From: an uncultured Prochlorococcus sp.
GTDB lineage: Bacteria; Cyanobacteriota; Cyanobacteriia; PCC-6307; Cyanobiaceae
Reading direction: 5' to 3'
Assembly: GCA_902560875.1 (NCBI GenBank)
Contig: CACENO010000001.1
Location: 112,514-176,513, forward strand
DNA length: 64,000 nucleotides
This document shows, piece by piece, positions 1 to 64,000 of this stretch. The translations under genes and the position numbers were made by a program. The notes under the pieces are model-generated. The model had not been told where the DNA came from and made no database searches. It saw only the letters and a list, made by a program, of their open reading frames with translations. Each line of letters opens with the position of its first letter. Positions within the stretch are counted from its first letter, which is position 1.

Positions 1-261
1 TCCTCCAGAATCAGAAGGAACAATTTGCAAAAGAATTTCAGAATCTTGTCTTTTTAATAATTGGAGGATAAAGCCAGCAGCCCAATCATCTCCTTCAGGG
101 TCATAAGGGATCAAAGGAGATACACCTAAACAAGCGATATCTTGTGATCTTTCCTCTAAAGAGTTAATAAGACCACGTCGCTTGCGATTTGAACTGCTAG
201 AGAATTGCTCTAACAAGTCTTCAATGTTGATATTGGATGAAAGAGATTTGTCAGAAAGCAT
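1..261 (-). CDS. Conserved hypothetical protein, N-terminal part (truncated by window edge)
   Basis: Open frame on minus strand from ATG (259-261) to window edge: MLSDKSLSSNINIEDLLEQFSSSSNRKRRGLINSLEERSQDIACLGVSPLIPYDPEGDDWAAGFILQLLKRQDSE...; protein-like composition; absent from the ORF track because it is truncated. Confidence 0.65.
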   Translation of the reverse strand, partial: MLSDKSLSSNINIEDLLEQFSSSSNRKRRGLINSLEERSQDIACLGVSPLIPYDPEGDDWAAGFILQLLKRQDSEILLQIVPSDSGG

Positions 262-307
262 GAAAAGCTTCCAGTATCAGGACAGAGTGGCCAAGGATTT
301 TCCCACT

Positions 308-1369
308 ATGTCAGGTATTGGTCCTCAATCTTATTTCTCGGTAACCGAATTCCGCCAACTAAACGGCCCAATTATTGATCTAAGGACCCCTAAGGAGTTC
401 AGCCAAGGGCACTGGCCAGACTCAATCAACATTCCCTTATTTGACAATGATGAAAGGGCAGCTGTTGGTAAAACTTATAAAGAGAAAGGGAGAAAGAAAG
501 CTATCCTTCTTGGCCTTAAATTTACAGGAACAAAGCTTCTAAGTATTTCAGAAACCTTGGATAAGGTAAGCAAGAGTTCAGATGATGAATTCCAACCAGC
601 GCCTCCATGTTTACGACTTTACTGTTGGCGAGGAGGTATGCGCTCTTCTAGTGTTGGTTGGCTTGCAGATCTTTTAGATTTAAAACCTGCAATTCTTCAA
701 GGAGGATATAAAACCTACAGAAATTGGGTACTTGCAAAGTTCAATGAAAGGTTACCAATAGCCCTTATTGGCGGCCGTACTGGGACAGGTAAAACAGATC
801 TTCTTTCTGCATTAGCTCAAAAAGGGGTTTCAACAATTGATTTAGAAGGTCTAGCTAACCACAGAGGTAGTAGTTTCGGGGGCTTAGGAATGCCACTACA
901 ACCAACATCTGAACATTACGAAAACCTAATTGCAGAATCCTTAGATAATTGCAAAATAGATCCCACTCATAAGATATGGATGGAAGATGAAAGTGCACAT
1001 TTAGGTCGTTGCAGAATTCCACATGAACTATTCAAGCAAATGAGATTAGCTTCGGTAATTGAAATTGAAAGGTCCAAAAAAGAAAGAATTCAGCAACTAG
1101 TTACAATATATTCTCATCAAAATAAAGAAGAACTCCTAGAAGCCACAACAAGGATAAACCGCCGTCTTGGTCCTCAAAGAACTGCCAAGGCGATGAAGGC
1201 CATCGAGGATGAAGAATGGGGGGATGCTTGTTTAGCAATGCTTGATTATTACGACCGATGTTATGACCATGATTTAGCTCGAAGCCCTCATCGGAATACA
1301 GTTGACATGTCAGGCCTTACCGCTGATATGGCAGCTGAAAAGCTTCTCAACCAAGGTCTAGTCAACTAA
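308..1369 (+). CDS. mnmH: tRNA 2-selenouridine/2-geranylthio synthase-like (rhodanese + P-loop)
   Basis: Rhodanese-like 'IIDLRTPKEFSQGHWPDSINIPLFDNDERAAVG', 'YCWRGGMRSSS' and P-loop 'GGRTGTGKTDLL'. ORF opens at 182, but the N-terminus overlaps the divergent minus-strand CDS, so the start is probably ATG 260 or 308. Confidence 0.9.
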   Translation: MSGIGPQSYFSVTEFRQLNGPIIDLRTPKEFSQGHWPDSINIPLFDNDERAAVGKTYKEKGRKKAILLGLKFTGTKLLSISETLDKVSKSSDDEFQPAPPCLRLYCWRGGMRSSSVGWLADLLDLKPAILQGGYKTYRNWVLAKFNERLPIALIGGRTGTGKTDLLSALAQKGVSTIDLEGLANHRGSSFGGLGMPLQPTSEHYENLIAESLDNCKIDPTHKIWMEDESAHLGRCRIPHELFKQMRLASVIEIERSKKERIQQLVTIYSHQNKEELLEATTRINRRLGPQRTAKAMKAIEDEEWGDACLAMLDYYDRCYDHDLARSPHRNTVDMSGLTADMAAEKLLNQGLVN

Positions 1370-1426
1370 GCCAAAGACTTACAACTCAAACAATACTTGC
1401 CTAGTATTCAACTTTCGCAGGACTCC

Positions 1427-1786
1427 ATGGCCAAATCAAACTCCGCGACAATACAATTTTTTCGGGGTGTGGATGAACCTGCAGTTCCTGAGATAAGGCT
1501 TACCAGAAGTCGAGATGGAAGAGCAGGCCAAGCTTTTTTCGTCTTTGAGAATCCCGATGCACTTACCAAAGAATCAATGACAGAAATAAAAGGAATGCTA
1601 CTAATCGATGAAGAAGGTGAATTAGTTACAAGAGAGGTTAACGCTCGATTTATCAATGGAGAGCCAAGCGCTTTAGAGGCTATTTATACATGGAAAACAG
1701 AGACTGATTTTGAACGATTTATGCGATTTGCAAAGCGATACGCAAACTCTCATGGAATGGGTTATACAGACAAATCTACAAATTAA
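1427..1786 (+). CDS. psb28: Photosystem II assembly protein Psb28
   Basis: '[35 protein letters not shown]' and '[27 protein letters not shown]' are characteristic of Psb28. Confidence 0.95.
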
Positions 1787-1788
1787 AT

Positions 1789-2868
1789 ATGAAACTACAC
1801 CATTGGATTGCCCTATCAGCACTTTTATCAGCAGGGATAATCCTATGGAGTCTTCGAGAAATACTTATATTAATTTTTGCTGGAATTATTCTAGCAATGG
1901 CACTCTGCACTCTCGTAGAGAAGTTACGTTCTAAATTACCAATAGCACGATCACTAGCATTAGTTATTTGTTTGCTTTGTGTAATACTGGTTTTTGGAAT
2001 TCTTATAGTTATTGTTGTTCCTCCTTTTACTAAAGAATTTCAACAATTAATAATCCAATTACCAAATGCAGCAGGGGCATTTCTAGACATAGCAACTGAA
2101 AACATCAAGCGAGTTAATGTATTGATTTATGGTGATTCCCTGCAAGAGAATATCGGCCAAAAATCAATACTATATGGATTGCAAGCATTACCAGATAGTT
2201 CAACTATAGCTAATGCAGTAACAGAAAGTATCTCAAAAATCCTAGGATTAGCAAGCAATCTGGGCAGTGGAATAATACAACTTTTATTCGTACTTGCAAT
2301 AAGTTTAATGGTCTCTTTCCAGCCTATTGAATATCGAGAAGTAGCGATTCTTCTCATTCCTTCTTTCTACAGACGTAGAGCTAGATTAATATTTCTTGAA
2401 TGTGGAAGTGCTCTTAGCAGTTGGATGGTAGGGGTATTAATTAGTTCACTTTTTGTGGCACTTTTGTCCGGAATTGGACTATCTATCCTAGGAGTAAAAC
2501 TGGTCATTGCTAATGCACTATTAGCAGGAATGCTTAATATTATTCCTAATTTAGGACCAGTTATTAGCACAATTTTCCCAATGTCCGTAGCACTTCTTGA
2601 TGAACCATGGAAAGCGTTAGCTGTACTGGGTATGTATATAATCATTCAAAACCTTGAAAGTTATGTAATTACTCCATCAATAATGCATCATCAAGTAAGA
2701 CTTCTACCTGGATTAACACTTACTGCGCAATTTATTTTCACAATAATATTTGGTCCTATTGGATTAATCCTTGCTCTGCCATTAGCTGTAGTTCTTCAGG
2801 TATTCATCAAAGAAATTGTAATTCAAGATTTATTAGATCAATGGAAAAAGAGACGTATATTAAAATGA
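1789..2868 (+). CDS. AI-2E family transporter (PerM-like)
   Basis: Multi-TM protein with 'GMLNIIPNLGPVISTIFP' family motif. Confidence 0.85.
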   Translation: MKLHHWIALSALLSAGIILWSLREILILIFAGIILAMALCTLVEKLRSKLPIARSLALVICLLCVILVFGILIVIVVPPFTKEFQQLIIQLPNAAGAFLDIATENIKRVNVLIYGDSLQENIGQKSILYGLQALPDSSTIANAVTESISKILGLASNLGSGIIQLLFVLAISLMVSFQPIEYREVAILLIPSFYRRRARLIFLECGSALSSWMVGVLISSLFVALLSGIGLSILGVKLVIANALLAGMLNIIPNLGPVISTIFPMSVALLDEPWKALAVLGMYIIIQNLESYVITPSIMHHQVRLLPGLTLTAQFIFTIIFGPIGLILALPLAVVLQVFIKEIVIQDLLDQWKKRRILK

Positions 2869-3866
2869 ATTCCAAGAACTTATTAATTACTCTTACTTTA
2901 ATAGTCTTATCTTTTCTATCCTGGCATTTAAGATTAGTAATTTTAATCTTCTTTAGCGCAATAGTTATTGCAGTTGCACTTGATGTTTTAATAAATATAG
3001 CCCAAAAACATCTAAAACTACAACGTTCATTTGCATTGATAATAGTTTTACTTTTACTACTAATCTCTGGCATTTTTATTTTTCAGCTACTTGTTCCCGA
3101 GCTCATAAACCAAATCAAAGAGCTTGGCATCCTCTTGCCAACCTTTATAGCAAAAGTTAAAGCTATACTTGCCAGTCAACCTCGATTACTTGAAATTCAA
3201 GAATCACTTCCAGATCAAATAGATTGGAGAAGAATAGAACCATTTGGAATTAAATTACTAGGGTTTGCAGGTGGTGCGGCTAATACTATCTTTCAAATAT
3301 TACTAGTAAGTCTTCTGGCAATTCTATTTACTTTTGATCCAGCATCACACCAAAAAATTATAATTAGTTTAACTCCAAAACCATATAGAAAAGATGTAAG
3401 CAATCTACTGCTTGATTTTAGAAGAGCATTGGGAGGATGGCTTACTGGCATGACAATCTCAGCTAGCAGCATGTTTGTACTTACCTGGGCGGGTCTAACC
3501 CTTTTACAAGTTCCCCTTGCCTTGCTTTCTGCATTGATATGTGGTGTCCTAACTTTTATCCCAACTATTGGCCCTTCAATTGCAACATTATTACCTTTAG
3601 GGATTTCATTAATTATATCTCCAAGATTAATGATAGAGGTGTTAATTCTTAGAATTATCCTACAAAACCTAGAAGCTTTTGTCTTAACTCCCCTACTACT
3701 TAATCGTACTGTAAATCTATTGCCAACAGTGGCTCTAATGTCTCAGGTTGTTTTAGGTACCCTTTTAGGCTTGCCAGGAGTATTGATAGCCCTTCCTCTA
3801 GCCGTTGTAATACAAGTTGGCTTTCACAAAATAATAATCAAAAAAGTTATGGATAAATGGGTATAA
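2865..3866 (+). CDS. AI-2E family transporter (PerM-like), second copy
   Basis: 'GVLTFIPTIGPSIATLLPLG' motif; overlaps the stop of the upstream paralog. Confidence 0.85.
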   Translation: MNSKNLLITLTLIVLSFLSWHLRLVILIFFSAIVIAVALDVLINIAQKHLKLQRSFALIIVLLLLLISGIFIFQLLVPELINQIKELGILLPTFIAKVKAILASQPRLLEIQESLPDQIDWRRIEPFGIKLLGFAGGAANTIFQILLVSLLAILFTFDPASHQKIIISLTPKPYRKDVSNLLLDFRRALGGWLTGMTISASSMFVLTWAGLTLLQVPLALLSALICGVLTFIPTIGPSIATLLPLGISLIISPRLMIEVLILRIILQNLEAFVLTPLLLNRTVNLLPTVALMSQVVLGTLLGLPGVLIALPLAVVIQVGFHKIIIKKVMDKWV

Positions 3867-3898
3867 AGAATTAGCAACCTCTGTTGTTAGAATTTAAT

Positions 3899-4120
3899 CT
3901 ACTTTCTTCGAAAATTATATACTGTAAGTAATGAAGGGCTGCTGAGCAAAACCAAGACAGGTAGGGGATGATGTGTAATAGAAAAGAATAATGCTGTATA
4001 AGTAAAGTTTTCAAATAACAACCTAAGCTCTAATTTTAATTCCCAAAGTGAAGCAACGATCAAAGCAATTGGAATTGTATGGTTAAATAAATATCTCTTA
4101 AAATTGAGCAAGCTATTCAT
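3899..4120 (-). CDS. Hypothetical small membrane protein downstream of secF
   Basis: 73-aa hydrophobic ORF from internal ATG, same strand and overlapping the secF 3' end. Confidence 0.45.
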   Translation of the reverse strand: MNSLLNFKRYLFNHTIPIALIVASLWELKLELRLLFENFTYTALFFSITHHPLPVLVLLSSPSLLTVYNFRRK

Positions 4121-5135
4121 CTTGAAATTGCTCGTCTTGGATATCATTTAAAGGTTGCATTAAACTTTCATTACCTAACCCAAGCAATGAAGGCGCCAAA
4201 GCAATGCTTGACCAACTACCAACTACCACACCTAAAGCCAAAGCTATCGCAAACCAATACAAACTAGGTCCTCCAAAAAATATCAAAGCTATTAAAGGTA
4301 GAAGAGTCGTCCCACTTGTATACAAAGTTCTTGTCAAGGTCGAAGAAACAGCACTGTCTATCTGCTCAACAGAAGACAAATTAGAATCTTCTCGACTTCG
4401 CTCACGAATTCGATCAAAAACAACGACCGTATCATTTACTGAATAACCGGCGATTGTTAACAATGCGACTGCAAAAAGGCTGTCAACTTCTAACCCTATA
4501 AACAGCCCAAGCCAAGAGAATATGCCGCAAACAATTATAATGTCATGTGAAAGTGCTATTAGCGCTAATAAAGCAAAGCGGCGATCGTACCTAATGCTTA
4601 TATATAAAGCTATACCAATAAACGCAGCACAAAGTGAAATAATGCTGCTTTTAAGCAGCTGTTTTCCCAGGCTAGGACCGATAGTATCAACTGCTTGTCC
4701 CCCAGGTTGAAAAGGTCCAAATATTTGCATTGACGATATAATTTTTTGACCCTGAGATGCAGACAAAAAAGGCAACCTCAGGACTAAAGATTTCGAATCA
4801 TCTAGAAGCTGTACCTTAGATTGCGATAGTTTTGGTGTTACTTTCTCTCCATCGTTTGGCAAATCAATATTTCTCAAAACTTCTGAAACGTCTGAGGTAT
4901 CAAGTGATGAACAAGAATTCTCACAAATCCGCTCCAGTTGAATCTGAGTCCCACCTGTAAAATCAAGTCCTGGCCGTAAAGGCGCATTAATAGATGGATT
5001 AATCATCGAAACAAAAAGACCTATCAAACTAAGAACCAATGCAAAAAATGAAATCGTCCAAACAAGTTTGCGATTTCTATAAAGGTGGATTTTCAATTGT
5101 CTCTTAGATGAATTCAATCTTGGGAAGTCAGCCAT
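4113..5135 (-). CDS. secF: Protein translocase subunit SecF
   Basis: 'GLDFTGGTQIQLE' and 'GYSVNDTVVVFDRIRE' motifs; adjacent to secD. Confidence 0.95.
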   Translation of the reverse strand: MADFPRLNSSKRQLKIHLYRNRKLVWTISFFALVLSLIGLFVSMINPSINAPLRPGLDFTGGTQIQLERICENSCSSLDTSDVSEVLRNIDLPNDGEKVTPKLSQSKVQLLDDSKSLVLRLPFLSASQGQKIISSMQIFGPFQPGGQAVDTIGPSLGKQLLKSSIISLCAAFIGIALYISIRYDRRFALLALIALSHDIIIVCGIFSWLGLFIGLEVDSLFAVALLTIAGYSVNDTVVVFDRIRERSREDSNLSSVEQIDSAVSSTLTRTLYTSGTTLLPLIALIFFGGPSLYWFAIALALGVVVGSWSSIALAPSLLGLGNESLMQPLNDIQDEQFQDE

Positions 5136-5138
5136 AAT

Positions 5139-6620
5139 TCAGGAAGAAGAAGATGGCAACTGATTTAAAGGCAAAAAGTTTGTAGGGCGACGGAGTGTTT
5201 GATAACTCATCAAAAATCGCAAAAGTGTACGAGTGCAACTCATCGCTGTAAAAAGACTTAAAACCACACCAATTCCCAGAGTTGCAGCAAAACCCTTAAC
5301 AAAGCCTGTCCCCAATGTGAAGAGAGCAATACAACTAAGAAGTGTTGTCAAATGTCCATCAATAATTGATGAAAAAGCTTGTGAGAAACCAGTCTCAATT
5401 GACCTAATCAGAGTATTTCCACGACGCAATTCGTCCTTCACGCGTTCAAAAATTAGTACATTGGCATCAACTGCCATGCCTATACTTAATATAAAGCCAG
5501 CAATCCCAGGTAAAGTTAAAGTTACAGGAAGAAGAGCATATAGCGCAATATTAAATAAAGAGTAAAGACTCAAAGAAAGAACAGCAACAAATCCTGCCAA
5601 TCTATAAATAAACAACATGAATATTGCAACCAAGACAAGCCCAGAAAGGGCGGCAGTGAGACTTCTTTTTATATTTGAGGCACCAAGTGTCGGACCGATG
5701 GTACGCACTTCTAGTATTTCCACAGGCAAAGGTAAGGATCCTCCATCTAGTTTTACTTCCAAGTCTCGAGCATCTTGGATACTGAAATTGCCGCTAATGC
5801 TGGCAGATCCACCTGTAATTCCTGCTGCCTTAAATTGCTCACCAACAGAAGCTTCGCTTATAGATCTTCCATCAAGCACTATGCCAAGTAAACGTCCAGT
5901 ACCAGCTATTGACCTAGTGAGATCTGCAAACTTTTCTCCACCTTCACTATTAAAGGTCAAAGTAACTTCCCAACCTGATCCATTTTGGTCTTGCCTGCTT
6001 CCTGCTTTTATAAGATTCCCAGTGAAAGCAGCAGGTTCGAAAAGTTTGGCTATTTCAATTCGAGATTTATCAACTAATTGTTGAAGTTGTTCTATTTCTG
6101 GAACAGAAGAACTTTCAATGCCTAAAGCTTTTTGATCTAAACCAATTTCTGTTAAATCATCGCCTAAATCAGACAAATCATTTAAAGAATTGGAATTACT
6201 GATAGAAGTTTTCAGTGAACTTTCTGCTATACGTTTAATTCTTTGCAATTCCCTTAACTTAAATTCTGTACCTTCTTTCTGAGCACGAAACTCTAACAAG
6301 GCTGTACTGCCAAGAATTTCAGCCGCTCTTGATGGATCCTGCTCACCTGGAAGTTGAACAATTAGTTGATCTTTTCCAATAGTTTGAATAGTCGACTCAG
6401 ATACCCCTAATCCATTTACTCGAAGATCCATTACAGCCTTAACTGCCTCTAATTCTTCGGTATCAACTTTTACTACTTCCCCTGCTGGCTGCACTTCAAG
6501 TGTTAGTTGACTTCCCCCTCTTAAATCCAACCCTAATTGAAGAGGGAAATTCAAACATACAGCAGCCGCAGAGAAAGCTAAAGCAAGAATTAAGGCAAAC
6601 CAGCCCTGTTGGCGTGCCAT
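5139..6620 (-). CDS. secD: Protein translocase subunit SecD
   Basis: 'LGLDLRGGSQLTLEV' and 'GMAVDANVLIFERVKDELR'. Confidence 0.95.
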   Translation of the reverse strand: MARQQGWFALILALAFSAAAVCLNFPLQLGLDLRGGSQLTLEVQPAGEVVKVDTEELEAVKAVMDLRVNGLGVSESTIQTIGKDQLIVQLPGEQDPSRAAEILGSTALLEFRAQKEGTEFKLRELQRIKRIAESSLKTSISNSNSLNDLSDLGDDLTEIGLDQKALGIESSSVPEIEQLQQLVDKSRIEIAKLFEPAAFTGNLIKAGSRQDQNGSGWEVTLTFNSEGGEKFADLTRSIAGTGRLLGIVLDGRSISEASVGEQFKAAGITGGSASISGNFSIQDARDLEVKLDGGSLPLPVEILEVRTIGPTLGASNIKRSLTAALSGLVLVAIFMLFIYRLAGFVAVLSLSLYSLFNIALYALLPVTLTLPGIAGFILSIGMAVDANVLIFERVKDELRRGNTLIRSIETGFSQAFSSIIDGHLTTLLSCIALFTLGTGFVKGFAATLGIGVVLSLFTAMSCTRTLLRFLMSYQTLRRPTNFLPLNQLPSSSS

Positions 6621-6624
6621 AAAT

Positions 6625-7614
6625 TTAAAGCTCCTTCAGAATCATCTTCTGCGCAGTCTCAACAATTTGATGAGGTTGAATAATCGTGAGGTTTTCTAAT
6701 TGTCCATTGTAAGGAGTTGGAATGTCCTGACTTGAAAGCCGAACAGGTCGACAATCAAGATCATCAAAGCATTGTTCAGTGATTAAAGAAATCAACTCAG
6801 CACCAATACCACCTGTTTTCATACATTCTTCTACAACAATTACTCGATGAGTCTTTTTAATTGAACGGGCAATCGTCTCCATATCAAATGGTTTTAGACT
6901 AATTAAATCAATCAATTCGGCATCTATTCCACTCTCATCCAATTGATTAATAGCCTTTAAACAATGATGACGCATACGCGAATAAGTCAAGATAGTGACG
7001 TCTTTTCCTTCCCGGACAAGATCTGCCTGATCTAAAGCACAAACATAATCACCCTGAGGCAATTCCTCCATTAAGTTATAAAGAAGAACATGCTCAAAGA
7101 ACAACACAGGATTGTCATCTCTAATGGCAGCCTTCATTAAGCCTTTTGCATTAGTAGGCGTACTACAAGCAACTATCTTGATTCCCGGTACTGCATGAAA
7201 ATAAGCCTCTAATCGTTGACTATGCTCTGCACCAAGTTGACGACCTACGCCACCTGGTCCTCTGACAACAGTAGGAATAGTGAAATTGCCACCACTCGTA
7301 TATCTAAGCATCCCCATATTGTTAGAAATCTGATTAAAAGCCAGCAACAAAAATCCCATATTCATACCTTCGACTATCGGCCTAAGGCCCGTCATAGCAG
7401 CTCCCACAGCCATTCCAGTAAAACTGTTTTCTGCAATTGGAGTATCTAGGACTCTGAGCTCACCATATTTTTCATATAGGTCCTTTGTGACTTTGTAAGA
7501 GCCTCCATACTGGCCAACATCCTCTCCCATAACACAAACATGGGGGTCTAAAGCCATCTCTTCATCGATCGCTTCTCTTAGAGCGTTGAAAAGGAGTGTC
7601 CCTGTCACGGCCAA
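6625..7614 (-). CDS. pdhB: Pyruvate dehydrogenase E1 component, beta subunit
   Basis: '[41 protein letters not shown]' typical E1-beta. Confidence 0.95.
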
Positions 7615-7666
7615 AACTGATTCCCGGTCATACCTGATAACCCACGCTATATCAACCTATGCCTTC

Positions 7667-7762
7667 TTAACCGCCAGCTGCAAATGTAGATAGCAGCAAC
7701 ACAGAGATCAACATCCCTGGGCAAAGCAAAAGTACTAATAGGCCTAAATCATGAAGTGTCAT
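7667..7762 (-). CDS. Putative 31-aa single-TM protein
   Basis: MTLHDLGLLVLLLCPGMLISVLLLSTFAAGG read on minus strand between pdhB and the DUF3082 ORF; below ORF-track length cutoff. Confidence 0.5.
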   Translation of the reverse strand: MTLHDLGLLVLLLCPGMLISVLLLSTFAAGG

Positions 7763-7803
7763 GTGTTTAATCTCTTTGAACACGAATAAAAGATGATCAA
7801 ATC

Positions 7804-8145
7804 CTATTCACTGTCATTAATCTTGCCACCTAATAAACTACGAATGAACACAAGAGTTAAACCCAAACCAATAAACCCAAATGTAAATGTTGCCAAAAAA
7901 CAAATGCCTATTACCAATGTTTTAAATCCAGAAGCAACACTTTGTGCAATAGGAGAACTGTAATTTACTGAATGAATAGTGAAATAAATCACCATTCTCT
8001 CACTTAAAACAAAACAAAGCCAAGCCAATAATGCACTTGTAATAGCCCCAGAAAAGAAACTCAGTGGGCCTTTTTCTTCAATGGTCTTGGAATCAGAATT
8101 TTTATTTTCGCCTAATTCTGAAACATCCTTTTTTAAATCACTCAT
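7804..8145 (-). CDS. DUF3082-like cyanobacterial membrane protein
   Basis: 113-aa two/three-TM protein overlapping ispE start; family recalled, not searched. Confidence 0.65.
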
Positions 8146-9094
8146 CGAAAAAGCTCACTCCTTGTGACTTGAAAGGACAGCACCAACTTTCTACTCCTAA
8201 GGCTTCAAACTCCGCCTTATATTCATCATGAACAGTTTTCGCAGACTGAAGGGAAGGATAAAGAGCAAAACAACTGGGTCCAGATCCACTCATTGCTACA
8301 CCATCTGATCCTGGCAAAGAAGCTAAAAGCTTTAATGCGTTCTCAACTGCTGACAACTCTGGTTCAATAATTTGCTGAAGATCATTGTAAAGAGGAGGGA
8401 CATCAAGTGCCCGCAGCCATGACTGATTACGAAGTTTTTGTCGGCGTTTTTCAAAATCAATTTCTGAGCTTAAATAATCATTTCCTTTAATTTCTTTACA
8501 ACGTCCATAAGCCCAAGGAGTAGACACACTAACTAATGGATCTTTAATAAGTAAAATAGACATAGATGAATCTCTAAAAGTAGACAAAGGTTCCAATCTT
8601 TCCCCTCTGCCAAAACACAATTGAGTTCCTCCTTCCATACAGAAAGGTACATCTGAACCAAGATCAGCCGCCAATTCCATTAATTGATTTTTTTCAATAC
8701 CAAGTTTCCATAAAGAATTCAATCCCTTCAAAGCAGCTGCAGCATCACTAGAACCTCCCGCGAGTCCTGCTCCTATAGGAATATTTTTCTGAAGATGAAT
8801 AGCAGCGCCTAAATCACTACGATCAGAAAACGAGCGAAGTAAATTAGCAGCCTTAACTATTAAATTCTCATCCCCTGCACTTAAGGTTGGATCATCAATA
8901 GTAAGACTTACTAAACCTTCCTCATTATTTGCAAACCGGAGACAATCAGCAAGGTCAATACTCTGCATTACCATTGCTAATTCGTGAAAACCATCGCTTC
9001 TCAAGCCAAGTACTTCTAAGTGAAGATTGACCTTTGCTGGAGCATTAACTTGCAAGATTTGAGATTGATCCTTAGAAAGATTAGAAATACTCAT
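8138..9094 (-). CDS. ispE: 4-diphosphocytidyl-2-C-methyl-D-erythritol kinase
   Basis: '[22 protein letters not shown]' and '[18 protein letters not shown]' GHMP kinase motifs. Confidence 0.95.
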
Positions 9095-9097
9095 TGC

Positions 9098-9934
9098 TTA
9101 TCGACTAAATTCTTCATCATGAATTATGTATTTTGCCATTGTTAACCATTCACTAGGGGCTACTTCCTGCGGTCGTTGGTCAAGGCTAATACCTGCTACT
9201 TCAGCTAAATTTTCTAAATAGCTCAATGAAGCTAATCTTCCTAGAGAGTTTCGTAACATCTTTCGTCGAGAAACAAAAGCTTTGTTGAGAAGAAGTTCTA
9301 ATCGATTTGCCAATAACGGATTTAAACGCTTTTCAAGGCCAACCGGTTCTATAGCTACTACCTGTGAATGCACTTTTGGTGGAGGGTCAAAGCAACTTGG
9401 TGGGACTTGGCAAACACTTTTGCATTTTGCCAATAATTGAAGTCGAACACTCATCGCACTAAAATTACTTTGACCTGGTTTGGCCAAAATCCTATCTGCA
9501 ACTTCCTTTTGCAACAGCAATACTAACAGCTTAAATGTTGTCGAATTTACATCACCTAACCGGCCTACCAATCGTTCCAACAAAGGTCCTGTAATGTTAT
9601 ATGGAATATTCGCCACAACCTTATTAGACGGAATTGCGTCCGGAGGCAGTAATGAAACAGAAAGGATATCCCCCTGATTAAGACTGAAACGAGATTTATC
9701 AAAAAAACGTTCTTTTAATCCTCTAACCAGATCCTTGTCCAATTCAATGGCATGAACTCCAGCGACATGAGAATCAAGCAAACGTTCCGTCAATGCTCCT
9801 CGACCTGGACCTACTTCCAATACTCGGTCTTCAGGTTGCAAATCTGCAGCTACAAGAATTTTATCTAATACAGATGCATCAGTTAGCCAATGTTGGCCAA
9901 AACGTTTTCGAGCAGTATGTCTTGAAAAAGGCAT
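9098..9934 (-). CDS. rsmA: 16S rRNA (adenine1518/1519-N6) dimethyltransferase
   Basis: 'RFGQHWLTDASVLDKI', 'VLEVGPGRGALTE', 'VANIPYNITGPLL'; start set at MPFSRHTARKRFGQ. Confidence 0.95.
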   Translation of the reverse strand: MPFSRHTARKRFGQHWLTDASVLDKILVAADLQPEDRVLEVGPGRGALTERLLDSHVAGVHAIELDKDLVRGLKERFFDKSRFSLNQGDILSVSLLPPDAIPSNKVVANIPYNITGPLLERLVGRLGDVNSTTFKLLVLLLQKEVADRILAKPGQSNFSAMSVRLQLLAKCKSVCQVPPSCFDPPPKVHSQVVAIEPVGLEKRLNPLLANRLELLLNKAFVSRRKMLRNSLGRLASLSYLENLAEVAGISLDQRPQEVAPSEWLTMAKYIIHDEEFSR

Positions 9935-10204
9935 GATCAAATCTTTGCTCAGTATTCGATTAACCAGCAAAACTAGATATCAAGACATGTCTTCCTTGTA
10001 GGGTCGTAACCAAAACTCTATTTACCTTGTCGATTCAGCCAAATAACTGAAACAATAATCGTCAAGATTTCGTGAAATGAATCAAAGTCAACTTCTCTCC
10101 TTCATTAAAGCTCAATGAATCTTCTCTAAAATCACTATCCATTCTCTCTTTCTTCAACCTTCACAAAGCAGCTCTAAGGTCTAACTAATAGCTCAACACT
10201 AAAT

Positions 10205-10468
10205 ATGTGGAATTATCTAATAGCCCTCATCGCATCTGCCGTTCTCTTTTTTGTTCCCATGCAGCCAGGTTTATCTGCCTTGGATCAAGCGGAAAAGAAT
10301 CCTAAGACAAGCAGCCTAGAATTACCATCAGCACTTGCTGAAGATGATAGTTTTGATGATCTTCCTTTTGATCAACTTCGACAAGCTTTAAGAGAAGAGG
10401 TTGAATATGGACCCAAGGGAGGCGTTAGCCCACGATCTACTAAAAGCTATAACCTTTTAATCCGATGA
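10205..10468 (+). CDS. Hypothetical protein with N-terminal signal/TM segment
   Basis: 87 aa, hydrophobic N-terminus, overlaps next ORF by 4 bp. Confidence 0.6.
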   Translation: MWNYLIALIASAVLFFVPMQPGLSALDQAEKNPKTSSLELPSALAEDDSFDDLPFDQLRQALREEVEYGPKGGVSPRSTKSYNLLIR

Positions 10469-10854
10469 CCTTTGACCCTCATAGCCTTGAACGCCTTCGC
10501 GAATTAGGCCGTCAACTGCCACAACCATTACCAAAATCTTCTCCTCCTCCAAAACAAAAACTCCACGCCAACAAAAAGGCTCATCGGATCGAAACAGAAG
10601 AAAATCCACAAGCCCTTTTTCAAGAACTCATAAAAGCAAGCCCGGATGGAAACGTCCCAATCCATCTCATTAACAGGCTCAAAGAACTTGAAGCCAAACA
10701 ACTTGAAGAAGAAAATATTACTGAAACCAACCTTCAAACTAGTTTAACCACAAATAAAATCCAATCCCCCCGTAGAAGGCCTCCAAGAAAAAATAGTGAA
10801 GAGGAAGTTCTTTATGCAACTTTCAATAGATTCCTCTTTGAAGATGAAGAGTAA
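10465..10854 (+). CDS. Hypothetical protein (basic, proline-rich)
   Basis: 129-aa ORF, ATGA overlap with upstream gene. Confidence 0.6.
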   Translation: MTFDPHSLERLRELGRQLPQPLPKSSPPPKQKLHANKKAHRIETEENPQALFQELIKASPDGNVPIHLINRLKELEAKQLEEENITETNLQTSLTTNKIQSPRRRPPRKNSEEEVLYATFNRFLFEDEE

Positions 10855-10881
10855 ATCAAATATTTTAATTGTTCTTGAATC

Positions 10882-11319
10882 TTGCTAAATCCTTCACGTT
10901 GTCGAATTATTTCGATAGGAAAAATAAGAAAAAACTGGATCAAAGAAGGTATCAGCATGTATCTAAAACGTTTACCTGGGTTGACCATAATTGAATTGCG
11001 TGGGTCAACTATAAAAAAAGAGTCAGAAGCAATAAAGGCCCTGCTAAGAGATGATGAAGTATTGATAGTTTTAATGGAAAATGGTAGCTCCCTAACTTCT
11101 ATTGCTTTTACTAAATATTTGGAAAAACTTGGTTCCAAACGGCTTGTTTTTATAATAGGTGGTGCAGATGGTATTTCTTCTGAAATAAAAAGCCTTGCTC
11201 ATTTCCAATTAAGCCTCTCCCCTATGACATTCCCTCATGAAATGGCACGCTTATTACTTGTAGAACAACTTTATCGAGCTGTAAATATCACTCAAGGTGG
11301 CGCATATCACCGAGACTAA
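10882..11319 (+). CDS. rlmH: 23S rRNA (pseudouridine1915-N3) methyltransferase
   Basis: '[23 protein letters not shown]', '[12 protein letters not shown]', '[17 protein letters not shown]'; TTG start. Confidence 0.92.
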
Positions 11320-11385
11320 TAACGCAAGCAAACGTATGCACGAACAGTAAAGATACACAGCCCCCGAAGGCTCACAAGCTATGCT

Positions 11386-11399
11386 AGTACATTAGCACT
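11386..11399 (+). promoter_or_regulatory. Candidate LexA (SOS) operator upstream of umuD
   Basis: AGTACATTAGCACT, one mismatch to the recalled cyanobacterial consensus RGTACNNNDGTWCB, within inverted repeat CTAGT-N8-ACTAG; ATG of umuD at 11420. Confidence 0.5.
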
Positions 11400-11419
11400 A
11401 GTGATTAGGTCGCAGTCTA

Positions 11420-11869
11420 ATGAGCATTGAAAAGTCGGCGATACCCTTAAGAACCGAGCGTTTACCACTCTCTATACCACTAGCAATCGAATCCGTTTCG
11501 GCTGGATTCCCTTCTCCTGCTGATGACTATATCGACACTGGCATTGACCTTAACGAAGAACTGATTCGGCATCCCATAAGCACTTTCTTTCTTCGTGTCA
11601 GTGGAGATTCCATGATTGAAGCAGGCATTCAAAATGGCGATCTCTTGGTTGTGGATCGCAGTCTTGACCCCTGTCCAGGAAATGTTGTCGTAGCGGTATT
11701 AGATGGCACATTCACATTAAAACGACTTGCTCTCAGACGTGGATTGCTCTACCTAGATGCAGGTCACCCCAACTATCAACCAATTGACCTGCGTCAATAT
11801 GGCGGTGTTCAAATCTGGGGGGTAGCAATATATTCAATTCACAAACTCCAAAACATTGCAACCGCATAA
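11420..11869 (+). CDS. umuD: Error-prone polymerase V accessory protein UmuD (S24 peptidase)
   Basis: 'GFPSPADDYID', 'FFLRVSGDSMIEAGIQNGDLLVVDRS', 'VVVAVLDGTFTLKRL'. Confidence 0.92.
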   Translation: MSIEKSAIPLRTERLPLSIPLAIESVSAGFPSPADDYIDTGIDLNEELIRHPISTFFLRVSGDSMIEAGIQNGDLLVVDRSLDPCPGNVVVAVLDGTFTLKRLALRRGLLYLDAGHPNYQPIDLRQYGGVQIWGVAIYSIHKLQNIATA

Positions 11870-13143
11870 TGGGCCAGGCCATAGCCCTAATTGATGGCAA
11901 TAACTTCTATGCTGCCTGCGAACAAAATATCGACCCATCAATAGCCGGGCGTCCAGTAGTCGTACTCTCTAACAATGATGGATGCATCGTGGCACGAAGC
12001 GCAGAAGCACGTGAGCTAGGGATTGCAATGGGGCAACCATATTTCAAAATTCGTCATGAACTAAAAAGGCTTGGAGTAGCAGTACGAAGCTCTAATTACG
12101 CCCTCTACGGCGACATGAGCAAACGTCTAATGGATTTACTAACACAGCATTGTGGCCAAATAGAAGTTTATTCTATTGATGAAGCCTTCACTCAAATAGA
12201 TCGCCCCTGCGCTGGTGATCTGACTCCATGGGCTCGTGAATTACGAGCAACAGTACATCAGAATATAGGCCTACCCATTTCTATAGGTATTGGCACTAGC
12301 AAAGTACAAGCAAAACTTGCTAATCGCTTAGCAAAAACAGTGGCTAACAATGCAGGTATTTTCGATCTATACACAGTCACAGACTTGGATTCATGCCTTG
12401 AGGATATAAACATTAAAGATGTCTGGGGAGTTGGGAAACAACTAACCAGCTGGTTCCGCATACGAGGTATTAATACCGCACGCCATCTACGTGATATGCC
12501 TAGCAATCAACTACTTTCCAAGTGTGGTATTAGGGGTATACGCCTACAAAAAGAGCTGCAAGGGGAACCATGTCTTGTTTTTGAGAAAACTCCTAAAAAG
12601 AAGAAACAAACATGCATTAGCAGAAGCTATAAACATCCCATCACAAGCTTGGAAGAATTGCGACAGAGAGTCAGCAGCCAAGTAATAAAAGCAAGTGAGA
12701 AATTACGAAAACAAAAGCAACTGACAAGGAAGATCACTGTCTTCGCCAATACAAGTCCTTTCAATCAATCTTTTTTCAGTAAAAGTGCAACGATTCAACT
12801 GGAAACACCAAGCAATGACACCGTAATTCTTCTAAAAGCATCTCTTGCTTTAACACAAGAAATCTTTCAACCTTCTCGTCTGTTCATCAAAGTTGGCGTG
12901 ACAATGCAGAACCTACAAAATAATGACTATCTACAATTAAACATTCTTAAGCACTACAACAATCAGCAAATGGAACAAAGAGAGCGACTAATGATGACAG
13001 TGGACCATCTTAATAAACGATATGGAAATGGCACCATAAATTGGGCAATATCAATGCCATCTCAAAACGATGGTGTACGCCGTGAGCAGTTAGGCTGTAA
13101 CACAACAACAGAAATCATGAAAATACCCATTGTTTATTCATAA
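11869..13143 (+). CDS. umuC: DNA polymerase V catalytic subunit UmuC (Y-family)
   Basis: 'ALIDGNNFYAACEQ', 'VVLSNNDGCIVARS', 'VYSIDEAF'; overlaps umuD stop. Confidence 0.95.
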   Translation: MGQAIALIDGNNFYAACEQNIDPSIAGRPVVVLSNNDGCIVARSAEARELGIAMGQPYFKIRHELKRLGVAVRSSNYALYGDMSKRLMDLLTQHCGQIEVYSIDEAFTQIDRPCAGDLTPWARELRATVHQNIGLPISIGIGTSKVQAKLANRLAKTVANNAGIFDLYTVTDLDSCLEDINIKDVWGVGKQLTSWFRIRGINTARHLRDMPSNQLLSKCGIRGIRLQKELQGEPCLVFEKTPKKKKQTCISRSYKHPITSLEELRQRVSSQVIKASEKLRKQKQLTRKITVFANTSPFNQSFFSKSATIQLETPSNDTVILLKASLALTQEIFQPSRLFIKVGVTMQNLQNNDYLQLNILKHYNNQQMEQRERLMMTVDHLNKRYGNGTINWAISMPSQNDGVRREQLGCNTTTEIMKIPIVYS

Positions 13144-13187
13144 AGAATAAATCAATCAGGCTTTGAGGAAACTTAAAACAAAGGACT

Positions 13188-13655
13188 ATGGAATTCTTAT
13201 TATTTTTGGCGGCCAAAGAGAAGGAAATACTGAATTTGATCAACAAGGCTGAATTTTCAGTAGAGGAGAACACCCCTTTATGTTTGATTAGTAATAATTT
13301 CGTGGGTTTTGTAAAGAAACGGCAGCGTACAGTGGTTATTTGCACTGAAAATATAAAAAAGAGGAACGGATATTTATTACCAGGTATTAACAAATACAAT
13401 CAGAATGAACGTACGTCAATAGCAATCAGGAAAGCACTTAGACACGAAGCCACACATGTAGCTCAAGATTGCAATAATTCTCAGCTACTTAATGTATTAC
13501 CAAAGAAAAAAAAGATGCATGAATGGTATAAAAAAAGTGCAATAACACGTTCAACAAATATTGGCAATATAAAAAGAGAAAGAGAAGAGGAAGCTTACTA
13601 TATGGAAGATAGGCCCAAAATGGTTATAAAAGCTTTAAAAAAATATTGTCTTTAA
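13188..13655 (+). CDS. Putative small zincin-like protein (HEATH motif)
   Basis: 155 aa with 'ALRHEATHVAQDC' matching HExxH and downstream 'EREEEAYYMED'. Confidence 0.6.
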   Translation: MEFLLFLAAKEKEILNLINKAEFSVEENTPLCLISNNFVGFVKKRQRTVVICTENIKKRNGYLLPGINKYNQNERTSIAIRKALRHEATHVAQDCNNSQLLNVLPKKKKMHEWYKKSAITRSTNIGNIKREREEEAYYMEDRPKMVIKALKKYCL

Positions 13656-13674
13656 ACATTAGAAACCAGTCAAA

Positions 13675-13974
13675 TCAAACTTCACAAAGAAGTTGAACCA
13701 GATTGTCTTTAATACTAACAATCAGTACAAGACCATCACCATAACAGGGAAAACCTGTCTTAACTCTAACAGAATTTATATTAACTAAAGCAAGCCCACA
13801 CGTTTCGCTGAATAAAACTGGCATGGTCGATATACTACCATGCATATGTTGTAAATCTAGCGCCTGAATCACTGCTCTCTGAGCCCTATCAAGTCCTAAT
13901 TTTTCAACAAATTGAGGCCATAAATAATTGACAGGATTATACTGTGAAAGATCAATTGGACTGGTATGGGACAT
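13675..13974 (-). CDS. Hypothetical protein
   Basis: ~100-aa ORF 'MSHTSPIDLSQYNPVNYLWPQFVEKLGLDRAQRAVIQALD...'. Confidence 0.55.
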   Translation of the reverse strand: MSHTSPIDLSQYNPVNYLWPQFVEKLGLDRAQRAVIQALDLQHMHGSISTMPVLFSETCGLALVNINSVRVKTGFPCYGDGLVLIVSIKDNLVQLLCEV

Positions 13975-14140
13975 AAGAGCCAAGACAAAAGAATTAATTA
14001 AGTTTAATTAGTTAGAAACATAGTATAATAGCCACAAAGAAAGTTAAATAGTTCAGAAGGAATACAACAATTTTTATATCTAGGAAATCAAATGGACAAC
14101 AAATACAGAGAATTCTAATGTCTGCAGAATAGATAGTCTA

Positions 14141-16195
14141 TTAAATTACAAGAGGTTCTTTGTCTCCGTAACTTGAACATCTCTGTTGATCTAGATGCAA
14201 AATATGCTTACGTTCTGAATAATAAAGATTTTGAAAATGCAAGGCATCGCTATTAAGCTCATTGAACATCTTATCAATTCGTTTTTCCATATCGAACGAC
14301 TCTTGAGGTTGCTGTTGCTCTTCTTCTACAAGGGCTGCAATACATTTCTCCAATGTTTCAAGTCTCTGACTACTCCATGCTTCCAATAAATGTCGGCAAC
14401 GTTTTAATGACTTTTGACGTTCTAAAGCAGCTGTGATTCCACGCAAATGCAGCAAGGGTTCAGCCATTGAGGCCATCTGAACCTCTCCAGGTTCCAAAAG
14501 GGGAGTTAGTCGGCTTAAAAGTGAATTATCTTCAACCATTAATTGATCAGACAAAAGTCGAGGAAGGTCAATACTGCCAAGATCATCCCCAGAATCATTT
14601 CCGCGAGAGATGTCTTCTAGCCTGCCAACCCCAAGGTTTGTTTCTTCCAAATCTGTTATCGAAGACCAAAGCAATCGATGGTATTGAATAGCAAAATCCT
14701 CAAGCTCCCTCTTCCTAAGCTCACAACGAATTTTGGCTCTATGTTCAGGACAATGAAGATATAAACGCAAAATCTCGGCTTCGCTACGTTCACGTTGATT
14801 AGTCTCTCCAGGTTGTTCATATCTACTAGACCGACCATGCCAGCGCTGACCTTTGACTTGTTTTCGAAGGTCTTCCTCTAACTGCAAAGCTAATCGTGCT
14901 TGCCCACCACTCAAACGTTCTGCAACTTTTTGAAGATAGTGAGTCCGAACCGCTGACTGAGGCAGTTTTCCTAAAAGTTGAACTAATCCACTAACTGCGG
15001 TCTGAAAGTGATCTGCCTTACGAAGATCTAGACCCTGTAAGACCTGATCGATTTGCCAATCAAGCCATAATGGAGCTTGATCCAGAAGTGATCGGTACTC
15101 GCCAGGTCCATGAATTTGCAAAAACTCATCAGGATCTTTACCAGCAGGTAAATGGAGAACTCGCAAGTCCAACTGACCTTGCAATGCCAGTCTTTCAACT
15201 TCACCAATGGCTCTACTGGCTGCCCTAACACCCGCACTATCAGCATCAAAATTCAAAATAATTCGCTTACTATCAGTCGAACGACATAACTGAGTAATTT
15301 GCTGATTACTAAGAGCTGTACCTAAAGAAGCTACTGAATTATCAATACCCGCCGAATGAAGGGCAATAACATCAAAATATCCTTCTACAACAACAGCCCT
15401 GTCCTTTTTACGAATAGAGGCAGAAGCTTTATCTAACCCATAAAGATGCTTACCTTTTTCAAAGACTTCTGTTTCAGGAGAATTTAAATATTTAGGTTCA
15501 GAGTTATCAAGAGTTCGGCCCCCAAAACCAATTACACGTCCTTGACGATCACGAATAGGGACAATAATTCGATTGCGAAAGCGATCATAAAAACCACCTC
15601 CTCCTTTGCGAGAAACAATCAATCCAGCAGCCTCTAATATCTCAGATCCCAGTCCTTCAACATTCCGAAGATGCGTTAACAAAGCATCCCATTTATCAAG
15701 GGCATAACCCAAAGCAAAGGATTGCAGAGTGGTTTCTGTCAATCCTCTATCTTTCTTTAAATATTCAAGCGCAAATGAACCTTCATTTGTACGTAATTGA
15801 ACTGCAAACCAAGCGGCAGCAAGAGAAAGTGCTCGATACAGTTGATCTCTACGAGAGAACTGATTCCTCAGTCTTTCCTGTTGAGATCCATCAATAGTTT
15901 CAACAGGAAGTTGATATTTTCTTGCTAGTTCAAGTACAACTTCTCCAAAACTCTGACGCTGAAATTCCATCAAAAACTTGATAGAGTTCCCACCCGCTCC
16001 ACAAGAAAAACAATAATAGAATTGCTTAGACGGGGACACCGTCATAGAGGGCTTACTATCATCATGGAAAGGGCACAAACCGACGAATTCTCTGCCTTTC
16101 TTCTTTAGTACTACGTGCTCACCAACAACATCAACAATGTCAGCCCGTTCTTTAACGGCCTCAATAGTACGCGGGTGAAGACGGGGTGATGTCAT
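14141..16195 (-). CDS. dnaG: DNA primase
   Basis: Zinc-binding 'FVGLCPFHDDSKPSMTVSPSKQFYYCFSCGAGGNSIKFLM'; Toprim 'VVVEGYFDVIAL'. Confidence 0.96.
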   Translation of the reverse strand: MTSPRLHPRTIEAVKERADIVDVVGEHVVLKKKGREFVGLCPFHDDSKPSMTVSPSKQFYYCFSCGAGGNSIKFLMEFQRQSFGEVVLELARKYQLPVETIDGSQQERLRNQFSRRDQLYRALSLAAAWFAVQLRTNEGSFALEYLKKDRGLTETTLQSFALGYALDKWDALLTHLRNVEGLGSEILEAAGLIVSRKGGGGFYDRFRNRIIVPIRDRQGRVIGFGGRTLDNSEPKYLNSPETEVFEKGKHLYGLDKASASIRKKDRAVVVEGYFDVIALHSAGIDNSVASLGTALSNQQITQLCRSTDSKRIILNFDADSAGVRAASRAIGEVERLALQGQLDLRVLHLPAGKDPDEFLQIHGPGEYRSLLDQAPLWLDWQIDQVLQGLDLRKADHFQTAVSGLVQLLGKLPQSAVRTHYLQKVAERLSGGQARLALQLEEDLRKQVKGQRWHGRSSRYEQPGETNQRERSEAEILRLYLHCPEHRAKIRCELRKRELEDFAIQYHRLLWSSITDLEETNLGVGRLEDISRGNDSGDDLGSIDLPRLLSDQLMVEDNSLLSRLTPLLEPGEVQMASMAEPLLHLRGITAALERQKSLKRCRHLLEAWSSQRLETLEKCIAALVEEEQQQPQESFDMEKRIDKMFNELNSDALHFQNLYYSERKHILHLDQQRCSSYGDKEPLVI

Positions 16196-16256
16196 CAAAG
16201 TATTCTGAACGTCTTTAAGGCTTTGGTCTAGATAGAAGTAGCATTGTGCCTCAAGA

Positions 16257-17249
16257 ATGAATCAAAATAAAAGGTTTGAAAAAAAGGGAATCGCAGAGAA
16301 CGGAATTTTGAATCTTCATTCGAACAAGGTATTGAAAAATAATTCCAAACCTCTAAAAGGTTTCTTAGTTCTCCTTGCCAGTGCATTGTCTTTCAGCCTA
16401 ATGACCGTATGCGTAAAGCACTTAAGAGGAAGGGTCCCAATAGCAGAAATAGTCTTGGCACGAGCTGTCTTTAGCCTTTTGTTGACAAGACTGATGCTCA
16501 AATCAGCCGGAATATCTCCTTGGGGAATAGACAAGAAATTACTTCTATTGAGAGGCTTCCTAGGTACGGCTGCTTTGTTTTGCGTATTTGAAGCAATTAA
16601 CAGACTCTCTTTGGCCTCAGCGACAGTACTTCAATACACCTATCCAACTTTTGTAGCTGTGGCTGCAGCATTTTTTCTTGGCGAAAAAATTACAAGTCGA
16701 ATAGGACTAGCGGTAATTGCGGGATGGATAGGCATAACAATGATAGTCAACCCATCTTGGATAAATCCTGAATTAGAAATGCTTTCAGCTAAAGCTGTTT
16801 GTATTGCACTGGGAGGATCAGTCCTAACTGCGCTGGCATATGTATCTGTACGAAAGCTTTCAAAAACTGAGCATCCGCTTGTAATTGTTCATTATTTCCC
16901 ATTGGTATCTGTACCAATTTCTATACCATTCCTAATTAACAACGGAGTTTGGCCAATCGGCATGGATTGGATATGGCTAATAGGGGTGGGTATATTTACA
17001 CAACTTGGGCAGATTTGGATTACAGAAGGGCTCAGCATTCTTCCAGCTGCACAAGCTTGCTCTATAAATTATGCACAAGTTTTATTTTCAGCAATTTGGG
17101 GAGCACTAATCTTTTCAGAAGGAATAAACAAATGGTGGATCACTGGTTCAATATTCATATTGCTTTCAACAGCTTTATGTTTTACCGATAAAAATCAGAA
17201 GAAATCAAATATAAGCCAAGAGACTAGAAGGATAGTCAATATCAATTAA
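16257..17249 (+). CDS. EamA/DMT-family permease
   Basis: Multi-TM; 'LVLLASALSFSLMTVCVKHLRGRVPIAEIVLARAVFSLL'. Confidence 0.85.
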   Translation: MNQNKRFEKKGIAENGILNLHSNKVLKNNSKPLKGFLVLLASALSFSLMTVCVKHLRGRVPIAEIVLARAVFSLLLTRLMLKSAGISPWGIDKKLLLLRGFLGTAALFCVFEAINRLSLASATVLQYTYPTFVAVAAAFFLGEKITSRIGLAVIAGWIGITMIVNPSWINPELEMLSAKAVCIALGGSVLTALAYVSVRKLSKTEHPLVIVHYFPLVSVPISIPFLINNGVWPIGMDWIWLIGVGIFTQLGQIWITEGLSILPAAQACSINYAQVLFSAIWGALIFSEGINKWWITGSIFILLSTALCFTDKNQKKSNISQETRRIVNIN

Positions 17250-17487
17250 TTTCAGAATAGGTGATTAGTCAGTCATTGAAAATGTGATTAAGCTTTCAAA
17301 TAACATATCAAATAAGTTAAATTTAGAATAAGAGATTAAGTACTAATAACTGCTGCAATTATTGGAATTTGAACGAATTTTTAAATTTAAATTAAACAAC
17401 AGTTGCCTATAACAGCAAATAAGGGCCAATATAGAGATATGACATCTGCTCAATTTTTTCAAAATAACCATCTAACCACCCTTAATC

Positions 17488-17898
17488 ATGAAGCTTGCTC
17501 TTGCTACATTGCTTGTCCTGGGATCGATACCAGTGACTGCAATTGCCGATGAATACAACAAGAACGATTACTCAGCTACTGGAACATGCGCAAGGAGCGA
17601 ATACAGAGAAGAATATGTTCCTGGCAACAAAAACTCGCCAGGCTATGTAAAGACATGGAACGAGGCTGTTCAAGTTCCATGTAGTCAAGTGCCAAGAGCT
17701 TCGGCCAGACCGGCCTTAAGACCTGCTCAACCTCAAGTTTCAGAAGATACTAATGATTGCAGTGAAGGCACACTGATTGGAGGGCTATTAGGAGCAGGGC
17801 TAGCGACTACAGGGTCACGAGGCAGAGACCGCTGGTGGGCAATCCCAGCAGGAGGAGCTGCAGGTGCAATGCTTGGTTGTCAAATCGATGGGGGCTAA
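17488..17898 (+). CDS. Secreted protein with C-terminal glycine-zipper
   Basis: Signal peptide; 'GTLIGGLLGAGLATTGSRGRDRWWAIPAGGAAGAMLGCQIDG'. Confidence 0.7.
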   Translation: MKLALATLLVLGSIPVTAIADEYNKNDYSATGTCARSEYREEYVPGNKNSPGYVKTWNEAVQVPCSQVPRASARPALRPAQPQVSEDTNDCSEGTLIGGLLGAGLATTGSRGRDRWWAIPAGGAAGAMLGCQIDGG

Positions 17899-18004
17899 TG
17901 AACATTTCTTTCTTAATTTTTAATACATTATAAATTCAACTTTGAAGATACTATTTACTAGTATTTAATTATTTGTAATTACAATAAATAGATTTAGTTG
18001 ATCA

Positions 18005-18430
18005 CTATGTATCTATTGGAAGTTGATAAACGATCCAATCGAAATCACCATCAACAGAAGATATTGTGGGATTGAGCAAATTCCAACTTTGCCCCTTGGC
18101 TCCCTTTTTTAAAAACAAATTGAAAGACGTTTTGTGAATATCTTTAGGGTCTTTTAGTTGATAGTTAAAATGGCCCATTACAGATAATATTTTCTCATTT
18201 GGATAATCCATATAACTACTTTGATCAACCTTGACACGAATTATCTCTTTTACTATTTTCTCCGTACCAAGCAATCCAGCGAGTGTTTGATCCGTTAATT
18301 GAATTTGCAATTGTAATGCTTTCTTTAAAACTGAGTCACTAGGATTATGAGAGATTGAACATCCATACTGCAATATACATATAGCCGCAATCAAAATAAA
18401 AGCTGGAACCTTTCTAAATATGCTGCTCAT
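18005..18430 (-). CDS. Putative lipoprotein
   Basis: Signal peptide ending 'ICILQYGCSISHN' (lipobox-like). Confidence 0.6.
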   Translation of the reverse strand: MSSIFRKVPAFILIAAICILQYGCSISHNPSDSVLKKALQLQIQLTDQTLAGLLGTEKIVKEIIRVKVDQSSYMDYPNEKILSVMGHFNYQLKDPKDIHKTSFNLFLKKGAKGQSWNLLNPTISSVDGDFDWIVYQLPIDT

Positions 18431-18492
18431 GGTTAAGAGAATAGTGGAAAAGCTCTAAAAACAGGCAGGATCAAAAGATCAAAGGAAACCTT

Positions 18493-19167
18493 ATGATTGG
18501 ATGGCTTCAAGGGCAAGTAATTGAAGAGAGTCAACTGCCACTAAAGCAAGGGATCATTTTAAATTGCAGTGGAGTTGGCTACGAGATTCAACTATTGCAT
18601 CGTCACTTGATGTTAGTAGATTCTAATGAGAAGTTAACTCTATGGATTCATCAAATTACTCGTGAGGATTCTGAAAATCTATATGGCTTCGAAACAATAT
18701 TTGAACGAGATCTTTTCAGACTTCTTATAGGAGTCAGCGGAGTTGGGGCACAAATTGCAATGGCTCTTCTTGAGGAAGCTCAAGTTGAGGAACTTGTTAG
18801 CGCAATTGTTAATGAAGACATTAACAAACTTCGTCAAGCTCAAGGAGTAGGTAAAAGAACAGCTGAAAGACTTTCTCTTGAATTACGACATAAACTCGAG
18901 AAGTTCAACTTTGTACCTGCAAAAACCAATTCAAAAAGAAATCCATCACAAGACTTTGTCCCTGAACCTAGTATCAATAACGAACTAATAAGGACACTTA
19001 GAACACTTGGTTACGAAGACTTTGAAATTAAAAAGGCACTTCAAACAGTTACAAAAGAGGTCAAGGGCACCTCAACATCAAAAAGCACTGGTGTGACGAG
19101 TTTCTCAGACGATCCTGAGGCACTACTGAAAGCAGCACTTATATGGCTAAGCAATCATTCAAGCTAA
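18493..19167 (+). CDS. ruvA: Holliday junction branch migration protein RuvA
   Basis: 'MIGWLQGQVIEE', 'GVSGVGAQIAMALL', 'GVGKRTAERLSLELRHKL'. Confidence 0.95.
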   Translation: MIGWLQGQVIEESQLPLKQGIILNCSGVGYEIQLLHRHLMLVDSNEKLTLWIHQITREDSENLYGFETIFERDLFRLLIGVSGVGAQIAMALLEEAQVEELVSAIVNEDINKLRQAQGVGKRTAERLSLELRHKLEKFNFVPAKTNSKRNPSQDFVPEPSINNELIRTLRTLGYEDFEIKKALQTVTKEVKGTSTSKSTGVTSFSDDPEALLKAALIWLSNHSS

Positions 19168-19229
19168 AGTTGGAGAGCAAAGAGTTAAATTAACCTTATA
19201 AAACCTAAATCCACTCAAAAGAACAAAAC

Positions 19230-19499
19230 ATGTCGCTCGATACAGCAGAGAAACAAAAACTAATCAACACATACCAAACCCATGGAACCGATACTGGATC
19301 AGTTGAAGTACAAGTGGCCATGCTGAGTGAACGTATTACTAAGTTAAGTGGGCACCTTCAGGGCAATAGTCATGACTACTCTTCTCGCAAAGGACTTTTA
19401 AAGATGATTGGTCATCGCAAACGAATGCTGAGTTATGTCAGAGAAAAAAGTGAAAAGCGTTATACAGATCTAGTTAGCAAACTAGGAATAAGAGGCTGA
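19230..19499 (+). CDS. rpsO: 30S ribosomal protein S15
   Basis: '[20 protein letters not shown]...[22 protein letters not shown]'-type S15 sequence. Confidence 0.96.
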
Positions 19500-19534
19500 G
19501 CAGTACCACCCTCCTTCACAAATCCAATAAATCC

Positions 19535-19960
19535 ATGGCCGATACAATTAACACCAAGTCCTTTAAGCCAGAGGGACAAGTATCGGCCAAAAAAAAGGAT
19601 TCATCTACAAAATCAAAACCCAAGAAAATCAAAAAACGTGATTCTGCTATCCCACAACCAGTAGCAAATAGAATGGCACGTAGAGTTGCATTAACAACTG
19701 GTTTGCCAACAATTTGTGGGATGAGTATTTTTGTAATTAGCTATTTATTAATTACCAGAGATATCTTAGATATTCCTCCTGCAGCAACATTATTGGTATC
19801 AGCATTATTTTTTCTTGTAGGACTTGTTGGATTGAGTTATGGAATACTTTCTGCAAGTTGGGAAGATTCTCCAGGAACTTTTTTGGGAACTGAAAATATC
19901 AAGCCAAATATAAGTAGAGTTCGGTCAGCATTTGCAGCATTAAATAAACAGGATAATTAA
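19535..19960 (+). CDS. PAM68-like protein (DUF3464)
   Basis: 'IPQPVANRMARRVALTTGLPTICGMSIFVISYLL', two TM, 'LSYGILSASWEDSPGTFLG'. Confidence 0.85.
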   Translation: MADTINTKSFKPEGQVSAKKKDSSTKSKPKKIKKRDSAIPQPVANRMARRVALTTGLPTICGMSIFVISYLLITRDILDIPPAATLLVSALFFLVGLVGLSYGILSASWEDSPGTFLGTENIKPNISRVRSAFAALNKQDN

Positions 19961-19982
19961 AGCTAAAAAAGCTCGATTTAAT

Positions 19983-22900
19983 TTATAAAAGAAGACAGTT
20001 TTCATGAGTAGCTTTAAATGATTTCTCTTGCAAAGAACTTAGGGCTGCATTTGCATCGCGAACGCAGAACTGATGACCAAGTCTTACATAACAAACATTA
20101 TTTGCTTGCCTAATAGCTGCAACAACTGGTACTTTTACTCCCAATTCATCCTTGGCTGGGCGATGCTTAAACAAACACTCCCTTAATCTATGTTGAACTT
20201 CAATATCACTTGCCTCTTCAGGAAGTAAATCAACTAATAAAAGTCGAAGATCATCAATAGACCTACAGTCATCAATGATTAATTGAACCCGATCATCTCT
20301 ACGGTCAACTGATCCCCAAAGCAATAAGCGAGCATCAAGCATAAGGAAATCTGAAAGGCGCGCATATGTTTTAGGAAATACCACAGCCTCACAAGATCCT
20401 GACAAATCCTCCAATTGCAAAATTGCCATTCGATCACCTTTGCGTGTATTAACCTGACGCATCTCAGGGATCATTGCCACAACACTTACTTTGGATTTAT
20501 CAGGTTGATCATCTAAACAAATCAAACCAATTGGAGCTATCAACTTGGAAGATGGAGCAAGTTGCTTAAGAGGGTGATCAGATAGATAGAAGCCAACTAG
20601 CTCTTTTTCTAGCCTTAACTTTTCACTTGGCGGGTAATCAGAAACAGGCTTAGATTTAGGAGCCATAGATACATCTGCTTGTTGATTACTATCTGATGGA
20701 TTAGCAACCAAATCAAAAAGATTACCTTGTCCTGTTATCCTGTCACGAGCTCTGGAGTTAGCCCAGTCTATAACAAAGTCAAGGTCCGCAATTAGCTGTG
20801 CTCGGTTTGCATTTTCCTCAAGTAGGTCTAAAGCTCCGCAATGAATTAGAGCCTCTAAGGATCTTCTATTTAGAAGATTTGAAGGCAATCGATCACATAT
20901 ATCAGCCAAAGAGCTAAATGGTCCATCTTTTTCACGTACAGATATTAGTTGTTTAATCGCTCCATCTCCGAGATTTCTGACAGCAGACAACCCAAAAAGA
21001 ATCTTATTTTCTGAAGGTGTGAAATCAATTCCAGATGCATTTACGTCAGGAGGCATTACTTCAATACCCATTGAATTGCAATTAGAAATATAACGCTGTA
21101 CCTTGTCAGTGGAGCCAGAGTTAACTGTTAACAATGCTGCCATATATGCAACAGGGTAATGAGCCTTTAAGTAAGCAGTTTGATAAGTAACGGCACCATA
21201 TGCTGTTGAATGGCTTTTGTTAAAACAATATTCTGCAAAAAGAACCATTTGATCAAATAGTTCATTTGCTACCTTCTGATCAACTTCTCTATTCCTACAT
21301 CCCTGAACAAAAAGGTCCCTATGCTTTTGCATTTCAGATACTTTTTTCTTTCCCATTGCTCGTCGCAACAAATCAGCCTCCCCTAATGAATACCCAGCCA
21401 AATCTTGAGCAATCTTCATTATTTGCTCCTGATAAACCATAATTCCATATGTTTCTTTGAGAATTGGCTCTAAAGAATCATGTGCAAAATCGATTACTTC
21501 TCTTCCATGCTTACGGTTAATAAATTTTGGAATAAGTCCAGCATCTAGAGGCCCAGGCCTATACAAAGCTAATATTGATGAAATATCTTCTAAAGAAGAA
21601 GGTCTTAAATCACGAACTATTTGGCGCATTCCACTAGACTCTAATTGAAAGATACCTTCAAGATCACCTCTCGAAAGTAAATTAAAAGTATCAGGGTCTT
21701 GCATAGGAAGAGTATCTGGATCAATACGTTCACCAATATTTTCTTCCACAAGATCTATAGCCTTCTCTATCATTGTTAAATTCTTAAGTCCAAGGAAATC
21801 CATCTTTAATAAACCCATAGATTCAACATCTTCCATAAAATATTGTGTGATCACTTGTCCATCATTATTTCTCTGAAGAGGAACTAAATTATCTAAAGGA
21901 TCAGCTGCTATAACAACTCCTGCAGCATGCACACCAAAGGTTTTATTAGTACCTTCTATTCGAATGGCCATATCAACCCATTTCTTAACGCTTAAATCAT
22001 TTTTATATTTCTCTAAAAAGTCACCATTCGGAGAATCTTGACTAATCATTTCAGAAAGAGTTGCAGGCTTACCACGAACAACAGGAATTAATTTAGCCAA
22101 TCGATCGGCTTCTCCATAAGGGATATCTAAAACACGAGCTACATCTTTCAAAACAGCTTTAGATGTCATCCTATTAAAGGTAATTATTTGCGCAACTTTA
22201 TCTTCTCCATATCGAGAAGTTACATAATCAATAACCTCACCTCTTCTCTCAATACAAAAATCGGTGTCAATATCAGGCATTGATTTCCTTTCAGGATTTA
22301 AAAACCTTTCAAATAACAAACCATTTTGAACAGGATCGATATTAGTTATTCCTAATGCATACGCCACTAAAGAACCTGCTGCAGAGCCTCTGCCTGGACC
22401 TACAGGAATATTCTTCTGTTTAGCAAAGCGAATATAATCCCAAACGACAAGGAAATATGTAGGAAAACCCATTTGGTCTATGATCTTTAGCTCGTAATCA
22501 AGACGAGTCTGATATTCATTGTTTATATTTTCTAATTGCAATTTGTCAATTCTTACTTGCAGACCCTTTTCTGACACTTTCTTAAGATAAGATAGTGGTG
22601 TAAATCCATCTGGGATAGGAAAGCGAGGCATCTTATATGTTCCAAGTATATTATATTCTTCTATCTTTTCTGCAACACTAACTGTATTATTGACTGCATC
22701 ATTGATAACTTCTTGATGAAGATGATCAGAAAAAAGTCTCCTCATTTCATTTTCTGTTTTTATAAATTCTGTCCCTGTATAACGAAGACGTTTTTCATCA
22801 CTAATTAGTTTTCCAGTGAGTATACATAACAATGCATCGTGAGCTTCAACATCATTCTTTGTAAGGTAATGAGCATCATTAGTTGCAACAATATTAATAT

Positions 22901-23498
22901 CTAATTCTTTAGATATACGAGCAATTTCAACATTAACTATTCTGTCTTCATATGAACCATGATCTTGAATCTCCAAGTAAAAATCATCCCCGAAAACTTC
23001 TTTATACCAACTGGCAATGCTTCTTGCTACATCCAACCTTCCAGCCAAGATTGCTTGAGGGATCTCTCCTCCAAGACAAGCAGTTGATACAATCAATCCT
23101 TCACTATGCGCTTGCAATAATTCCTTATCAATACAAGCCCTTGAGAAAATACCTCTGCCACGCATGCCTCGAAGGTGGCTAATGCTAGTTAATTTTACTA
23201 AGTTTCTATATCCAACAGAATTTTTTGCTAGTACTACAAGGTGATAACGACGTTCTTTCTTGGGTTGCGGATCATCTATAGAACCATTTATGACATACAT
23301 TTCATTTCCAATAATAGGCTTAATTTCAGCAGCTCTGCATAGCTTTAAAAGCTCTATTGCTCCATACATCACACCATGATCAGTTAAAGCAAGAGCTTCT
23401 ATCCCAAGCTCCTTTGCTCTTTGCACCATCTTTGGAAGTTGACTAGCGCCATCAAGAAGGCTGTAGTCACTATGGTTATGAAGAGGAACAAATCCCAT
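19983..23498 (-). CDS. dnaE: DNA polymerase III subunit alpha
   Basis: PHP '[23 protein letters not shown]', '[19 protein letters not shown]'. Confidence 0.97.
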
Positions 23499-23574
23499 TT
23501 GCCAAGGATAATGGCAAACACAACATAAGGGTGATCATGCAACAAGAAGACACCATATGTAGTTTAAAAACCTT

Positions 23575-25035
23575 TTACGGGATGAATTCTCCTGCTGGTC
23601 TACTCGACATAACGTCAGAAGCCTGTTCATATTGATGAGCTACGCGCAATAAACGTTTTTCATCTAAAACATTCGAAATCAATTGCAAACCTATAGGCAG
23701 ACCAGACTGGTCAAAACCACATGGAACACTGATAGCTGGAAGTCCTGCCAAATTTGCTGGGATTGTAAGCAAATCCGAGAGGTACATAGATACTGGGTCC
23801 GACGAATGGACTCCTAAAGAGAATGCTGTGGTAGGTGCCGTAGGAGTAATCAAGATATCTACTTTCTTAAAAGCATTTTCAAAATCATTTCGAATAAGTG
23901 TCCTTACTTGTTGAGCTTTCTTGTAATAAGCATCTACATATCCAGCAGACAAAGCATAAGTTCCAATCAATATTCTTCGCTTCACTTCACTACCAAAACC
24001 ATCTGTTCTGCTTTTAGTAGTCATAGTGGCAAGATTCTCAGCAGAACTAGATCGGTATCCATATTTAACTCCGTCATAACGGGCCAGATTTGCAGATGCC
24101 TCTGAAGGCGCAATCACGTAATAAGTAGCTATTCCATCATTAAAACGAGGACAACCAACCTCTACTAATTCAGCTCCAATAGATTGAAGCTTTTCTGCTG
24201 CTTTAATCACAGAAGACTTAACAGAAGGATCTAAGCCATCATGATCAAAACATTCTTTGATCAGCCCAACACGTAAACCTGATAGAGGTTGATCAAGAGA
24301 ATCCAAATAGTTAGGTACAGAAGTTTTTAAGCAGGTGGAATCTCTAGGATCACCTCCAGCGATAATTTGTAAAATCTCAGCTGAATCTGCTACTGAAGTT
24401 GTAAAAGGACCAACTTGGTCTAAAGAACTAGCAAAAGCGACTAAACCCCAACGACTTACCCTGCCATATGTTGGCTTTAAACCAACAACTCCACAAAAAG
24501 ATGCAGGCTGACGAATTGATCCACCAGTATCAGAGCCCAAAGCTGCAATACATTCTCCAGCAGCTACTGCCGCCGCACTACCTCCTGAACTACCTCCTGG
24601 AACTTTCTCTAAATCCCAAGGGTTAGAGGTAGCACCAAAAGCCGAAGTTTCAGTTGAGCTCCCCATTGCAAACTCATCCATATTCGTTTTTCCTATAAGA
24701 ACAGCTCCCGATTTCCAAAGTCTGTTGGTAACTGTTGACTCATAAGGTGGAACAAAATTCTCAAGCATCTTGCTCGAACAAGATGTAGTAACACCTTTAG
24801 TACACAAATTATCCTTTATTGCAAACGGTATACCAGCCAAAGGTGGAAGTGCTTCTCCTGCAGACCTTGCCTCATCGATTCTTGTCGCATCAGCTCTTGC
24901 TTTTGCTTCTGTCACCTCCAAAAAAGCATTTAACTTTCCATCAATTTGTTTGATACGCGCTAGATGCTCGTCAACAAGTTCTCTAGAAGAGATCTTTCCG
25001 AGCTCCAACTGTTCACGCCATTTGGCGATAGACAT
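23575..25035 (-). CDS. gatA: Glutamyl-tRNA(Gln) amidotransferase subunit A
   Basis: Amidase signature '[36 protein letters not shown]'. Confidence 0.96.
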
Positions 25036-25089
25036 CTAAATCAATGATTATTCATTTTGGAACTATAAGTAATTTGTAGCAGTAGTTAT

Positions 25090-25419
25090 TTAAATGGTCA
25101 GTGGCTCACCACGACTGCCACGGATCATGGAATGCTTAATTGAGTCAGAGCCTTCAACTGATAGATCTTCCACAAAAGTGGAAAGATGAGCTTGCAAACT
25201 CCTACGAGTCAAAAATGGTCCAAACCAATATGTAGCTTTAGGTTCATTGGTCTCAACCTTCGCCCACCAAGCAAAACCAACAATATTGCCTAATCGGCGA
25301 AGCCCTCTTAATGGGCTCATAAGAGCTAAAGCATGTAGGCACCATTCTGCACTCGTAATTATCAATAAATCATTAAAGGATTGTGATCCCTGACGAACGA
25401 AAATCTTGATCTCAAGCAT
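25090..25419 (-). CDS. DUF1816-like cyanobacterial protein
   Basis: 'WWAKVETNEPKATYWFGPFLTRRSLQAHLSTFVEDLSVEGSDSI'. Confidence 0.65.
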   Translation of the reverse strand: MLEIKIFVRQGSQSFNDLLIITSAEWCLHALALMSPLRGLRRLGNIVGFAWWAKVETNEPKATYWFGPFLTRRSLQAHLSTFVEDLSVEGSDSIKHSMIRGSRGEPLTI

Positions 25420-25570
25420 AAATTTGCAAAAAAAGGCCCCAAACCATTGCGCTGTCTATAAGAAACCTCTAATTTCTTCAGAATCTTCTTCTGAAAAAAT
25501 AGATTTATAGCCATTCAAATTTCTTTTTAATCCAATCCGTATCCATATAAAAAGGGGAAGAAAAAGCAAA

Positions 25571-26785
25571 TTAATTATTATCAAGCAAAACTGATGAACA
25601 TTTTGCTCGCTCCATTCTGGGGGAAGGAGCATTTCCAGAAAGTCCTTTCATCCAACCACTACGTGCTAATTCATACAAAAAGATTGCTGTTGCCACTGAA
25701 GCATTAAGGCTTGGAGTAACGCCCCTCAATGGAATCCTGACTAAATAATCACAATGACGTCTAGTAACAAGAGAAATACCTTTCTCTTCAGAACCAGCAA
25801 CGAGAACTACAGGTCCTTGTATATCTAAATCAGGGATAGTTATATCGCCTTCCTCCGCAAGTCCTATAACTTGATATCCAACTTGTTTGAGTTCCTCGAG
25901 AGAACGGTTGAGATTTACCACTCTTGCAACAGGCAGGTGCTCTAAGGCACCTGCTGCAACTTTTGCAACGGATCCAGTTAAACCTGCACTTCTTCTTTGA
26001 GGTAGCACCAAGCCATGAGCCCCTAATGCTTCAGCAGATCGAACAATTGCGCCTAAATTATGTGGATCAGTCAAACCATCCAATGCAAGCAAAAGTGGAG
26101 ATTCATCCAATCCTTTACATGCTTCGATAAGCGTTTGCAAATCCAAAGTTTCTGAAGCTGCTGTCTGAATTGCTATTCCTTGATGAACTGCTCCATTAGT
26201 TAAATGTCCAAGGCGAGCCCAAGAGACTTCTTCTACTAATGCTCCTGATGACTTTGCATCACGAAGTAATTGAAGAAATCTTTGAGAGCTTCTTATTTCT
26301 GAGGTACACCAAATTCTATGAACTGGCCTACCAGCTTCAAGCGCTGATTGTGTTGCATGGCGTCCCCAAAGGATGTCATCTGGACAAGAATTGCTTGAAG
26401 AATTACTTTCATTAGCTGAATTTATTTCTGGATTTTGTACAGAAGGTCTATTAAATTCGCCCCTTGTAGCGTACATATTTTGACGACCATTAGTTCGTCT
26501 TCTCTGAAAAGATCGTGAATCGGAGTCTCGCTTATCAGAATTTTTAGCAAAGGTACGCCCTCGCTCTACTCGAGGGCGCCTATTACCTTCATCCTTGGTT
26601 GATTCTCTCCAGTCAAAAACTTCGCCTTTTCTTATGTTTTTGGAATCTCTTGAATCCTTTCCATAAAAAGACCCTTCTCTTTTAAGAGAACTTCCTGATG
26701 ATAGATTTTTTCTTTTTTTACCTTTTCCCCCTGAGCTATTAAAGCGGGAAGAATTATTAGAACGACGATCAAAGCGCGAACTCAT
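25571..26785 (-). CDS. rlmB: TrmH/SpoU-type 23S rRNA (guanosine-2'-O) methyltransferase with long basic N-terminus
   Basis: 'LLALDGLTDPHNLGAIVRSAEALGAHGLVLPQRRS', 'VVLVAGSEEKGIS', 'PLRGVTPSLNASVATAIFLYE'. Confidence 0.9.
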   Translation of the reverse strand: MSSRFDRRSNNSSRFNSSGGKGKKRKNLSSGSSLKREGSFYGKDSRDSKNIRKGEVFDWRESTKDEGNRRPRVERGRTFAKNSDKRDSDSRSFQRRRTNGRQNMYATRGEFNRPSVQNPEINSANESNSSSNSCPDDILWGRHATQSALEAGRPVHRIWCTSEIRSSQRFLQLLRDAKSSGALVEEVSWARLGHLTNGAVHQGIAIQTAASETLDLQTLIEACKGLDESPLLLALDGLTDPHNLGAIVRSAEALGAHGLVLPQRRSAGLTGSVAKVAAGALEHLPVARVVNLNRSLEELKQVGYQVIGLAEEGDITIPDLDIQGPVVLVAGSEEKGISLVTRRHCDYLVRIPLRGVTPSLNASVATAIFLYELARSGWMKGLSGNAPSPRMERAKCSSVLLDNN

Positions 26786-26794
26786 TTTTTTCCT

Positions 26795-27202
26795 CTATGG
26801 AAGGTCAGATTCGCTCTCCTCCAATCGATCCAAAAGCTGTGCTAGCCGTGAGGGATTCTTCAAAAAGAGCCACCCAACCATTGTCTCAAACCCTGTGGCT
26901 TTGGCATAGGTAGACGCATTTCCTTTGCGCGGACCTCTACCTGCCTTATTACGACCACGACGTATTAAATCCTGCTCCTGAAGAGAAAGGTATGGCTGTA
27001 ATAATAAAAGCGATTTCGCTTGAGCTTCAGCCTTAACTTCTGCAACTACTGCAATGTGCAGATCTTTAGATCTTGCAGGTTTAGAACAATAACGCAATCT
27101 TTGATGCATCTCCCAAACAGCATCTCCTAACCAAGCCAATTGCAAAGGACCTAAATCGTCAGGAGATCCTGATGCTTGTAAAGAACGTATCCAATCAGTC
27201 AA
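26795..27202 (-). CDS. mrnC: Mini-ribonuclease III
   Basis: 'LGPLQLAWLGDAVWEMHQRLRYC...RGRNKAGRGPRKGNASTYAKATGFETMVGWL'. Confidence 0.9.
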   Translation of the reverse strand: MTDWIRSLQASGSPDDLGPLQLAWLGDAVWEMHQRLRYCSKPARSKDLHIAVVAEVKAEAQAKSLLLLQPYLSLQEQDLIRRGRNKAGRGPRKGNASTYAKATGFETMVGWLFLKNPSRLAQLLDRLEESESDLP

Positions 27203-27555
27203 GCAGCTAACTTTTTAAGTGCGGTCTCAAGGTCTGGGGCTAAATGAAGAAATTCTTCTAGCCTTACAAGCTTAATAGTTTGAACAACCCTTGGATTTCC
27301 TACAACCAAGAAGGCTCGCTTTCTTTCGTTGCATTGCTTTGCTATTTGAACCAAAGCTCCTAAGCCAGAGGAATCAAGAAAGTCGATAGTGGACAGTTCT
27401 ATAACCAAAGAAGAAAGATTGGCTTTAAGAACATCCTCCACATAGGTCGTGAACTGTTTTTCTGAATATGCATCTAGTTGTCCCGTGAAGTGACACACAA
27501 GACACCCTTTACGCTGTTCAAAGCCACCCCTTAAGGAAACGGTCAATCGTTGCAA
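27199..27555 (-). CDS. STAS-domain anti-sigma factor antagonist
   Basis: 'LVIELSTIDFLDSSGLGALVQIAKQC'. Confidence 0.88.
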   Translation of the reverse strand: MQRLTVSLRGGFEQRKGCLVCHFTGQLDAYSEKQFTTYVEDVLKANLSSLVIELSTIDFLDSSGLGALVQIAKQCNERKRAFLVVGNPRVVQTIKLVRLEEFLHLAPDLETALKKLAA

Positions 27556-27628
27556 TTCTGTTATGACGTTAATCCTCTCGATTACGAACGCACGAAGTGT
27601 AGTTATTTAAAACGAACTCAACCACGCC

Positions 27629-28771
27629 TTATCGACGTTCTTCCATGAGAGATACAAAACGTCCGAAATGATGATCTGCATCATGCGGGCCAGGACTAGC
27701 TTCTGGGTGATATTGAATTCCAAAAATTGGACGAGTCTTCAAACAAATTCCTGCAACAGTTTTGTCATTTAGATTGAAATGGGTCACATCAACTACTTCC
27801 TTAGGCAAAGATTCAGGGTCTAGAGCAAAGCCGTGATTCTGACTTGTGATTTCCAACTGACCGCTTGTTCCACAAGGGTGATTTAAACCTCTGTGCCCAT
27901 AAGTAAGTTTAAAAGTTCTACCACCCAAAGCCAATCCAAGGATCTGATGGCCTAAACAAATTCCAAACATAGGAAAATCCGCTTTATTAATTAATTGTTT
28001 TGCAAGTTTTATACCTCCCTTAACAGCTGAAGGGTCACCTGGTCCATTGGACAAAAAGATTCCTTCTGGGGACAAGTCAAGAACAGAGGAGAAATCTGCA
28101 TTAGAGGGCAACACCGTCACCTCACACCCATGAGCAACAAGTCTTTGAAGAATTGATCTTTTTATACCAAAATCAACAGCTATTACTCGATAAGGAGCCA
28201 CTCCCTTCGTTTTTTTTCTACTATCAAAATTGACTTCACAGGCAGAATTCCAAAAATATTTTTCTTTTGTAGTTACCTCATCAGCCAAATTCAAACCCTT
28301 CATTAGAGGTGTTTTCTTTAATTTTTCAAGTAGCTCCATTGGGGAATAAAGGCCATCAGTACTAATGACACCATTCATCGATCCAAAATTGCGTAAATGC
28401 CTTACAAGTGCCCTTGTATCTATCCCACTAATCCCAACCATCTTTTCTTCTAGCAACCAACTCTCAAATGACTTATTAGACCTCCAATTACTTGGCTTTT
28501 CAGCAAACTCACGAACAATGACACCTTTTACAGATGGATGATTTGCCTCATGATCTTGATTATTTACACCTGTATTGCCTAATTCTGGGAAAGTGAAAAC
28601 AACAAGCTGACCAAAATAACTTGGATCTGTTAATACTTCCTGAAAACCAGTAACACCTGTATTAAAAACAACTTCACCAACAACTGTGCCTTTCAGACCA
28701 AAAGAAATTCCTTCAAACAAAGTTCCATCAGCAAGGACCAAAAAGGCTGGATTCTCTGAATTAAATTTCAT
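27629..28771 (-). CDS. carA: Carbamoyl-phosphate synthase small subunit
   Basis: '[21 protein letters not shown]', 'SNGPGDPSA', '[16 protein letters not shown]'. Confidence 0.96.
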
Positions 28772-28804
28772 AAACATCCCTCTAAAAGAATAGGTCTTTG
28801 TTAT

Positions 28805-29845
28805 TTAAATTTGAAATTCCAAAGCAGATTTCAAGTCCTCGAGCCTTTCCCAAGGCCGTCCAGCCTTTAAACAATCTAAAGCCAAGACAACCCCTGACTT
28901 GAAATCCTCCTCAATGCCAGTAGCCCATAAAACCAAAGAGGTATTCAATGCAACTACCTCTAGTTGAGGTTGAGTTCCTTTACCCTTCAAGACTGAAGAT
29001 AAAATAATTTGATTTTCAAGAAGATCTCCACCTTTTAGTGCTTCTATAGAGGAATAAGTTAGTCCTATCTCAGAGGGATCAAGGGTTGCAGGGCTCACTT
29101 GACCGTCAACTATCAAACGCATTTCATTAACTCCGCAAAGGGAAGCCTCATCTAATCCCCCTGAGCCATGAACAACAACAGCTCTCCGCAACCCTAAAAG
29201 TTTTAATGCATTTGCCATAGGGTCTATCAGTTCAGCTTTGGCTACACCAAGTACCTGAGCATTTGGTCGAAGTGGATTCACTAGAGGTCCCAACAGATTA
29301 AACAATGTTCTTATGCCAAGACTTTTTCTTAAAGGGGCCAAATTTACCAAAGATGAGTGCCATGCAGGTGCAAAAAGAAAAGTAACTTTTGCCTGCTCAA
29401 TTGCTTTTACAACATTTTCAAGAGGTGCATTAAGTGATAGGCCTAAACCTTCAAGAACATCAGCTGATCCAACTTTTCCACTTGCGCTCCTATTTCCATG
29501 TTTCGCTACATTTGCCCCACAAGCTGCTGCTGTAAAAGCAACGGCTGTAGAAATATTAAAAGTATCTGCACCATCACCCCCTGTTCCACAGGTATCTACC
29601 ATAGAGATATCTGGAGAGGGGCAAGGCATTGAACAAGCTTCCCTTAAAACTTTTGCCATCGCTCCTAACTCTTCCCCTATAAGTCCTTTAGACCTAAAAG
29701 CAGCAAGAAAAGCACCTGTTTGAACAGGAGACAACTCCTCCTCCAGCCAAGCTTTCATAAGGGAACTGGCTTCTGACTCATTTAAATCTTTACCCTGCAA
29801 AAGCATTTCAAGAGTTTCAGGCCAATTAGGTTTAAAAGAGGACAT
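28805..29845 (-). CDS. trpD: Anthranilate phosphoribosyltransferase
   Basis: '[42 protein letters not shown]'. Confidence 0.95.
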
Positions 29846-29959
29846 TGCTTCAGTAATGGAGGGGAGTTAATACCCCGAAAGAATTGATGGAAACATAACT
29901 AAAATATCTCTTACAGAAGTTCAAGTTGCAAAGGTAATCAAAAGTACTTAGCAGATTCA

Positions 29960-30265
29960 TCAAGTCACGTCAGAATCCTCTGTATCAAAGCCAGACCCGA
30001 CAGAATCAGAAGTGCTTCTTCCAGGTCGATAGCCTTCTTCCCAAATTTCGCGAGCGCTTTCATTTAAGATATCTCTAGTCAAACCCCATAACTTGAGAGC
30101 CTTATTCATGTCCTCCTGAAGATCTTTTGCACCAGGAAAACCTTCATAACGAAGATACAACCTAGCTAAATCAACAATATCTCTCTTGTCAGGCGACTCC
30201 TTGGCCAACAAGCGATCTATATGATCACGATCTGTCGAATAAAGAGGATGATTCTGCTCATTCAT
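29960..30265 (-). CDS. DUF3288 family protein
   Basis: 'QNHPLYSTDRDHIDRLLAKESPDKRDIVDLARLYLRYEGFPGAKDLQEDM'. Confidence 0.75.
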   Translation of the reverse strand: MNEQNHPLYSTDRDHIDRLLAKESPDKRDIVDLARLYLRYEGFPGAKDLQEDMNKALKLWGLTRDILNESAREIWEEGYRPGRSTSDSVGSGFDTEDSDVT

Positions 30266-30350
30266 GAAATAAATCTCCCACACCAAACAGACAGAATGAA
30301 TTCATTCTCGCTCAAATACCAATCCAACTTGGTTCTCTAAAGGAGAAGAC

Positions 30351-32102
30351 ATGGCAGCCTTTCGGATAGACCTGATTGCTCGGTATTTAAGACCACATCG
30401 CAAGAATCTACTATTTGGTGCTATTGCTCTTGTAGTGGTGAATGTTTTAAGCGTCACCATCCCAATGGAAGTTAAAAATATTGTCGATGATTTACGTGAA
30501 GGCTTTTCAATTGGGAACGTTCTAAAGCAAGCACTTTGGATTATTTGCCTTGCGACATCAATGGGATTGGCAAGGCTTTTATCTAGACAATTAGTATTTG
30601 GAGTAGGAAGACAAGTAGAAGTTGAGCTTCGTCAAAGATTATTTGATCATATGCTTACCCAAGATCCAGGCTGGGTACAAGAAATAGGAAGTGGTGAAGT
30701 AATAAGTAGAGCAACTAGTGATGTAGAAAACATCAGAAGATTGCTCGGCTTCACAATCTTGAGTCTCACAAATACAGTCCTGGCTTATTGTTTCACTCTG
30801 CCAGCCATGATTTCTATTGATCCATGGCTAACACTCGCCGCAATAGCACTTTATCCAGTAATGCTTGGAACAGTAGGGTTATTTGGTGGCAAAATGGTAA
30901 AACAGAGAAAAAGACAACAAGAAGCTCTAGCAAATTTAAGTGAACTAATACAAGAAGATCTATCTGGAATTAGTGCTATAAAAATTTATGGGCAAGAAGA
31001 ATCTGAAAGCAAAGCATTTAATCAGCTAAATAATAATTACAGAGACTCAGCTATTGGTCTCGCAAGAACTGCAAGCACACTATTTCCTCTTTTACAGGGG
31101 ATATCCTCTATATCACTTTTACTTATAATTGCTATAGGGAGTGGCCAATTAGAAAGAGGAGTCCTAAGTATTGGAGGCCTAATTGCACTGATCTTATATG
31201 TTGAGAGACTAGTTTTCCCTACTGCATTACTTGGCTTCACATTGAATACTTTTCAAGTTGGTCAAGTCAGTCTTCAAAGAATAGAAGATTTATTAAAAAG
31301 AAAGCCAGAAATACAAGACCCTAAAGAACCTAAATCTATAGATAATAAATTGCTTGGCAAATTAGAGGCTAAAAATCTAACAATAAAATACGAAGATAGT
31401 TCTAGAAATATTCTGGATGGATTGAGCTTTATTATAAACCCTGGGGAACTTGTGGCAATTGTCGGTCCAATCGGATGTGGGAAAACAACCCTTGCTAGAG
31501 CTCTTGGAAGAATGGTTAATGTTCCTAAAAATCAACTATTTTTAGATGGACATGATGTTGTAGATCTAAGGCTTAAAGATCTTCGTAAAAATGTGGCCTT
31601 TGTCCCTCAGGAGGGCTATTTATTTACTAACACTCTTGAGGAAAATCTTCGATATGGTGATCCAGAAGCATCCAATCAAAGAGTTGAAGCTTCTGCAATT
31701 CAAGCATCATTAATGGATGATATAAAAGGCTTCCCAGATGGATTTAAAACACTAGTTGGTGAAAGAGGAATTACGTTAAGTGGAGGCCAGCGTCAAAGAA
31801 CGGCATTAGGACGGGCTTTACTAGTAAAATCTCCTGTTATCGTTCTTGATGATGCTTTAGCAAGCGTTGACAATAAAACTGCCTCCTTGATACTTGCCTC
31901 AATAAGAAAGCAAACAAATAGAACAATACTAATGATTAGTCACCAACTTTCTGCAGCAGCAGCATGTGACAGGATTTTAGTTATCGATGAAGGTCGACTA
32001 GTTCAGCAAGGTAGTCATGCAGATTTGATCAAAGTTGATGGGACTTATAAAAGATTATGGGAAAGAGAAAAGGCTGTAGAACAATTAGACAAAGTCGCAT
32101 AA
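30351..32102 (+). CDS. ABC transporter, permease/ATP-binding fusion (MsbA-like exporter)
   Basis: Walker A 'GPIGCGKTTLARAL', signature 'ITLSGGQRQRTALGRALL', TM domain N-terminal. Confidence 0.93.
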   Translation: MAAFRIDLIARYLRPHRKNLLFGAIALVVVNVLSVTIPMEVKNIVDDLREGFSIGNVLKQALWIICLATSMGLARLLSRQLVFGVGRQVEVELRQRLFDHMLTQDPGWVQEIGSGEVISRATSDVENIRRLLGFTILSLTNTVLAYCFTLPAMISIDPWLTLAAIALYPVMLGTVGLFGGKMVKQRKRQQEALANLSELIQEDLSGISAIKIYGQEESESKAFNQLNNNYRDSAIGLARTASTLFPLLQGISSISLLLIIAIGSGQLERGVLSIGGLIALILYVERLVFPTALLGFTLNTFQVGQVSLQRIEDLLKRKPEIQDPKEPKSIDNKLLGKLEAKNLTIKYEDSSRNILDGLSFIINPGELVAIVGPIGCGKTTLARALGRMVNVPKNQLFLDGHDVVDLRLKDLRKNVAFVPQEGYLFTNTLEENLRYGDPEASNQRVEASAIQASLMDDIKGFPDGFKTLVGERGITLSGGQRQRTALGRALLVKSPVIVLDDALASVDNKTASLILASIRKQTNRTILMISHQLSAAAACDRILVIDEGRLVQQGSHADLIKVDGTYKRLWEREKAVEQLDKVA

Positions 32103-32179
32103 ATTGCATCATAGACAATCTGATCTATGAAATAGTTGGATATTATTGAGCAATCAAAGTTCTCCCTGCTAAATGAAAG

Positions 32180-32449
32180 ATGACAACCTCTCAACAAATC
32201 TCCAAAAGCATTCCATACAAAGTTCGCTGCGATCTGTCATTTGGAGATATTTATATTCAGGTTTTGGCATGGATGGCAGTCATTTTCGTTAGCCTTGCCG
32301 CAGGGCTTGCCTTAATGGGTTCTTCCAGGCCAGTATTTGCTCTAATTGGCGTCGGGCTGATCTTGGTACTAAGCCTTCCTTTCTTGCTTTTTGCTTTTGT
32401 CACTACATTGTTAAATCATATCCATCTTGAACCCAAACAAACAAATTAG
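32180..32449 (+). CDS. Hypothetical two-TM protein
   Basis: 89-aa hydrophobic ORF. Confidence 0.65.
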   Translation: MTTSQQISKSIPYKVRCDLSFGDIYIQVLAWMAVIFVSLAAGLALMGSSRPVFALIGVGLILVLSLPFLLFAFVTTLLNHIHLEPKQTN

Positions 32450-32456
32450 TTTTTAA

Positions 32457-33176
32457 ATGATCTGGTCCTTTCTAAAGCAAAAGTCATCCCAAATGGATGA
32501 AGCCCCTTTCACTAGCATTTCCCACTTCGTTTTAGGTAAACCTTTAGACGGTCCTTTAAGTTCAAATCAGGAAGAAATCTTATTTGGATGTGGATGCTTC
32601 TGGGGAGCAGAAAAAAGCTTTTGGAAGCTACCAGGTGTTGTAAATACTTCAGTGGGATATGCAGGAGGGGAGTCAATCAATCCAACATATAAAGAAGTTT
32701 GTTCGGGGAGTACAGGCCACACAGAAGCAGTAAGAGTTGTATGGGATAAAACAAAAATACACTTAAGTGATCTTTTGAAAATGTTTTGGGAATGCCACGA
32801 TCCCACTCAAGGCAATCGACAAGGTAATGATTCTGGCACCCAATACAGATCTGCTATTTATACTAATAGTCCAGAACAAACGGACCTGTCCCTAGCAAGT
32901 TTAGCGGCTTATCAAAAGAGTCTGAAACTTAAAGGTTTCGGCGCTATTACTACAGAGATCAAAACAAATCAAATCTTTTATTTTGCTGAAAGTTACCATC
33001 AACAATATTTAGCGAAACCAGGTTCTAGGCCTTATTGTTCAGCAATGCCAACTAATGTCATTTTAGAACGTTTCGATGGTTCTAATTTCAAATTAGGCGA
33101 GAGTGTTTGGTCTCATTTTGATTGGCAAAAGAATCATTGTGTACTTCTAAGCAATAATGAACCTATCAAACCATGA
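32457..33176 (+). CDS. msrA: Peptide-methionine (S)-S-oxide reductase
   Basis: 'EILFGCGCFWGAEKSFWKLPGVVNTSVGYAGG'. Confidence 0.95.
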   Translation: MIWSFLKQKSSQMDEAPFTSISHFVLGKPLDGPLSSNQEEILFGCGCFWGAEKSFWKLPGVVNTSVGYAGGESINPTYKEVCSGSTGHTEAVRVVWDKTKIHLSDLLKMFWECHDPTQGNRQGNDSGTQYRSAIYTNSPEQTDLSLASLAAYQKSLKLKGFGAITTEIKTNQIFYFAESYHQQYLAKPGSRPYCSAMPTNVILERFDGSNFKLGESVWSHFDWQKNHCVLLSNNEPIKP

Positions 33177-33337
33177 AAGATCTGCTTTCTGATAAAACAG
33201 TAATAATTGCAATTTTTGCCACTCTATTACTAGTTTTTACTCTGATATTCTCCACTAGACCTAATCAACAAATCCTTCAACCATCAATTGAATGGAGAGA
33301 TTCTCCTAATTCAAATTATGAATCTTTAAAAATCTAA
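33173..33337 (+). CDS. Putative 54-aa single-TM protein
   Basis: MKDLLSDKTVIIAIFATLLLVFTLIFSTRPNQQILQPSIEWRDSPNSNYESLKI; ATGA overlap with msrA. Confidence 0.6.
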   Translation: MKDLLSDKTVIIAIFATLLLVFTLIFSTRPNQQILQPSIEWRDSPNSNYESLKI

Positions 33338-33496
33338 TAGTAATTTTATGAGCAAGCCCTTTCAAACTGAATACACCAAAAACAGCTAAATTAGTTACAA
33401 GATGAATAATTCAAGAATGCTCAACCACAAAGAAATCCATTGTTTTCCACAAGCTAAATCATTTACACCTAATTCCTTTATGATATTTTATTTTTA

Positions 33497-33570
33497 CGGG
33501 GCGTAGCGCAGCTTGGTAGCGCACCACTTTGGGGTAGTGGGGGTCGTGGGTTCAAATCCCGCCGCTCCGA
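33497..33570 (+). tRNA. tRNA-Pro (anticodon GGG)
   Basis: Cloverleaf by eye: acceptor CGGGGCG/CGCTCCG, anticodon stem CCACT-TTGGGGT-AGTGG, T-arm GTGGG-TTCAAAT-CCCGC. Confidence 0.95.
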
Positions 33571-33647
33571 TAAAATTAAGCACAATTAATTTGGCCTTTT
33601 TTTATATTTATACTTTTAAAAAACCAACTTAAAGGTGTATGTTTAAT

Positions 33648-34001
33648 TCATTTACTCTTAAGTCTCTTGGCATTAGCAATATTCTTAGTTGAAGAAGCAT
33701 AGTGTTCAAGCCACCTATGAACTCTATTTTTAAGAGTTGGTGGAACTTCCTGAAACAACCTTAACAATTCCAAAGCCCCAAGCCTTCTTACTTCTTTTGC
33801 ATCAACTTTCCATAAGTTTTGCGCTGCACGAATTAATCTACCCCAACTGCGAACCTGCTGCCATTGTTGAATGCGAGACTTAAGGCTATTGCATTTTTTG
33901 CTTAGCCGACCTCTAGACAAACTAAGCTTAGATATTTTTGTTGAGTGAACATCATCCATATCTCCACATTGACGACTCTCAGCGATTAGATGCAAAATCA
34001 A
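33648..34001 (-). CDS. Hypothetical basic protein
   Basis: 117-aa ORF, W/R-rich, protein-like. Confidence 0.6.
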   Translation of the reverse strand: MILHLIAESRQCGDMDDVHSTKISKLSLSRGRLSKKCNSLKSRIQQWQQVRSWGRLIRAAQNLWKVDAKEVRRLGALELLRLFQEVPPTLKNRVHRWLEHYASSTKNIANAKRLKSK

Positions 34002-34067
34002 CTATCCCGCTTCATAGTCCTAAAGAAAATATTGTCAAAATACGTTTAACCAAAACTTTTTATTAGA

Positions 34068-34919
34068 TCAATTAACGCGATCAACATCTACAGGTACAAC
34101 TGAAAAATCCAAATCACGAATTTCCCTCTCAGACATACGCCTCGTCCAAGCCCCAGCAACTGGATGGTTCCATGTGAACCCTGCATCCTTAGCAAGTTTC
34201 CTTTGCTCGTAGGAAACCTTGGCTCTCATTAATGACCTTGGCTCCAATCCTTTAATCAGCAAGGTCTCAAGATCATCACACCTTCTAAAAACTTCAGCGA
34301 GATATATGCAATCTGTCAAAGCACGATGGGCACTCCATACAGGCACCTCGTAAGCCAAAGCAAGATCTCTGACAGAGGGCCTTGCCCTAATTTGAAGCTC
34401 CGATGGCCAATTTATATCTTCCATAGTGCATAACCATGGTTTTGAGACTTCAGGAAGTGGCTCTTTCCCAAACCACTTCTGATCAAAAGAAGCATTATGA
34501 GCGACTATGACCTCAGCGGCATCAATCAAAGATTGCAAATAGGACAAACCTTCTCTCCAAGATTGATCCAGTCGAGTAATTGAGGCAGGAATTCGATTAA
34601 TTAACTGAGCATTGTTGTCCTCAACTGGCAATAAAAAAGACTGCTGTGCAATTACTGCTCGGTTAGGCACATTGAAAAGAATAGAACCAACCTCTATACA
34701 ACTATCTTTCTCATGGTCTAAACCAGTAGTTTCCGTATCAATGATTAGCAACATTTCAGGCACAGGCTTCGAATTTGAAGAATTTTCAAGTGCCATCATT
34801 GACGTGTCTGAATCGATAGAGAAAGAGCCAATTAAGTTAAAGCCTTCATCATTTGAGGGGTCCAGACCTCCAAGGAGATCAAGCTGTTCATTACTTGGGG
34901 AATGTTCTTTATCCTCCAA
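34068..34919 (-). CDS. DEDD exonuclease (DNA polymerase III epsilon-like)
   Basis: 'LLIIDTETTGLDHEKDSCIEVGSILF', 'VIVAHNASFDQKWF', 'WSAHRALTDCIYLAEVF'. Confidence 0.9.
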   Translation of the reverse strand: MEDKEHSPSNEQLDLLGGLDPSNDEGFNLIGSFSIDSDTSMMALENSSNSKPVPEMLLIIDTETTGLDHEKDSCIEVGSILFNVPNRAVIAQQSFLLPVEDNNAQLINRIPASITRLDQSWREGLSYLQSLIDAAEVIVAHNASFDQKWFGKEPLPEVSKPWLCTMEDINWPSELQIRARPSVRDLALAYEVPVWSAHRALTDCIYLAEVFRRCDDLETLLIKGLEPRSLMRAKVSYEQRKLAKDAGFTWNHPVAGAWTRRMSEREIRDLDFSVVPVDVDRVN

Positions 34920-34993
34920 AACCCAGTCTTAGATAAATTCTTCTTTATTCTCTCGCACTTCATAAAACATTCATTATCGTTGGGACAAAACAA

Positions 34994-35464
34994 TTGCATA
35001 GAGACATGTCCCTAAGACTCGGAGACAAGGCACCAGATATTGATTTAAAAGATCAAGCTGGCAATAGATGTAGCATCAAAAATCTAAACGGCAAAACATT
35101 AGTATTATTTTTCTACCCTAAAGACGATACTCCCGGCTGCATAGCCGAGGCTTGTGGATTCCGCGATAATTATGACCTATTCAAGATCTTTGGCGCTGAA
35201 GTTTGGGGAATAAGCGGAGACAATGAAGAAAGTCATCGGAAATTTGCAACAAATAATCAACTACCATTCCCATTAATATCAGACAATGGCAACAACCTTA
35301 GGAAAGCATTTGGAGTGCCAAATGCCATGGGAATAATCCCTGGAAGAGTTACTTATGTAATTGATTCAAATGGCATCATTAGGCATATTTTCAACAATTT
35401 ATTAAATGGCCCTGCCCACGTCAATGAAGCATTAAGAGTGTTAGAAGAAATTCGCCAATCCTAG
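34994..35464 (+). CDS. bcp: Peroxiredoxin (BCP/PrxQ type)
   Basis: 'LVLFFYPKDDTPGCIAEACGFRDNYD'. Confidence 0.92.
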   Translation: MHRDMSLRLGDKAPDIDLKDQAGNRCSIKNLNGKTLVLFFYPKDDTPGCIAEACGFRDNYDLFKIFGAEVWGISGDNEESHRKFATNNQLPFPLISDNGNNLRKAFGVPNAMGIIPGRVTYVIDSNGIIRHIFNNLLNGPAHVNEALRVLEEIRQS

Positions 35465-35547
35465 ATTCTTAGTTTTAAATTAAACTAAAGGCAATTCTTA
35501 TCTATAATTAAAATAATTCCAATATTATCTTTTTTGATAATAAAAAT

Positions 35548-35784
35548 TCACTTAATAAATTTCAAAAGGTCCACAATGCTACAACTATCAGGAATTTGAA
35601 CTTCTTCCAAAAGAAGGCTTCTTTCTTCAAGTTCAATAACAGAATCCTCAGCCATAGCACTTATCACCTCTTCTAATGGAACATCCATTTCACTGGCCAT
35701 TTCCTTGAGAAGTGTTGCAGTGTCAGCCCTTACAGAAATAATAATCGGCAAGAGGACACGCTCAGAAGGGTCATTGAATTTCAT
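35548..35784 (-). CDS. Hypothetical acidic protein
   Basis: 78-aa ORF, no named motif. Confidence 0.5.
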   Translation of the reverse strand: MKFNDPSERVLLPIIISVRADTATLLKEMASEMDVPLEEVISAMAEDSVIELEERSLLLEEVQIPDSCSIVDLLKFIK

Positions 35785-36012
35785 AAAGAAAATCTTAAGA
35801 CGCCATTCCTCTCTAGCGCGAAATTCATAAGATTCGTATAGAAATCTTTAAATTGATTCTCCTTAGAAGCATACAAATAAATTAAAATGGCAATTAGACT
35901 AAAGAATTAGAGAATCAATCATCATCCGCATATTTGAATAATCTGAAATACATTGACCAATCAAAAAACATCGGCATCTAAAGTTAAAAACAATTTACAT
36001 AGAAAAAAACTA

Positions 36013-37092
36013 TTAGGGGTCAATACTTAAAAGAATTTTCTCTATTTGTTTTGCACTTGACTTCCAACTAAATCCTAGAGATTGTCTAGGGCCTTCTACA
36101 TTTGCAATATTTATTATACTACTATTATTAATCAGTTCAATTATAGCGCTAGCAATAGATTCATAGTTTAAGGGGTCAATTAATATCGCTGAATTACCAA
36201 CAACTTCCGGCAATGCTCCTCTGTTTGAAGCAATAACCGGTGTACCACATGCCATAGCTTCTAATGCAGGCAATCCAAAGCCTTCCCATAAGCTTGCCAA
36301 AATCAAACCTCGACATTTATTAAGGAGAATCAGTCTTTCATTATCACTAACCCAATCCTTCCAAATACATTGACCTTCTACACCTAATTCTTTTGATATA
36401 GATTTAAGTCGCGGTGTATACCTGATATCACTTGGTCCAATAAAAATTAATTTATAATTCTTTTCTTTTAATAATGAAAAAGCTTTCAAAACCCTTACTA
36501 AATTTTTATGAGGAAGATGTCTTCCCATAACCAAGAAAAATTCTTCTCTCTGTAGGTTTTTGGGATAAAACTTTTCTTGATTAAAGCCAAGCTTTATTGG
36601 AATTAGCTTATTTATTGGAACCTTAAGTAAATTATGCACCTCTCTTGCTGTGGCTTCTGAATTACATAAAACATATTTTGCTTGATGTAATACTAATGGT
36701 ACATAAAACACATTATAGGCAAGCAATGGGCCAATAATTGGATACCTAAGAGGAATCAGATCGTGCGCAAGAACTATCGATCTAACTGAACTAAATAAAG
36801 GAGCCTCAGGCAAAGGAGACAGAAGATAATCCGAGCCACTTTCCTTGATAAGGCTAGGAATAGAGGTTTGAACCCAATAAAGTCTATTTATATGTCCTTG
36901 GATTCCATTGTCTGGCGATAAGTTTGAAGGTATCTTTATAGTCTCACTCTTAGAAATCTTGAAAGGGTCAAGACACCTTACTAAATCTGGAGAAAGGGAT
37001 GAAATTAAATTTTCAGAGACTACACCTATTCCGGTGTTTTTCTTTCCAATATAGCTCCCATTGAATAAAGCTAGAGCCACACTCACTATCAT
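36013..37092 (-). CDS. Glycosyltransferase family 4-like
   Basis: 'SLWEGFGLPALEAMACGTPVIASNRGALPEVVGNSAILIDP'. Confidence 0.92.
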   Translation of the reverse strand: MIVSVALALFNGSYIGKKNTGIGVVSENLISSLSPDLVRCLDPFKISKSETIKIPSNLSPDNGIQGHINRLYWVQTSIPSLIKESGSDYLLSPLPEAPLFSSVRSIVLAHDLIPLRYPIIGPLLAYNVFYVPLVLHQAKYVLCNSEATAREVHNLLKVPINKLIPIKLGFNQEKFYPKNLQREEFFLVMGRHLPHKNLVRVLKAFSLLKEKNYKLIFIGPSDIRYTPRLKSISKELGVEGQCIWKDWVSDNERLILLNKCRGLILASLWEGFGLPALEAMACGTPVIASNRGALPEVVGNSAILIDPLNYESIASAIIELINNSSIINIANVEGPRQSLGFSWKSSAKQIEKILLSIDP

Positions 37093-37362
37093 TAATGATT
37101 CACTTATATTAAGCTCTCATCCATTCATAGAACAAAAAACACAAGCAAAGAAATGTTTAAGGCTTTATATCACTTTAAATTGTTTACAGAAGCCTACTTA
37201 ATCGATAATCTCAACTGACCATATAAAAACAACAAATAAATAATTGAATGCTCATATTCAGCGAATAGCCACAACTTTTAAATCCAAAACTTTTATATTA
37301 AGATAGAAATCTTATATTATGAATAGAGTAACTTAATCCAAGTCAAGCTCCTTAATAGGCAT

Positions 37363-37740
37363 ATGCCAGAATTTGTTTACTTAATACGCAATGGAGACCT
37401 CTTCTGCATTGGGAGAACAGAAGATCTAGAACGGATTCAAAAGGCTTACAAGCCAGGCCTAATAGAAATTGCTCTTGAAAGCAATGACTCTAAGGAGATC
37501 TTAAAGATTCTGCAAAAAAACTATTCAGAAAGACGTCTGCCTGGATCAAATTATTACCGGCTAAGCAAATCAGAATTTATTCAATGCAAGAAAATATTAG
37601 AGAAGGGGGAAAATATTGATAATTTCAAGCCATTTTTTAGCGGAATAAGGCTAATAGTAACCTTTATAGCTGCATGGATTAGTCTCACACTATTAATTAT
37701 AAAACTTGGCATTCAACCAATTTTTAATCAGTTCAGTTAA
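37363..37740 (+). CDS. GIY-YIG/T5orf172-like domain fused to C-terminal TM segment
   Basis: 'FVYLIRNGDLFCIGRTEDLERIQKAYKPGLIEIALESNDSKEILKILQKNYSERRLPGSNYYRLS' plus TM 'LIVTFIAAWISLTLLIIKLG'. Confidence 0.65.
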   Translation: MPEFVYLIRNGDLFCIGRTEDLERIQKAYKPGLIEIALESNDSKEILKILQKNYSERRLPGSNYYRLSKSEFIQCKKILEKGENIDNFKPFFSGIRLIVTFIAAWISLTLLIIKLGIQPIFNQFS

Positions 37741-37792
37741 TCAAAAGAGCTAATTACCTTAATATCCGTATTCTTTAAAGATATTAATCAAG

Positions 37793-38041
37793 TTAATTTT
37801 TACTATTGATTGTTTCCAAAAACCGTACTATAAATTGATTTTCTAAAATTTTAGGATATAGCCGAATGGCAAACAAAATAGAAACAACTGCTGTAAGGAA
37901 AAAGGTTGCTCCTTGTCCTATGGATCCAGGTTGATAGATATTAGAATTTAGGAATGGTAAATCAATTAGGGATCCAATAGTTCCCCAAACCAAGACCCAA
38001 AGGGAAACATAAGAAAAACCAAAAAATGTCTTTTTAACCAT
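37793..38041 (-). CDS. Hypothetical small membrane protein
   Basis: 82 aa, two TM segments. Confidence 0.6.
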   Translation of the reverse strand: MVKKTFFGFSYVSLWVLVWGTIGSLIDLPFLNSNIYQPGSIGQGATFFLTAVVSILFAIRLYPKILENQFIVRFLETINSKN

Positions 38042-38743
38042 CTGCCTTCAGAATTCTAGGAGGAAATAAGTTACTACACTACAATAGAATAGATCTTTAG
38101 GAATCAAATCCTTATTTTCTATACCATTAAAGAAATTTTTAAAGTTCAATTCTTTGAAGTCAAATTTCAACCAATAAAACTTTAAAAGTATACTTAAATA
38201 GAAAGCCAAGTATATATATCGAAAATTTTATTTATAAAGGGTTAGAGGGACAGTTTAAAATAAATATTAGGACTATTAGCGTGGCTAAATTAATCTATGA
38301 TTTCAAGTGACAATGAAATCAGAATCAATTAACCACTAGAACCAATCCTACAACAAGTAACTCAACACGAAATTATTATATTGATCATTTACGAAAGCCA
38401 GAATCCACCTTGTCGTAAAACCAAAAGATAGTTTTCCTTTCTTCCCTCCTGATTGGGAGAATTATCATTATTTTTTCTGATCTGACTACCTTTGCTTGCA
38501 AAGGCATAAGTTCTAAATGAATATAATCTATTCAAGATCGACTTGTATAGCGGCCATGTTAGCTGAGACATAGGATTTTAAAAAACCTATTCATTTAATA
38601 GCTAAGAATATGAGGAAGCTTAAATTACGTAATTATTTTTTCATGTATGAAAACATCCCCTCCCTTTATTCTCTATAGGGAGGGTTATCAAGCTGTTTTC
38701 TCTTGTGAAAAGTGCTTTCTTAGATTTTTGTACTTTTAATCAA

Positions 38744-38872
38744 CTAGGAATCACCTTTTAAAAGTGCTGGGATATCCCAAGTAAATATCCCCCACTTAGT
38801 GAGCCAAAAAACAGTCCAGGCTACTGAAGCAATTATGGGGGTAAGTACTATTACAAGTCGAAAGTCAATCAC
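38744..38872 (-). CDS. Putative small photosystem-type membrane protein (PsbY-like, tentative)
   Basis: GTG-initiated 42-aa frame VIDFRLVIVLTPIIASVAWTVFWLTKWGIFTWDIPALLKGDS; single-TM architecture resembling PsbY N-terminus. Confidence 0.4.
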   Translation of the reverse strand: MIDFRLVIVLTPIIASVAWTVFWLTKWGIFTWDIPALLKGDS

Positions 38873-39230
38873 AACTCAATAGCAGTGGAAGGAGCTCGAT
38901 GATCCTACGTAACCAACGATAACTGGTCAAGCCACTTACCTAAAGAGAGTTTTATAACTCAATGCTTCCTTGTCTAGCTAAAGAGGCGCCTTCTCAAATG
39001 GGCTTCGACAAAATCTTATGGTTAGCTTCTAGGAATAGCAATACCTCTTAAAACCTTAGGAGTAGAAAGGCACCTAAAACGATTTTGGCGACTTGCTTTA
39101 GCTCAATCCTTCCATAGTTTTTTTTTCAGCAAGGCCGCCTCAGGAGGTAAAAGGTTTTATCTATATCTTGCTGAGCTTTTCGGATGTTAGTGAAATGAGG
39201 CAAAATAAAGATTCTTGAGCTCAGCCCATA

Positions 39231-39779
39231 ATGCAATATCACTTTAAAGGCCATTTGCTACCAATATTTCTTGGATTATTGATTTGCCTATTAATTTCCA
39301 GTCCAGTTCAAGCAAGACTTGAAGTAGGAGATGAAGTACCAAATTACGTCCGATCGGACATCACAGGGTTCGATTTCCATGGTCAGGATCTTTCGAAGTC
39401 TTCAATCGCTGGCTCAGTAGCAAGGGATGCAAATTTTAGTGATGTAGACCTTCATGGAACAGTCTTAACCCTTTCAGACCTTAAAGGTTCAAACCTACAA
39501 GGCGTAAATTTAACCGACACCCTTTCAGATAGGGTCAACTTTCAAAAAACTGATCTTCGCAATGCTGTACTGACAAACATGATTGCATCAGGCAGTAGTT
39601 TTGCAGGAGCCAGAATTGAAGGGGCAGATTTTACCTATGCTGTTTTAGATAGTGATGATATAAAAAACCTTTGCAAAATTGCAGAAGGTACAAATCCAAT
39701 AACTGGAGTGTCAACTAAAGAAAGTCTTGAATGTTCTGAACAGGGAGATTCCTATAAACCTGCCATGCCAGGGAGGTAA
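39231..39779 (+). CDS. Secreted pentapeptide-repeat protein
   Basis: Signal peptide; A(D/N)LxG-type repeats 'DLHGTVLTLSDLKGSNLQGVNLTDTLSDRVNFQKTDLRNAVLTN'. Confidence 0.85.
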   Translation: MQYHFKGHLLPIFLGLLICLLISSPVQARLEVGDEVPNYVRSDITGFDFHGQDLSKSSIAGSVARDANFSDVDLHGTVLTLSDLKGSNLQGVNLTDTLSDRVNFQKTDLRNAVLTNMIASGSSFAGARIEGADFTYAVLDSDDIKNLCKIAEGTNPITGVSTKESLECSEQGDSYKPAMPGR

Positions 39780-39907
39780 ATAGCCTAGGGATACAGGAGG
39801 TTTCACAAATCTATCAATATCGTTGAATAACAAAGAAAATAAACTGCAATTTATGCTTGTTTGCGATATCAATGATCAGATAGAAAATTAATAATATGCT
39901 TAAAAAT

Positions 39908-40270
39908 TTATTTAGCCGTTTCTCTACCCTCAAATAATTTAGCCAATTTTACAAAGTCTGAGCGAAATTTTATAAGAGTTTTTGTTTCTTGAAATCCTTG
40001 TTCTTTCAATAATTTCAGAAATTCTTTGCTAATACCAAATTTATCGTTTGAGGCCGATTTATTTGTAGTTTCAAGGTAAAGATTGGTTATATCAGAAAGG
40101 ATTTCTTCATAAGCATTACGAGCAGATTCAGAAGAAAATCTCGTTCCATCAGACGCTAAGATGGATTTCTGTTCTCTAAGGAGTAGAAACAAAAGCAAGG
40201 AGGTTAAAGCAGTTCCTGCTATTGCTATACCAGCAATCTGCAAAGGACCTATAGTTGCAAACATTTGCAT
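39908..40270 (-). CDS. Hypothetical membrane-anchored protein
   Basis: 120 aa, N-terminal TM. Confidence 0.55.
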   Translation of the reverse strand: MQMFATIGPLQIAGIAIAGTALTSLLLFLLLREQKSILASDGTRFSSESARNAYEEILSDITNLYLETTNKSASNDKFGISKEFLKLLKEQGFQETKTLIKFRSDFVKLAKLFEGRETAK

Positions 40271-40462
40271 AATCTAAGTATATCAGCAAATTATAGTTTA
40301 ATTATACTTAGTTAGAAAGACTAACAGGTTTACTTATGATTATTTAACACCAGAACAAATGCTTTTTTATTTATTTATTACCTTCATTTTACTTGAAGAA
40401 AATCCTCAAACATTAAAGAGTAAAAGCAAAAACCATCCAAAATTAAAAAAAATAAACCCTAT

Positions 40463-40606
40463 TTAACCAGGACACATCCTTTTATTAGACTCTGAGCCGT
40501 CTTCATAACATATCTCTGGGTCATGTGGTTCGTATAAATGAGCATAGGAAACCAGTGGCAAGAAAAATACAAAAGAAAAAGTCAATGAGATTCCTATTAA
40601 TTTCAT
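40463..40606 (-). CDS. Putative 47-aa secreted peptide with two Cys
   Basis: MKLIGISLTFSFVFFLPLVSYAHLYEPHDPEICYEDGSESNKRMCPG: signal peptide-like; below track cutoff. Confidence 0.45.
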   Translation of the reverse strand: MKLIGISLTFSFVFFLPLVSYAHLYEPHDPEICYEDGSESNKRMCPG

Positions 40607-40880
40607 GCCATTTGATAATCAACTTGAATATAACATAAATACAAATTAATTAAAGCCATACTCAAAGAAAATTTATTTCCAAAGCAAGTATAATAAATTT
40701 ATAAACTACCTTTCCGGAGAGAAAGCAGTGATGGTAAGTTTTCAGGGTGGGGGGAATTCATCGTCTCAAGAAAAGTATATTTCAACAACCTTTAAAGAAT
40801 CTTTTCTAAGGAATTTATTAATACTTTAGCGAACAATTTCATGAGAATTCTTCTTATCTTGGGAGTATTCATATTAAAAC

Positions 40881-43800
40881 ATGATGGGCTGGCAGTTCTG
40901 GATTGACCGTGGAGGTACATTTACAGATTTAATTGGAATCGGTCCAAATAAAGAATTTATTGTAAAAAAGGTGCTTTCAGAAAATCCAGATTGCCAGTTT
41001 GATCCTGCTACAAAGTGTATTAAAGAAATTCTAAAACTCAACCCAGAAAAGAAAATACCTCAAGGACTTATCAAAGAAATACGTTTAGGAACTACTGTTG
41101 CAACAAATGCTTTATTAGAAGGGACAGGTTCAACTGTTGTCCTTTTTTGTAATAAAGGGCTAGCAGATGTCATGAAAATTGGAGATCAGCAACGTCCTGA
41201 TCTATTTTCTTTAAAAATAGAAAGGCCAAGATTTATAGCTCAAACAGTTATAGAGGTCTCAGGTCGAATCAATGCCAAAGGTGAAGAAATAGAACCCATA
41301 GATATTACCCAAGAAATTAAAGACATTATCAATCAATACAAACACAAAGAACAAATCTCAATTGCCATTGCTTTAATCAATTCATATAAGAACGCGACAC
41401 ATGAACTTCAATTAGAAAAATGGTTAAAGGAAATAGGATTTAGATCAATTATTTGTTCTCACCAAGTCTCACCGCTCCCTCGCTTAGTACCTAGGGGACA
41501 AACGACACTTGTTGAAGCCTCAGTAGCACCTGTACTTAAAAATTACCTACAAGAATTGAGGGGTTCTTTAGGAAAGTCAACCCCTCTTAATGTGATGGGT
41601 TCGAATGGAGCGCTTCTAATACCTCAATTGTTATTAGCAAAAGACACTATTTTTTCAGGTCCTGCGGGAGGAATGGTAGGAGCTATATCAATAGCGCGCA
41701 TCTCTGGTTTTACCCAACAACCTCTTATAGGGTTTGATATGGGAGGCACCTCAACTGACGTTTTTTATGCAACCGCTGGTCAAGAAAATAACTGGCAACG
41801 TGATCCCGAAACAGAAATAGCTGGTCAGAAGTTAATGGCTCAAAGATTACCAATTCATACTGTGGCCTCCGGCGGTGGATCAGTTATCTATACAAAAAGA
41901 GGGCGCTTAAGAGTTGGTCCTCGTTCTGCAGGCTCTAATCCAGGACCCACTAGTTACAGACGTAATGGGCCTTTAACAATTACAGATGCCAATTTTCTTC
42001 TTGGTCGACTTCAATTAAATGAATTTCCAAAATGCTTTGGGCCTTTAGCGAATCAATACCCTGACATTAAAAAAGTTCAAAAAGAATTCAGAAATCTTGC
42101 TGATAAGTTAAATAGTACACCAGAAAAAGTTGCCGAAGGTGCTTTGACAATTGCTATAGAAAGAATGGCAGATGCAATTAAACAAGTTTCTATTTTTTGT
42201 GGACATGATATTCGCGATGCAGTTCTAATTGCCTATGGAGGTGCAGGAGGTCAACATGCTTGTCGTTTAGCTAATCAACTAGGTATTAAACAAGTTTTAG
42301 TTCATCCATTAGCAGGGGTGCTTTCAGCATATGGAATTGGAATTGCAAGCCAAACACATATCCAAACAAAAAATATTCGGGAAAAACTTGATCAAACCTT
42401 ATTAAGAAGTCTTCATGAACTGCGATATAGAGAACAAAAAAGAGCAGAAATAATACTTTATAAAAACATGAATATTGAAAATCATAAAAGTCAATCAGAA
42501 ACTAAATGTATTGCACGTGTAGAAATCCGCTACCAATCAAGTGAGCAGGGTTTAACAATAAATTTTGAAGAAGAAAGTACTATAAATAGTCTTATACAAT
42601 GTTTTGAAGAAACACATCTTAAAAAGTTTAATTTTGTACCACTTCATAATGAACCTCTAATTATTGAGCGTCTAGAAATAGAAGTAATGGCCCCCTCATG
42701 CTTTAAAAGAAAAATACAACTTCAGTCCAAAAACAAACAAGAGATTAAACCCAAGTTGGTTCCAATTCATTTAGAGAGGTCAGGTTGGAAGTTAGTGCCC
42801 TCCTATAAAAGACTGGATCTAGTTCAAGATCTGTCTCTTACTGGCCCTGCACTTATTATCGAAGAAACAAGCTCAATAGTCTTAGAAGAAGGTTGGAATG
42901 CGATTATTGATAGCAACGGATGTCTTCTGCTTCGAGCAATTAATCCTGACACAAATACAATCATTGCTACTAAGCAACCAAAAGAGGAAAAAGAAAATAC
43001 ACCTAATCCAGTTTTACTGGAGTTATATCATCATCGTTTTACTGTAATTGCAGAAAAGATGGGAGACCGGCTAAAACAAACTAGTCGTTCTGTAAATATC
43101 CGAGAACGAATGGATTTCTCTTGCGCAGTTTTTAATAAAGATGGTTCATTAGTCGCTAATGCCCCTCACATTCCAGTTCATTTAGGTGCAATGGGTGAAT
43201 CGATATTAGATCTTTTATCTCAGATCAAGGAGGGAGGAAGGAATCCTCTTCTCCCTTTAGAAACAGTGATTACAAATGACCCATACCATGGGGGAACACA
43301 TTTACCAGACATTACTGCTATAACACCAGTTTTTGCTGGGCAAAAAACTCCACAATACTTTGTAGCTTGTCGCGGGCATCATGCAGATGTAGGAGGAATA
43401 ACTCCTGGGTCAATGCCTCCTTTTAGTAAAAATATTTACGAAGAAGGTCTACTTCTCCGTAATGAGACATATGTAATTAATGGAGAGCATGACCATTCAA
43501 CATGGATAAAACGTCTAAATGAAGGAAATAATCCGCCTCGTAATCCATCTGAAATGTTGGCTGACTTAGATGCACAAGTTGCCGCAAATCATTTAGGAGT
43601 TCAAGAATTAGAAAGACTTGTATCTCTTACTAGCAATGTAGAAGTCAAAACTTACATGGAACATCTTAATAAGAATGCCTCTTATGTAGTCCAAGAAATA
43701 ATAAAAACACTTAATAATAATTATTTTACAGTTGAACTAGACAATGGGAAACAGCTATCTGTAGAAATTATTGTTGACAAGGAACAAGGCAAAGCAAAAT

Positions 43801-44555
43801 TAAATTTTAGTGGAACTTCTTCACAAGGAAATGAAAATTTTCAGGCCCCATTAGCAGTAACCAAGGCTGCTGTATTATACGTCTTTCGTTGTTTATTAAA
43901 AGAAGATATACCTTTAAATGCTGGCTGTTTTGAACCACTTGAATTAATTATTCCGAAAGGTTGCTTATTAAATCCACTCCATCCAGCAGCTGTGGTGGCT
44001 GGAAATGTTGAAACATCCCAAGCATTATGTAATTTATTGTTTGGAGCTTTAGGGGTTTCAGCAGCAAGTCAAGGAACAATGAACAATCTCACATTCGGTA
44101 ATTCTGAGCATAGCTACTACGAAACTATTGGAGGTGGGAGCGGAGCAGGTAATGGTTTTAATGGAACAGATGGCATCCAAACAAATATGACTAATTCACG
44201 AATCACTGATCCAGAGATCCTTGAAGAACGATACCCAGTAAGACTAGAAATATTTGAAATAAAGAAACAAAGCGGAGGGAAAGGGAAGTGGAAGGGTGGT
44301 AATGGCCTTTTACGAAAATTTCGTTTTCTGCAACCATTAACACTATCAATTCTTTCAAGTTCAAGAAGGATTCCACCCTTTGGGCTCAAAGGTGGACTAC
44401 CAGGCAATACGGGCTCTAATCATCTTGAGAAAACGGACGGAAAACTAGTCGACATAGGTGGATGTGCCACCATTCAAATGAAAACTGGTGAAGCAATTAT
44501 TATTACGACACCAGGAGGTGGTGGGTATGGCAAGCTAAGCCAACATATCGACTAA
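40881..44555 (+). CDS. Fused HyuA-HyuB hydantoinase / 5-oxoprolinase (ATP-hydrolysing) family
   Basis: N-term 'WQFWIDRGGTFTDLIGIGP', 'GFDMGGTSTDVFYATAG'; C-term 'ITNDPYHGGTHLPDITAITPVF', 'TPGGGGYG' in a single 1224-aa chain. Confidence 0.93.
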   Translation: MMGWQFWIDRGGTFTDLIGIGPNKEFIVKKVLSENPDCQFDPATKCIKEILKLNPEKKIPQGLIKEIRLGTTVATNALLEGTGSTVVLFCNKGLADVMKIGDQQRPDLFSLKIERPRFIAQTVIEVSGRINAKGEEIEPIDITQEIKDIINQYKHKEQISIAIALINSYKNATHELQLEKWLKEIGFRSIICSHQVSPLPRLVPRGQTTLVEASVAPVLKNYLQELRGSLGKSTPLNVMGSNGALLIPQLLLAKDTIFSGPAGGMVGAISIARISGFTQQPLIGFDMGGTSTDVFYATAGQENNWQRDPETEIAGQKLMAQRLPIHTVASGGGSVIYTKRGRLRVGPRSAGSNPGPTSYRRNGPLTITDANFLLGRLQLNEFPKCFGPLANQYPDIKKVQKEFRNLADKLNSTPEKVAEGALTIAIERMADAIKQVSIFCGHDIRDAVLIAYGGAGGQHACRLANQLGIKQVLVHPLAGVLSAYGIGIASQTHIQTKNIREKLDQTLLRSLHELRYREQKRAEIILYKNMNIENHKSQSETKCIARVEIRYQSSEQGLTINFEEESTINSLIQCFEETHLKKFNFVPLHNEPLIIERLEIEVMAPSCFKRKIQLQSKNKQEIKPKLVPIHLERSGWKLVPSYKRLDLVQDLSLTGPALIIEETSSIVLEEGWNAIIDSNGCLLLRAINPDTNTIIATKQPKEEKENTPNPVLLELYHHRFTVIAEKMGDRLKQTSRSVNIRERMDFSCAVFNKDGSLVANAPHIPVHLGAMGESILDLLSQIKEGGRNPLLPLETVITNDPYHGGTHLPDITAITPVFAGQKTPQYFVACRGHHADVGGITPGSMPPFSKNIYEEGLLLRNETYVINGEHDHSTWIKRLNEGNNPPRNPSEMLADLDAQVAANHLGVQELERLVSLTSNVEVKTYMEHLNKNASYVVQEIIKTLNNNYFTVELDNGKQLSVEIIVDKEQGKAKLNFSGTSSQGNENFQAPLAVTKAAVLYVFRCLLKEDIPLNAGCFEPLELIIPKGCLLNPLHPAAVVAGNVETSQALCNLLFGALGVSAASQGTMNNLTFGNSEHSYYETIGGGSGAGNGFNGTDGIQTNMTNSRITDPEILEERYPVRLEIFEIKKQSGGKGKWKGGNGLLRKFRFLQPLTLSILSSSRRIPPFGLKGGLPGNTGSNHLEKTDGKLVDIGGCATIQMKTGEAIIITTPGGGGYGKLSQHID

Positions 44556-44574
44556 TTCTTAATGAGGTAATCGG

Positions 44575-45279
44575 ATGGAAGAATCCAAGTCAAAAGGACA
44601 AGATCCATTGCAAAACGAGAGTTTAAACAACTCCAATAAGGAAATAGACAACTCTGAGCAAGAAACTGCTGAACTAGAGGACCAAGAGCAAACCCAACTC
44701 AAAGCTGCAATGCTTGACTGGAAAAGGAAAGGAAATACTCAGCTCGCCAATGCTTGTGCAGATGCATTAGGGGCAACTGAAGAGAATAAGGAGCTAAATG
44801 ATCAGGATGATGAACAGACAAAGGAAATCAAAGCCAAAGTAGAGAGAATCGAAGCAGAAGCTGAGCTAAAACGAATCAAGATAGAAGAAAGTTTTTCAAA
44901 TAGACCACAATCAAACACAGATGAACAAGAAGAAACAAAAACGAAGGCAGAGGAAAGTAAAAACATTAATTCGGAATTCCAACTATTTAATAACACTCCA
45001 AAGGAGCCGGAAAACTTAATAGAAGAAGTGAAAGCACAAGAATTTGAAGCCCAAAAAGAAAAATTTAATAATTTACCAAACGAAACAGTGCCAAATGAAA
45101 AGTCAACATATATATTTCCTAAAAATACAAAAGGAATAGAAAGCAATCCCTTTATTCAAACTGGCAATGAAAACAATATAGAATTATTTAAAAAGCTTAC
45201 CAATACTAAATTTGTACTCCAAGTAGTTGCATTGATTCTAATCATTGAAATTGGAAGAATAATTTTTCTTATAGGATAA
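44575..45279 (+). CDS. Hypothetical acidic, low-complexity protein with C-terminal TM
   Basis: 234 aa, E/K/N/Q-rich, terminal hydrophobic segment 'FVLQVVALILIIEIGRIIFLIG'. Confidence 0.65.
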   Translation: MEESKSKGQDPLQNESLNNSNKEIDNSEQETAELEDQEQTQLKAAMLDWKRKGNTQLANACADALGATEENKELNDQDDEQTKEIKAKVERIEAEAELKRIKIEESFSNRPQSNTDEQEETKTKAEESKNINSEFQLFNNTPKEPENLIEEVKAQEFEAQKEKFNNLPNETVPNEKSTYIFPKNTKGIESNPFIQTGNENNIELFKKLTNTKFVLQVVALILIIEIGRIIFLIG

Positions 45280-45806
45280 ATTTAGCGTTCTTAAAAAGTT
45301 ATAAGAATCAAACGCTATAAGAATCTACCTTCTACGATATTAAATCTAAACTAATAAATTAGGAAATCAATAAAAAAATTACGATGCTTAAATAGTTGTG
45401 ATTTTGTAACCTTCATTTTAAAAAAAATCAAATCAATATGTAATATTGTCAACTTTGTCAATACTGAGTGAGCATAGCACCTGATAGAAGTAAGAACGCC
45501 TATAACAATTCCATGCCATTTATTACTTTCTAAGGAGCATTGATACTGCTATCCACAAGATTGAAAGAAAGACTAATAACAATCAACTGATCTAACAAAG
45601 AGAGATCACTAAAAGGCCAGACAGATTGGGAAGAAATTCCTAAACCTATTGAGATGGAGAAATCAGTACTTTAAAGCGACTCAAAGAATCGAACCTTTTA
45701 CCTGCTAGCTAGATATGGAGCTATATACTAAAGAATGGTTACTTAGGCACTATCAATAGTGCTTTCTACTGATGACGCGAATACAAATTTTGTCTAAAAT
45801 TTATAT

Positions 45807-45880
45807 GGCCGGGTGATGGGGCTCAGTCGGCCTGCAGAAAAGGAATAATCCTCAGTTCTGCACCTGAGAATTATTCCTTT
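45807..45880 (+). promoter_or_regulatory. Candidate structured RNA leader upstream of hli
   Basis: GGCCG(45807-45811)/CGGCC(45828-45832) hairpin; 45839-45855/45864-45880 17-bp stem with one mismatch; loop TTCTGCA (45856-45862) complementary to TGCAGAA (45833-45839). Confidence 0.5.
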
Positions 45881-45899
45881 CCAATCATGTGTTGCAAGC

Positions 45900-46001
45900 A
45901 TGAAATTCAATCGATTAAGTCAATCTGAGCGAATACATGGCAGATTTGCCATGGTAATGGTCTTTACTTTTCTCCTTTTCGAGTTTTTAAAAATTCATTA
46001 A
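45900..46001 (+). CDS. hli: Short high-light-inducible protein (HLIP)
   Basis: MKFNRLSQSERIHGRFAMVMVFTFLLFEFLKIH: 'ERxHGRxAM' chlorophyll-binding HLIP motif plus TM; below ORF-track cutoff. Confidence 0.8.
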   Translation: MKFNRLSQSERIHGRFAMVMVFTFLLFEFLKIH

Positions 46002-46105
46002 TTTACTCACTAATTGAAGTTAACCAAGAGAGTTATGAATTGATAATAACCACTAGAAGTAGAAGAAAGAGTCTGGATATATTGCCGAGCAAGGCCAATT
46101 CCTAA

Positions 46106-46417
46106 TCACCGTCCAGTGATATCTCGTACTATTTTATCCCATTTTTTTGCTGCCTCCTTATTACAGTTATATCTATTTATCATGCCTATAATCTTCTTCG
46201 ATAGGAATCCATAAGAAAAGATCAATAAAGATATAATCAAAAGTACTTGGACAATAGAAGTAATAAAATGACTGTAGATAGGAGCAAGATATGGTTTAAT
46301 AATTACCTCTAGATAATTAGCGACAAAATATGATATATAATAATAAAGCCGGTTAGAAGCAACAATGACAATTGCTGTTAAGCCAATTGTCCTTATTAAT
46401 TTACTGCTCTTTTTCAC
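46106..46417 (-). CDS. Hypothetical membrane protein
   Basis: 103 aa, two TM segments. Confidence 0.5.
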   Translation of the reverse strand: MKKSSKLIRTIGLTAIVIVASNRLYYYISYFVANYLEVIIKPYLAPIYSHFITSIVQVLLIISLLIFSYGFLSKKIIGMINRYNCNKEAAKKWDKIVRDITGR

Positions 46418-46550
46418 TATTTAAACTAAATTAGATTGTGATAGTAATGGTATCTCATTACGAATGCAGTATTAATTGGATATCATTATTTTTAATTTAT
46501 TAAGCGTAGGAACTTATCCTGCAAAATTACTAAAAATAGTTAATATTTTT

Positions 46551-46871
46551 TTAATCCTCTGCAGCCTCAAATTGACGTAAAAGCCTGAAACCTTTTCTTA
46601 TAATCAAAATTGCTCCATAAGCACCCAAAACAAGTGGAAGGGTAATCAACGGATTAACACTCATATCATTAACAATCTTTTGGCCAGCTGAATAGTCATG
46701 TCCATGACAAGGAGAAAGGTAGATTAAACCTCCAAGAATCAAACCCCAACCAATAATTGACAAAATTCCATCGCGAGACTTCCCTTCATAAAACCTATCA
46801 AGACCCGCAGGCCAACCAATAGAAAGAACCAAAAGACGGGTAATAGCCTTCTTCTCTTCTTTCCTAAACAT
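46551..46871 (-). CDS. TM2-domain-like membrane protein
   Basis: 'LLVLSIGWPAGLDRFYEGKSRDGILSIIGWGLILGGLIYL'. Confidence 0.7.
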   Translation of the reverse strand: MFRKEEKKAITRLLVLSIGWPAGLDRFYEGKSRDGILSIIGWGLILGGLIYLSPCHGHDYSAGQKIVNDMSVNPLITLPLVLGAYGAILIIRKGFRLLRQFEAAED

Positions 46872-47069
46872 TTAATTTTTACAAAGATGTAACTATAGGT
46901 AATTTGATAACGTATTTAGGCCAATAGCCATTCTATGTAGAGAAAGCTTTAAAATTCGCCAGCTTTTAAATTTAATTGAAGATTTCATTACTTGAAGATT
47001 ACAATTTAATAGCAATAAGTTTAATAATATTAGATTGACTTTTTATTCATCTTTGAGCATTAAAAAGAC

Positions 47070-47273
47070 ATGGATGTTTCTTTCTCTAATGCCCTAGAAC
47101 TAAATAAAATGAGTTCCACAACTGCTGTTATAATATGGGTAATGCTATCTTTTCTAATTGTACTAATTACTGTTACGATCTTAGTATTTAGGAATCAATA
47201 TGCAAGCAAGGTGAAGATTGAAATGAAGCCTGACAAAAAGTCTTCTTTAAATCCAAACTCAAAAGGATTTTAA
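47070..47273 (+). CDS. Hypothetical single-TM protein
   Basis: 67 aa; TM 'AVIIWVMLSFLIVLITVTILVF'. Confidence 0.45.
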   Translation: MDVSFSNALELNKMSSTTAVIIWVMLSFLIVLITVTILVFRNQYASKVKIEMKPDKKSSLNPNSKGF

Positions 47274-47453
47274 AAGAGATCAATAAACAAAGTCACCACC
47301 ATTTGTTTTAATTCGCAAAGTGTCTGCAATTTGCCAAAGCCCTAATTACTAAAAGGACATGCTCAAAACCTATATAAGAACGTAATTTTATGAACTAATA
47401 ATGCATTTGAATACAAATGGTGGAAGAATAAGAAATAAAGTTTTTTCTCATCA

Positions 47454-47684
47454 ATGGAACGCTGGTTGTCCCAGCCATCACTTTCCGGCCTTCTAGGAAC
47501 TGTGGTTGCCTCTCTTTCAATAGGAACACTATTTTTAATAAGGCAACTCTCTAAAGATTCGAAAAAGAATCACCAAGACGACAAAGCTCTTCTTAAAGAA
47601 CTCCTAGAGGGCTTCGGGCTTGAGGTTCCAGAAGAGTTACAGGATACTCACAATAATATTATAGAAACCATTAAAACACCCTAA
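47454..47684 (+). CDS. Hypothetical single-TM protein
   Basis: 76 aa; N-terminal TM then charged tail. Confidence 0.5.
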   Translation: MERWLSQPSLSGLLGTVVASLSIGTLFLIRQLSKDSKKNHQDDKALLKELLEGFGLEVPEELQDTHNNIIETIKTP

Positions 47685-47785
47685 GTCAATCTTTTGTACT
47701 ACACCTATTCTTCCCAACCAAATGACTTTATATATTCAAAGTATTCCAATACAATTGAAATACTATACTTTCTAAAAATACTTTT

Positions 47786-47983
47786 ATGTCAATTCGAAGC
47801 TTAACGACAGAAACCCGCCGAAGGATTGAAAAACTTATTTACAAAATATCTAAAGGTCAACCTATTACTTTAAAGGAAAGGATTCAGGTTGAAAAGTATT
47901 CATTACATATCCCATTCATTGCCAGTAAATTAAAAAAAGCACAAAAAAATAGATGTATTTTAGAGCATGATGGTTTAATTTAA
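47786..47983 (+). CDS. Hypothetical small basic protein
   Basis: 65-aa ORF MSIRSLTTETRRRIEKLIYKISKGQPITLKERIQVEKYSLHIPFIASKLKKAQKNRC... Confidence 0.55.
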   Translation: MSIRSLTTETRRRIEKLIYKISKGQPITLKERIQVEKYSLHIPFIASKLKKAQKNRCILEHDGLI

Positions 47984-48559
47984 CAAGGGTTCTATTCTTC
48001 CATTAAAAACCAACAAAGCTATAATTTAACGATACCATAGGTTAACAAGATATTATCACATGTTTCCTATTTAAAATTCAAAAGAATCACTCCAAATTAA
48101 TCTAAAGGAGAATTCACAAAAATATTTTTTACGTCTATAACCGAAACGGTCTATATCAAAAGTTGTTCTCTAATCAATATTGAAATTTACAGTTTCACCT
48201 ATGGGCATTCACTAATATTGTTGTAGGGAAGGAAGAATCAATTATTAAGCTCAAGCCAGCGAATGAGCAACTGACAGACAAAGCTAATTTACTCCACTAA
48301 GATTGGATAAAGCAACAGGAATCCAATTGCCTAATATGAATAGCTGATAATTCCATTGTTTCGTATAATTTTTGTACATACATCCTATTGCTTGCTGTGG
48401 GCACGCATAAAGGAATCTATTAGATTATTTATATACAAAGTTAATATTATTTCCCAAATCACACCTTGTAAGAATCAGGCTTGAATTCTGATCACTTCAT
48501 TTCATGTCCAAGCAAAAGAAATCATTAATTGCTTAAATGGTTTAGATACATCTTTTACT

Positions 48560-48763
48560 ATGGCAAACCCCCTTGAAGAAAAAAATGAACTAGCCTCACT
48601 AATTATGAAATATATTTCAACTGCTTCATTTGTAGCAATGTCAATTGGGATAATTTACAATGGAATTTCACTTAGCAAGTTAGCTAATATTCAAGAGCAT
48701 TCAACAAGAGCCTTATTAATGCATCTTCATAAGGGGCATAATCATCCTCATGAAAATAAGTAA
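48560..48763 (+). CDS. Hypothetical TM protein with His-rich tail
   Basis: 67 aa; C-terminal 'LLMHLHKGHNHPHENK'. Confidence 0.5.
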   Translation: MANPLEEKNELASLIMKYISTASFVAMSIGIIYNGISLSKLANIQEHSTRALLMHLHKGHNHPHENK

Positions 48764-49072
48764 TAATTAATTTCACCCCACCTCCTTGCCTTTGATTTCA
48801 GAATAGGCAACTAAATTAACGATAAAATAAAAAACCTTTTTTAAAGTTATGTTCTTTCGCTCTAACTTCATGTCTACTCGTCAGTGCTGAAGGTATAAAA
48901 CAAATATTTAAAGGGACGAGGGTAAGCTTTTGAGTTGATGAGTTTAAGCGACTGGCCATAGCCATCCAACTTAGAGATTCCTTTCCAAAGCAAAATTCAA
49001 CACTAATCTTTTGCATAAGCATTGAGCCCTCTCTTTTGTTTAATATGCTTGTCAGATGATTTAAAGAAGTTA

Positions 49073-49354
49073 ATGAGTAAGCAAGTTTGGCAAGCTCAAG
49101 ACGGCGAGTTGTTCGACTCAGAAGAAGAGTGCCTCCTTCATGAGAGAGCAAGTCTATTTTTAGTTGATATGAACCATAGCGAATCAGACCGAAATGAAAG
49201 ACGCTGGGGAATGCAAAAAAATTTCAGCAGATTCTTTCTAGAAGGATTTCAGCGTAAGGAAGATTTCTGGAAATATGCAGATAGTTTCAGGATCTTAGCT
49301 GACATTCTGGATGGGAAGAGACTCGACCTTCCAAGGAACAACCCTCCCTCTTAG
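49073..49354 (+). CDS. Hypothetical protein with 'DGxxFDSEEExxxHE' N-terminus
   Basis: Internal start MSKQVWQAQDGELFDSEEECLLHERA... within the 110-aa ORF. Confidence 0.55.
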   Translation: MSKQVWQAQDGELFDSEEECLLHERASLFLVDMNHSESDRNERRWGMQKNFSRFFLEGFQRKEDFWKYADSFRILADILDGKRLDLPRNNPPS

Positions 49355-49450
49355 GCATTCATGCAGCTGAATAGATGTCTCATTGATTTTTCGTTAATAC
49401 TATTGAAATTTCGAGCTTAAATTGTTCATTGCTATTTCAAAAAAAAGTCC

Positions 49451-49780
49451 CTATACCGCAGAATTACTATCTGAATCAAAATGAATAATCTTGGTTAGTT
49501 GTGCTTGGATTAAAACAGCCTTTGCAATCTTTTTATTACTAGTGGCAACACTACCAATAGCTGTAAGTGGAAGTCCACAGCCTAAGAAAATCAATGAGGC
49601 CGTAAGTCCTCTGCGGTCAGCAGTTTCATAAGCAATCCCTAAGGAAATCAAAGTCCCAAAAATTGCCAAAAATGCACCAATCCATCTACAAGCCTCTCCT
49701 GAAAGCGATTTGGCACCTTCAGCCTTCAAAAACTCATTTTCAATTGCTTTCATTTTTTCTTTAACCGATTGTTCATTCAT
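49451..49780 (-). CDS. Hypothetical membrane protein
   Basis: 109 aa with two TM segments. Confidence 0.55.
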   Translation of the reverse strand: MNEQSVKEKMKAIENEFLKAEGAKSLSGEACRWIGAFLAIFGTLISLGIAYETADRRGLTASLIFLGCGLPLTAIGSVATSNKKIAKAVLIQAQLTKIIHFDSDSNSAV

Positions 49781-49946
49781 AGCAATTAAGCAACTTAACT
49801 AGACATTTTGAATGCTTACTGCTCATATTCTCATTGCATCAAATTAAAAGTGATAATTTAAAAGTATCAAAAGTTTTTCTTGATTACCAATTTAATTTTC
49901 AAGAACTTTATTATTCGCTAAGAAAGGAGGTTTGAACATTTTTTCT

Positions 49947-51731
49947 TTATTGCAAGCCAACTGCCTTGCCTTCTCTTCTTGGATCAGCTGCCCCATGCCA
50001 TAGGCCATCTCTTAACTGTATTAAGGCTAAACCACTACTGAAAGATCTGGTCTTTACCCGATGCCCAAGAAGCTCTAATTTTTTAACGATATCTAATTGG
50101 TCTTTGAACCAAAAAGCATTTTTTTCCAAAATAGTCTCTGTTGGTCTCACCGAAAGATGGCTAGTCTCAACTGCTTCTTTAGGAGGAAGACCTAAGTCAA
50201 GTAATTTAATAATTGCATTTGATAAAAAATGTGGAATCACCCATCCGCCTGGTGAACCAATTGCAATCACAGGCCTATTACCACTAAAGACAATTACCGG
50301 TGACATGGAACTCATTGGTCGCTTTTTAGGACCTACACGGTTAGAAATAGATTTTCCTCCAATGCTCGGAACAAATGAAAAATCAGTTAACTGATTATTT
50401 AAAATCATACCGCCAGAGATATAACGACTTCCAAAAACCGTTTCAACTGAGCCCGTATAACTAGCAATATTTCCATAAATATCTACAATTACTAGATGAG
50501 TTGTACCACCTCCAGAAGTACGAGGTTGACTTGCAAGATCCAATAACTCACTACCCCTAGGAGTCCCTGGTAGTGGAGACAGATGCGCCTTATTTGGTTT
50601 TATAAATGCAGCTCGTTCCTTGATATATGAATCTTCTAATAAACCGTCAACTGGAACAGGCCAATCAATCGGATCTCCTATCCAATGAGAGCGATCAGCA
50701 TCTGCAAGTCTTAAAGATTCTGCTAGGTAATGCCAGGAGAAAACGTTCTTTTTTTCGTTATTTCTTGGCATTAAAATTTCAAATATCCCAAGAGTTTGCA
50801 ATAACGCTATTCCACCACCACTAGGGGGAGGAAAAGTGCACACACGCCACTTCCTATATGGTCGGCAAATTGGATTGCGTTCGTAGATTTGATAATTAGC
50901 CAAATCATTAAGAGTCATTGTTCTAACATTTGCTCCGTCTAGTTGATACTTATTCAAGTCAATTAATAAATCTTTAGCAATGTTTCCTCGATAAAATTCT
51001 TCTACACCTAGATCTGCAATCCTTGTCAAGGTTCTAGCTAAAGCCTTGTTTTGGAAAGGGATATTTTTATTAGGGAGGTCGCCATTAGGGAGATAAAGAG
51101 ATTTAAAAGCATCGCTGTGGTTAATCCCAATACGCTTAGCCAAAAAGATAGAGCTAAGGAAACGTGGACTGGGTAAAAATCCCTGCTCGGCAATACGTAT
51201 GCTCTCTTCAAAATTTTCATTCCAAGGTAGACGTCCAAATCGACCATGCCCCTCCCAAAGCAAAGCTGTTGTCCCAGGAACTCCAATAGCAGAGAGGCTT
51301 TTGGTTGCTTTAATCCAAGACAAAGGGGTGCCATCTTCATTTAGCCAGTCATCCTTGCCTGCTCTACTAGGGGCAGTTTCTCTGCCATCAAGAGCGTATA
51401 GAAATTTCTTCTGCTCATCCCAATACAAAAGAAAGCTACCTCCTCCAAGTCCAGAACTCTGAGGTTCAACAACAGTCAGCACCGCTTGTGCAGCAACTAC
51501 TGCATCCATTGCGGTTCCTCCCCTCTCTAAAATTTTCAATGCTGCATCACTAGCTAAAGGGTTAGCCGTCACAGCAACTGCACGACCAGTAGCCGTTGAA
51601 ACCACAGAATCTTTCGACTGTAAAGTTTCAGGGGAATCCCAATTAACTTGAGCAGAAGTAGGAAAAAAAGACGAAAAGAAATACAGAGTAATCTTTGTTA
51701 AAACAGTTAGCCAGAAAATATGGAGAGTCAT
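49947..51731 (-). CDS. ggt: Gamma-glutamyltransferase (exported)
   Basis: Signal-like N-terminus; 'GGTAMDAVVAAQAVLTVVEPQSSGLGGGSFLLYWD'; catalytic-Thr region 'SGGGTTHLVIVD'. Confidence 0.93.
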   Translation of the reverse strand: MTLHIFWLTVLTKITLYFFSSFFPTSAQVNWDSPETLQSKDSVVSTATGRAVAVTANPLASDAALKILERGGTAMDAVVAAQAVLTVVEPQSSGLGGGSFLLYWDEQKKFLYALDGRETAPSRAGKDDWLNEDGTPLSWIKATKSLSAIGVPGTTALLWEGHGRFGRLPWNENFEESIRIAEQGFLPSPRFLSSIFLAKRIGINHSDAFKSLYLPNGDLPNKNIPFQNKALARTLTRIADLGVEEFYRGNIAKDLLIDLNKYQLDGANVRTMTLNDLANYQIYERNPICRPYRKWRVCTFPPPSGGGIALLQTLGIFEILMPRNNEKKNVFSWHYLAESLRLADADRSHWIGDPIDWPVPVDGLLEDSYIKERAAFIKPNKAHLSPLPGTPRGSELLDLASQPRTSGGGTTHLVIVDIYGNIASYTGSVETVFGSRYISGGMILNNQLTDFSFVPSIGGKSISNRVGPKKRPMSSMSPVIVFSGNRPVIAIGSPGGWVIPHFLSNAIIKLLDLGLPPKEAVETSHLSVRPTETILEKNAFWFKDQLDIVKKLELLGHRVKTRSFSSGLALIQLRDGLWHGAADPRREGKAVGLQ

Positions 51732-51954
51732 TGTCTCCTAAATCAAAAAAGCAGATCAAAGAGTCTTAATTCTAAAGGTAGACATATCTACTAAGCATCG
51801 TAAATCTTGCAACGTGACCTAATGAGGAATAGAGAGAATTCTTGATCCCAAATTCTTCTCATGTATCAACCGATTGAAATAAAAGAGCAGAACAAATAAA
51901 CCTCACAAGTAAAAACCCCTGTGCGCTATAAAGGCTGTCTTCTTACATCACGCA

Positions 51955-52248
51955 ATGCAGTCTCAAGGTCGTTTATCAGAAGTTCGCCTAGTTGAACGCT
52001 TAAAGCAATTCCCTATTGAAAAATGGGAAAATCTTACAGATAGTCAAAGGAATTACGCCAAAAAAGCTTGGGGAGTTCTTACGTACAAGTGGAGATGGCA
52101 AATCGCACTGAATATTCCATACCTTGCAATTTTCCTTTTAGATAGGAGTATTCCAGCTGTTCATCAATTCAATATGAATCTATTGGCCTCTATTGCTGCC
52201 AAGCTCCCCATTCCTTCTTTCGTCTCTTCATGGATAGGAGTCGGCTAG
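51955..52248 (+). CDS. Hypothetical 97-aa membrane protein (repeat copy 1)
   Basis: MQSQGRLSEVRLVERLKQFPIEKWENLTDSQRNYAKKAWGVLTYKWRWQIALNIPYLAIFLLDR...; identical to copy 2. Confidence 0.7.
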   Translation: MQSQGRLSEVRLVERLKQFPIEKWENLTDSQRNYAKKAWGVLTYKWRWQIALNIPYLAIFLLDRSIPAVHQFNMNLLASIAAKLPIPSFVSSWIGVG

Positions 52249-52303
52249 GACAGCAAGAAATGTTCAAAGAAGGGGAAAAACGTGCTGCCCTTGCAAAACC
52301 AAA

Positions 52304-52459
52304 TCATTCCTCTTCTTCCTTCCGCCCTCTCATGCCTCTTTTGACGGAAAAACTGAGCGCACCAAAAAAGAATATCGCTAAGCATCCCCAAAAAAGCCTC
52401 TCAATAAAAAGCAAAACAGGGCTACCAACTTGAATCGCAGGATCAAATAAAAAATCCAT
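52304..52459 (-). CDS. Hypothetical 51-aa membrane protein (repeat copy 1; 72 aa if GTG 52522 is used)
   Basis: MDFLFDPAIQVGSPVLLFIERLFWGCLAIFFFGALSFSVKRGMRGRKEEEE; start uncertain. Confidence 0.5.
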   Translation of the reverse strand: MDFLFDPAIQVGSPVLLFIERLFWGCLAIFFFGALSFSVKRGMRGRKEEEE

Positions 52460-53047
52460 AAAGACTAAAGAAGAAAGCCTCCAGACAAAAGGGGCTTTTG
52501 CTCTTAATAGGACCGATTGCACCCCATCACCCGGCGCCCAAAAGGAGGTTAACCACTGTCAAGGGTTTTGTCATCAGCAGATACACGCTATTCATGGGGG
52601 CGGCCACACCTTAAGAAAGAAAAAACACTATTTGTAGGGGGTTGATTTTATTGGCGATTGATCTTAGAAAATAGGTTCCCCATCACCCAGGCCCGAAGCA
52701 TAACGCGAGGGTCTTTTTTATTGCCTCTCAGCTCGCTGAGCCTCCGAGAAATGTCAGGGTAACGAGCGACGCACAATAAGCTCTTAAATGCACTGCATTA
52801 TTTTGATAATGCTAAGTAAGAATTTACAGAGGGAAAGGCGAAAATCTACCAATCGAAAAATAACAGCAGTAACAAAGCAAAAGCTTATAAAGCACAACGC
52901 ATATATCTTAACTATTAAAAGCCAATAGACAGCAAGATCTAAAAGACAGGGAGAGTGGATACCTTTTAGCCTCCAATAGGAAATACTAAAAACACAGTCC
53001 CAGATAAAAGATATTAATAATTCGAGAAAGAAAAGTGATAATAGTTG

Positions 53048-53284
53048 TCATCCAAAATATTTAGAGGCACATTTATTAATTGAAATCATTTCATCATTTC
53101 CTTTGTCAAGAATTAGCTTAAGACTACAATCACAAAAATTTTCCAGGGATTTCTTTGGAGCACCTAAGATAATTGGACTCTGCCTTGCACTAAGAATGCA
53201 TTCGTCAAGCTGATTTTCAGGGTAAGCAAAAGCCCTTAAAGAGAATGTCAAGCAAATTAACAAAGTTAAGAATACATATCTCAT
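53048..53284 (-). CDS. Putative secreted Cys-containing protein between the repeat copies
   Basis: 78 aa; signal peptide 'MRYVFLTLLICLTFSLRAFA' then four Cys. Confidence 0.6.
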   Translation of the reverse strand: MRYVFLTLLICLTFSLRAFAYPENQLDECILSARQSPIILGAPKKSLENFCDCSLKLILDKGNDEMISINKCASKYFG

Positions 53285-53531
53285 AAACTTATTTTCAATT
53301 CATTAAACATAATGAGTCCAATAATCAAATCTTTTTAATGATACTAAGCAATAAATAAAAAATAGAACCTATAACGTACAATCAACACTTCTTATGACAA
53401 ATACCCAATAACTACTTCTTACCGGGAAAGAATTGAGCTTCAACGCACATGAGAGGAGATACGGATAACCGCCCAAAGGGTATAAGTAAAAACCCCTATG
53501 CGCTATAAAGGCTGTCTTCTTACATCACGCA

Positions 53532-53825
53532 ATGCAGTCTCAAGGTCGTTTATCAGAAGTTCGCCTAGTTGAACGCTTAAAGCAATTCCCTATTGAAAAA
53601 TGGGAAAATCTTACAGATAGTCAAAGGAATTACGCCAAAAAAGCTTGGGGAGTTCTTACGTACAAGTGGAGATGGCAAATCGCACTGAATATTCCATACC
53701 TTGCAATTTTCCTTTTAGATAGGAGTATTCCAGCTGTTCATCAATTCAATATGAATCTATTGGCCTCTATTGCTGCCAAGCTCCCCATTCCTTCTTTCGT
53801 CTCTTCATGGATAGGAGTCGGCTAG
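53532..53825 (+). CDS. Hypothetical 97-aa membrane protein (repeat copy 2)
   Basis: Identical to 51955-52248. Confidence 0.7.
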   Translation: MQSQGRLSEVRLVERLKQFPIEKWENLTDSQRNYAKKAWGVLTYKWRWQIALNIPYLAIFLLDRSIPAVHQFNMNLLASIAAKLPIPSFVSSWIGVG

Positions 53826-53880
53826 GACAGCAAGAAATGTTCAAAGAAGGGGAAAAACGTGCTGCCCTTGCAAAACCAAA

Positions 53881-54036
53881 TCATTCCTCTTCTTCCTTCC
53901 GCCCTCTCATGCCTCTTTTGACGGAAAAACTGAGCGCACCAAAAAAGAATATCGCTAAGCATCCCCAAAAAAGCCTCTCAATAAAAAGCAAAACAGGGCT
54001 ACCAACTTGAATCGCAGGATCAAATAAAAAATCCAT
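53881..54036 (-). CDS. Hypothetical 51-aa membrane protein (repeat copy 2)
   Basis: Identical to 52304-52459. Confidence 0.5.
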   Translation of the reverse strand: MDFLFDPAIQVGSPVLLFIERLFWGCLAIFFFGALSFSVKRGMRGRKEEEE

Positions 54037-55066
54037 AAAGACTAAAGAAGAAAGCCTCCAGACAAAAGGGGCTTTTGCTCTTAATAGGACCGATTGCACC
54101 CCATCACCCGGCGCCCAAAAGGAGGTTAACCACTGTCAAGGGTTTTGTCATCAGCAGATACACGCTATTCATGGGGGCGGCCACACCTTAAGAAAGAAAA
54201 AACACTATTTGTAGGGGGTTGATTTTATTGGCGATTGATCTTAGAAAATAGGTTCCCCATCACCCAGGCCCGAAGCATAACGCGAGGGTCTTTTTTATTG
54301 CCTCTCAGCTCGCTGAGCCTCCGCTCCTCAGTAGAACTTTTCAAAATCATGGAAGATGCTGACAAAATGCAAAATAAGCTTATTTGGACTATTTAAATTT
54401 CCTAGCGACAAAGCTTTCTAATTAAATTGTATAGATATGAAAATTAATTCAATAGTCTTTGCGTTAAATGCATAATCCTCATGAATAAAAGATAAGCCTT
54501 ATCCCCTCATTTTCAAAAGTAATGATTATATCTTTGAAATTATAGGTAAAGCAAGTATCGTAAATTGACAGGTGATGAAGTCTTCCCCAAAGCAAGCAAT
54601 AGAAGTATTTACCTCTGATCTTATTCTCCTTTCTGAAAAGATTTATACACCTTTCCTTGCAACTTACAATACTTTAAGTCATTATTTTTGTTTTTAAAAA
54701 TGTACAAATTCAAAATATGCCAAAGCTCCCTGGCAGGATCCGCTTAAAAATGTAAATAATGGGAAATCAAATAGCCAATAATGCTTCCTGTAATTCACTC
54801 TATTCAAGAGCTATCAATCTGTAACGAATGCCTAGCAAAATAAAACCTTCTAAAGGATTAAGGTGTTACAGCTTCTTTCGCTGAGCAAAAAGAAGCGAAA
54901 CGCTCAGCCTCCAAAAGAAAAATACTAAGGCGTGTAATGCGTCAAGAGGCAAAGACAAAAGTTTAATGGGTCAAAAGTATTAAAACTACTTGTCGCATTA
55001 GCGTTTTAAGTTAGTATGATCATACTAATCCTTAATATTTCTATATCAAAGAAATTCTAATTTGTA

Positions 55067-55417
55067 ATGCCATTCATTAATTTAATCATGTCGATAGTGC
55101 TTACAATTATGACTCCATCTGATTTTTATTGTGATGGTTCTCCCCTACATGCGACTGTATACAACAACTTTAATAGCAAAGAGGAAAGAACAAGTGATAT
55201 CGAAGAACTAGATCAAGATTCCTATATATTTTTAAATTGGAGAGAATATGAAATAAAGGTTCCTATCTCCGGCTATGGGAAGCTAAGTTTCACTGATAGA
55301 TTTTGGACATGGAGCTATATCAAGGAAGGGAAGTTAGATGTGAATCATCCAATATTTAAAAGACAATATCCTGGAGGGAGAATTGTTACTTATTTTTGCG
55401 AGGCAAACATAACTTAA
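55067..55417 (+). CDS. Putative exported hypothetical protein
   Basis: 116 aa with hydrophobic N-terminus, two Cys. Confidence 0.5.
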   Translation: MPFINLIMSIVLTIMTPSDFYCDGSPLHATVYNNFNSKEERTSDIEELDQDSYIFLNWREYEIKVPISGYGKLSFTDRFWTWSYIKEGKLDVNHPIFKRQYPGGRIVTYFCEANIT

Positions 55418-55656
55418 CTCTTATGTTCGTACTCGCCTATTATTTTTAAGAATATGCAATTGAAATCAATAAGTAAAGGTTGTATTATTGTCATCCATAG
55501 CTGAAGGAACAATATATATAATTTGAATAGATTCTTGTTTTCTATTATCTCAGCCCTAATAATTATCGATGGCACATTGGTTGAGCTCTAATTTCATAAA
55601 CCTATCATGATTTTTATATTTAATTTTTTTAAAAATTACAAAAGCATAAAGTAAAC

Positions 55657-55929
55657 TTAATTATCTACATTTAATATTGTAAATGATGTGCTAGAGGACA
55701 TTCTATTCTTAAGTTCAGGCTGCTTATATTCATGAAAGAAAGCAAATAACATCATTATCAGAGGAGAAATAAAGGCTGCTGCCACACATAAGGCAACAAG
55801 CTGAGTAGGTCTGAGCCAATAATTTCTGACTAAAGGATCACCACATTGTCCGCAAACCATAACTCCATCTATTCGTTTCTCATGAATCTGATAACGGGGA
55901 GAGCAATAAGGGCAATGATATTTCGCCAT
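55657..55929 (-). CDS. Zinc-ribbon membrane protein
   Basis: 'YHCPYCSPRYQIHEKRIDGVMVCGQCGDPL' followed by TM. Confidence 0.75.
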   Translation of the reverse strand: MAKYHCPYCSPRYQIHEKRIDGVMVCGQCGDPLVRNYWLRPTQLVALCVAAAFISPLIMMLFAFFHEYKQPELKNRMSSSTSFTILNVDN

Positions 55930-56219
55930 TGAAAACGCATTCTGTATTTGTATGTAATGAGCTAAATCCGCTCATGCTTTTAATAAAGGTTAACCCCTCC
56001 TTCTAAAAAAGAGACGTATAATTAAATCAAAGCTTAAATAATCATACGAATGCTCTAACCATTAGATCCTTAAAAGAAGAAGAGCTACTTGCTGAAGACA
56101 TAAGATCATCAAATGATCAATCTTTTAATAAATTAAGCAAGGAAGTTCTTACAAACCCACAATCCTCACACAAAGGACCATTAGCCTTTTATCCCTCCAA
56201 ATACCTCATTAACACTTTT

Positions 56220-57428
56220 GTGAACAGCCAACATAATTTTGTCTCTCAGTTCCAAAACCTGAACAATATCAAGCTTTCTGGACTAAAGGGCCAAGCTTTA
56301 AGAGTGAGCTCAGAAGACATCCCAAGCAAGTCCGATATCAAGAGGGTGGTTCCTAAGCGATGCTTCACTCGCCAAACCACTACATCTCTGGCCTATTTAA
56401 TGCAATCACTAGCCATTCAAGCAATCGTAATTTTTGCTGGATTGGCTATCCCCTTATCGAAAGCAATGGTTCCTATTTGGATTGTTTATGCATTCATTTC
56501 TGGCACAACAGCAATGGGGTTTTGGGTCATCGCTCATGAATGCGGGCATGGTGCCTTTTCCGACAATCGCAAAATTGAAACAACAATTGGTTATATTCTG
56601 CACTCAATTCTTCTTGTCCCTTACTTCTCATGGCAACGTTCACATGCTGTTCATCATAGATTTACTAATCACATAACAGATGGCGAAACCCACGTGCCAT
56701 TAGTAATTGAGGGAAACGGTACAACCGAAAAGGCAGGAGCTGAGAATGATATTGAAACGTATCGAAGACTAGGAAAATTTCGATATGGACTCCTTCAACT
56801 TGTAATGCATCTTCTATTTGGTTGGCCTGCTTATTTACTAGCTGGGAAGACAGGAGGAGCAACATATGGGACTTCAAATCACTTTTGGCCAAGAGCACCC
56901 TTCTCGTCGAAACTATGGCCATCAAATTGGGCAAAAAAAGTTTGGATTTCTGATTACGGAGTTGGTGTAGTTATAACTGCACTTTGCCTATGGTCTATTC
57001 ATTCTGGAATATCTTATGTAATCGCATTTTACTTAGGTCCTCTATTAGTAGTGAATATATGGCTTGTCGTCTATACATGGCTGCACCATACAGATACAGA
57101 TGTGCCGCACCTTGCTGACTCTGGGTTTTCTTTTATGAGAGGTGCATTTCTTTCCATTGATCGCCCTTATGGAAGGATTTTAGATTTCTTACACCACAGA
57201 ATCGGTTCTACTCACGTAATTCACCATATAGCTCCTAACATTCCTCACTATCATGCAAGAGAAGCAACTCTTGCAATTAAGAAAGCTTTCCCAAAGGTAT
57301 ATCTTTTCAATCGATCACCAATTCATAAAGTACTTTGGAATGTCGCGACCTCATGCATCGCTGTAAAAAGAGAAGAAGGTGGAGCTAGATATATCTGGCA
57401 AGCACCATCAGAACAGACATCCAACTAG
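56220..57428 (+). CDS. Fatty acid desaturase (DesA/FAD2-like delta-12/omega-3 type)
   Basis: Three His boxes: HECGH, HAVHH, HVIHH; GTG start. Confidence 0.92.
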   Translation: MNSQHNFVSQFQNLNNIKLSGLKGQALRVSSEDIPSKSDIKRVVPKRCFTRQTTTSLAYLMQSLAIQAIVIFAGLAIPLSKAMVPIWIVYAFISGTTAMGFWVIAHECGHGAFSDNRKIETTIGYILHSILLVPYFSWQRSHAVHHRFTNHITDGETHVPLVIEGNGTTEKAGAENDIETYRRLGKFRYGLLQLVMHLLFGWPAYLLAGKTGGATYGTSNHFWPRAPFSSKLWPSNWAKKVWISDYGVGVVITALCLWSIHSGISYVIAFYLGPLLVVNIWLVVYTWLHHTDTDVPHLADSGFSFMRGAFLSIDRPYGRILDFLHHRIGSTHVIHHIAPNIPHYHAREATLAIKKAFPKVYLFNRSPIHKVLWNVATSCIAVKREEGGARYIWQAPSEQTSN

Positions 57429-57611
57429 GTCACAGCTTGAAAGATACTGAGAGTAAAGGGTAAAAATCTCATCCTGACTTGGGGAATAGGTCTGTAAATT
57501 GTCGAAAGTTATTCAATAGAGCAAAATAGTCAATTTAAAGAAATGAACAGAAGAATATTTAAATTCCCTTGCTCTATCCCACCCATGTGTAATGGTAATA
57601 ATAACGAATGA

Positions 57612-57896
57612 GTGCTCATGCTTACTTTTATTTTTACCATTGGCTTCGATATCATATTTGCACTAGCTGTAATGACTGGTATATGGATCTATTTCAACAG
57701 AGAGAATGAAAGTGTATTAAAGATGAAGGATGTCGTGATAGATATATCAAGTGATTTTTCTAACCTCCAAAAAGATTTAAAGGTACTTAAAGGTTTAACA
57801 ACAGAAATTGCCCAGCCTCTTCTCAACCCAAGAGTGATTGATGTTGCAAGCAATCCATTACCATCCTCAGGCGAAGATCAAATAGGAAACACATAA
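57612..57896 (+). CDS. Hypothetical single-TM protein
   Basis: 94 aa; N-terminal TM. Confidence 0.5.
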   Translation: MLMLTFIFTIGFDIIFALAVMTGIWIYFNRENESVLKMKDVVIDISSDFSNLQKDLKVLKGLTTEIAQPLLNPRVIDVASNPLPSSGEDQIGNT

Positions 57897-58014
57897 AGAT
57901 AATTATGATTTTATTAACCAGCAGTTGCGTCAAGAAAAGAGAATACTAATTTATCCTTAAAGTCAAAGAATTCTTAGTTATCTTATATTTGAGCAGGATA
58001 AATCGATCTAATAT

Positions 58015-58632
58015 TCAATCTCTTATCCAAACAGCTAGGCCTCCACCTCGACCTCTTGCTGCTAAACATTTTTTGTTCTCATCCATACTAATGAGAGCAA
58101 AAAAAGGAAAATTATTTTCTTTTGGGATCACTAAATCTCTAGAGAATAAGATACTTGTTCCAAAGACAAGTTCAATCCTTTCAAAATAGAACATCAGAAG
58201 TGGTTGTGAGCCTTGCAAATAACCAGAGCCCATGAATCTCAGAGATAAAGCCCCAAACTGAATAGAACTACTAATACAAAATTTTTCTGATAATTTAATA
58301 TTTTTTAATTCTAAGCTAGCTGAAAAAAACTTCAGTAATGAACTAGAAATCGAGTCAATTTTCTCTTCTCCATTCTTCCAAACAAAAAGAAACCTCCAAA
58401 GACCAATTAAAGAGCCAAGTTCAATTCCACTTCCATCCTTCCTTGCTAATTTCTCAAGCTCCAAAAGTTCATTTATATTTGAAATACCATAAGGGGCTTC
58501 CAGAATATTTTTTTTGTCATCAGAATGATCGCTCAGCAAAGGATTGGAGGTCTTAATTTTTAAAAGCCATAAAACATAAACCCCTACAATGAGCAAAATC
58601 AAGTCTATCAAAACAAAATTGAAGAGGTTCAT
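58015..58632 (-). CDS. Hypothetical membrane-anchored protein
   Basis: 205 aa, N-terminal TM, protein-like composition. Confidence 0.65.
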   Translation of the reverse strand: MNLFNFVLIDLILLIVGVYVLWLLKIKTSNPLLSDHSDDKKNILEAPYGISNINELLELEKLARKDGSGIELGSLIGLWRFLFVWKNGEEKIDSISSSLLKFFSASLELKNIKLSEKFCISSSIQFGALSLRFMGSGYLQGSQPLLMFYFERIELVFGTSILFSRDLVIPKENNFPFFALISMDENKKCLAARGRGGGLAVWIRD

Positions 58633-59377
58633 CCTTACTTATCTTCGTTAATGGGAGGTTGGTGCAATGAAAAATCAATCAATGCAAATTACAATTCAAC
58701 CAATTCTATATTACTTATCAATCCTATCAAGTACAATATGGGCAATGCCATCAAAAACAGTTAAATAATTTACTATATTAGCACAAATAAAAACCATATT
58801 TCTTCAATGGTGTAAATCAATAATATTATTATTTAATTAACAAATAATATCATTAATTGGTGAAAGAATCAAGCAAGAAAAAAATTGGTATTGAAGTAAA
58901 AAGGAAATGATTTATTGAGGCAAGAAGAAAATTCTAGGAACTAAAAGTATTTCAGCTTTTTAGAATTTACAAAAAAAACAAATTCCACTAAATACGACCG
59001 AAGCTTAAGCATTAAGAACAGCGCTCATCGAAAAAAGGATAGAGGAACGTATAAAAATGTTAGAACTAACAAAGCCATTCAAAAATTATTCCGCTATAAA
59101 ACAAACTAATCATGAGGAGGGGCTGTCGGTGCAAGCGAACACCCGGTTCACTTTTGGTATAAACCTTATCCAAAAACCAAAAGGGAATACTCCAGACAAT
59201 AAAATCAATTAAAGCCCTTTAACCACAATAGAAGTTAAAGAATCGGACTAAACCAGAGAAGTGTTTGTCGCCGACTAAAGATGAAAACATTATTTAGCCT
59301 TACAAAAATCTTGCTCATCCCATTGATAAGGATAAAAATGGCATATTCGCACCTCAAATCTTAGAGGTTATTTTGGA

Positions 59378-60670
59378 ATGAATCAAATTAACTGCCCAGA
59401 ATGTGGCAAAGTCTTCAAAATCGACGAAACTGGCTATTCAAATCTCCTCAAGCAAGTAAGAGACGAGGAATTCGAAAAAGAACTAAAAACACGAATTGAA
59501 TTGGCTGAAAAAGATAAGATCAAGTCAATTGCACTTGTTGAGAAGAATATAAAAATCAAGGTGAATGAGTCTATGAATTGTAAAAACACAGAAATACTTA
59601 ATTTACAAGCCAAACTAAATGCCGCAGAAGTAGAAAAGAATTTAGCAGTATCTGAAGCTAAGAACTCTATAGAGAGAGAAAGAGATGCAGTGGCATATCA
59701 ACTAAAGACAATCAATGAGAGCAATAGTATTAATCAAAAACTTGCAATCAACGAAGTTACCATTCAGTTTAAAGAAGAACGCGATGAACTAAAAATACGT
59801 CTTGAAAAAGCTGAGCTAGAAAAGCAACTGGCGGAGAAGTCCTTAAAAGAGAAATATGAAATTCAAATTAAAGATCGAGATGATGCTATTGAAAGACTTA
59901 GAGATATGAAACTAAAGCTATCAACAAAAATGATAGGTGAATCGCTTGAGAAGCACTGTGAGACAGAGTTTAATCACTTTAGAGCAACAGCTTTTCCTAG
60001 AGCATATTTTGAAAAAGATAATGACACGACTACTGGAAGTAAAGGAGACTACATTTATCGCGAATCAGATGAGGCCGGTACAGAGATAGTATCAATTATG
60101 TTTGAGATGAAAAATATTAGTGACACAACTTCAACCAAAAAGAAGAACGAAGACTTCTTAAAAGAGCTAAACAAGGATAGGATTGAAAAAGGATGCGAGT
60201 ATGCAATCTTGGTCTCATTACTTGAACCCGATAGTGACTTCTTTAATTCCGGCATCGTTGATGTTTCTCATCGGTTCCCAAAGATGTATGTTGTTCGACC
60301 ACAATGTTTTTTGCCTATCATCACACTCTTACGTAATGCAGCAATGAAGTCTCTGAAATACAAGTCGGAGCTTGCTCAAATAAGATCACAGAATATTGAC
60401 ATAACAAATTTCGAAGAAAGTCTAGAAGTATTTAAAAATGCTTTTGGCAAAAATTACAGCCTGGCCTCAAAGCGTTTCGAAACTGCTATTCAAGAAATCG
60501 AAAAGTCAATTGACCATTTACAGAAAACCAAAGACGCTTTACTTGGGGCAGACAGAAATCTAAGGCTGGCAAATGACAAGGCTCAAGAGGTTACTGTTAA
60601 AAAATTGACGAGGAACAACCCTACAATGGCAAACAACTTTCAAGCCCTAAGGGATCAGAAGGCGGCTTAA
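59378..60670 (+). CDS. DUF2130 family protein
   Basis: N-terminal '[10 protein letters not shown]', long coiled coil, C-terminal '[24 protein letters not shown]...[29 protein letters not shown]'. Confidence 0.85.
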
Positions 60671-60782
60671 GCCATATTTAACCTGCTAAAAAAAAGAACG
60701 AGCCTTTAAAAAAGAATCGTAAAGAAGTATTAGTAATCTCAAAAGTATATTGCTAACTTGATAGAAACTAATCAGCTACGTC

Positions 60783-60902
60783 ATGCTGATAGAAATCATC
60801 GGCAATAGCACACCACTTGTTGCAATATTTCTACTTGGAACTGCAATTTATTTTGGGTTTCAGGCCAGCAAAGAAGATCAAAACCAACCAAATACTAAGT
60901 AG
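60783..60902 (+). CDS. Putative 39-aa single-TM protein
   Basis: MLIEIIGNSTPLVAIFLLGTAIYFGFQASKEDQNQPNTK; below track cutoff. Confidence 0.4.
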   Translation: MLIEIIGNSTPLVAIFLLGTAIYFGFQASKEDQNQPNTK

Positions 60903-61129
60903 ATACTCTTAATAGCATTAGGGGGACATCCCCGTTCATTTGAAGCTTTTGGATGAAAGCCCATTATCTTTGAACTTACGCATCCAACATTTGCTAGAAG
61001 CACGTAGCTCTATCTAATGAATTCCTTAAGGCCAATCAGGAAATAATAAAAAGATATACTTAGTTACCAACTTATGTTTGGTTATTTCATCTTGCAAGTT
61101 AATCTGACATTTTTAACAAGTCTCTGTAA

Positions 61130-61456
61130 ATGGTGGCTAAAATGCATATGAAACTACTTAAATCAACTATCTTCTCTTATTCCCTAATGTTAAAAAAGAT
61201 TTTCAAGTCATCATCTTGTGTGATTTTGACTATAACTTTAATTCATTCAATCATTCTTGCAGGCTGGACTCCTTCACATGCAGCGACCCCAGGATTTACT
61301 CCACCTGAAGATTATAGAAAAGATGATTCTCTTGGAGCAAGTTTTGAACCGTCTGAAAGGAACAACGACGAAACTAACCCTAAAAATGAAATGAATATGA
61401 AAGATATATTTGGTAGCGAACAGATTTTCCCATTTGAAATGGGATTAGGCAATTAA
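61130..61456 (+). CDS. Putative secreted protein
   Basis: Signal peptide ending 'PSHAATPGFTPPEDYRKDDS'. Confidence 0.6.
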   Translation: MVAKMHMKLLKSTIFSYSLMLKKIFKSSSCVILTITLIHSIILAGWTPSHAATPGFTPPEDYRKDDSLGASFEPSERNNDETNPKNEMNMKDIFGSEQIFPFEMGLGN

Positions 61457-61609
61457 GTAAGCTTTTGAATACGTTAATGATGCCTCAAAAAACACTCTTA
61501 CGTTTTTGGATATTGTTCACTGACTTTTTTAACGTCAACAATATTATGCGTTCTAATCAGCACCTAATTTTTAAATAACTTACCTTGTTAATTTCTTCAA
61601 AAAAAACAC

Positions 61610-61795
61610 ATGACTCAAATAACCAGCAAATTAATTACTAGAGGAATACCTGCAATAGCTGGGTTAGGCCTAGCTTGGATTGCAATGAGAATTATTAATA
61701 ATGAAAGCAAATTACTTTTAAGACAAATAGAATTACAAGATGCTCTATCAGCAAATTCCTGGAAGAGAAAGAGATCCCTTCTCCGAAGAGACTAA
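61610..61795 (+). CDS. Hypothetical single-TM protein
   Basis: 61-aa ORF. Confidence 0.45.
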   Translation: MTQITSKLITRGIPAIAGLGLAWIAMRIINNESKLLLRQIELQDALSANSWKRKRSLLRRD

Positions 61796-62089
61796 CCCTT
61801 ATAAAATTATATGCCAAAAACTTCTAAGCATTAGACGAATTACAAATAGCCTAATAAATCTAATATTAGCCTCTCCATAAGTATGCTTTAACTAATAATT
61901 AATAGGTAGAATTTTCTATTACATCTCATTCAATCTTAATATCTCAATGTTTATTGAATTTAATTTTTATAAATCATTAAAAGACATTTGTATATTATCA
62001 CAGCTAAATAATAGGAGTAAAACTACTTATCAATTTTATGTACAGATTAAATCCCTAAAATCTCTACTTTGAGAGAAATGAAAATTCTG

Positions 62090-62284
62090 TCACTTAAGTC
62101 CTTGATAAGCAGGAATCATCATGCCTCCATCCTGATCATCATCATCATCAAAACCACCGAACAACAGCTCTAAAAGAACTAGAGCTGAAATGGGATAAAA
62201 GCACCACAAGAATGCTTTCCAAATAGGGAAACTTTCTGCTACTGCCTGAAGTTCTCCCATTTGCAAGTCACGAGTACGAGCCAA
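62090..62284 (-). CDS. Hypothetical TM protein with poly-Asp tail
   Basis: 'ALVLLELLFGGFDDDDDQDGGMMIPAYQGLK'. Confidence 0.6.
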   Translation of the reverse strand: MARTRDLQMGELQAVAESFPIWKAFLWCFYPISALVLLELLFGGFDDDDDQDGGMMIPAYQGLK

Positions 62285-62305
62285 GATAACCTATTTTTCA
62301 AAAGA

Positions 62306-62503
62306 GTGTGTATCTATTTTTACCCTGATGGCCAATCAAAAGGGGCCTCTCTAGTCTTCCTAAAACCACGAAAAGACCATACATTCCTAGGTAAAAAGGT
62401 GGTTCTCAATCGATTGAATAGGACTCAGGGCTATGAAAAGGAATCTTCAGAAATTGATATGAGCAAAGTTTTGCAAGCCGAGCTTGGGAACTTAAGGCAC
62501 TAA
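62306..62503 (+). CDS. Hypothetical small protein
   Basis: GTG-initiated part of the track ORF that avoids overlap with the divergent 62090-62284 gene. Confidence 0.4.
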   Translation: MCIYFYPDGQSKGASLVFLKPRKDHTFLGKKVVLNRLNRTQGYEKESSEIDMSKVLQAELGNLRH

Positions 62504-63012
62504 CAGAAGTAAAAAACAAGTTAAAAATTGCTCATTAGACACTTTGAACTTCAAGACAGTAAATAATAAATATCTTTCATTTAAAGAAAGGTCTATTTAT
62601 CGGTGCTTACATCTTAGACAAGAATAAACACTTATTTAATTGGTTGCGCTTCGTCCCAATCCAACTCTTAAATTCGCTACCTCTCACCAAGAGCCATGAA
62701 GATCACGAAAAGCTTTGATTCCCTAATTTAAAGCAACACAAAGTAAATAAACAGGAGCTAATAAATTCAATGTACTATGAAGTAGATCAGTCTTTACAAA
62801 ACTTTTTCATAAAATCAAAAACTATTCATCCAAGAAACTCTTTTATGTCAATACTTCCAATTAATCAAATTTTCTAATTAGAGTTTCCTATAATTAAATA
62901 AAAAAGATGGCTTTACCAAATTACTGTACTAATTTTTCAGACAAGACTACTCTATATCCCTATCAAAGAAATAACTAGACGAACTATAGGAGATGCCATA
63001 CAAATAAATTCC

Positions 63013-63255
63013 CTACAAGCTTCCTCCACCATTGCAAAAACTCACTGCATCTGAAACGCTCTTCCCACTATTGCGCACTTCTTCAACACATTGATTGAAG
63101 ACTTTTGATTCTTTCTTTACTGAGCAAAGCATCACTGCAATTGCGAAAAGCGAAAGTGCTGCTAGCCCTCTTAATCCCAAGCCTGCTGCAGTAAACCCAT
63201 ACCAAAGAATTCGTCGATTTTTACTCCTAGTACATGTCTTAGATTTCTTACCCAT
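63013..63255 (-). CDS. Hypothetical Cys-containing membrane protein
   Basis: 80 aa; TM then 'CVEEVRNSGKSVSDAVSFCNGG'. Confidence 0.6.
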   Translation of the reverse strand: MGKKSKTCTRSKNRRILWYGFTAAGLGLRGLAALSLFAIAVMLCSVKKESKVFNQCVEEVRNSGKSVSDAVSFCNGGGSL

Positions 63256-64000
63256 TGGATTAAGCAGCGAATGTTAACACCTTAGGTAAGAATAAATGAA
63301 CTTAATAAAGAAGCAATAAAGGTCTACAAAAATCGATAATCTTCTTAGACCTAAGCCTACAACTATCTATAAAAAAATAAGTAGGTAACTTGATACTTAA
63401 TATAATTTCTATTCTCTTAATCAGCGTTTCCAATGCCTAACTATCAAAAATTCCTAACCCAGCTTTAAACATTAGACTCGATGCTGTAATCAAAATTGTA
63501 GCTCACCCTTAAACTCTGCTTTCATCAGTGGCTTCAACCAACACATCCACTAACACAAGTTGATAACAATAAGTGGCCTTTAGTCTACTGATTTCTTTTG
63601 GCAACTCGTTTCACTTCACTTGATAGACCTTTGAAAGACCATTGCACTTTCTAACAGCTCATGAAATAGGAGCTTTTACGCTTTCTTGTTCGACACAGAT
63701 GCTTTGGCAATTAACCCATTTAGCTCCTGGACACAAACTTTTGTAATTAAGGCAAGACATAAGGCGCATAGCACTAGAGCAAATCCATTCAAAAACGAAG
63801 CTATATTAAAAGTTCTTTTCGTTAAATCAGTTCTTTCTTTGTCGTTAGGTTAAATCATCAATACTTTAATGGCGAAAGCCAAATTAAAAATCACACTATT
63901 TTCGCAAAGCTGTTTTAGCAACTTGCCTGTATTGACTCTTACATCCTTTCTAGAAATTAAACATTAGATTTCTTTCCTTTCGCTAAATATTGAGTAATTG

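Follow-up and report, generated by a model that had tools for sequence, protein, structure and literature searches.

The leader of a tiny hli gene in a 64,000-nucleotide stretch of uncultured Prochlorococcus DNA (the window, meaning the whole stretch analysed) opens with a hairpin, element A, which sequence comparison firmly establishes as an RNA element that is conserved, covaries and has no counterpart in current libraries. It has a conserved loop, GGUGAUGGGGAUCA, on a 5-bp stem whose two sides covary, and several copies are present in most picocyanobacterial genomes. The element, its covariation, its mimicry of a sigma-factor start site (element D), its complementarity to a predicted small RNA (element B) and the conserved architecture around it are all evident from the sequence. 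A target-mimic leader or small RNA is the description that suits A best. A decoy model, in which B would repress translation of the sigma factor and A transcripts would titrate B, has in our judgement an even chance of being correct.

Architecture of the hli leader

The features of the locus are the following.

45747..45762, plus strand: inverted repeat GCACTAT-CA-ATAGTGC, a possible transcription-factor site at about -60 to -45 (from the sequence)
45757..45776, plus strand: conserved promoter element TAGTGCTTTCTACTGATGAC (pattern match across genomes)
45795..45800, plus strand: -10-like TAAAAT (spacing repeated in homologous loci)
45807..45832, plus strand: element A, hairpin GGCCG-[GGUGAUGGGGCUCAGU]-CGGCC, mimic of the sigma-factor start hairpin (family occurrence, covariation, lineage specificity)
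45839..45880, plus strand: terminator-like hairpin with a 17-position stem, loop TTCTGCAC and a weak U-tract (folding; homologous to CCTCAGTTCTGCATCTGAGGGTTTTC of loci L306 and L308)
45900..46001, plus strand: mini-HLIP gene, 33 aa (Pfam PF00504; 12 relatives behind other A leaders)

The preliminary description of this DNA had placed two hairpins and a possible pseudoknot directly upstream of hli, and the bases it named for hairpin 1, stem 2, the loop, TGCAGAA, TAAAAT and the ATG are all found in the sequence. Hairpin 1 (45807-45832) is formed by GGCCG at 45807-45811 and CGGCC at 45828-45832, with 16 nt between them. Stem 2 pairs 45839-45855 with 45864-45880, 16 of the 17 positions being Watson-Crick pairs and one a C-A mismatch (45850/45869), and its loop of 8 nt occupies 45856-45863. 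TGCAGAA at 45833-45839 is a perfect complement of TTCTGCA in this loop; TAAAAT lies at 45795-45800 and the ATG of hli at 45900. Upon folding, the region 45795-45910 beat 199 of 200 shuffled sequences (z = -3.3), and a predicted transcript resembling 45801-45880 beat all 200 (z = -4.2).

The promoter-like site that had been suggested upstream of hairpin 1 is real, and its -10 spacing is kept in homologous loci. GATGAC (45771-45776), 18 nt from the -10, is likely the -35. TTGACA, which occurs in many A promoters, was rejected as the -35 because only ~5 nt separate it from the conserved TANNNT, and (C/G)ATGAC at 18 nt fits better. Transcription would start near 45806-45807. The promoter-element pattern was matched in 24 of 300 genomes with a low control, most matches being followed by an A hairpin and a mini-HLIP gene, and palindromes like the 45747-45762 repeat (e.g. 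CACTATAAATAGTG) are found upstream of many A copies. A tRNA remnant upstream of the leader was unsupported.

HLIPs are recognised by a chlorophyll-binding (ExxHGRxAM-type) helix. The 33-aa ORF scored 24.5 bits against Pfam PF00504, above the gathering cut-off of 22.3, which upholds its reading as an hli gene. Mini-HLIP genes of 30-37 residues stand behind A in 13 loci, the window included, and these relatives have F3, L6, E10, R15 and A17 in common. The TAGTGCTTNCTACTNATGAC promoter element, the A hairpin, a terminator-like hairpin and the mini-HLIP gene occur together in the window and in L293, L301, L302, L303, L305, L306, L307, L308 and L309; L300 has the gene with no clear terminator, and L038 and L039 have the same setting with a looser promoter. 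The suggestion of a small RNA with read-through into hli fits these relatives well, where all four parts co-recur. Other A leaders precede a family of 57-66-aa proteins (MNLGLLFLESLSSGVIT..., MNLGLLFLESLSSGVITxEEMDWV...LGCRI), which lies directly behind A in L020, L022, L023, L034, L046, L048, L049, L063, L086 and L089 and gave no significant match in Pfam or NCBIfam.

Stem 2 matches a terminator pattern (CUCAG/CUGAG, tail AATTATTCCT) but lacks a clean U-run, with UUUU present in its homologs. Its loop sequence UUCUGCA is common to several A terminators (CCTCAGTTCTGCATCTGAGGGTTTTC in L306, TTTTCTGCAT in L003 and L005), and stem 2 is therefore probably the local version of the family terminator; its poor U-tract would favour read-through into hli. 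The terminator loop UCUGCA, which contains the palindrome UGCA, is kept in many A transcripts (L003, L005, L008, L021, L044, L306, L308), and it could serve as a second pairing or dimer site.

Element A and the sigma-factor start site

When the genome that contains the window was searched at the DNA level, the other matches covered hairpin 1 only, with GGGTGATGGGGNTCA recurring there. Sampling 151 Cyanobiaceae genomes, we found CCGGGTGATGGGGNTCA with at most two mismatches in 148, a count that takes in sigma-factor starts and, for GC-rich genomes, chance matches; a reversed-pattern control was mostly far lower. The full pattern CCGGGTGATGGGGATCANNCGGT was found in 43 stretches among 85,462 species, all of them titled Prochlorococcus, Synechococcus or Synechococcaceae. 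A copies have their own promoter region and are usually followed by a terminator-like hairpin, and behind many of them a strong terminator is followed by no ORF. Rfam gave no family match at the leader, the A copies or the B copies; the neighbouring Yfr2 and Yfr10-like genes do match.

For covariation we aligned 53 A copies and 6 sigma-factor starts, 59 distinct sequences that are related to one another; six further A copies, whose loops differ in length or whose stems are unclear, were left out. Each of the five outer pairs of A/D changes on both sides somewhere in this alignment. There were 23 double-change cells where shuffles gave 3.3, the paired share of cells was 93.8% compared with 87.6%, and no slid register came close. 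In the four inner pairs, UGAU/AUCA, variation is confined to one side (G-U), and the predicted fold contains an inner mini-hairpin, UGAU-GGGG-AUCA. Hairpin 1 thus does show compensatory changes, the lack of which the preliminary description had named as refuting its reading.

Element D, AGGAGGCCAGGGTGATGGGGATCCCTCTGG, is the translation start of one sigma factor of group 2 (Sig70-cyanoRpoD, TIGR02997), with the ATG inside the loop. It folds in the same way as A, as CCAG-[16-nt loop]-CUGG, and in a more distant lineage (L364) GCGA/UCGC flank the same GGUGAUGGGG; the A loop and the sigma-factor start have GGUGAUGGGG and the hairpin form in common, and both are complementary to B. When loci were fetched by the sigma-factor protein, ignoring the motif, the same hairpin was found at the sigma-factor start in all 30. 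Codons 2 (GGG), 3 (ATC) and 5 (CTG) were identical in 31 of 31 sequences, and of the 222 columns in which a degenerate amino acid never changes, only four used a single codon throughout these sequences, three being codons 2, 3 and 5. Judged by this codon usage, D is under selection at the nucleotide level.

D is probably PMT2246, because of its position near the end of the genome that we take to be MIT9313 (G077); we likewise presume that G017 is SS120 and G215 is CC9605. PMT2246 is a sigma factor reported to be induced under nitrogen depletion (PMC2758279). In two genomes of one genus the sigma factor has diverged (64% identity; its start is GGTTGATGGG) and GGTGATGGGG occurs only at sites lacking A/B features, and one 95%-complete genome lacking a matching sigma factor has a single, featureless GGTGATGGGG match. 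This apparent co-absence of the sigma-factor motif, A and B in three genomes from two genera is supportive evidence, not strong.

Element B and a proposed titration by decoys

B, a predicted small RNA of ~45 nt, is encoded divergently on the other strand, at a distance of ~150 nt from many A copies. It has the form CCCCATCACC(C)AGG followed by a terminator and carries CCCCAUCACCC, the exact complement of the loop shared by A and D. Two A/B pairs are present in the window, at 52.5 and 54.1 kb, and both belong to an exact duplication of 825 bp.

52513..52536, minus strand: second copy of element A (CGCCGGGTGATGGGGTGCAATCGG), terminator to its left (sequence family)
52674..52720, plus strand: predicted B small RNA GGTTCCCCATCACCCAGGCCCGAAGCATAACGCGAGGGTCTTTTTT (complement of the A loop and the sigma-factor start; terminator, conserved upstream region)
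54090..54113, minus strand: element A in the other copy of the 825-bp duplication (sequence family)
54251..54297, plus strand: predicted B small RNA in the other copy of the 825-bp duplication (sequence family)

The duplication is direct (51922-52746 and 53499-54323, offset 1577), with one divergent A/B pair in each copy, and is either recent or an effect of assembly. Copies also occur (setting C) behind a small gene ending ...EKCAVKA, within its 3' UTR, and there AGTGATGGGGATCACT is capable of self-pairing. Such 3' UTR copies, GAGTGATGGGGATCAC with a terminator, were seen in L005 (1364), L021 (2081), L025 (1819), L037 (1661), L090 and L097, and they possibly represent a 3'-derived decoy.

From these arrangements we infer the following course of events. 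Transcription would begin at the foot of hairpin 1, and most transcripts would stop at the second hairpin, giving an RNA of ~75-80 nt, while a part would continue into the mini-HLIP gene. In loop and stem, hairpin 1 mimics the start-codon hairpin of the group 2 sigma-factor mRNA, and B, consisting of CCCCAUCACCC and a terminator, could pair with both A and D. B, if transcribed as predicted, would block translation of the sigma factor; the A transcripts, this leader among them, would titrate B as decoys, and switching on A loci such as hli would release the sigma factor. The pairing site of A is the same as that of the presumed mRNA target of B, as is expected of a sponge or target mimic. The decoy model is the simplest account of three observations: A copies D in loop as well as stem, B is complementary to A and to D, and A, B and D tend to co-occur. 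Its extension to a circuit throughout the picocyanobacteria, in which many small RNAs and mRNA leaders bear a copy of the start-codon hairpin and transcripts of stress genes such as the mini-HLIP gene titrate B and thereby raise the group 2 sigma factor, is more tentative, and we put it somewhat below even.

Predicted pairing energies are consistent with the decoy model in part. Pairing of the window B reached -35.8 kcal/mol with the sigma-factor start (z -4.9) and -34.1 kcal/mol with the A element of the leader (z -3.7). With full-length folds taken into account, the net gain was -20.7 for the sigma-factor leader versus -10.1 for the A leader of hli, and a gain below that of the target is not ideal for a decoy; the poor U-tract of the terminator in this leader also counts against the model. 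We give conservation more weight than energy, because G-rich and C-rich motifs also bind well after shuffling.

The main rival to the decoy model is a hairpin-binding protein. A sigma-factor autoregulator or an RNA-binding protein would recognise the GGUGAUGGGGAUCA hairpin both in A RNAs and at the start of the sigma-factor gene and be titrated by A RNAs, in the manner of CsrB titrating CsrA, with B antagonising A. Because A keeps AUCA 3' of the core where B varies, B alone leaves some of the conservation of A unexplained; a protein ligand would account for stem and loop both being conserved, AUCA included, and for the mini-hairpin predicted within the loop. However, a protein by itself gives no reason for B to be an exact complement adjoining A, and we regard this explanation as unlikely.

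A leaders might instead be targets of B, in which pairing within the 5' UTR sets stability, termination or read-through in cis, in parallel to the sigma factor and as part of one B regulon. The site does lie within the 5' UTR, and A is attached to ORFs of two families, mini-HLIP and the 57-aa proteins. However, 60-90 nt separate the A site from the start codon, and the many A copies with a strong terminator and no ORF behind suit a stand-alone RNA, making it doubtful that A leaders are targets and not decoys.

We hold it very improbable that A and B are repeats, selfish or neutral, in which the motif occurs by chance: copy number does vary, the window holds an exact 825-bp duplication and one A/B pair is on a contig filed as viral, yet the fixed loop with a covarying stem, the match to the sigma-factor start, the conserved promoters and the co-absence indicate selection. 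The viral-collection pair is at 10490-10725 of L145 (IMGVR_UViG_3300006565_001309), which may be a virus, a mobile element or a host fragment. We rejected a phage-borne element, as among the viral-collection matches inspected (L208 left out) only L145 clearly has an A/B pair; the L136 match is a GC-rich chance match.

The H-type pseudoknot of the preliminary description is unsupported, and we rejected it. A linker of 0 nt across 17 bp makes it sterically incompatible with the full stem 2, the pairing is absent from both the MFE and the centroid folds, and at least six complementary bases at the partner position were found in 0 of 62 other family copies, including those with the near-identical loop TTCTGCAT; TGCAGAA upstream of stem 2 is private to this locus in comparison with these copies. 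In spite of the perfect complementarity of TGCAGAA and TTCTGCA in the window, a cis-regulatory pseudoknot switch controlling hli is hardly credible. The hairpins, the promoter-like site and the hli gene of the earlier reading stand and its read-through small RNA fits the relatives, whereas the pseudoknot and a purely cis-acting switch do not stand. Its emphasis on stem 2 was also misplaced: what is conserved and looks functional is the hairpin 1 loop, which points to RNA pairing in trans between such RNAs, a sigma-factor mRNA and an antisense small RNA.

Relation to known small RNAs

Prochlorococcus has very few regulatory proteins, and we know of no function for most of its small RNAs. A, B and D offer a concrete, testable account of a possible link from light stress to sigma-factor output, and with A as a model an RNA family missing from current libraries can be searched for. 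If the family-wide decoy circuit is true, RNA mimicry would tie single stress genes to the choice of sigma factor. In a literature search the motif and a cyanobacterial sigma-factor sponge were undescribed; A or B may still have an existing Yfr name.

Enterobacterial sponge or target-mimic RNAs titrate an sRNA by mimicking its target, as do the chbBC trap for ChiX and SroC for GcvB. A differs from these: it is a structured hairpin mimic with many copies per genome, and its presumed model is the mRNA of a sigma factor, the likely target.

Two described Prochlorococcus or Synechococcus RNAs were compared with A. Yfr6 is a MED4 transcript with a 33-aa ORF from near nt 97 and a 40-nt leader common to several small genes (PMC1242208). 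We rejected the A leader as Yfr6, since the A hairpin is missing from the yfr6 region (923780-924018 of the genome taken as SS120) and the frame is unrelated to HLIP. Yfr103 is an ncRNA that is multi-copy in marine Synechococcus and in Prochlorococcus of the low-light type; an imperfect palindrome is conserved at -58 to -29, and the paralogs in CC9605 are reported as 290-328 nt long (PMC5069720). The position of this palindrome falls where A promoters are also conserved; however, A copies in the genome taken as CC9605 are alike over at most ~80 nt, and the identity of A with Yfr103, compared by description only, is disfavoured by length.

The closest system in behaviour is the Yfr1/Yfr10/Yfr2 network (Rfam Cyano-1 RF01701, Yfr10 RF02362), in which Prochlorococcus Yfr2 titrates Yfr1/Yfr10, a demonstrated precedent (PMC6778093). 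Both systems have two types of short, terminator-ended sRNAs with complementary motifs, one titrating the other (as predicted for A and B). They differ in their motifs (CCCCAUCACCC versus GGGUGAUGGGG) and in the lack of an Rfam match for A/B; moreover, A copies a sigma-factor start hairpin, doubles as an mRNA leader and is multi-copy. A, B and the leader were accordingly rejected as Yfr2 (Cyano-1), Yfr1 or Yfr10, no covariance model matching them. The genes of this network adjoin the new elements in two loci: A lies next to Yfr10-like (ACTCCTCACAC) and Yfr2 (Cyano-1) genes in L003 and L004, and B is also present in L003.

Follow-up and report, generated by a model that had tools for sequence, protein, structure and literature searches.

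A probable recent ectopic duplication of an 840-bp block carrying two small genes and a predicted small-RNA gene in Prochlorococcus

Extra gene copies are seldom retained in very small, streamlined genomes. Tycheposons are tRNA-anchored elements with a tyrosine recombinase. The closest described small RNAs are (i) Yfr103, which is reported from many marine Synechococcus and, within Prochlorococcus, only from low-light strains, and which has paralogues of 290–328 nt (PMC5069720), and (ii) Yfr1–Yfr21 of MED4, which often lie in islands and shift locations (PMC1242208, PMC2518516). The locus described here carried a predicted small-RNA gene together with two small protein genes, present twice as one block.

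The window, i.e., the whole 64-kb stretch of DNA analysed, comprised positions 112514–176513 of contig C1 in a low-light Prochlorococcus draft genome of 1.36 Mb (49 contigs, 74% complete). Its stretches 51907–52746 and 53484–54323 aligned in register over 840 columns at a constant offset of 1577, with one mismatch (99.88% identity; G at 51921 in copy 1 and A at 53498 in copy 2), and this confirmed the duplication reported in a preliminary description. The pair was the only repeat at E≤1e-3 within the 64-kb window, and its longest exact run was 825 bp versus 15–17 bp in shuffled windows. Identity ended at 51906/53483 on the left and at 52747/54324 on the right; the outer flanks of the two copies aligned on neither side and the spacer between them was unrelated, both as previously described. 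The features of the locus were as follows:

51907–52746, plus strand: copy 1 of the block, assigned as derived, between the gamma-glutamyltransferase (GGT) gene and the 78-aa gene
51910–51940, plus strand: conserved promoter-like stretch CCCCTATGCGCTATAAAGG upstream of ORF1, containing the mismatch site 51921
51955–52248, plus strand: ORF1 copy 1, 97 aa, conserved
52304–52459, minus strand: orf2 copy 1, 51 aa, small hydrophobic (membrane-type), GTG start possible at 52522
52471–52724, plus strand: small-RNA element copy 1, ~254 bp, with a hairpin at the 5' end, a pair of CCCCATCACCC motifs, a promoter-like region (TTTGTCA..TATTTA), a stem and a terminator
52689–52719, plus strand: conserved intrinsic terminator of the RNA element, with hairpin and T-run
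52727–52740, no strand: hairpin CTCAGC-TC-GCTGAG adjoining the right border of the block
52747–53483, no strand: spacer of 737 bp, unrelated to the block, assigned as the ancestral neighbour of copy 2
53048–53284, minus strand: 78-aa gene within the spacer, with its G001 homologue between GGT and ORF1
53484–54323, plus strand: copy 2 of the block, assigned as parental by synteny, with the ancestral base A at 53498
53532–53825, plus strand: ORF1 copy 2
53881–54036, minus strand: orf2 copy 2
54048–54301, plus strand: small-RNA element copy 2

The block had been described as a two-gene membrane-protein cassette with a non-coding tail of about 290 bp; the number of protein genes was upheld, but the strand of the second gene was wrong and an RNA gene had been missed. 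Instead of a plus-strand 67-aa ORF (52230–52433), the second gene was the minus-strand orf2 (52304–52459), which was conserved in G001 (33 of 49 amino acids kept) with differences biased to the third codon position (8/8/19 at the three positions). orf2 was also related to small proteins of several other Prochlorococcus genomes, and in three genomes belonging to one other genus (one of them putative NATL2A) orf2 and the RNA gene were likewise divergent. ORF1 and orf2 were without match in Pfam, NCBIfam and PHROG; the AlphaFold model of ORF1 had a mean pLDDT of 52.6 and was not used as evidence.

The supposed non-coding tail corresponded to the element at 52471–52724, which had many relatives and represented a predicted structured small-RNA gene family with a conserved stem, compensatory changes and a terminator. 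The covariance model, covering the 3' 154 nt, displayed the order stem, GGGG/CCCC region and terminator. The helix showed 37 compensatory cells versus 24.6 in shuffles (0 of 500), and its pairing reached 80.6% in place versus 31–56% when the helix was slid; these values are tilted towards the stem, which had been positioned manually on the very alignment used for the test. The folding-energy z score was −3.27 for a copy from a high-light genome and unremarkable (about 0) for the copy in the window. The tail was also considered as a conserved protein gene, but the minus-strand ORF had no family match and helix pairing accounted better for the conservation. Far from the duplication, the window contained a diverged piece of the 5' part of this element, with one CCCCATCACCC motif (45710–45866, minus strand).

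Profile searches recovered 34 copies or fragments of the RNA element among the first loci; a larger set that partly overlapped these gave 89 rows. With the covariance model, the RNA family was found in 57 of the 121 family genomes, at 1–9 copies each, and, for the high-light genus, in 77 of 81 genomes, among them each of the 24 high-quality ones; no match was obtained among the larger Synechococcus-type genomes listed, where distant members may be missed. The putative MED4 genome (G140:C1, 1,657,990 bp) harbored three copies, at 348838–348971 (plus strand), 772352–772494 (minus strand) and 936696–936840 (plus strand). In the putative MIT9313 genome, copies lay at 1082951–1083203 (plus strand) and 1102825–1103066 (minus strand). 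In the putative SS120 genome (G017), a copy (L114 4135–4261) had the 6S RNA gene on one side and a glutamine-II riboswitch on the other. In G004, ORF1 was preceded at 133 bp by a 3' fragment of the element (L033 7041–7102), which immediately followed tmRNA, and in G005 the element preceded ORF1 at the same distance. A derivation of the tail from tmRNA was rejected: a tail fragment stood behind tmRNA in G004 only, and other tmRNA loci were without it.

ORF1 was present once in every other sampled Prochlorococcus genome that had it, and two intact copies were found only in the genome studied here; the duplication was therefore a genome-specific event. Second ORF1 matches in G010 and G008 were broken or partial, and G094, a larger genome of non-Prochlorococcus size, had two distant ORF1 relatives. 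DNA synteny across the genus was patchy because gene order was strongly rearranged, and the two halves of the block lay apart in relatives. G001 kept the order GGT, 78-aa gene and ORF1, and the distance between orf2 and a desaturase gene was 1.6 kb in G006, about 8 kb in G001 and 2.2 kb for copy 2. At the position equivalent to 51921, copy 2 and almost every aligned relative had A, so that the G of copy 1 was derived. These comparisons showed copy 2 to be the ancestral locus and copy 1 to be an insertion into the interval from GGT to the 78-aa gene, because the 78-aa/ORF1 and orf2/desaturase linkages were kept in relatives and the base of copy 1 was the derived one. GGT of G001 was flipped relative to the window and had on its two sides inverted copies of the region with the 78-aa gene (L035 8693–8912 and 11193–11412). 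The proposal of a very recent duplication was supported by a single-copy ORF1 in relatives having it, a parent identifiable by synteny and one difference in 840 bp. Across the left junction of copy 1 (51904–51923), the A-to-G mismatch at 51921 strengthened a hairpin CACAAG..CCTGTG; this single case (n=1) could be a palindrome-templated change.

Neither copy 1 nor copy 2 displayed a target-site duplication, the overlap at both junctions was only 0–1 nt with no microhomology, and no terminal inverted repeats of the block were reported, its ends AAGTAAAAACC and GAGCCTCCG not matching each other. No transposase domain, in agreement with the preliminary description, and no integrase domain was found in the neighbouring genes tested; the two tyrosine-recombinase (PF00589) matches of the genome were located on contigs C2 and C21, away from the block. 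Near-identical non-tandem copies, an identifiable parental locus and unrelated flanks at the new site are the characters of a recent ectopic segmental duplication. The best explanation, at a probability of roughly 0.6, was a genuine recent non-tandem (ectopic) duplication copied from copy 2 by illegitimate joining or template switching, rather than by transposition, because the junctions lacked microhomology and target duplication.

Under this explanation, the 840-bp stretch of copy 2 (ORF1, orf2 and the small-RNA gene) would have been copied and joined between the gamma-glutamyltransferase and 78-aa genes to give copy 1, its ends presumably being joined illegitimately or by template switching. 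Copying perhaps began at the RNA repeat by invasion of a broken end and ended on the left by end-joining, since the right border fell 22 bp beyond that end of the RNA repeat which holds the terminator, while the left one was a short way before the promoter of ORF1. In G001, the interval from GGT to the 78-aa gene was free of the RNA element, and a start at a pre-existing RNA repeat there was therefore without direct support. Cross-species homology began within a few bases of the left border of the block, at the CCCCTATGCGCTATAAAGG stretch; this coincidence of the border with the edge of conservation counted against the explanation, being poorly explained by chance, though selection for a working promoter could account for it. 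A likely effect would be twice the dose of ORF1 and orf2 plus an additional copy of the RNA gene.

Comparable copies were found in G006, a genome of the same genus consisting of a single contig of 2.03 Mb, of which 1.6 Mb and one further stretch were searched. The non-tandem pairs found there included: (i) a 703-bp small-ORF pair of 99.86% identity (G006:C1 512887–513589 and 30421–31123), with unrelated flanks and no target-site duplication seen; (ii) a 378-bp pair of 100% identity (L043 7515–7892 and 18985–19362), inverted, 11 kb apart and with unrelated flanks, which contained the RNA element followed by Cyano-1 RNA; (iii) an 886-bp small-ORF pair of 99.1% identity (G006:C1 545675–546563 and 784347–785235), with no target-site duplication seen and its left end falling in hli-type homology; and (iv) pairs of about 409 bp at 98% and 301 bp at 97.7%. 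The 703-, 378- and 409-bp pairs resembled the block in being short and near-identical, in carrying small ORFs or small RNA genes and in having unrelated flanks without a target-site duplication, but they differed from it in sequence, and some were farther apart or inverted. A further stretch of 839 bp, 100% identical between two sigma-factor-like genes of G006 (G006:C1 1441683–1442521 and 704885–705723), suggested gene conversion. Near-identical pairs of the RNA element within one genome were found in G000, G004, G005, G006, G027 and G064, with 5' borders anywhere between 564 bp outside the element and 36 bp within it and 3' borders 11 to 134 bp outside it; the ends of the comparable copies shared no target motif or target-site duplication. 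Two of the about 12 non-tandem G006 pairs (≥150 bp, ≥92%) involved the RNA element. The loci around that element had been chosen for carrying it, and the degree to which near-identical pairs were enriched there is therefore a biased estimate.

An assembly or whole-genome-amplification artefact, with one real copy and a second falsely joined, was considered unlikely. The draft state of the genome (49 contigs, 74% complete), its probable single-cell origin and the ability of an assembler to open a repeat loop in error were compatible with it, but two separate false junctions would be required, and the junctions shared 0–1 nt versus the 5–8 nt usual for amplification chimeras (PMC4595205). This short overlap, together with the one base by which the copies differed, derived in copy 1, therefore spoke against an artefact, while the similar non-tandem pairs in single-contig G006 made it less likely and the event an ordinary one. 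An older duplication held identical by gene conversion was quite unlikely: multi-copy RNA genes do form near-identical pairs within genomes, and those of other genomes may be explained by gene conversion, but ORF1 was single-copy in relatives, the borders were sharp with no decaying homology outside, and nothing required an older event. The ongoing gene conversion proposed in the preliminary description was unnecessary, given that the outer borders were sharp and the block itself must hence have been copied. Recombination with incoming DNA of a close relative that had the block at the site of copy 1, leaving both versions, would fit a locus rearranged between species, but it needed a donor with 839/840 identity and another location, none of which was seen among the genomes of other species, and it was judged highly unlikely.

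The preliminary description had also proposed a non-autonomous mobile cassette, which in a MITE-like, integron-like or rolling-circle-like form might have the RNA element as its active end. In line with this, the RNA element was dispersed (1–9 copies per genome, with near-identical pairs in six genomes), its ends AATAAAAAAGCC and GGCCTTTTTTATTG resembled inverted repeats, and a hairpin lay beside the right border. Against it, the inverted ends were accounted for by terminators, and the borders of pairs varied widely on both sides without a target motif or target-site duplication. A copy-number check of the 840 bp in relatives and phages gave no further copies: the full block was present just twice, both in one genome, no relative had it as a unit, and a phage or viral origin was likewise rejected in that no phage or viral contig matched. 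A common insertion target motif was sought among the comparable copies and rejected. Lacking target-site duplication, terminal inverted repeat, target motif, microhomology, a transposase in the neighbouring genes tested and a block unit in relatives, the mobile cassette was therefore unsupported and quite improbable, and ectopic copying was favoured over transposition because the borders of comparable pairs varied and had no common motif. It was also considered whether the tail represents an undescribed Prochlorococcus-wide multi-copy small-RNA family whose members act as recombination hubs, such that copying begun in one of them takes adjacent small genes to new sites and builds genomic islands without a transposase; this was thought improbable.

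A recent ectopic duplication at this locus would provide a fresh copy with a known parent, showing a way in which islands of low-light Prochlorococcus can acquire small genes that does not involve transposons. As a side result, a conserved multi-copy RNA gene family was delineated in abundant phototrophs, and it can be checked against existing transcriptomes.

In comparison with known mobile elements, the block had no target-site duplication, no terminal inverted repeats, no several copies with the same ends and no transposase in the neighbouring genes tested, as would mark an insertion sequence or MITE; no attC-like ends of an integron gene cassette were seen by eye, and the two PF00589 matches of the genome lay elsewhere; and, with respect to tycheposons, the nearest tRNA found was 18 kb away and no recombinase was found in the neighbouring genes tested. 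Among small RNAs, Yfr103 is reported as multi-copy from several low-light strains of Prochlorococcus that also have the tail family, and an identity of the two was tempting by copy number and palindrome position; it was rejected because the distributions differed, the tail having no match among the Synechococcus-type genomes listed, where distant members may be missed, and being present in high-light strains such as putative MED4, which set it apart from Yfr103 as described (PMC5069720). Identity with Yfr6 was rejected as well: the published SS120 Yfr6 interval overlapped the glutamine-II riboswitch, while the tail lay between the riboswitch and 6S RNA. Yfr1–Yfr21 of MED4 resembled the tail family as small RNAs often placed in islands at shifting locations, but their published coordinates (PMC1242208, PMC2518516) coincided with none of the three copies in putative MED4. 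Cyano-1 RNA (RF01701), which immediately follows the tail element in G006, is a separate family. Rfam 15 gave no match over any tail element, and the RNA family, which the MED4 small-RNA lists (PMC1242208, PMC2518516) do not contain either, may be new or may already carry a Yfr name. As a duplication, the 840-bp event belonged to an already known kind, and the RNA family within it appeared to be unnamed.
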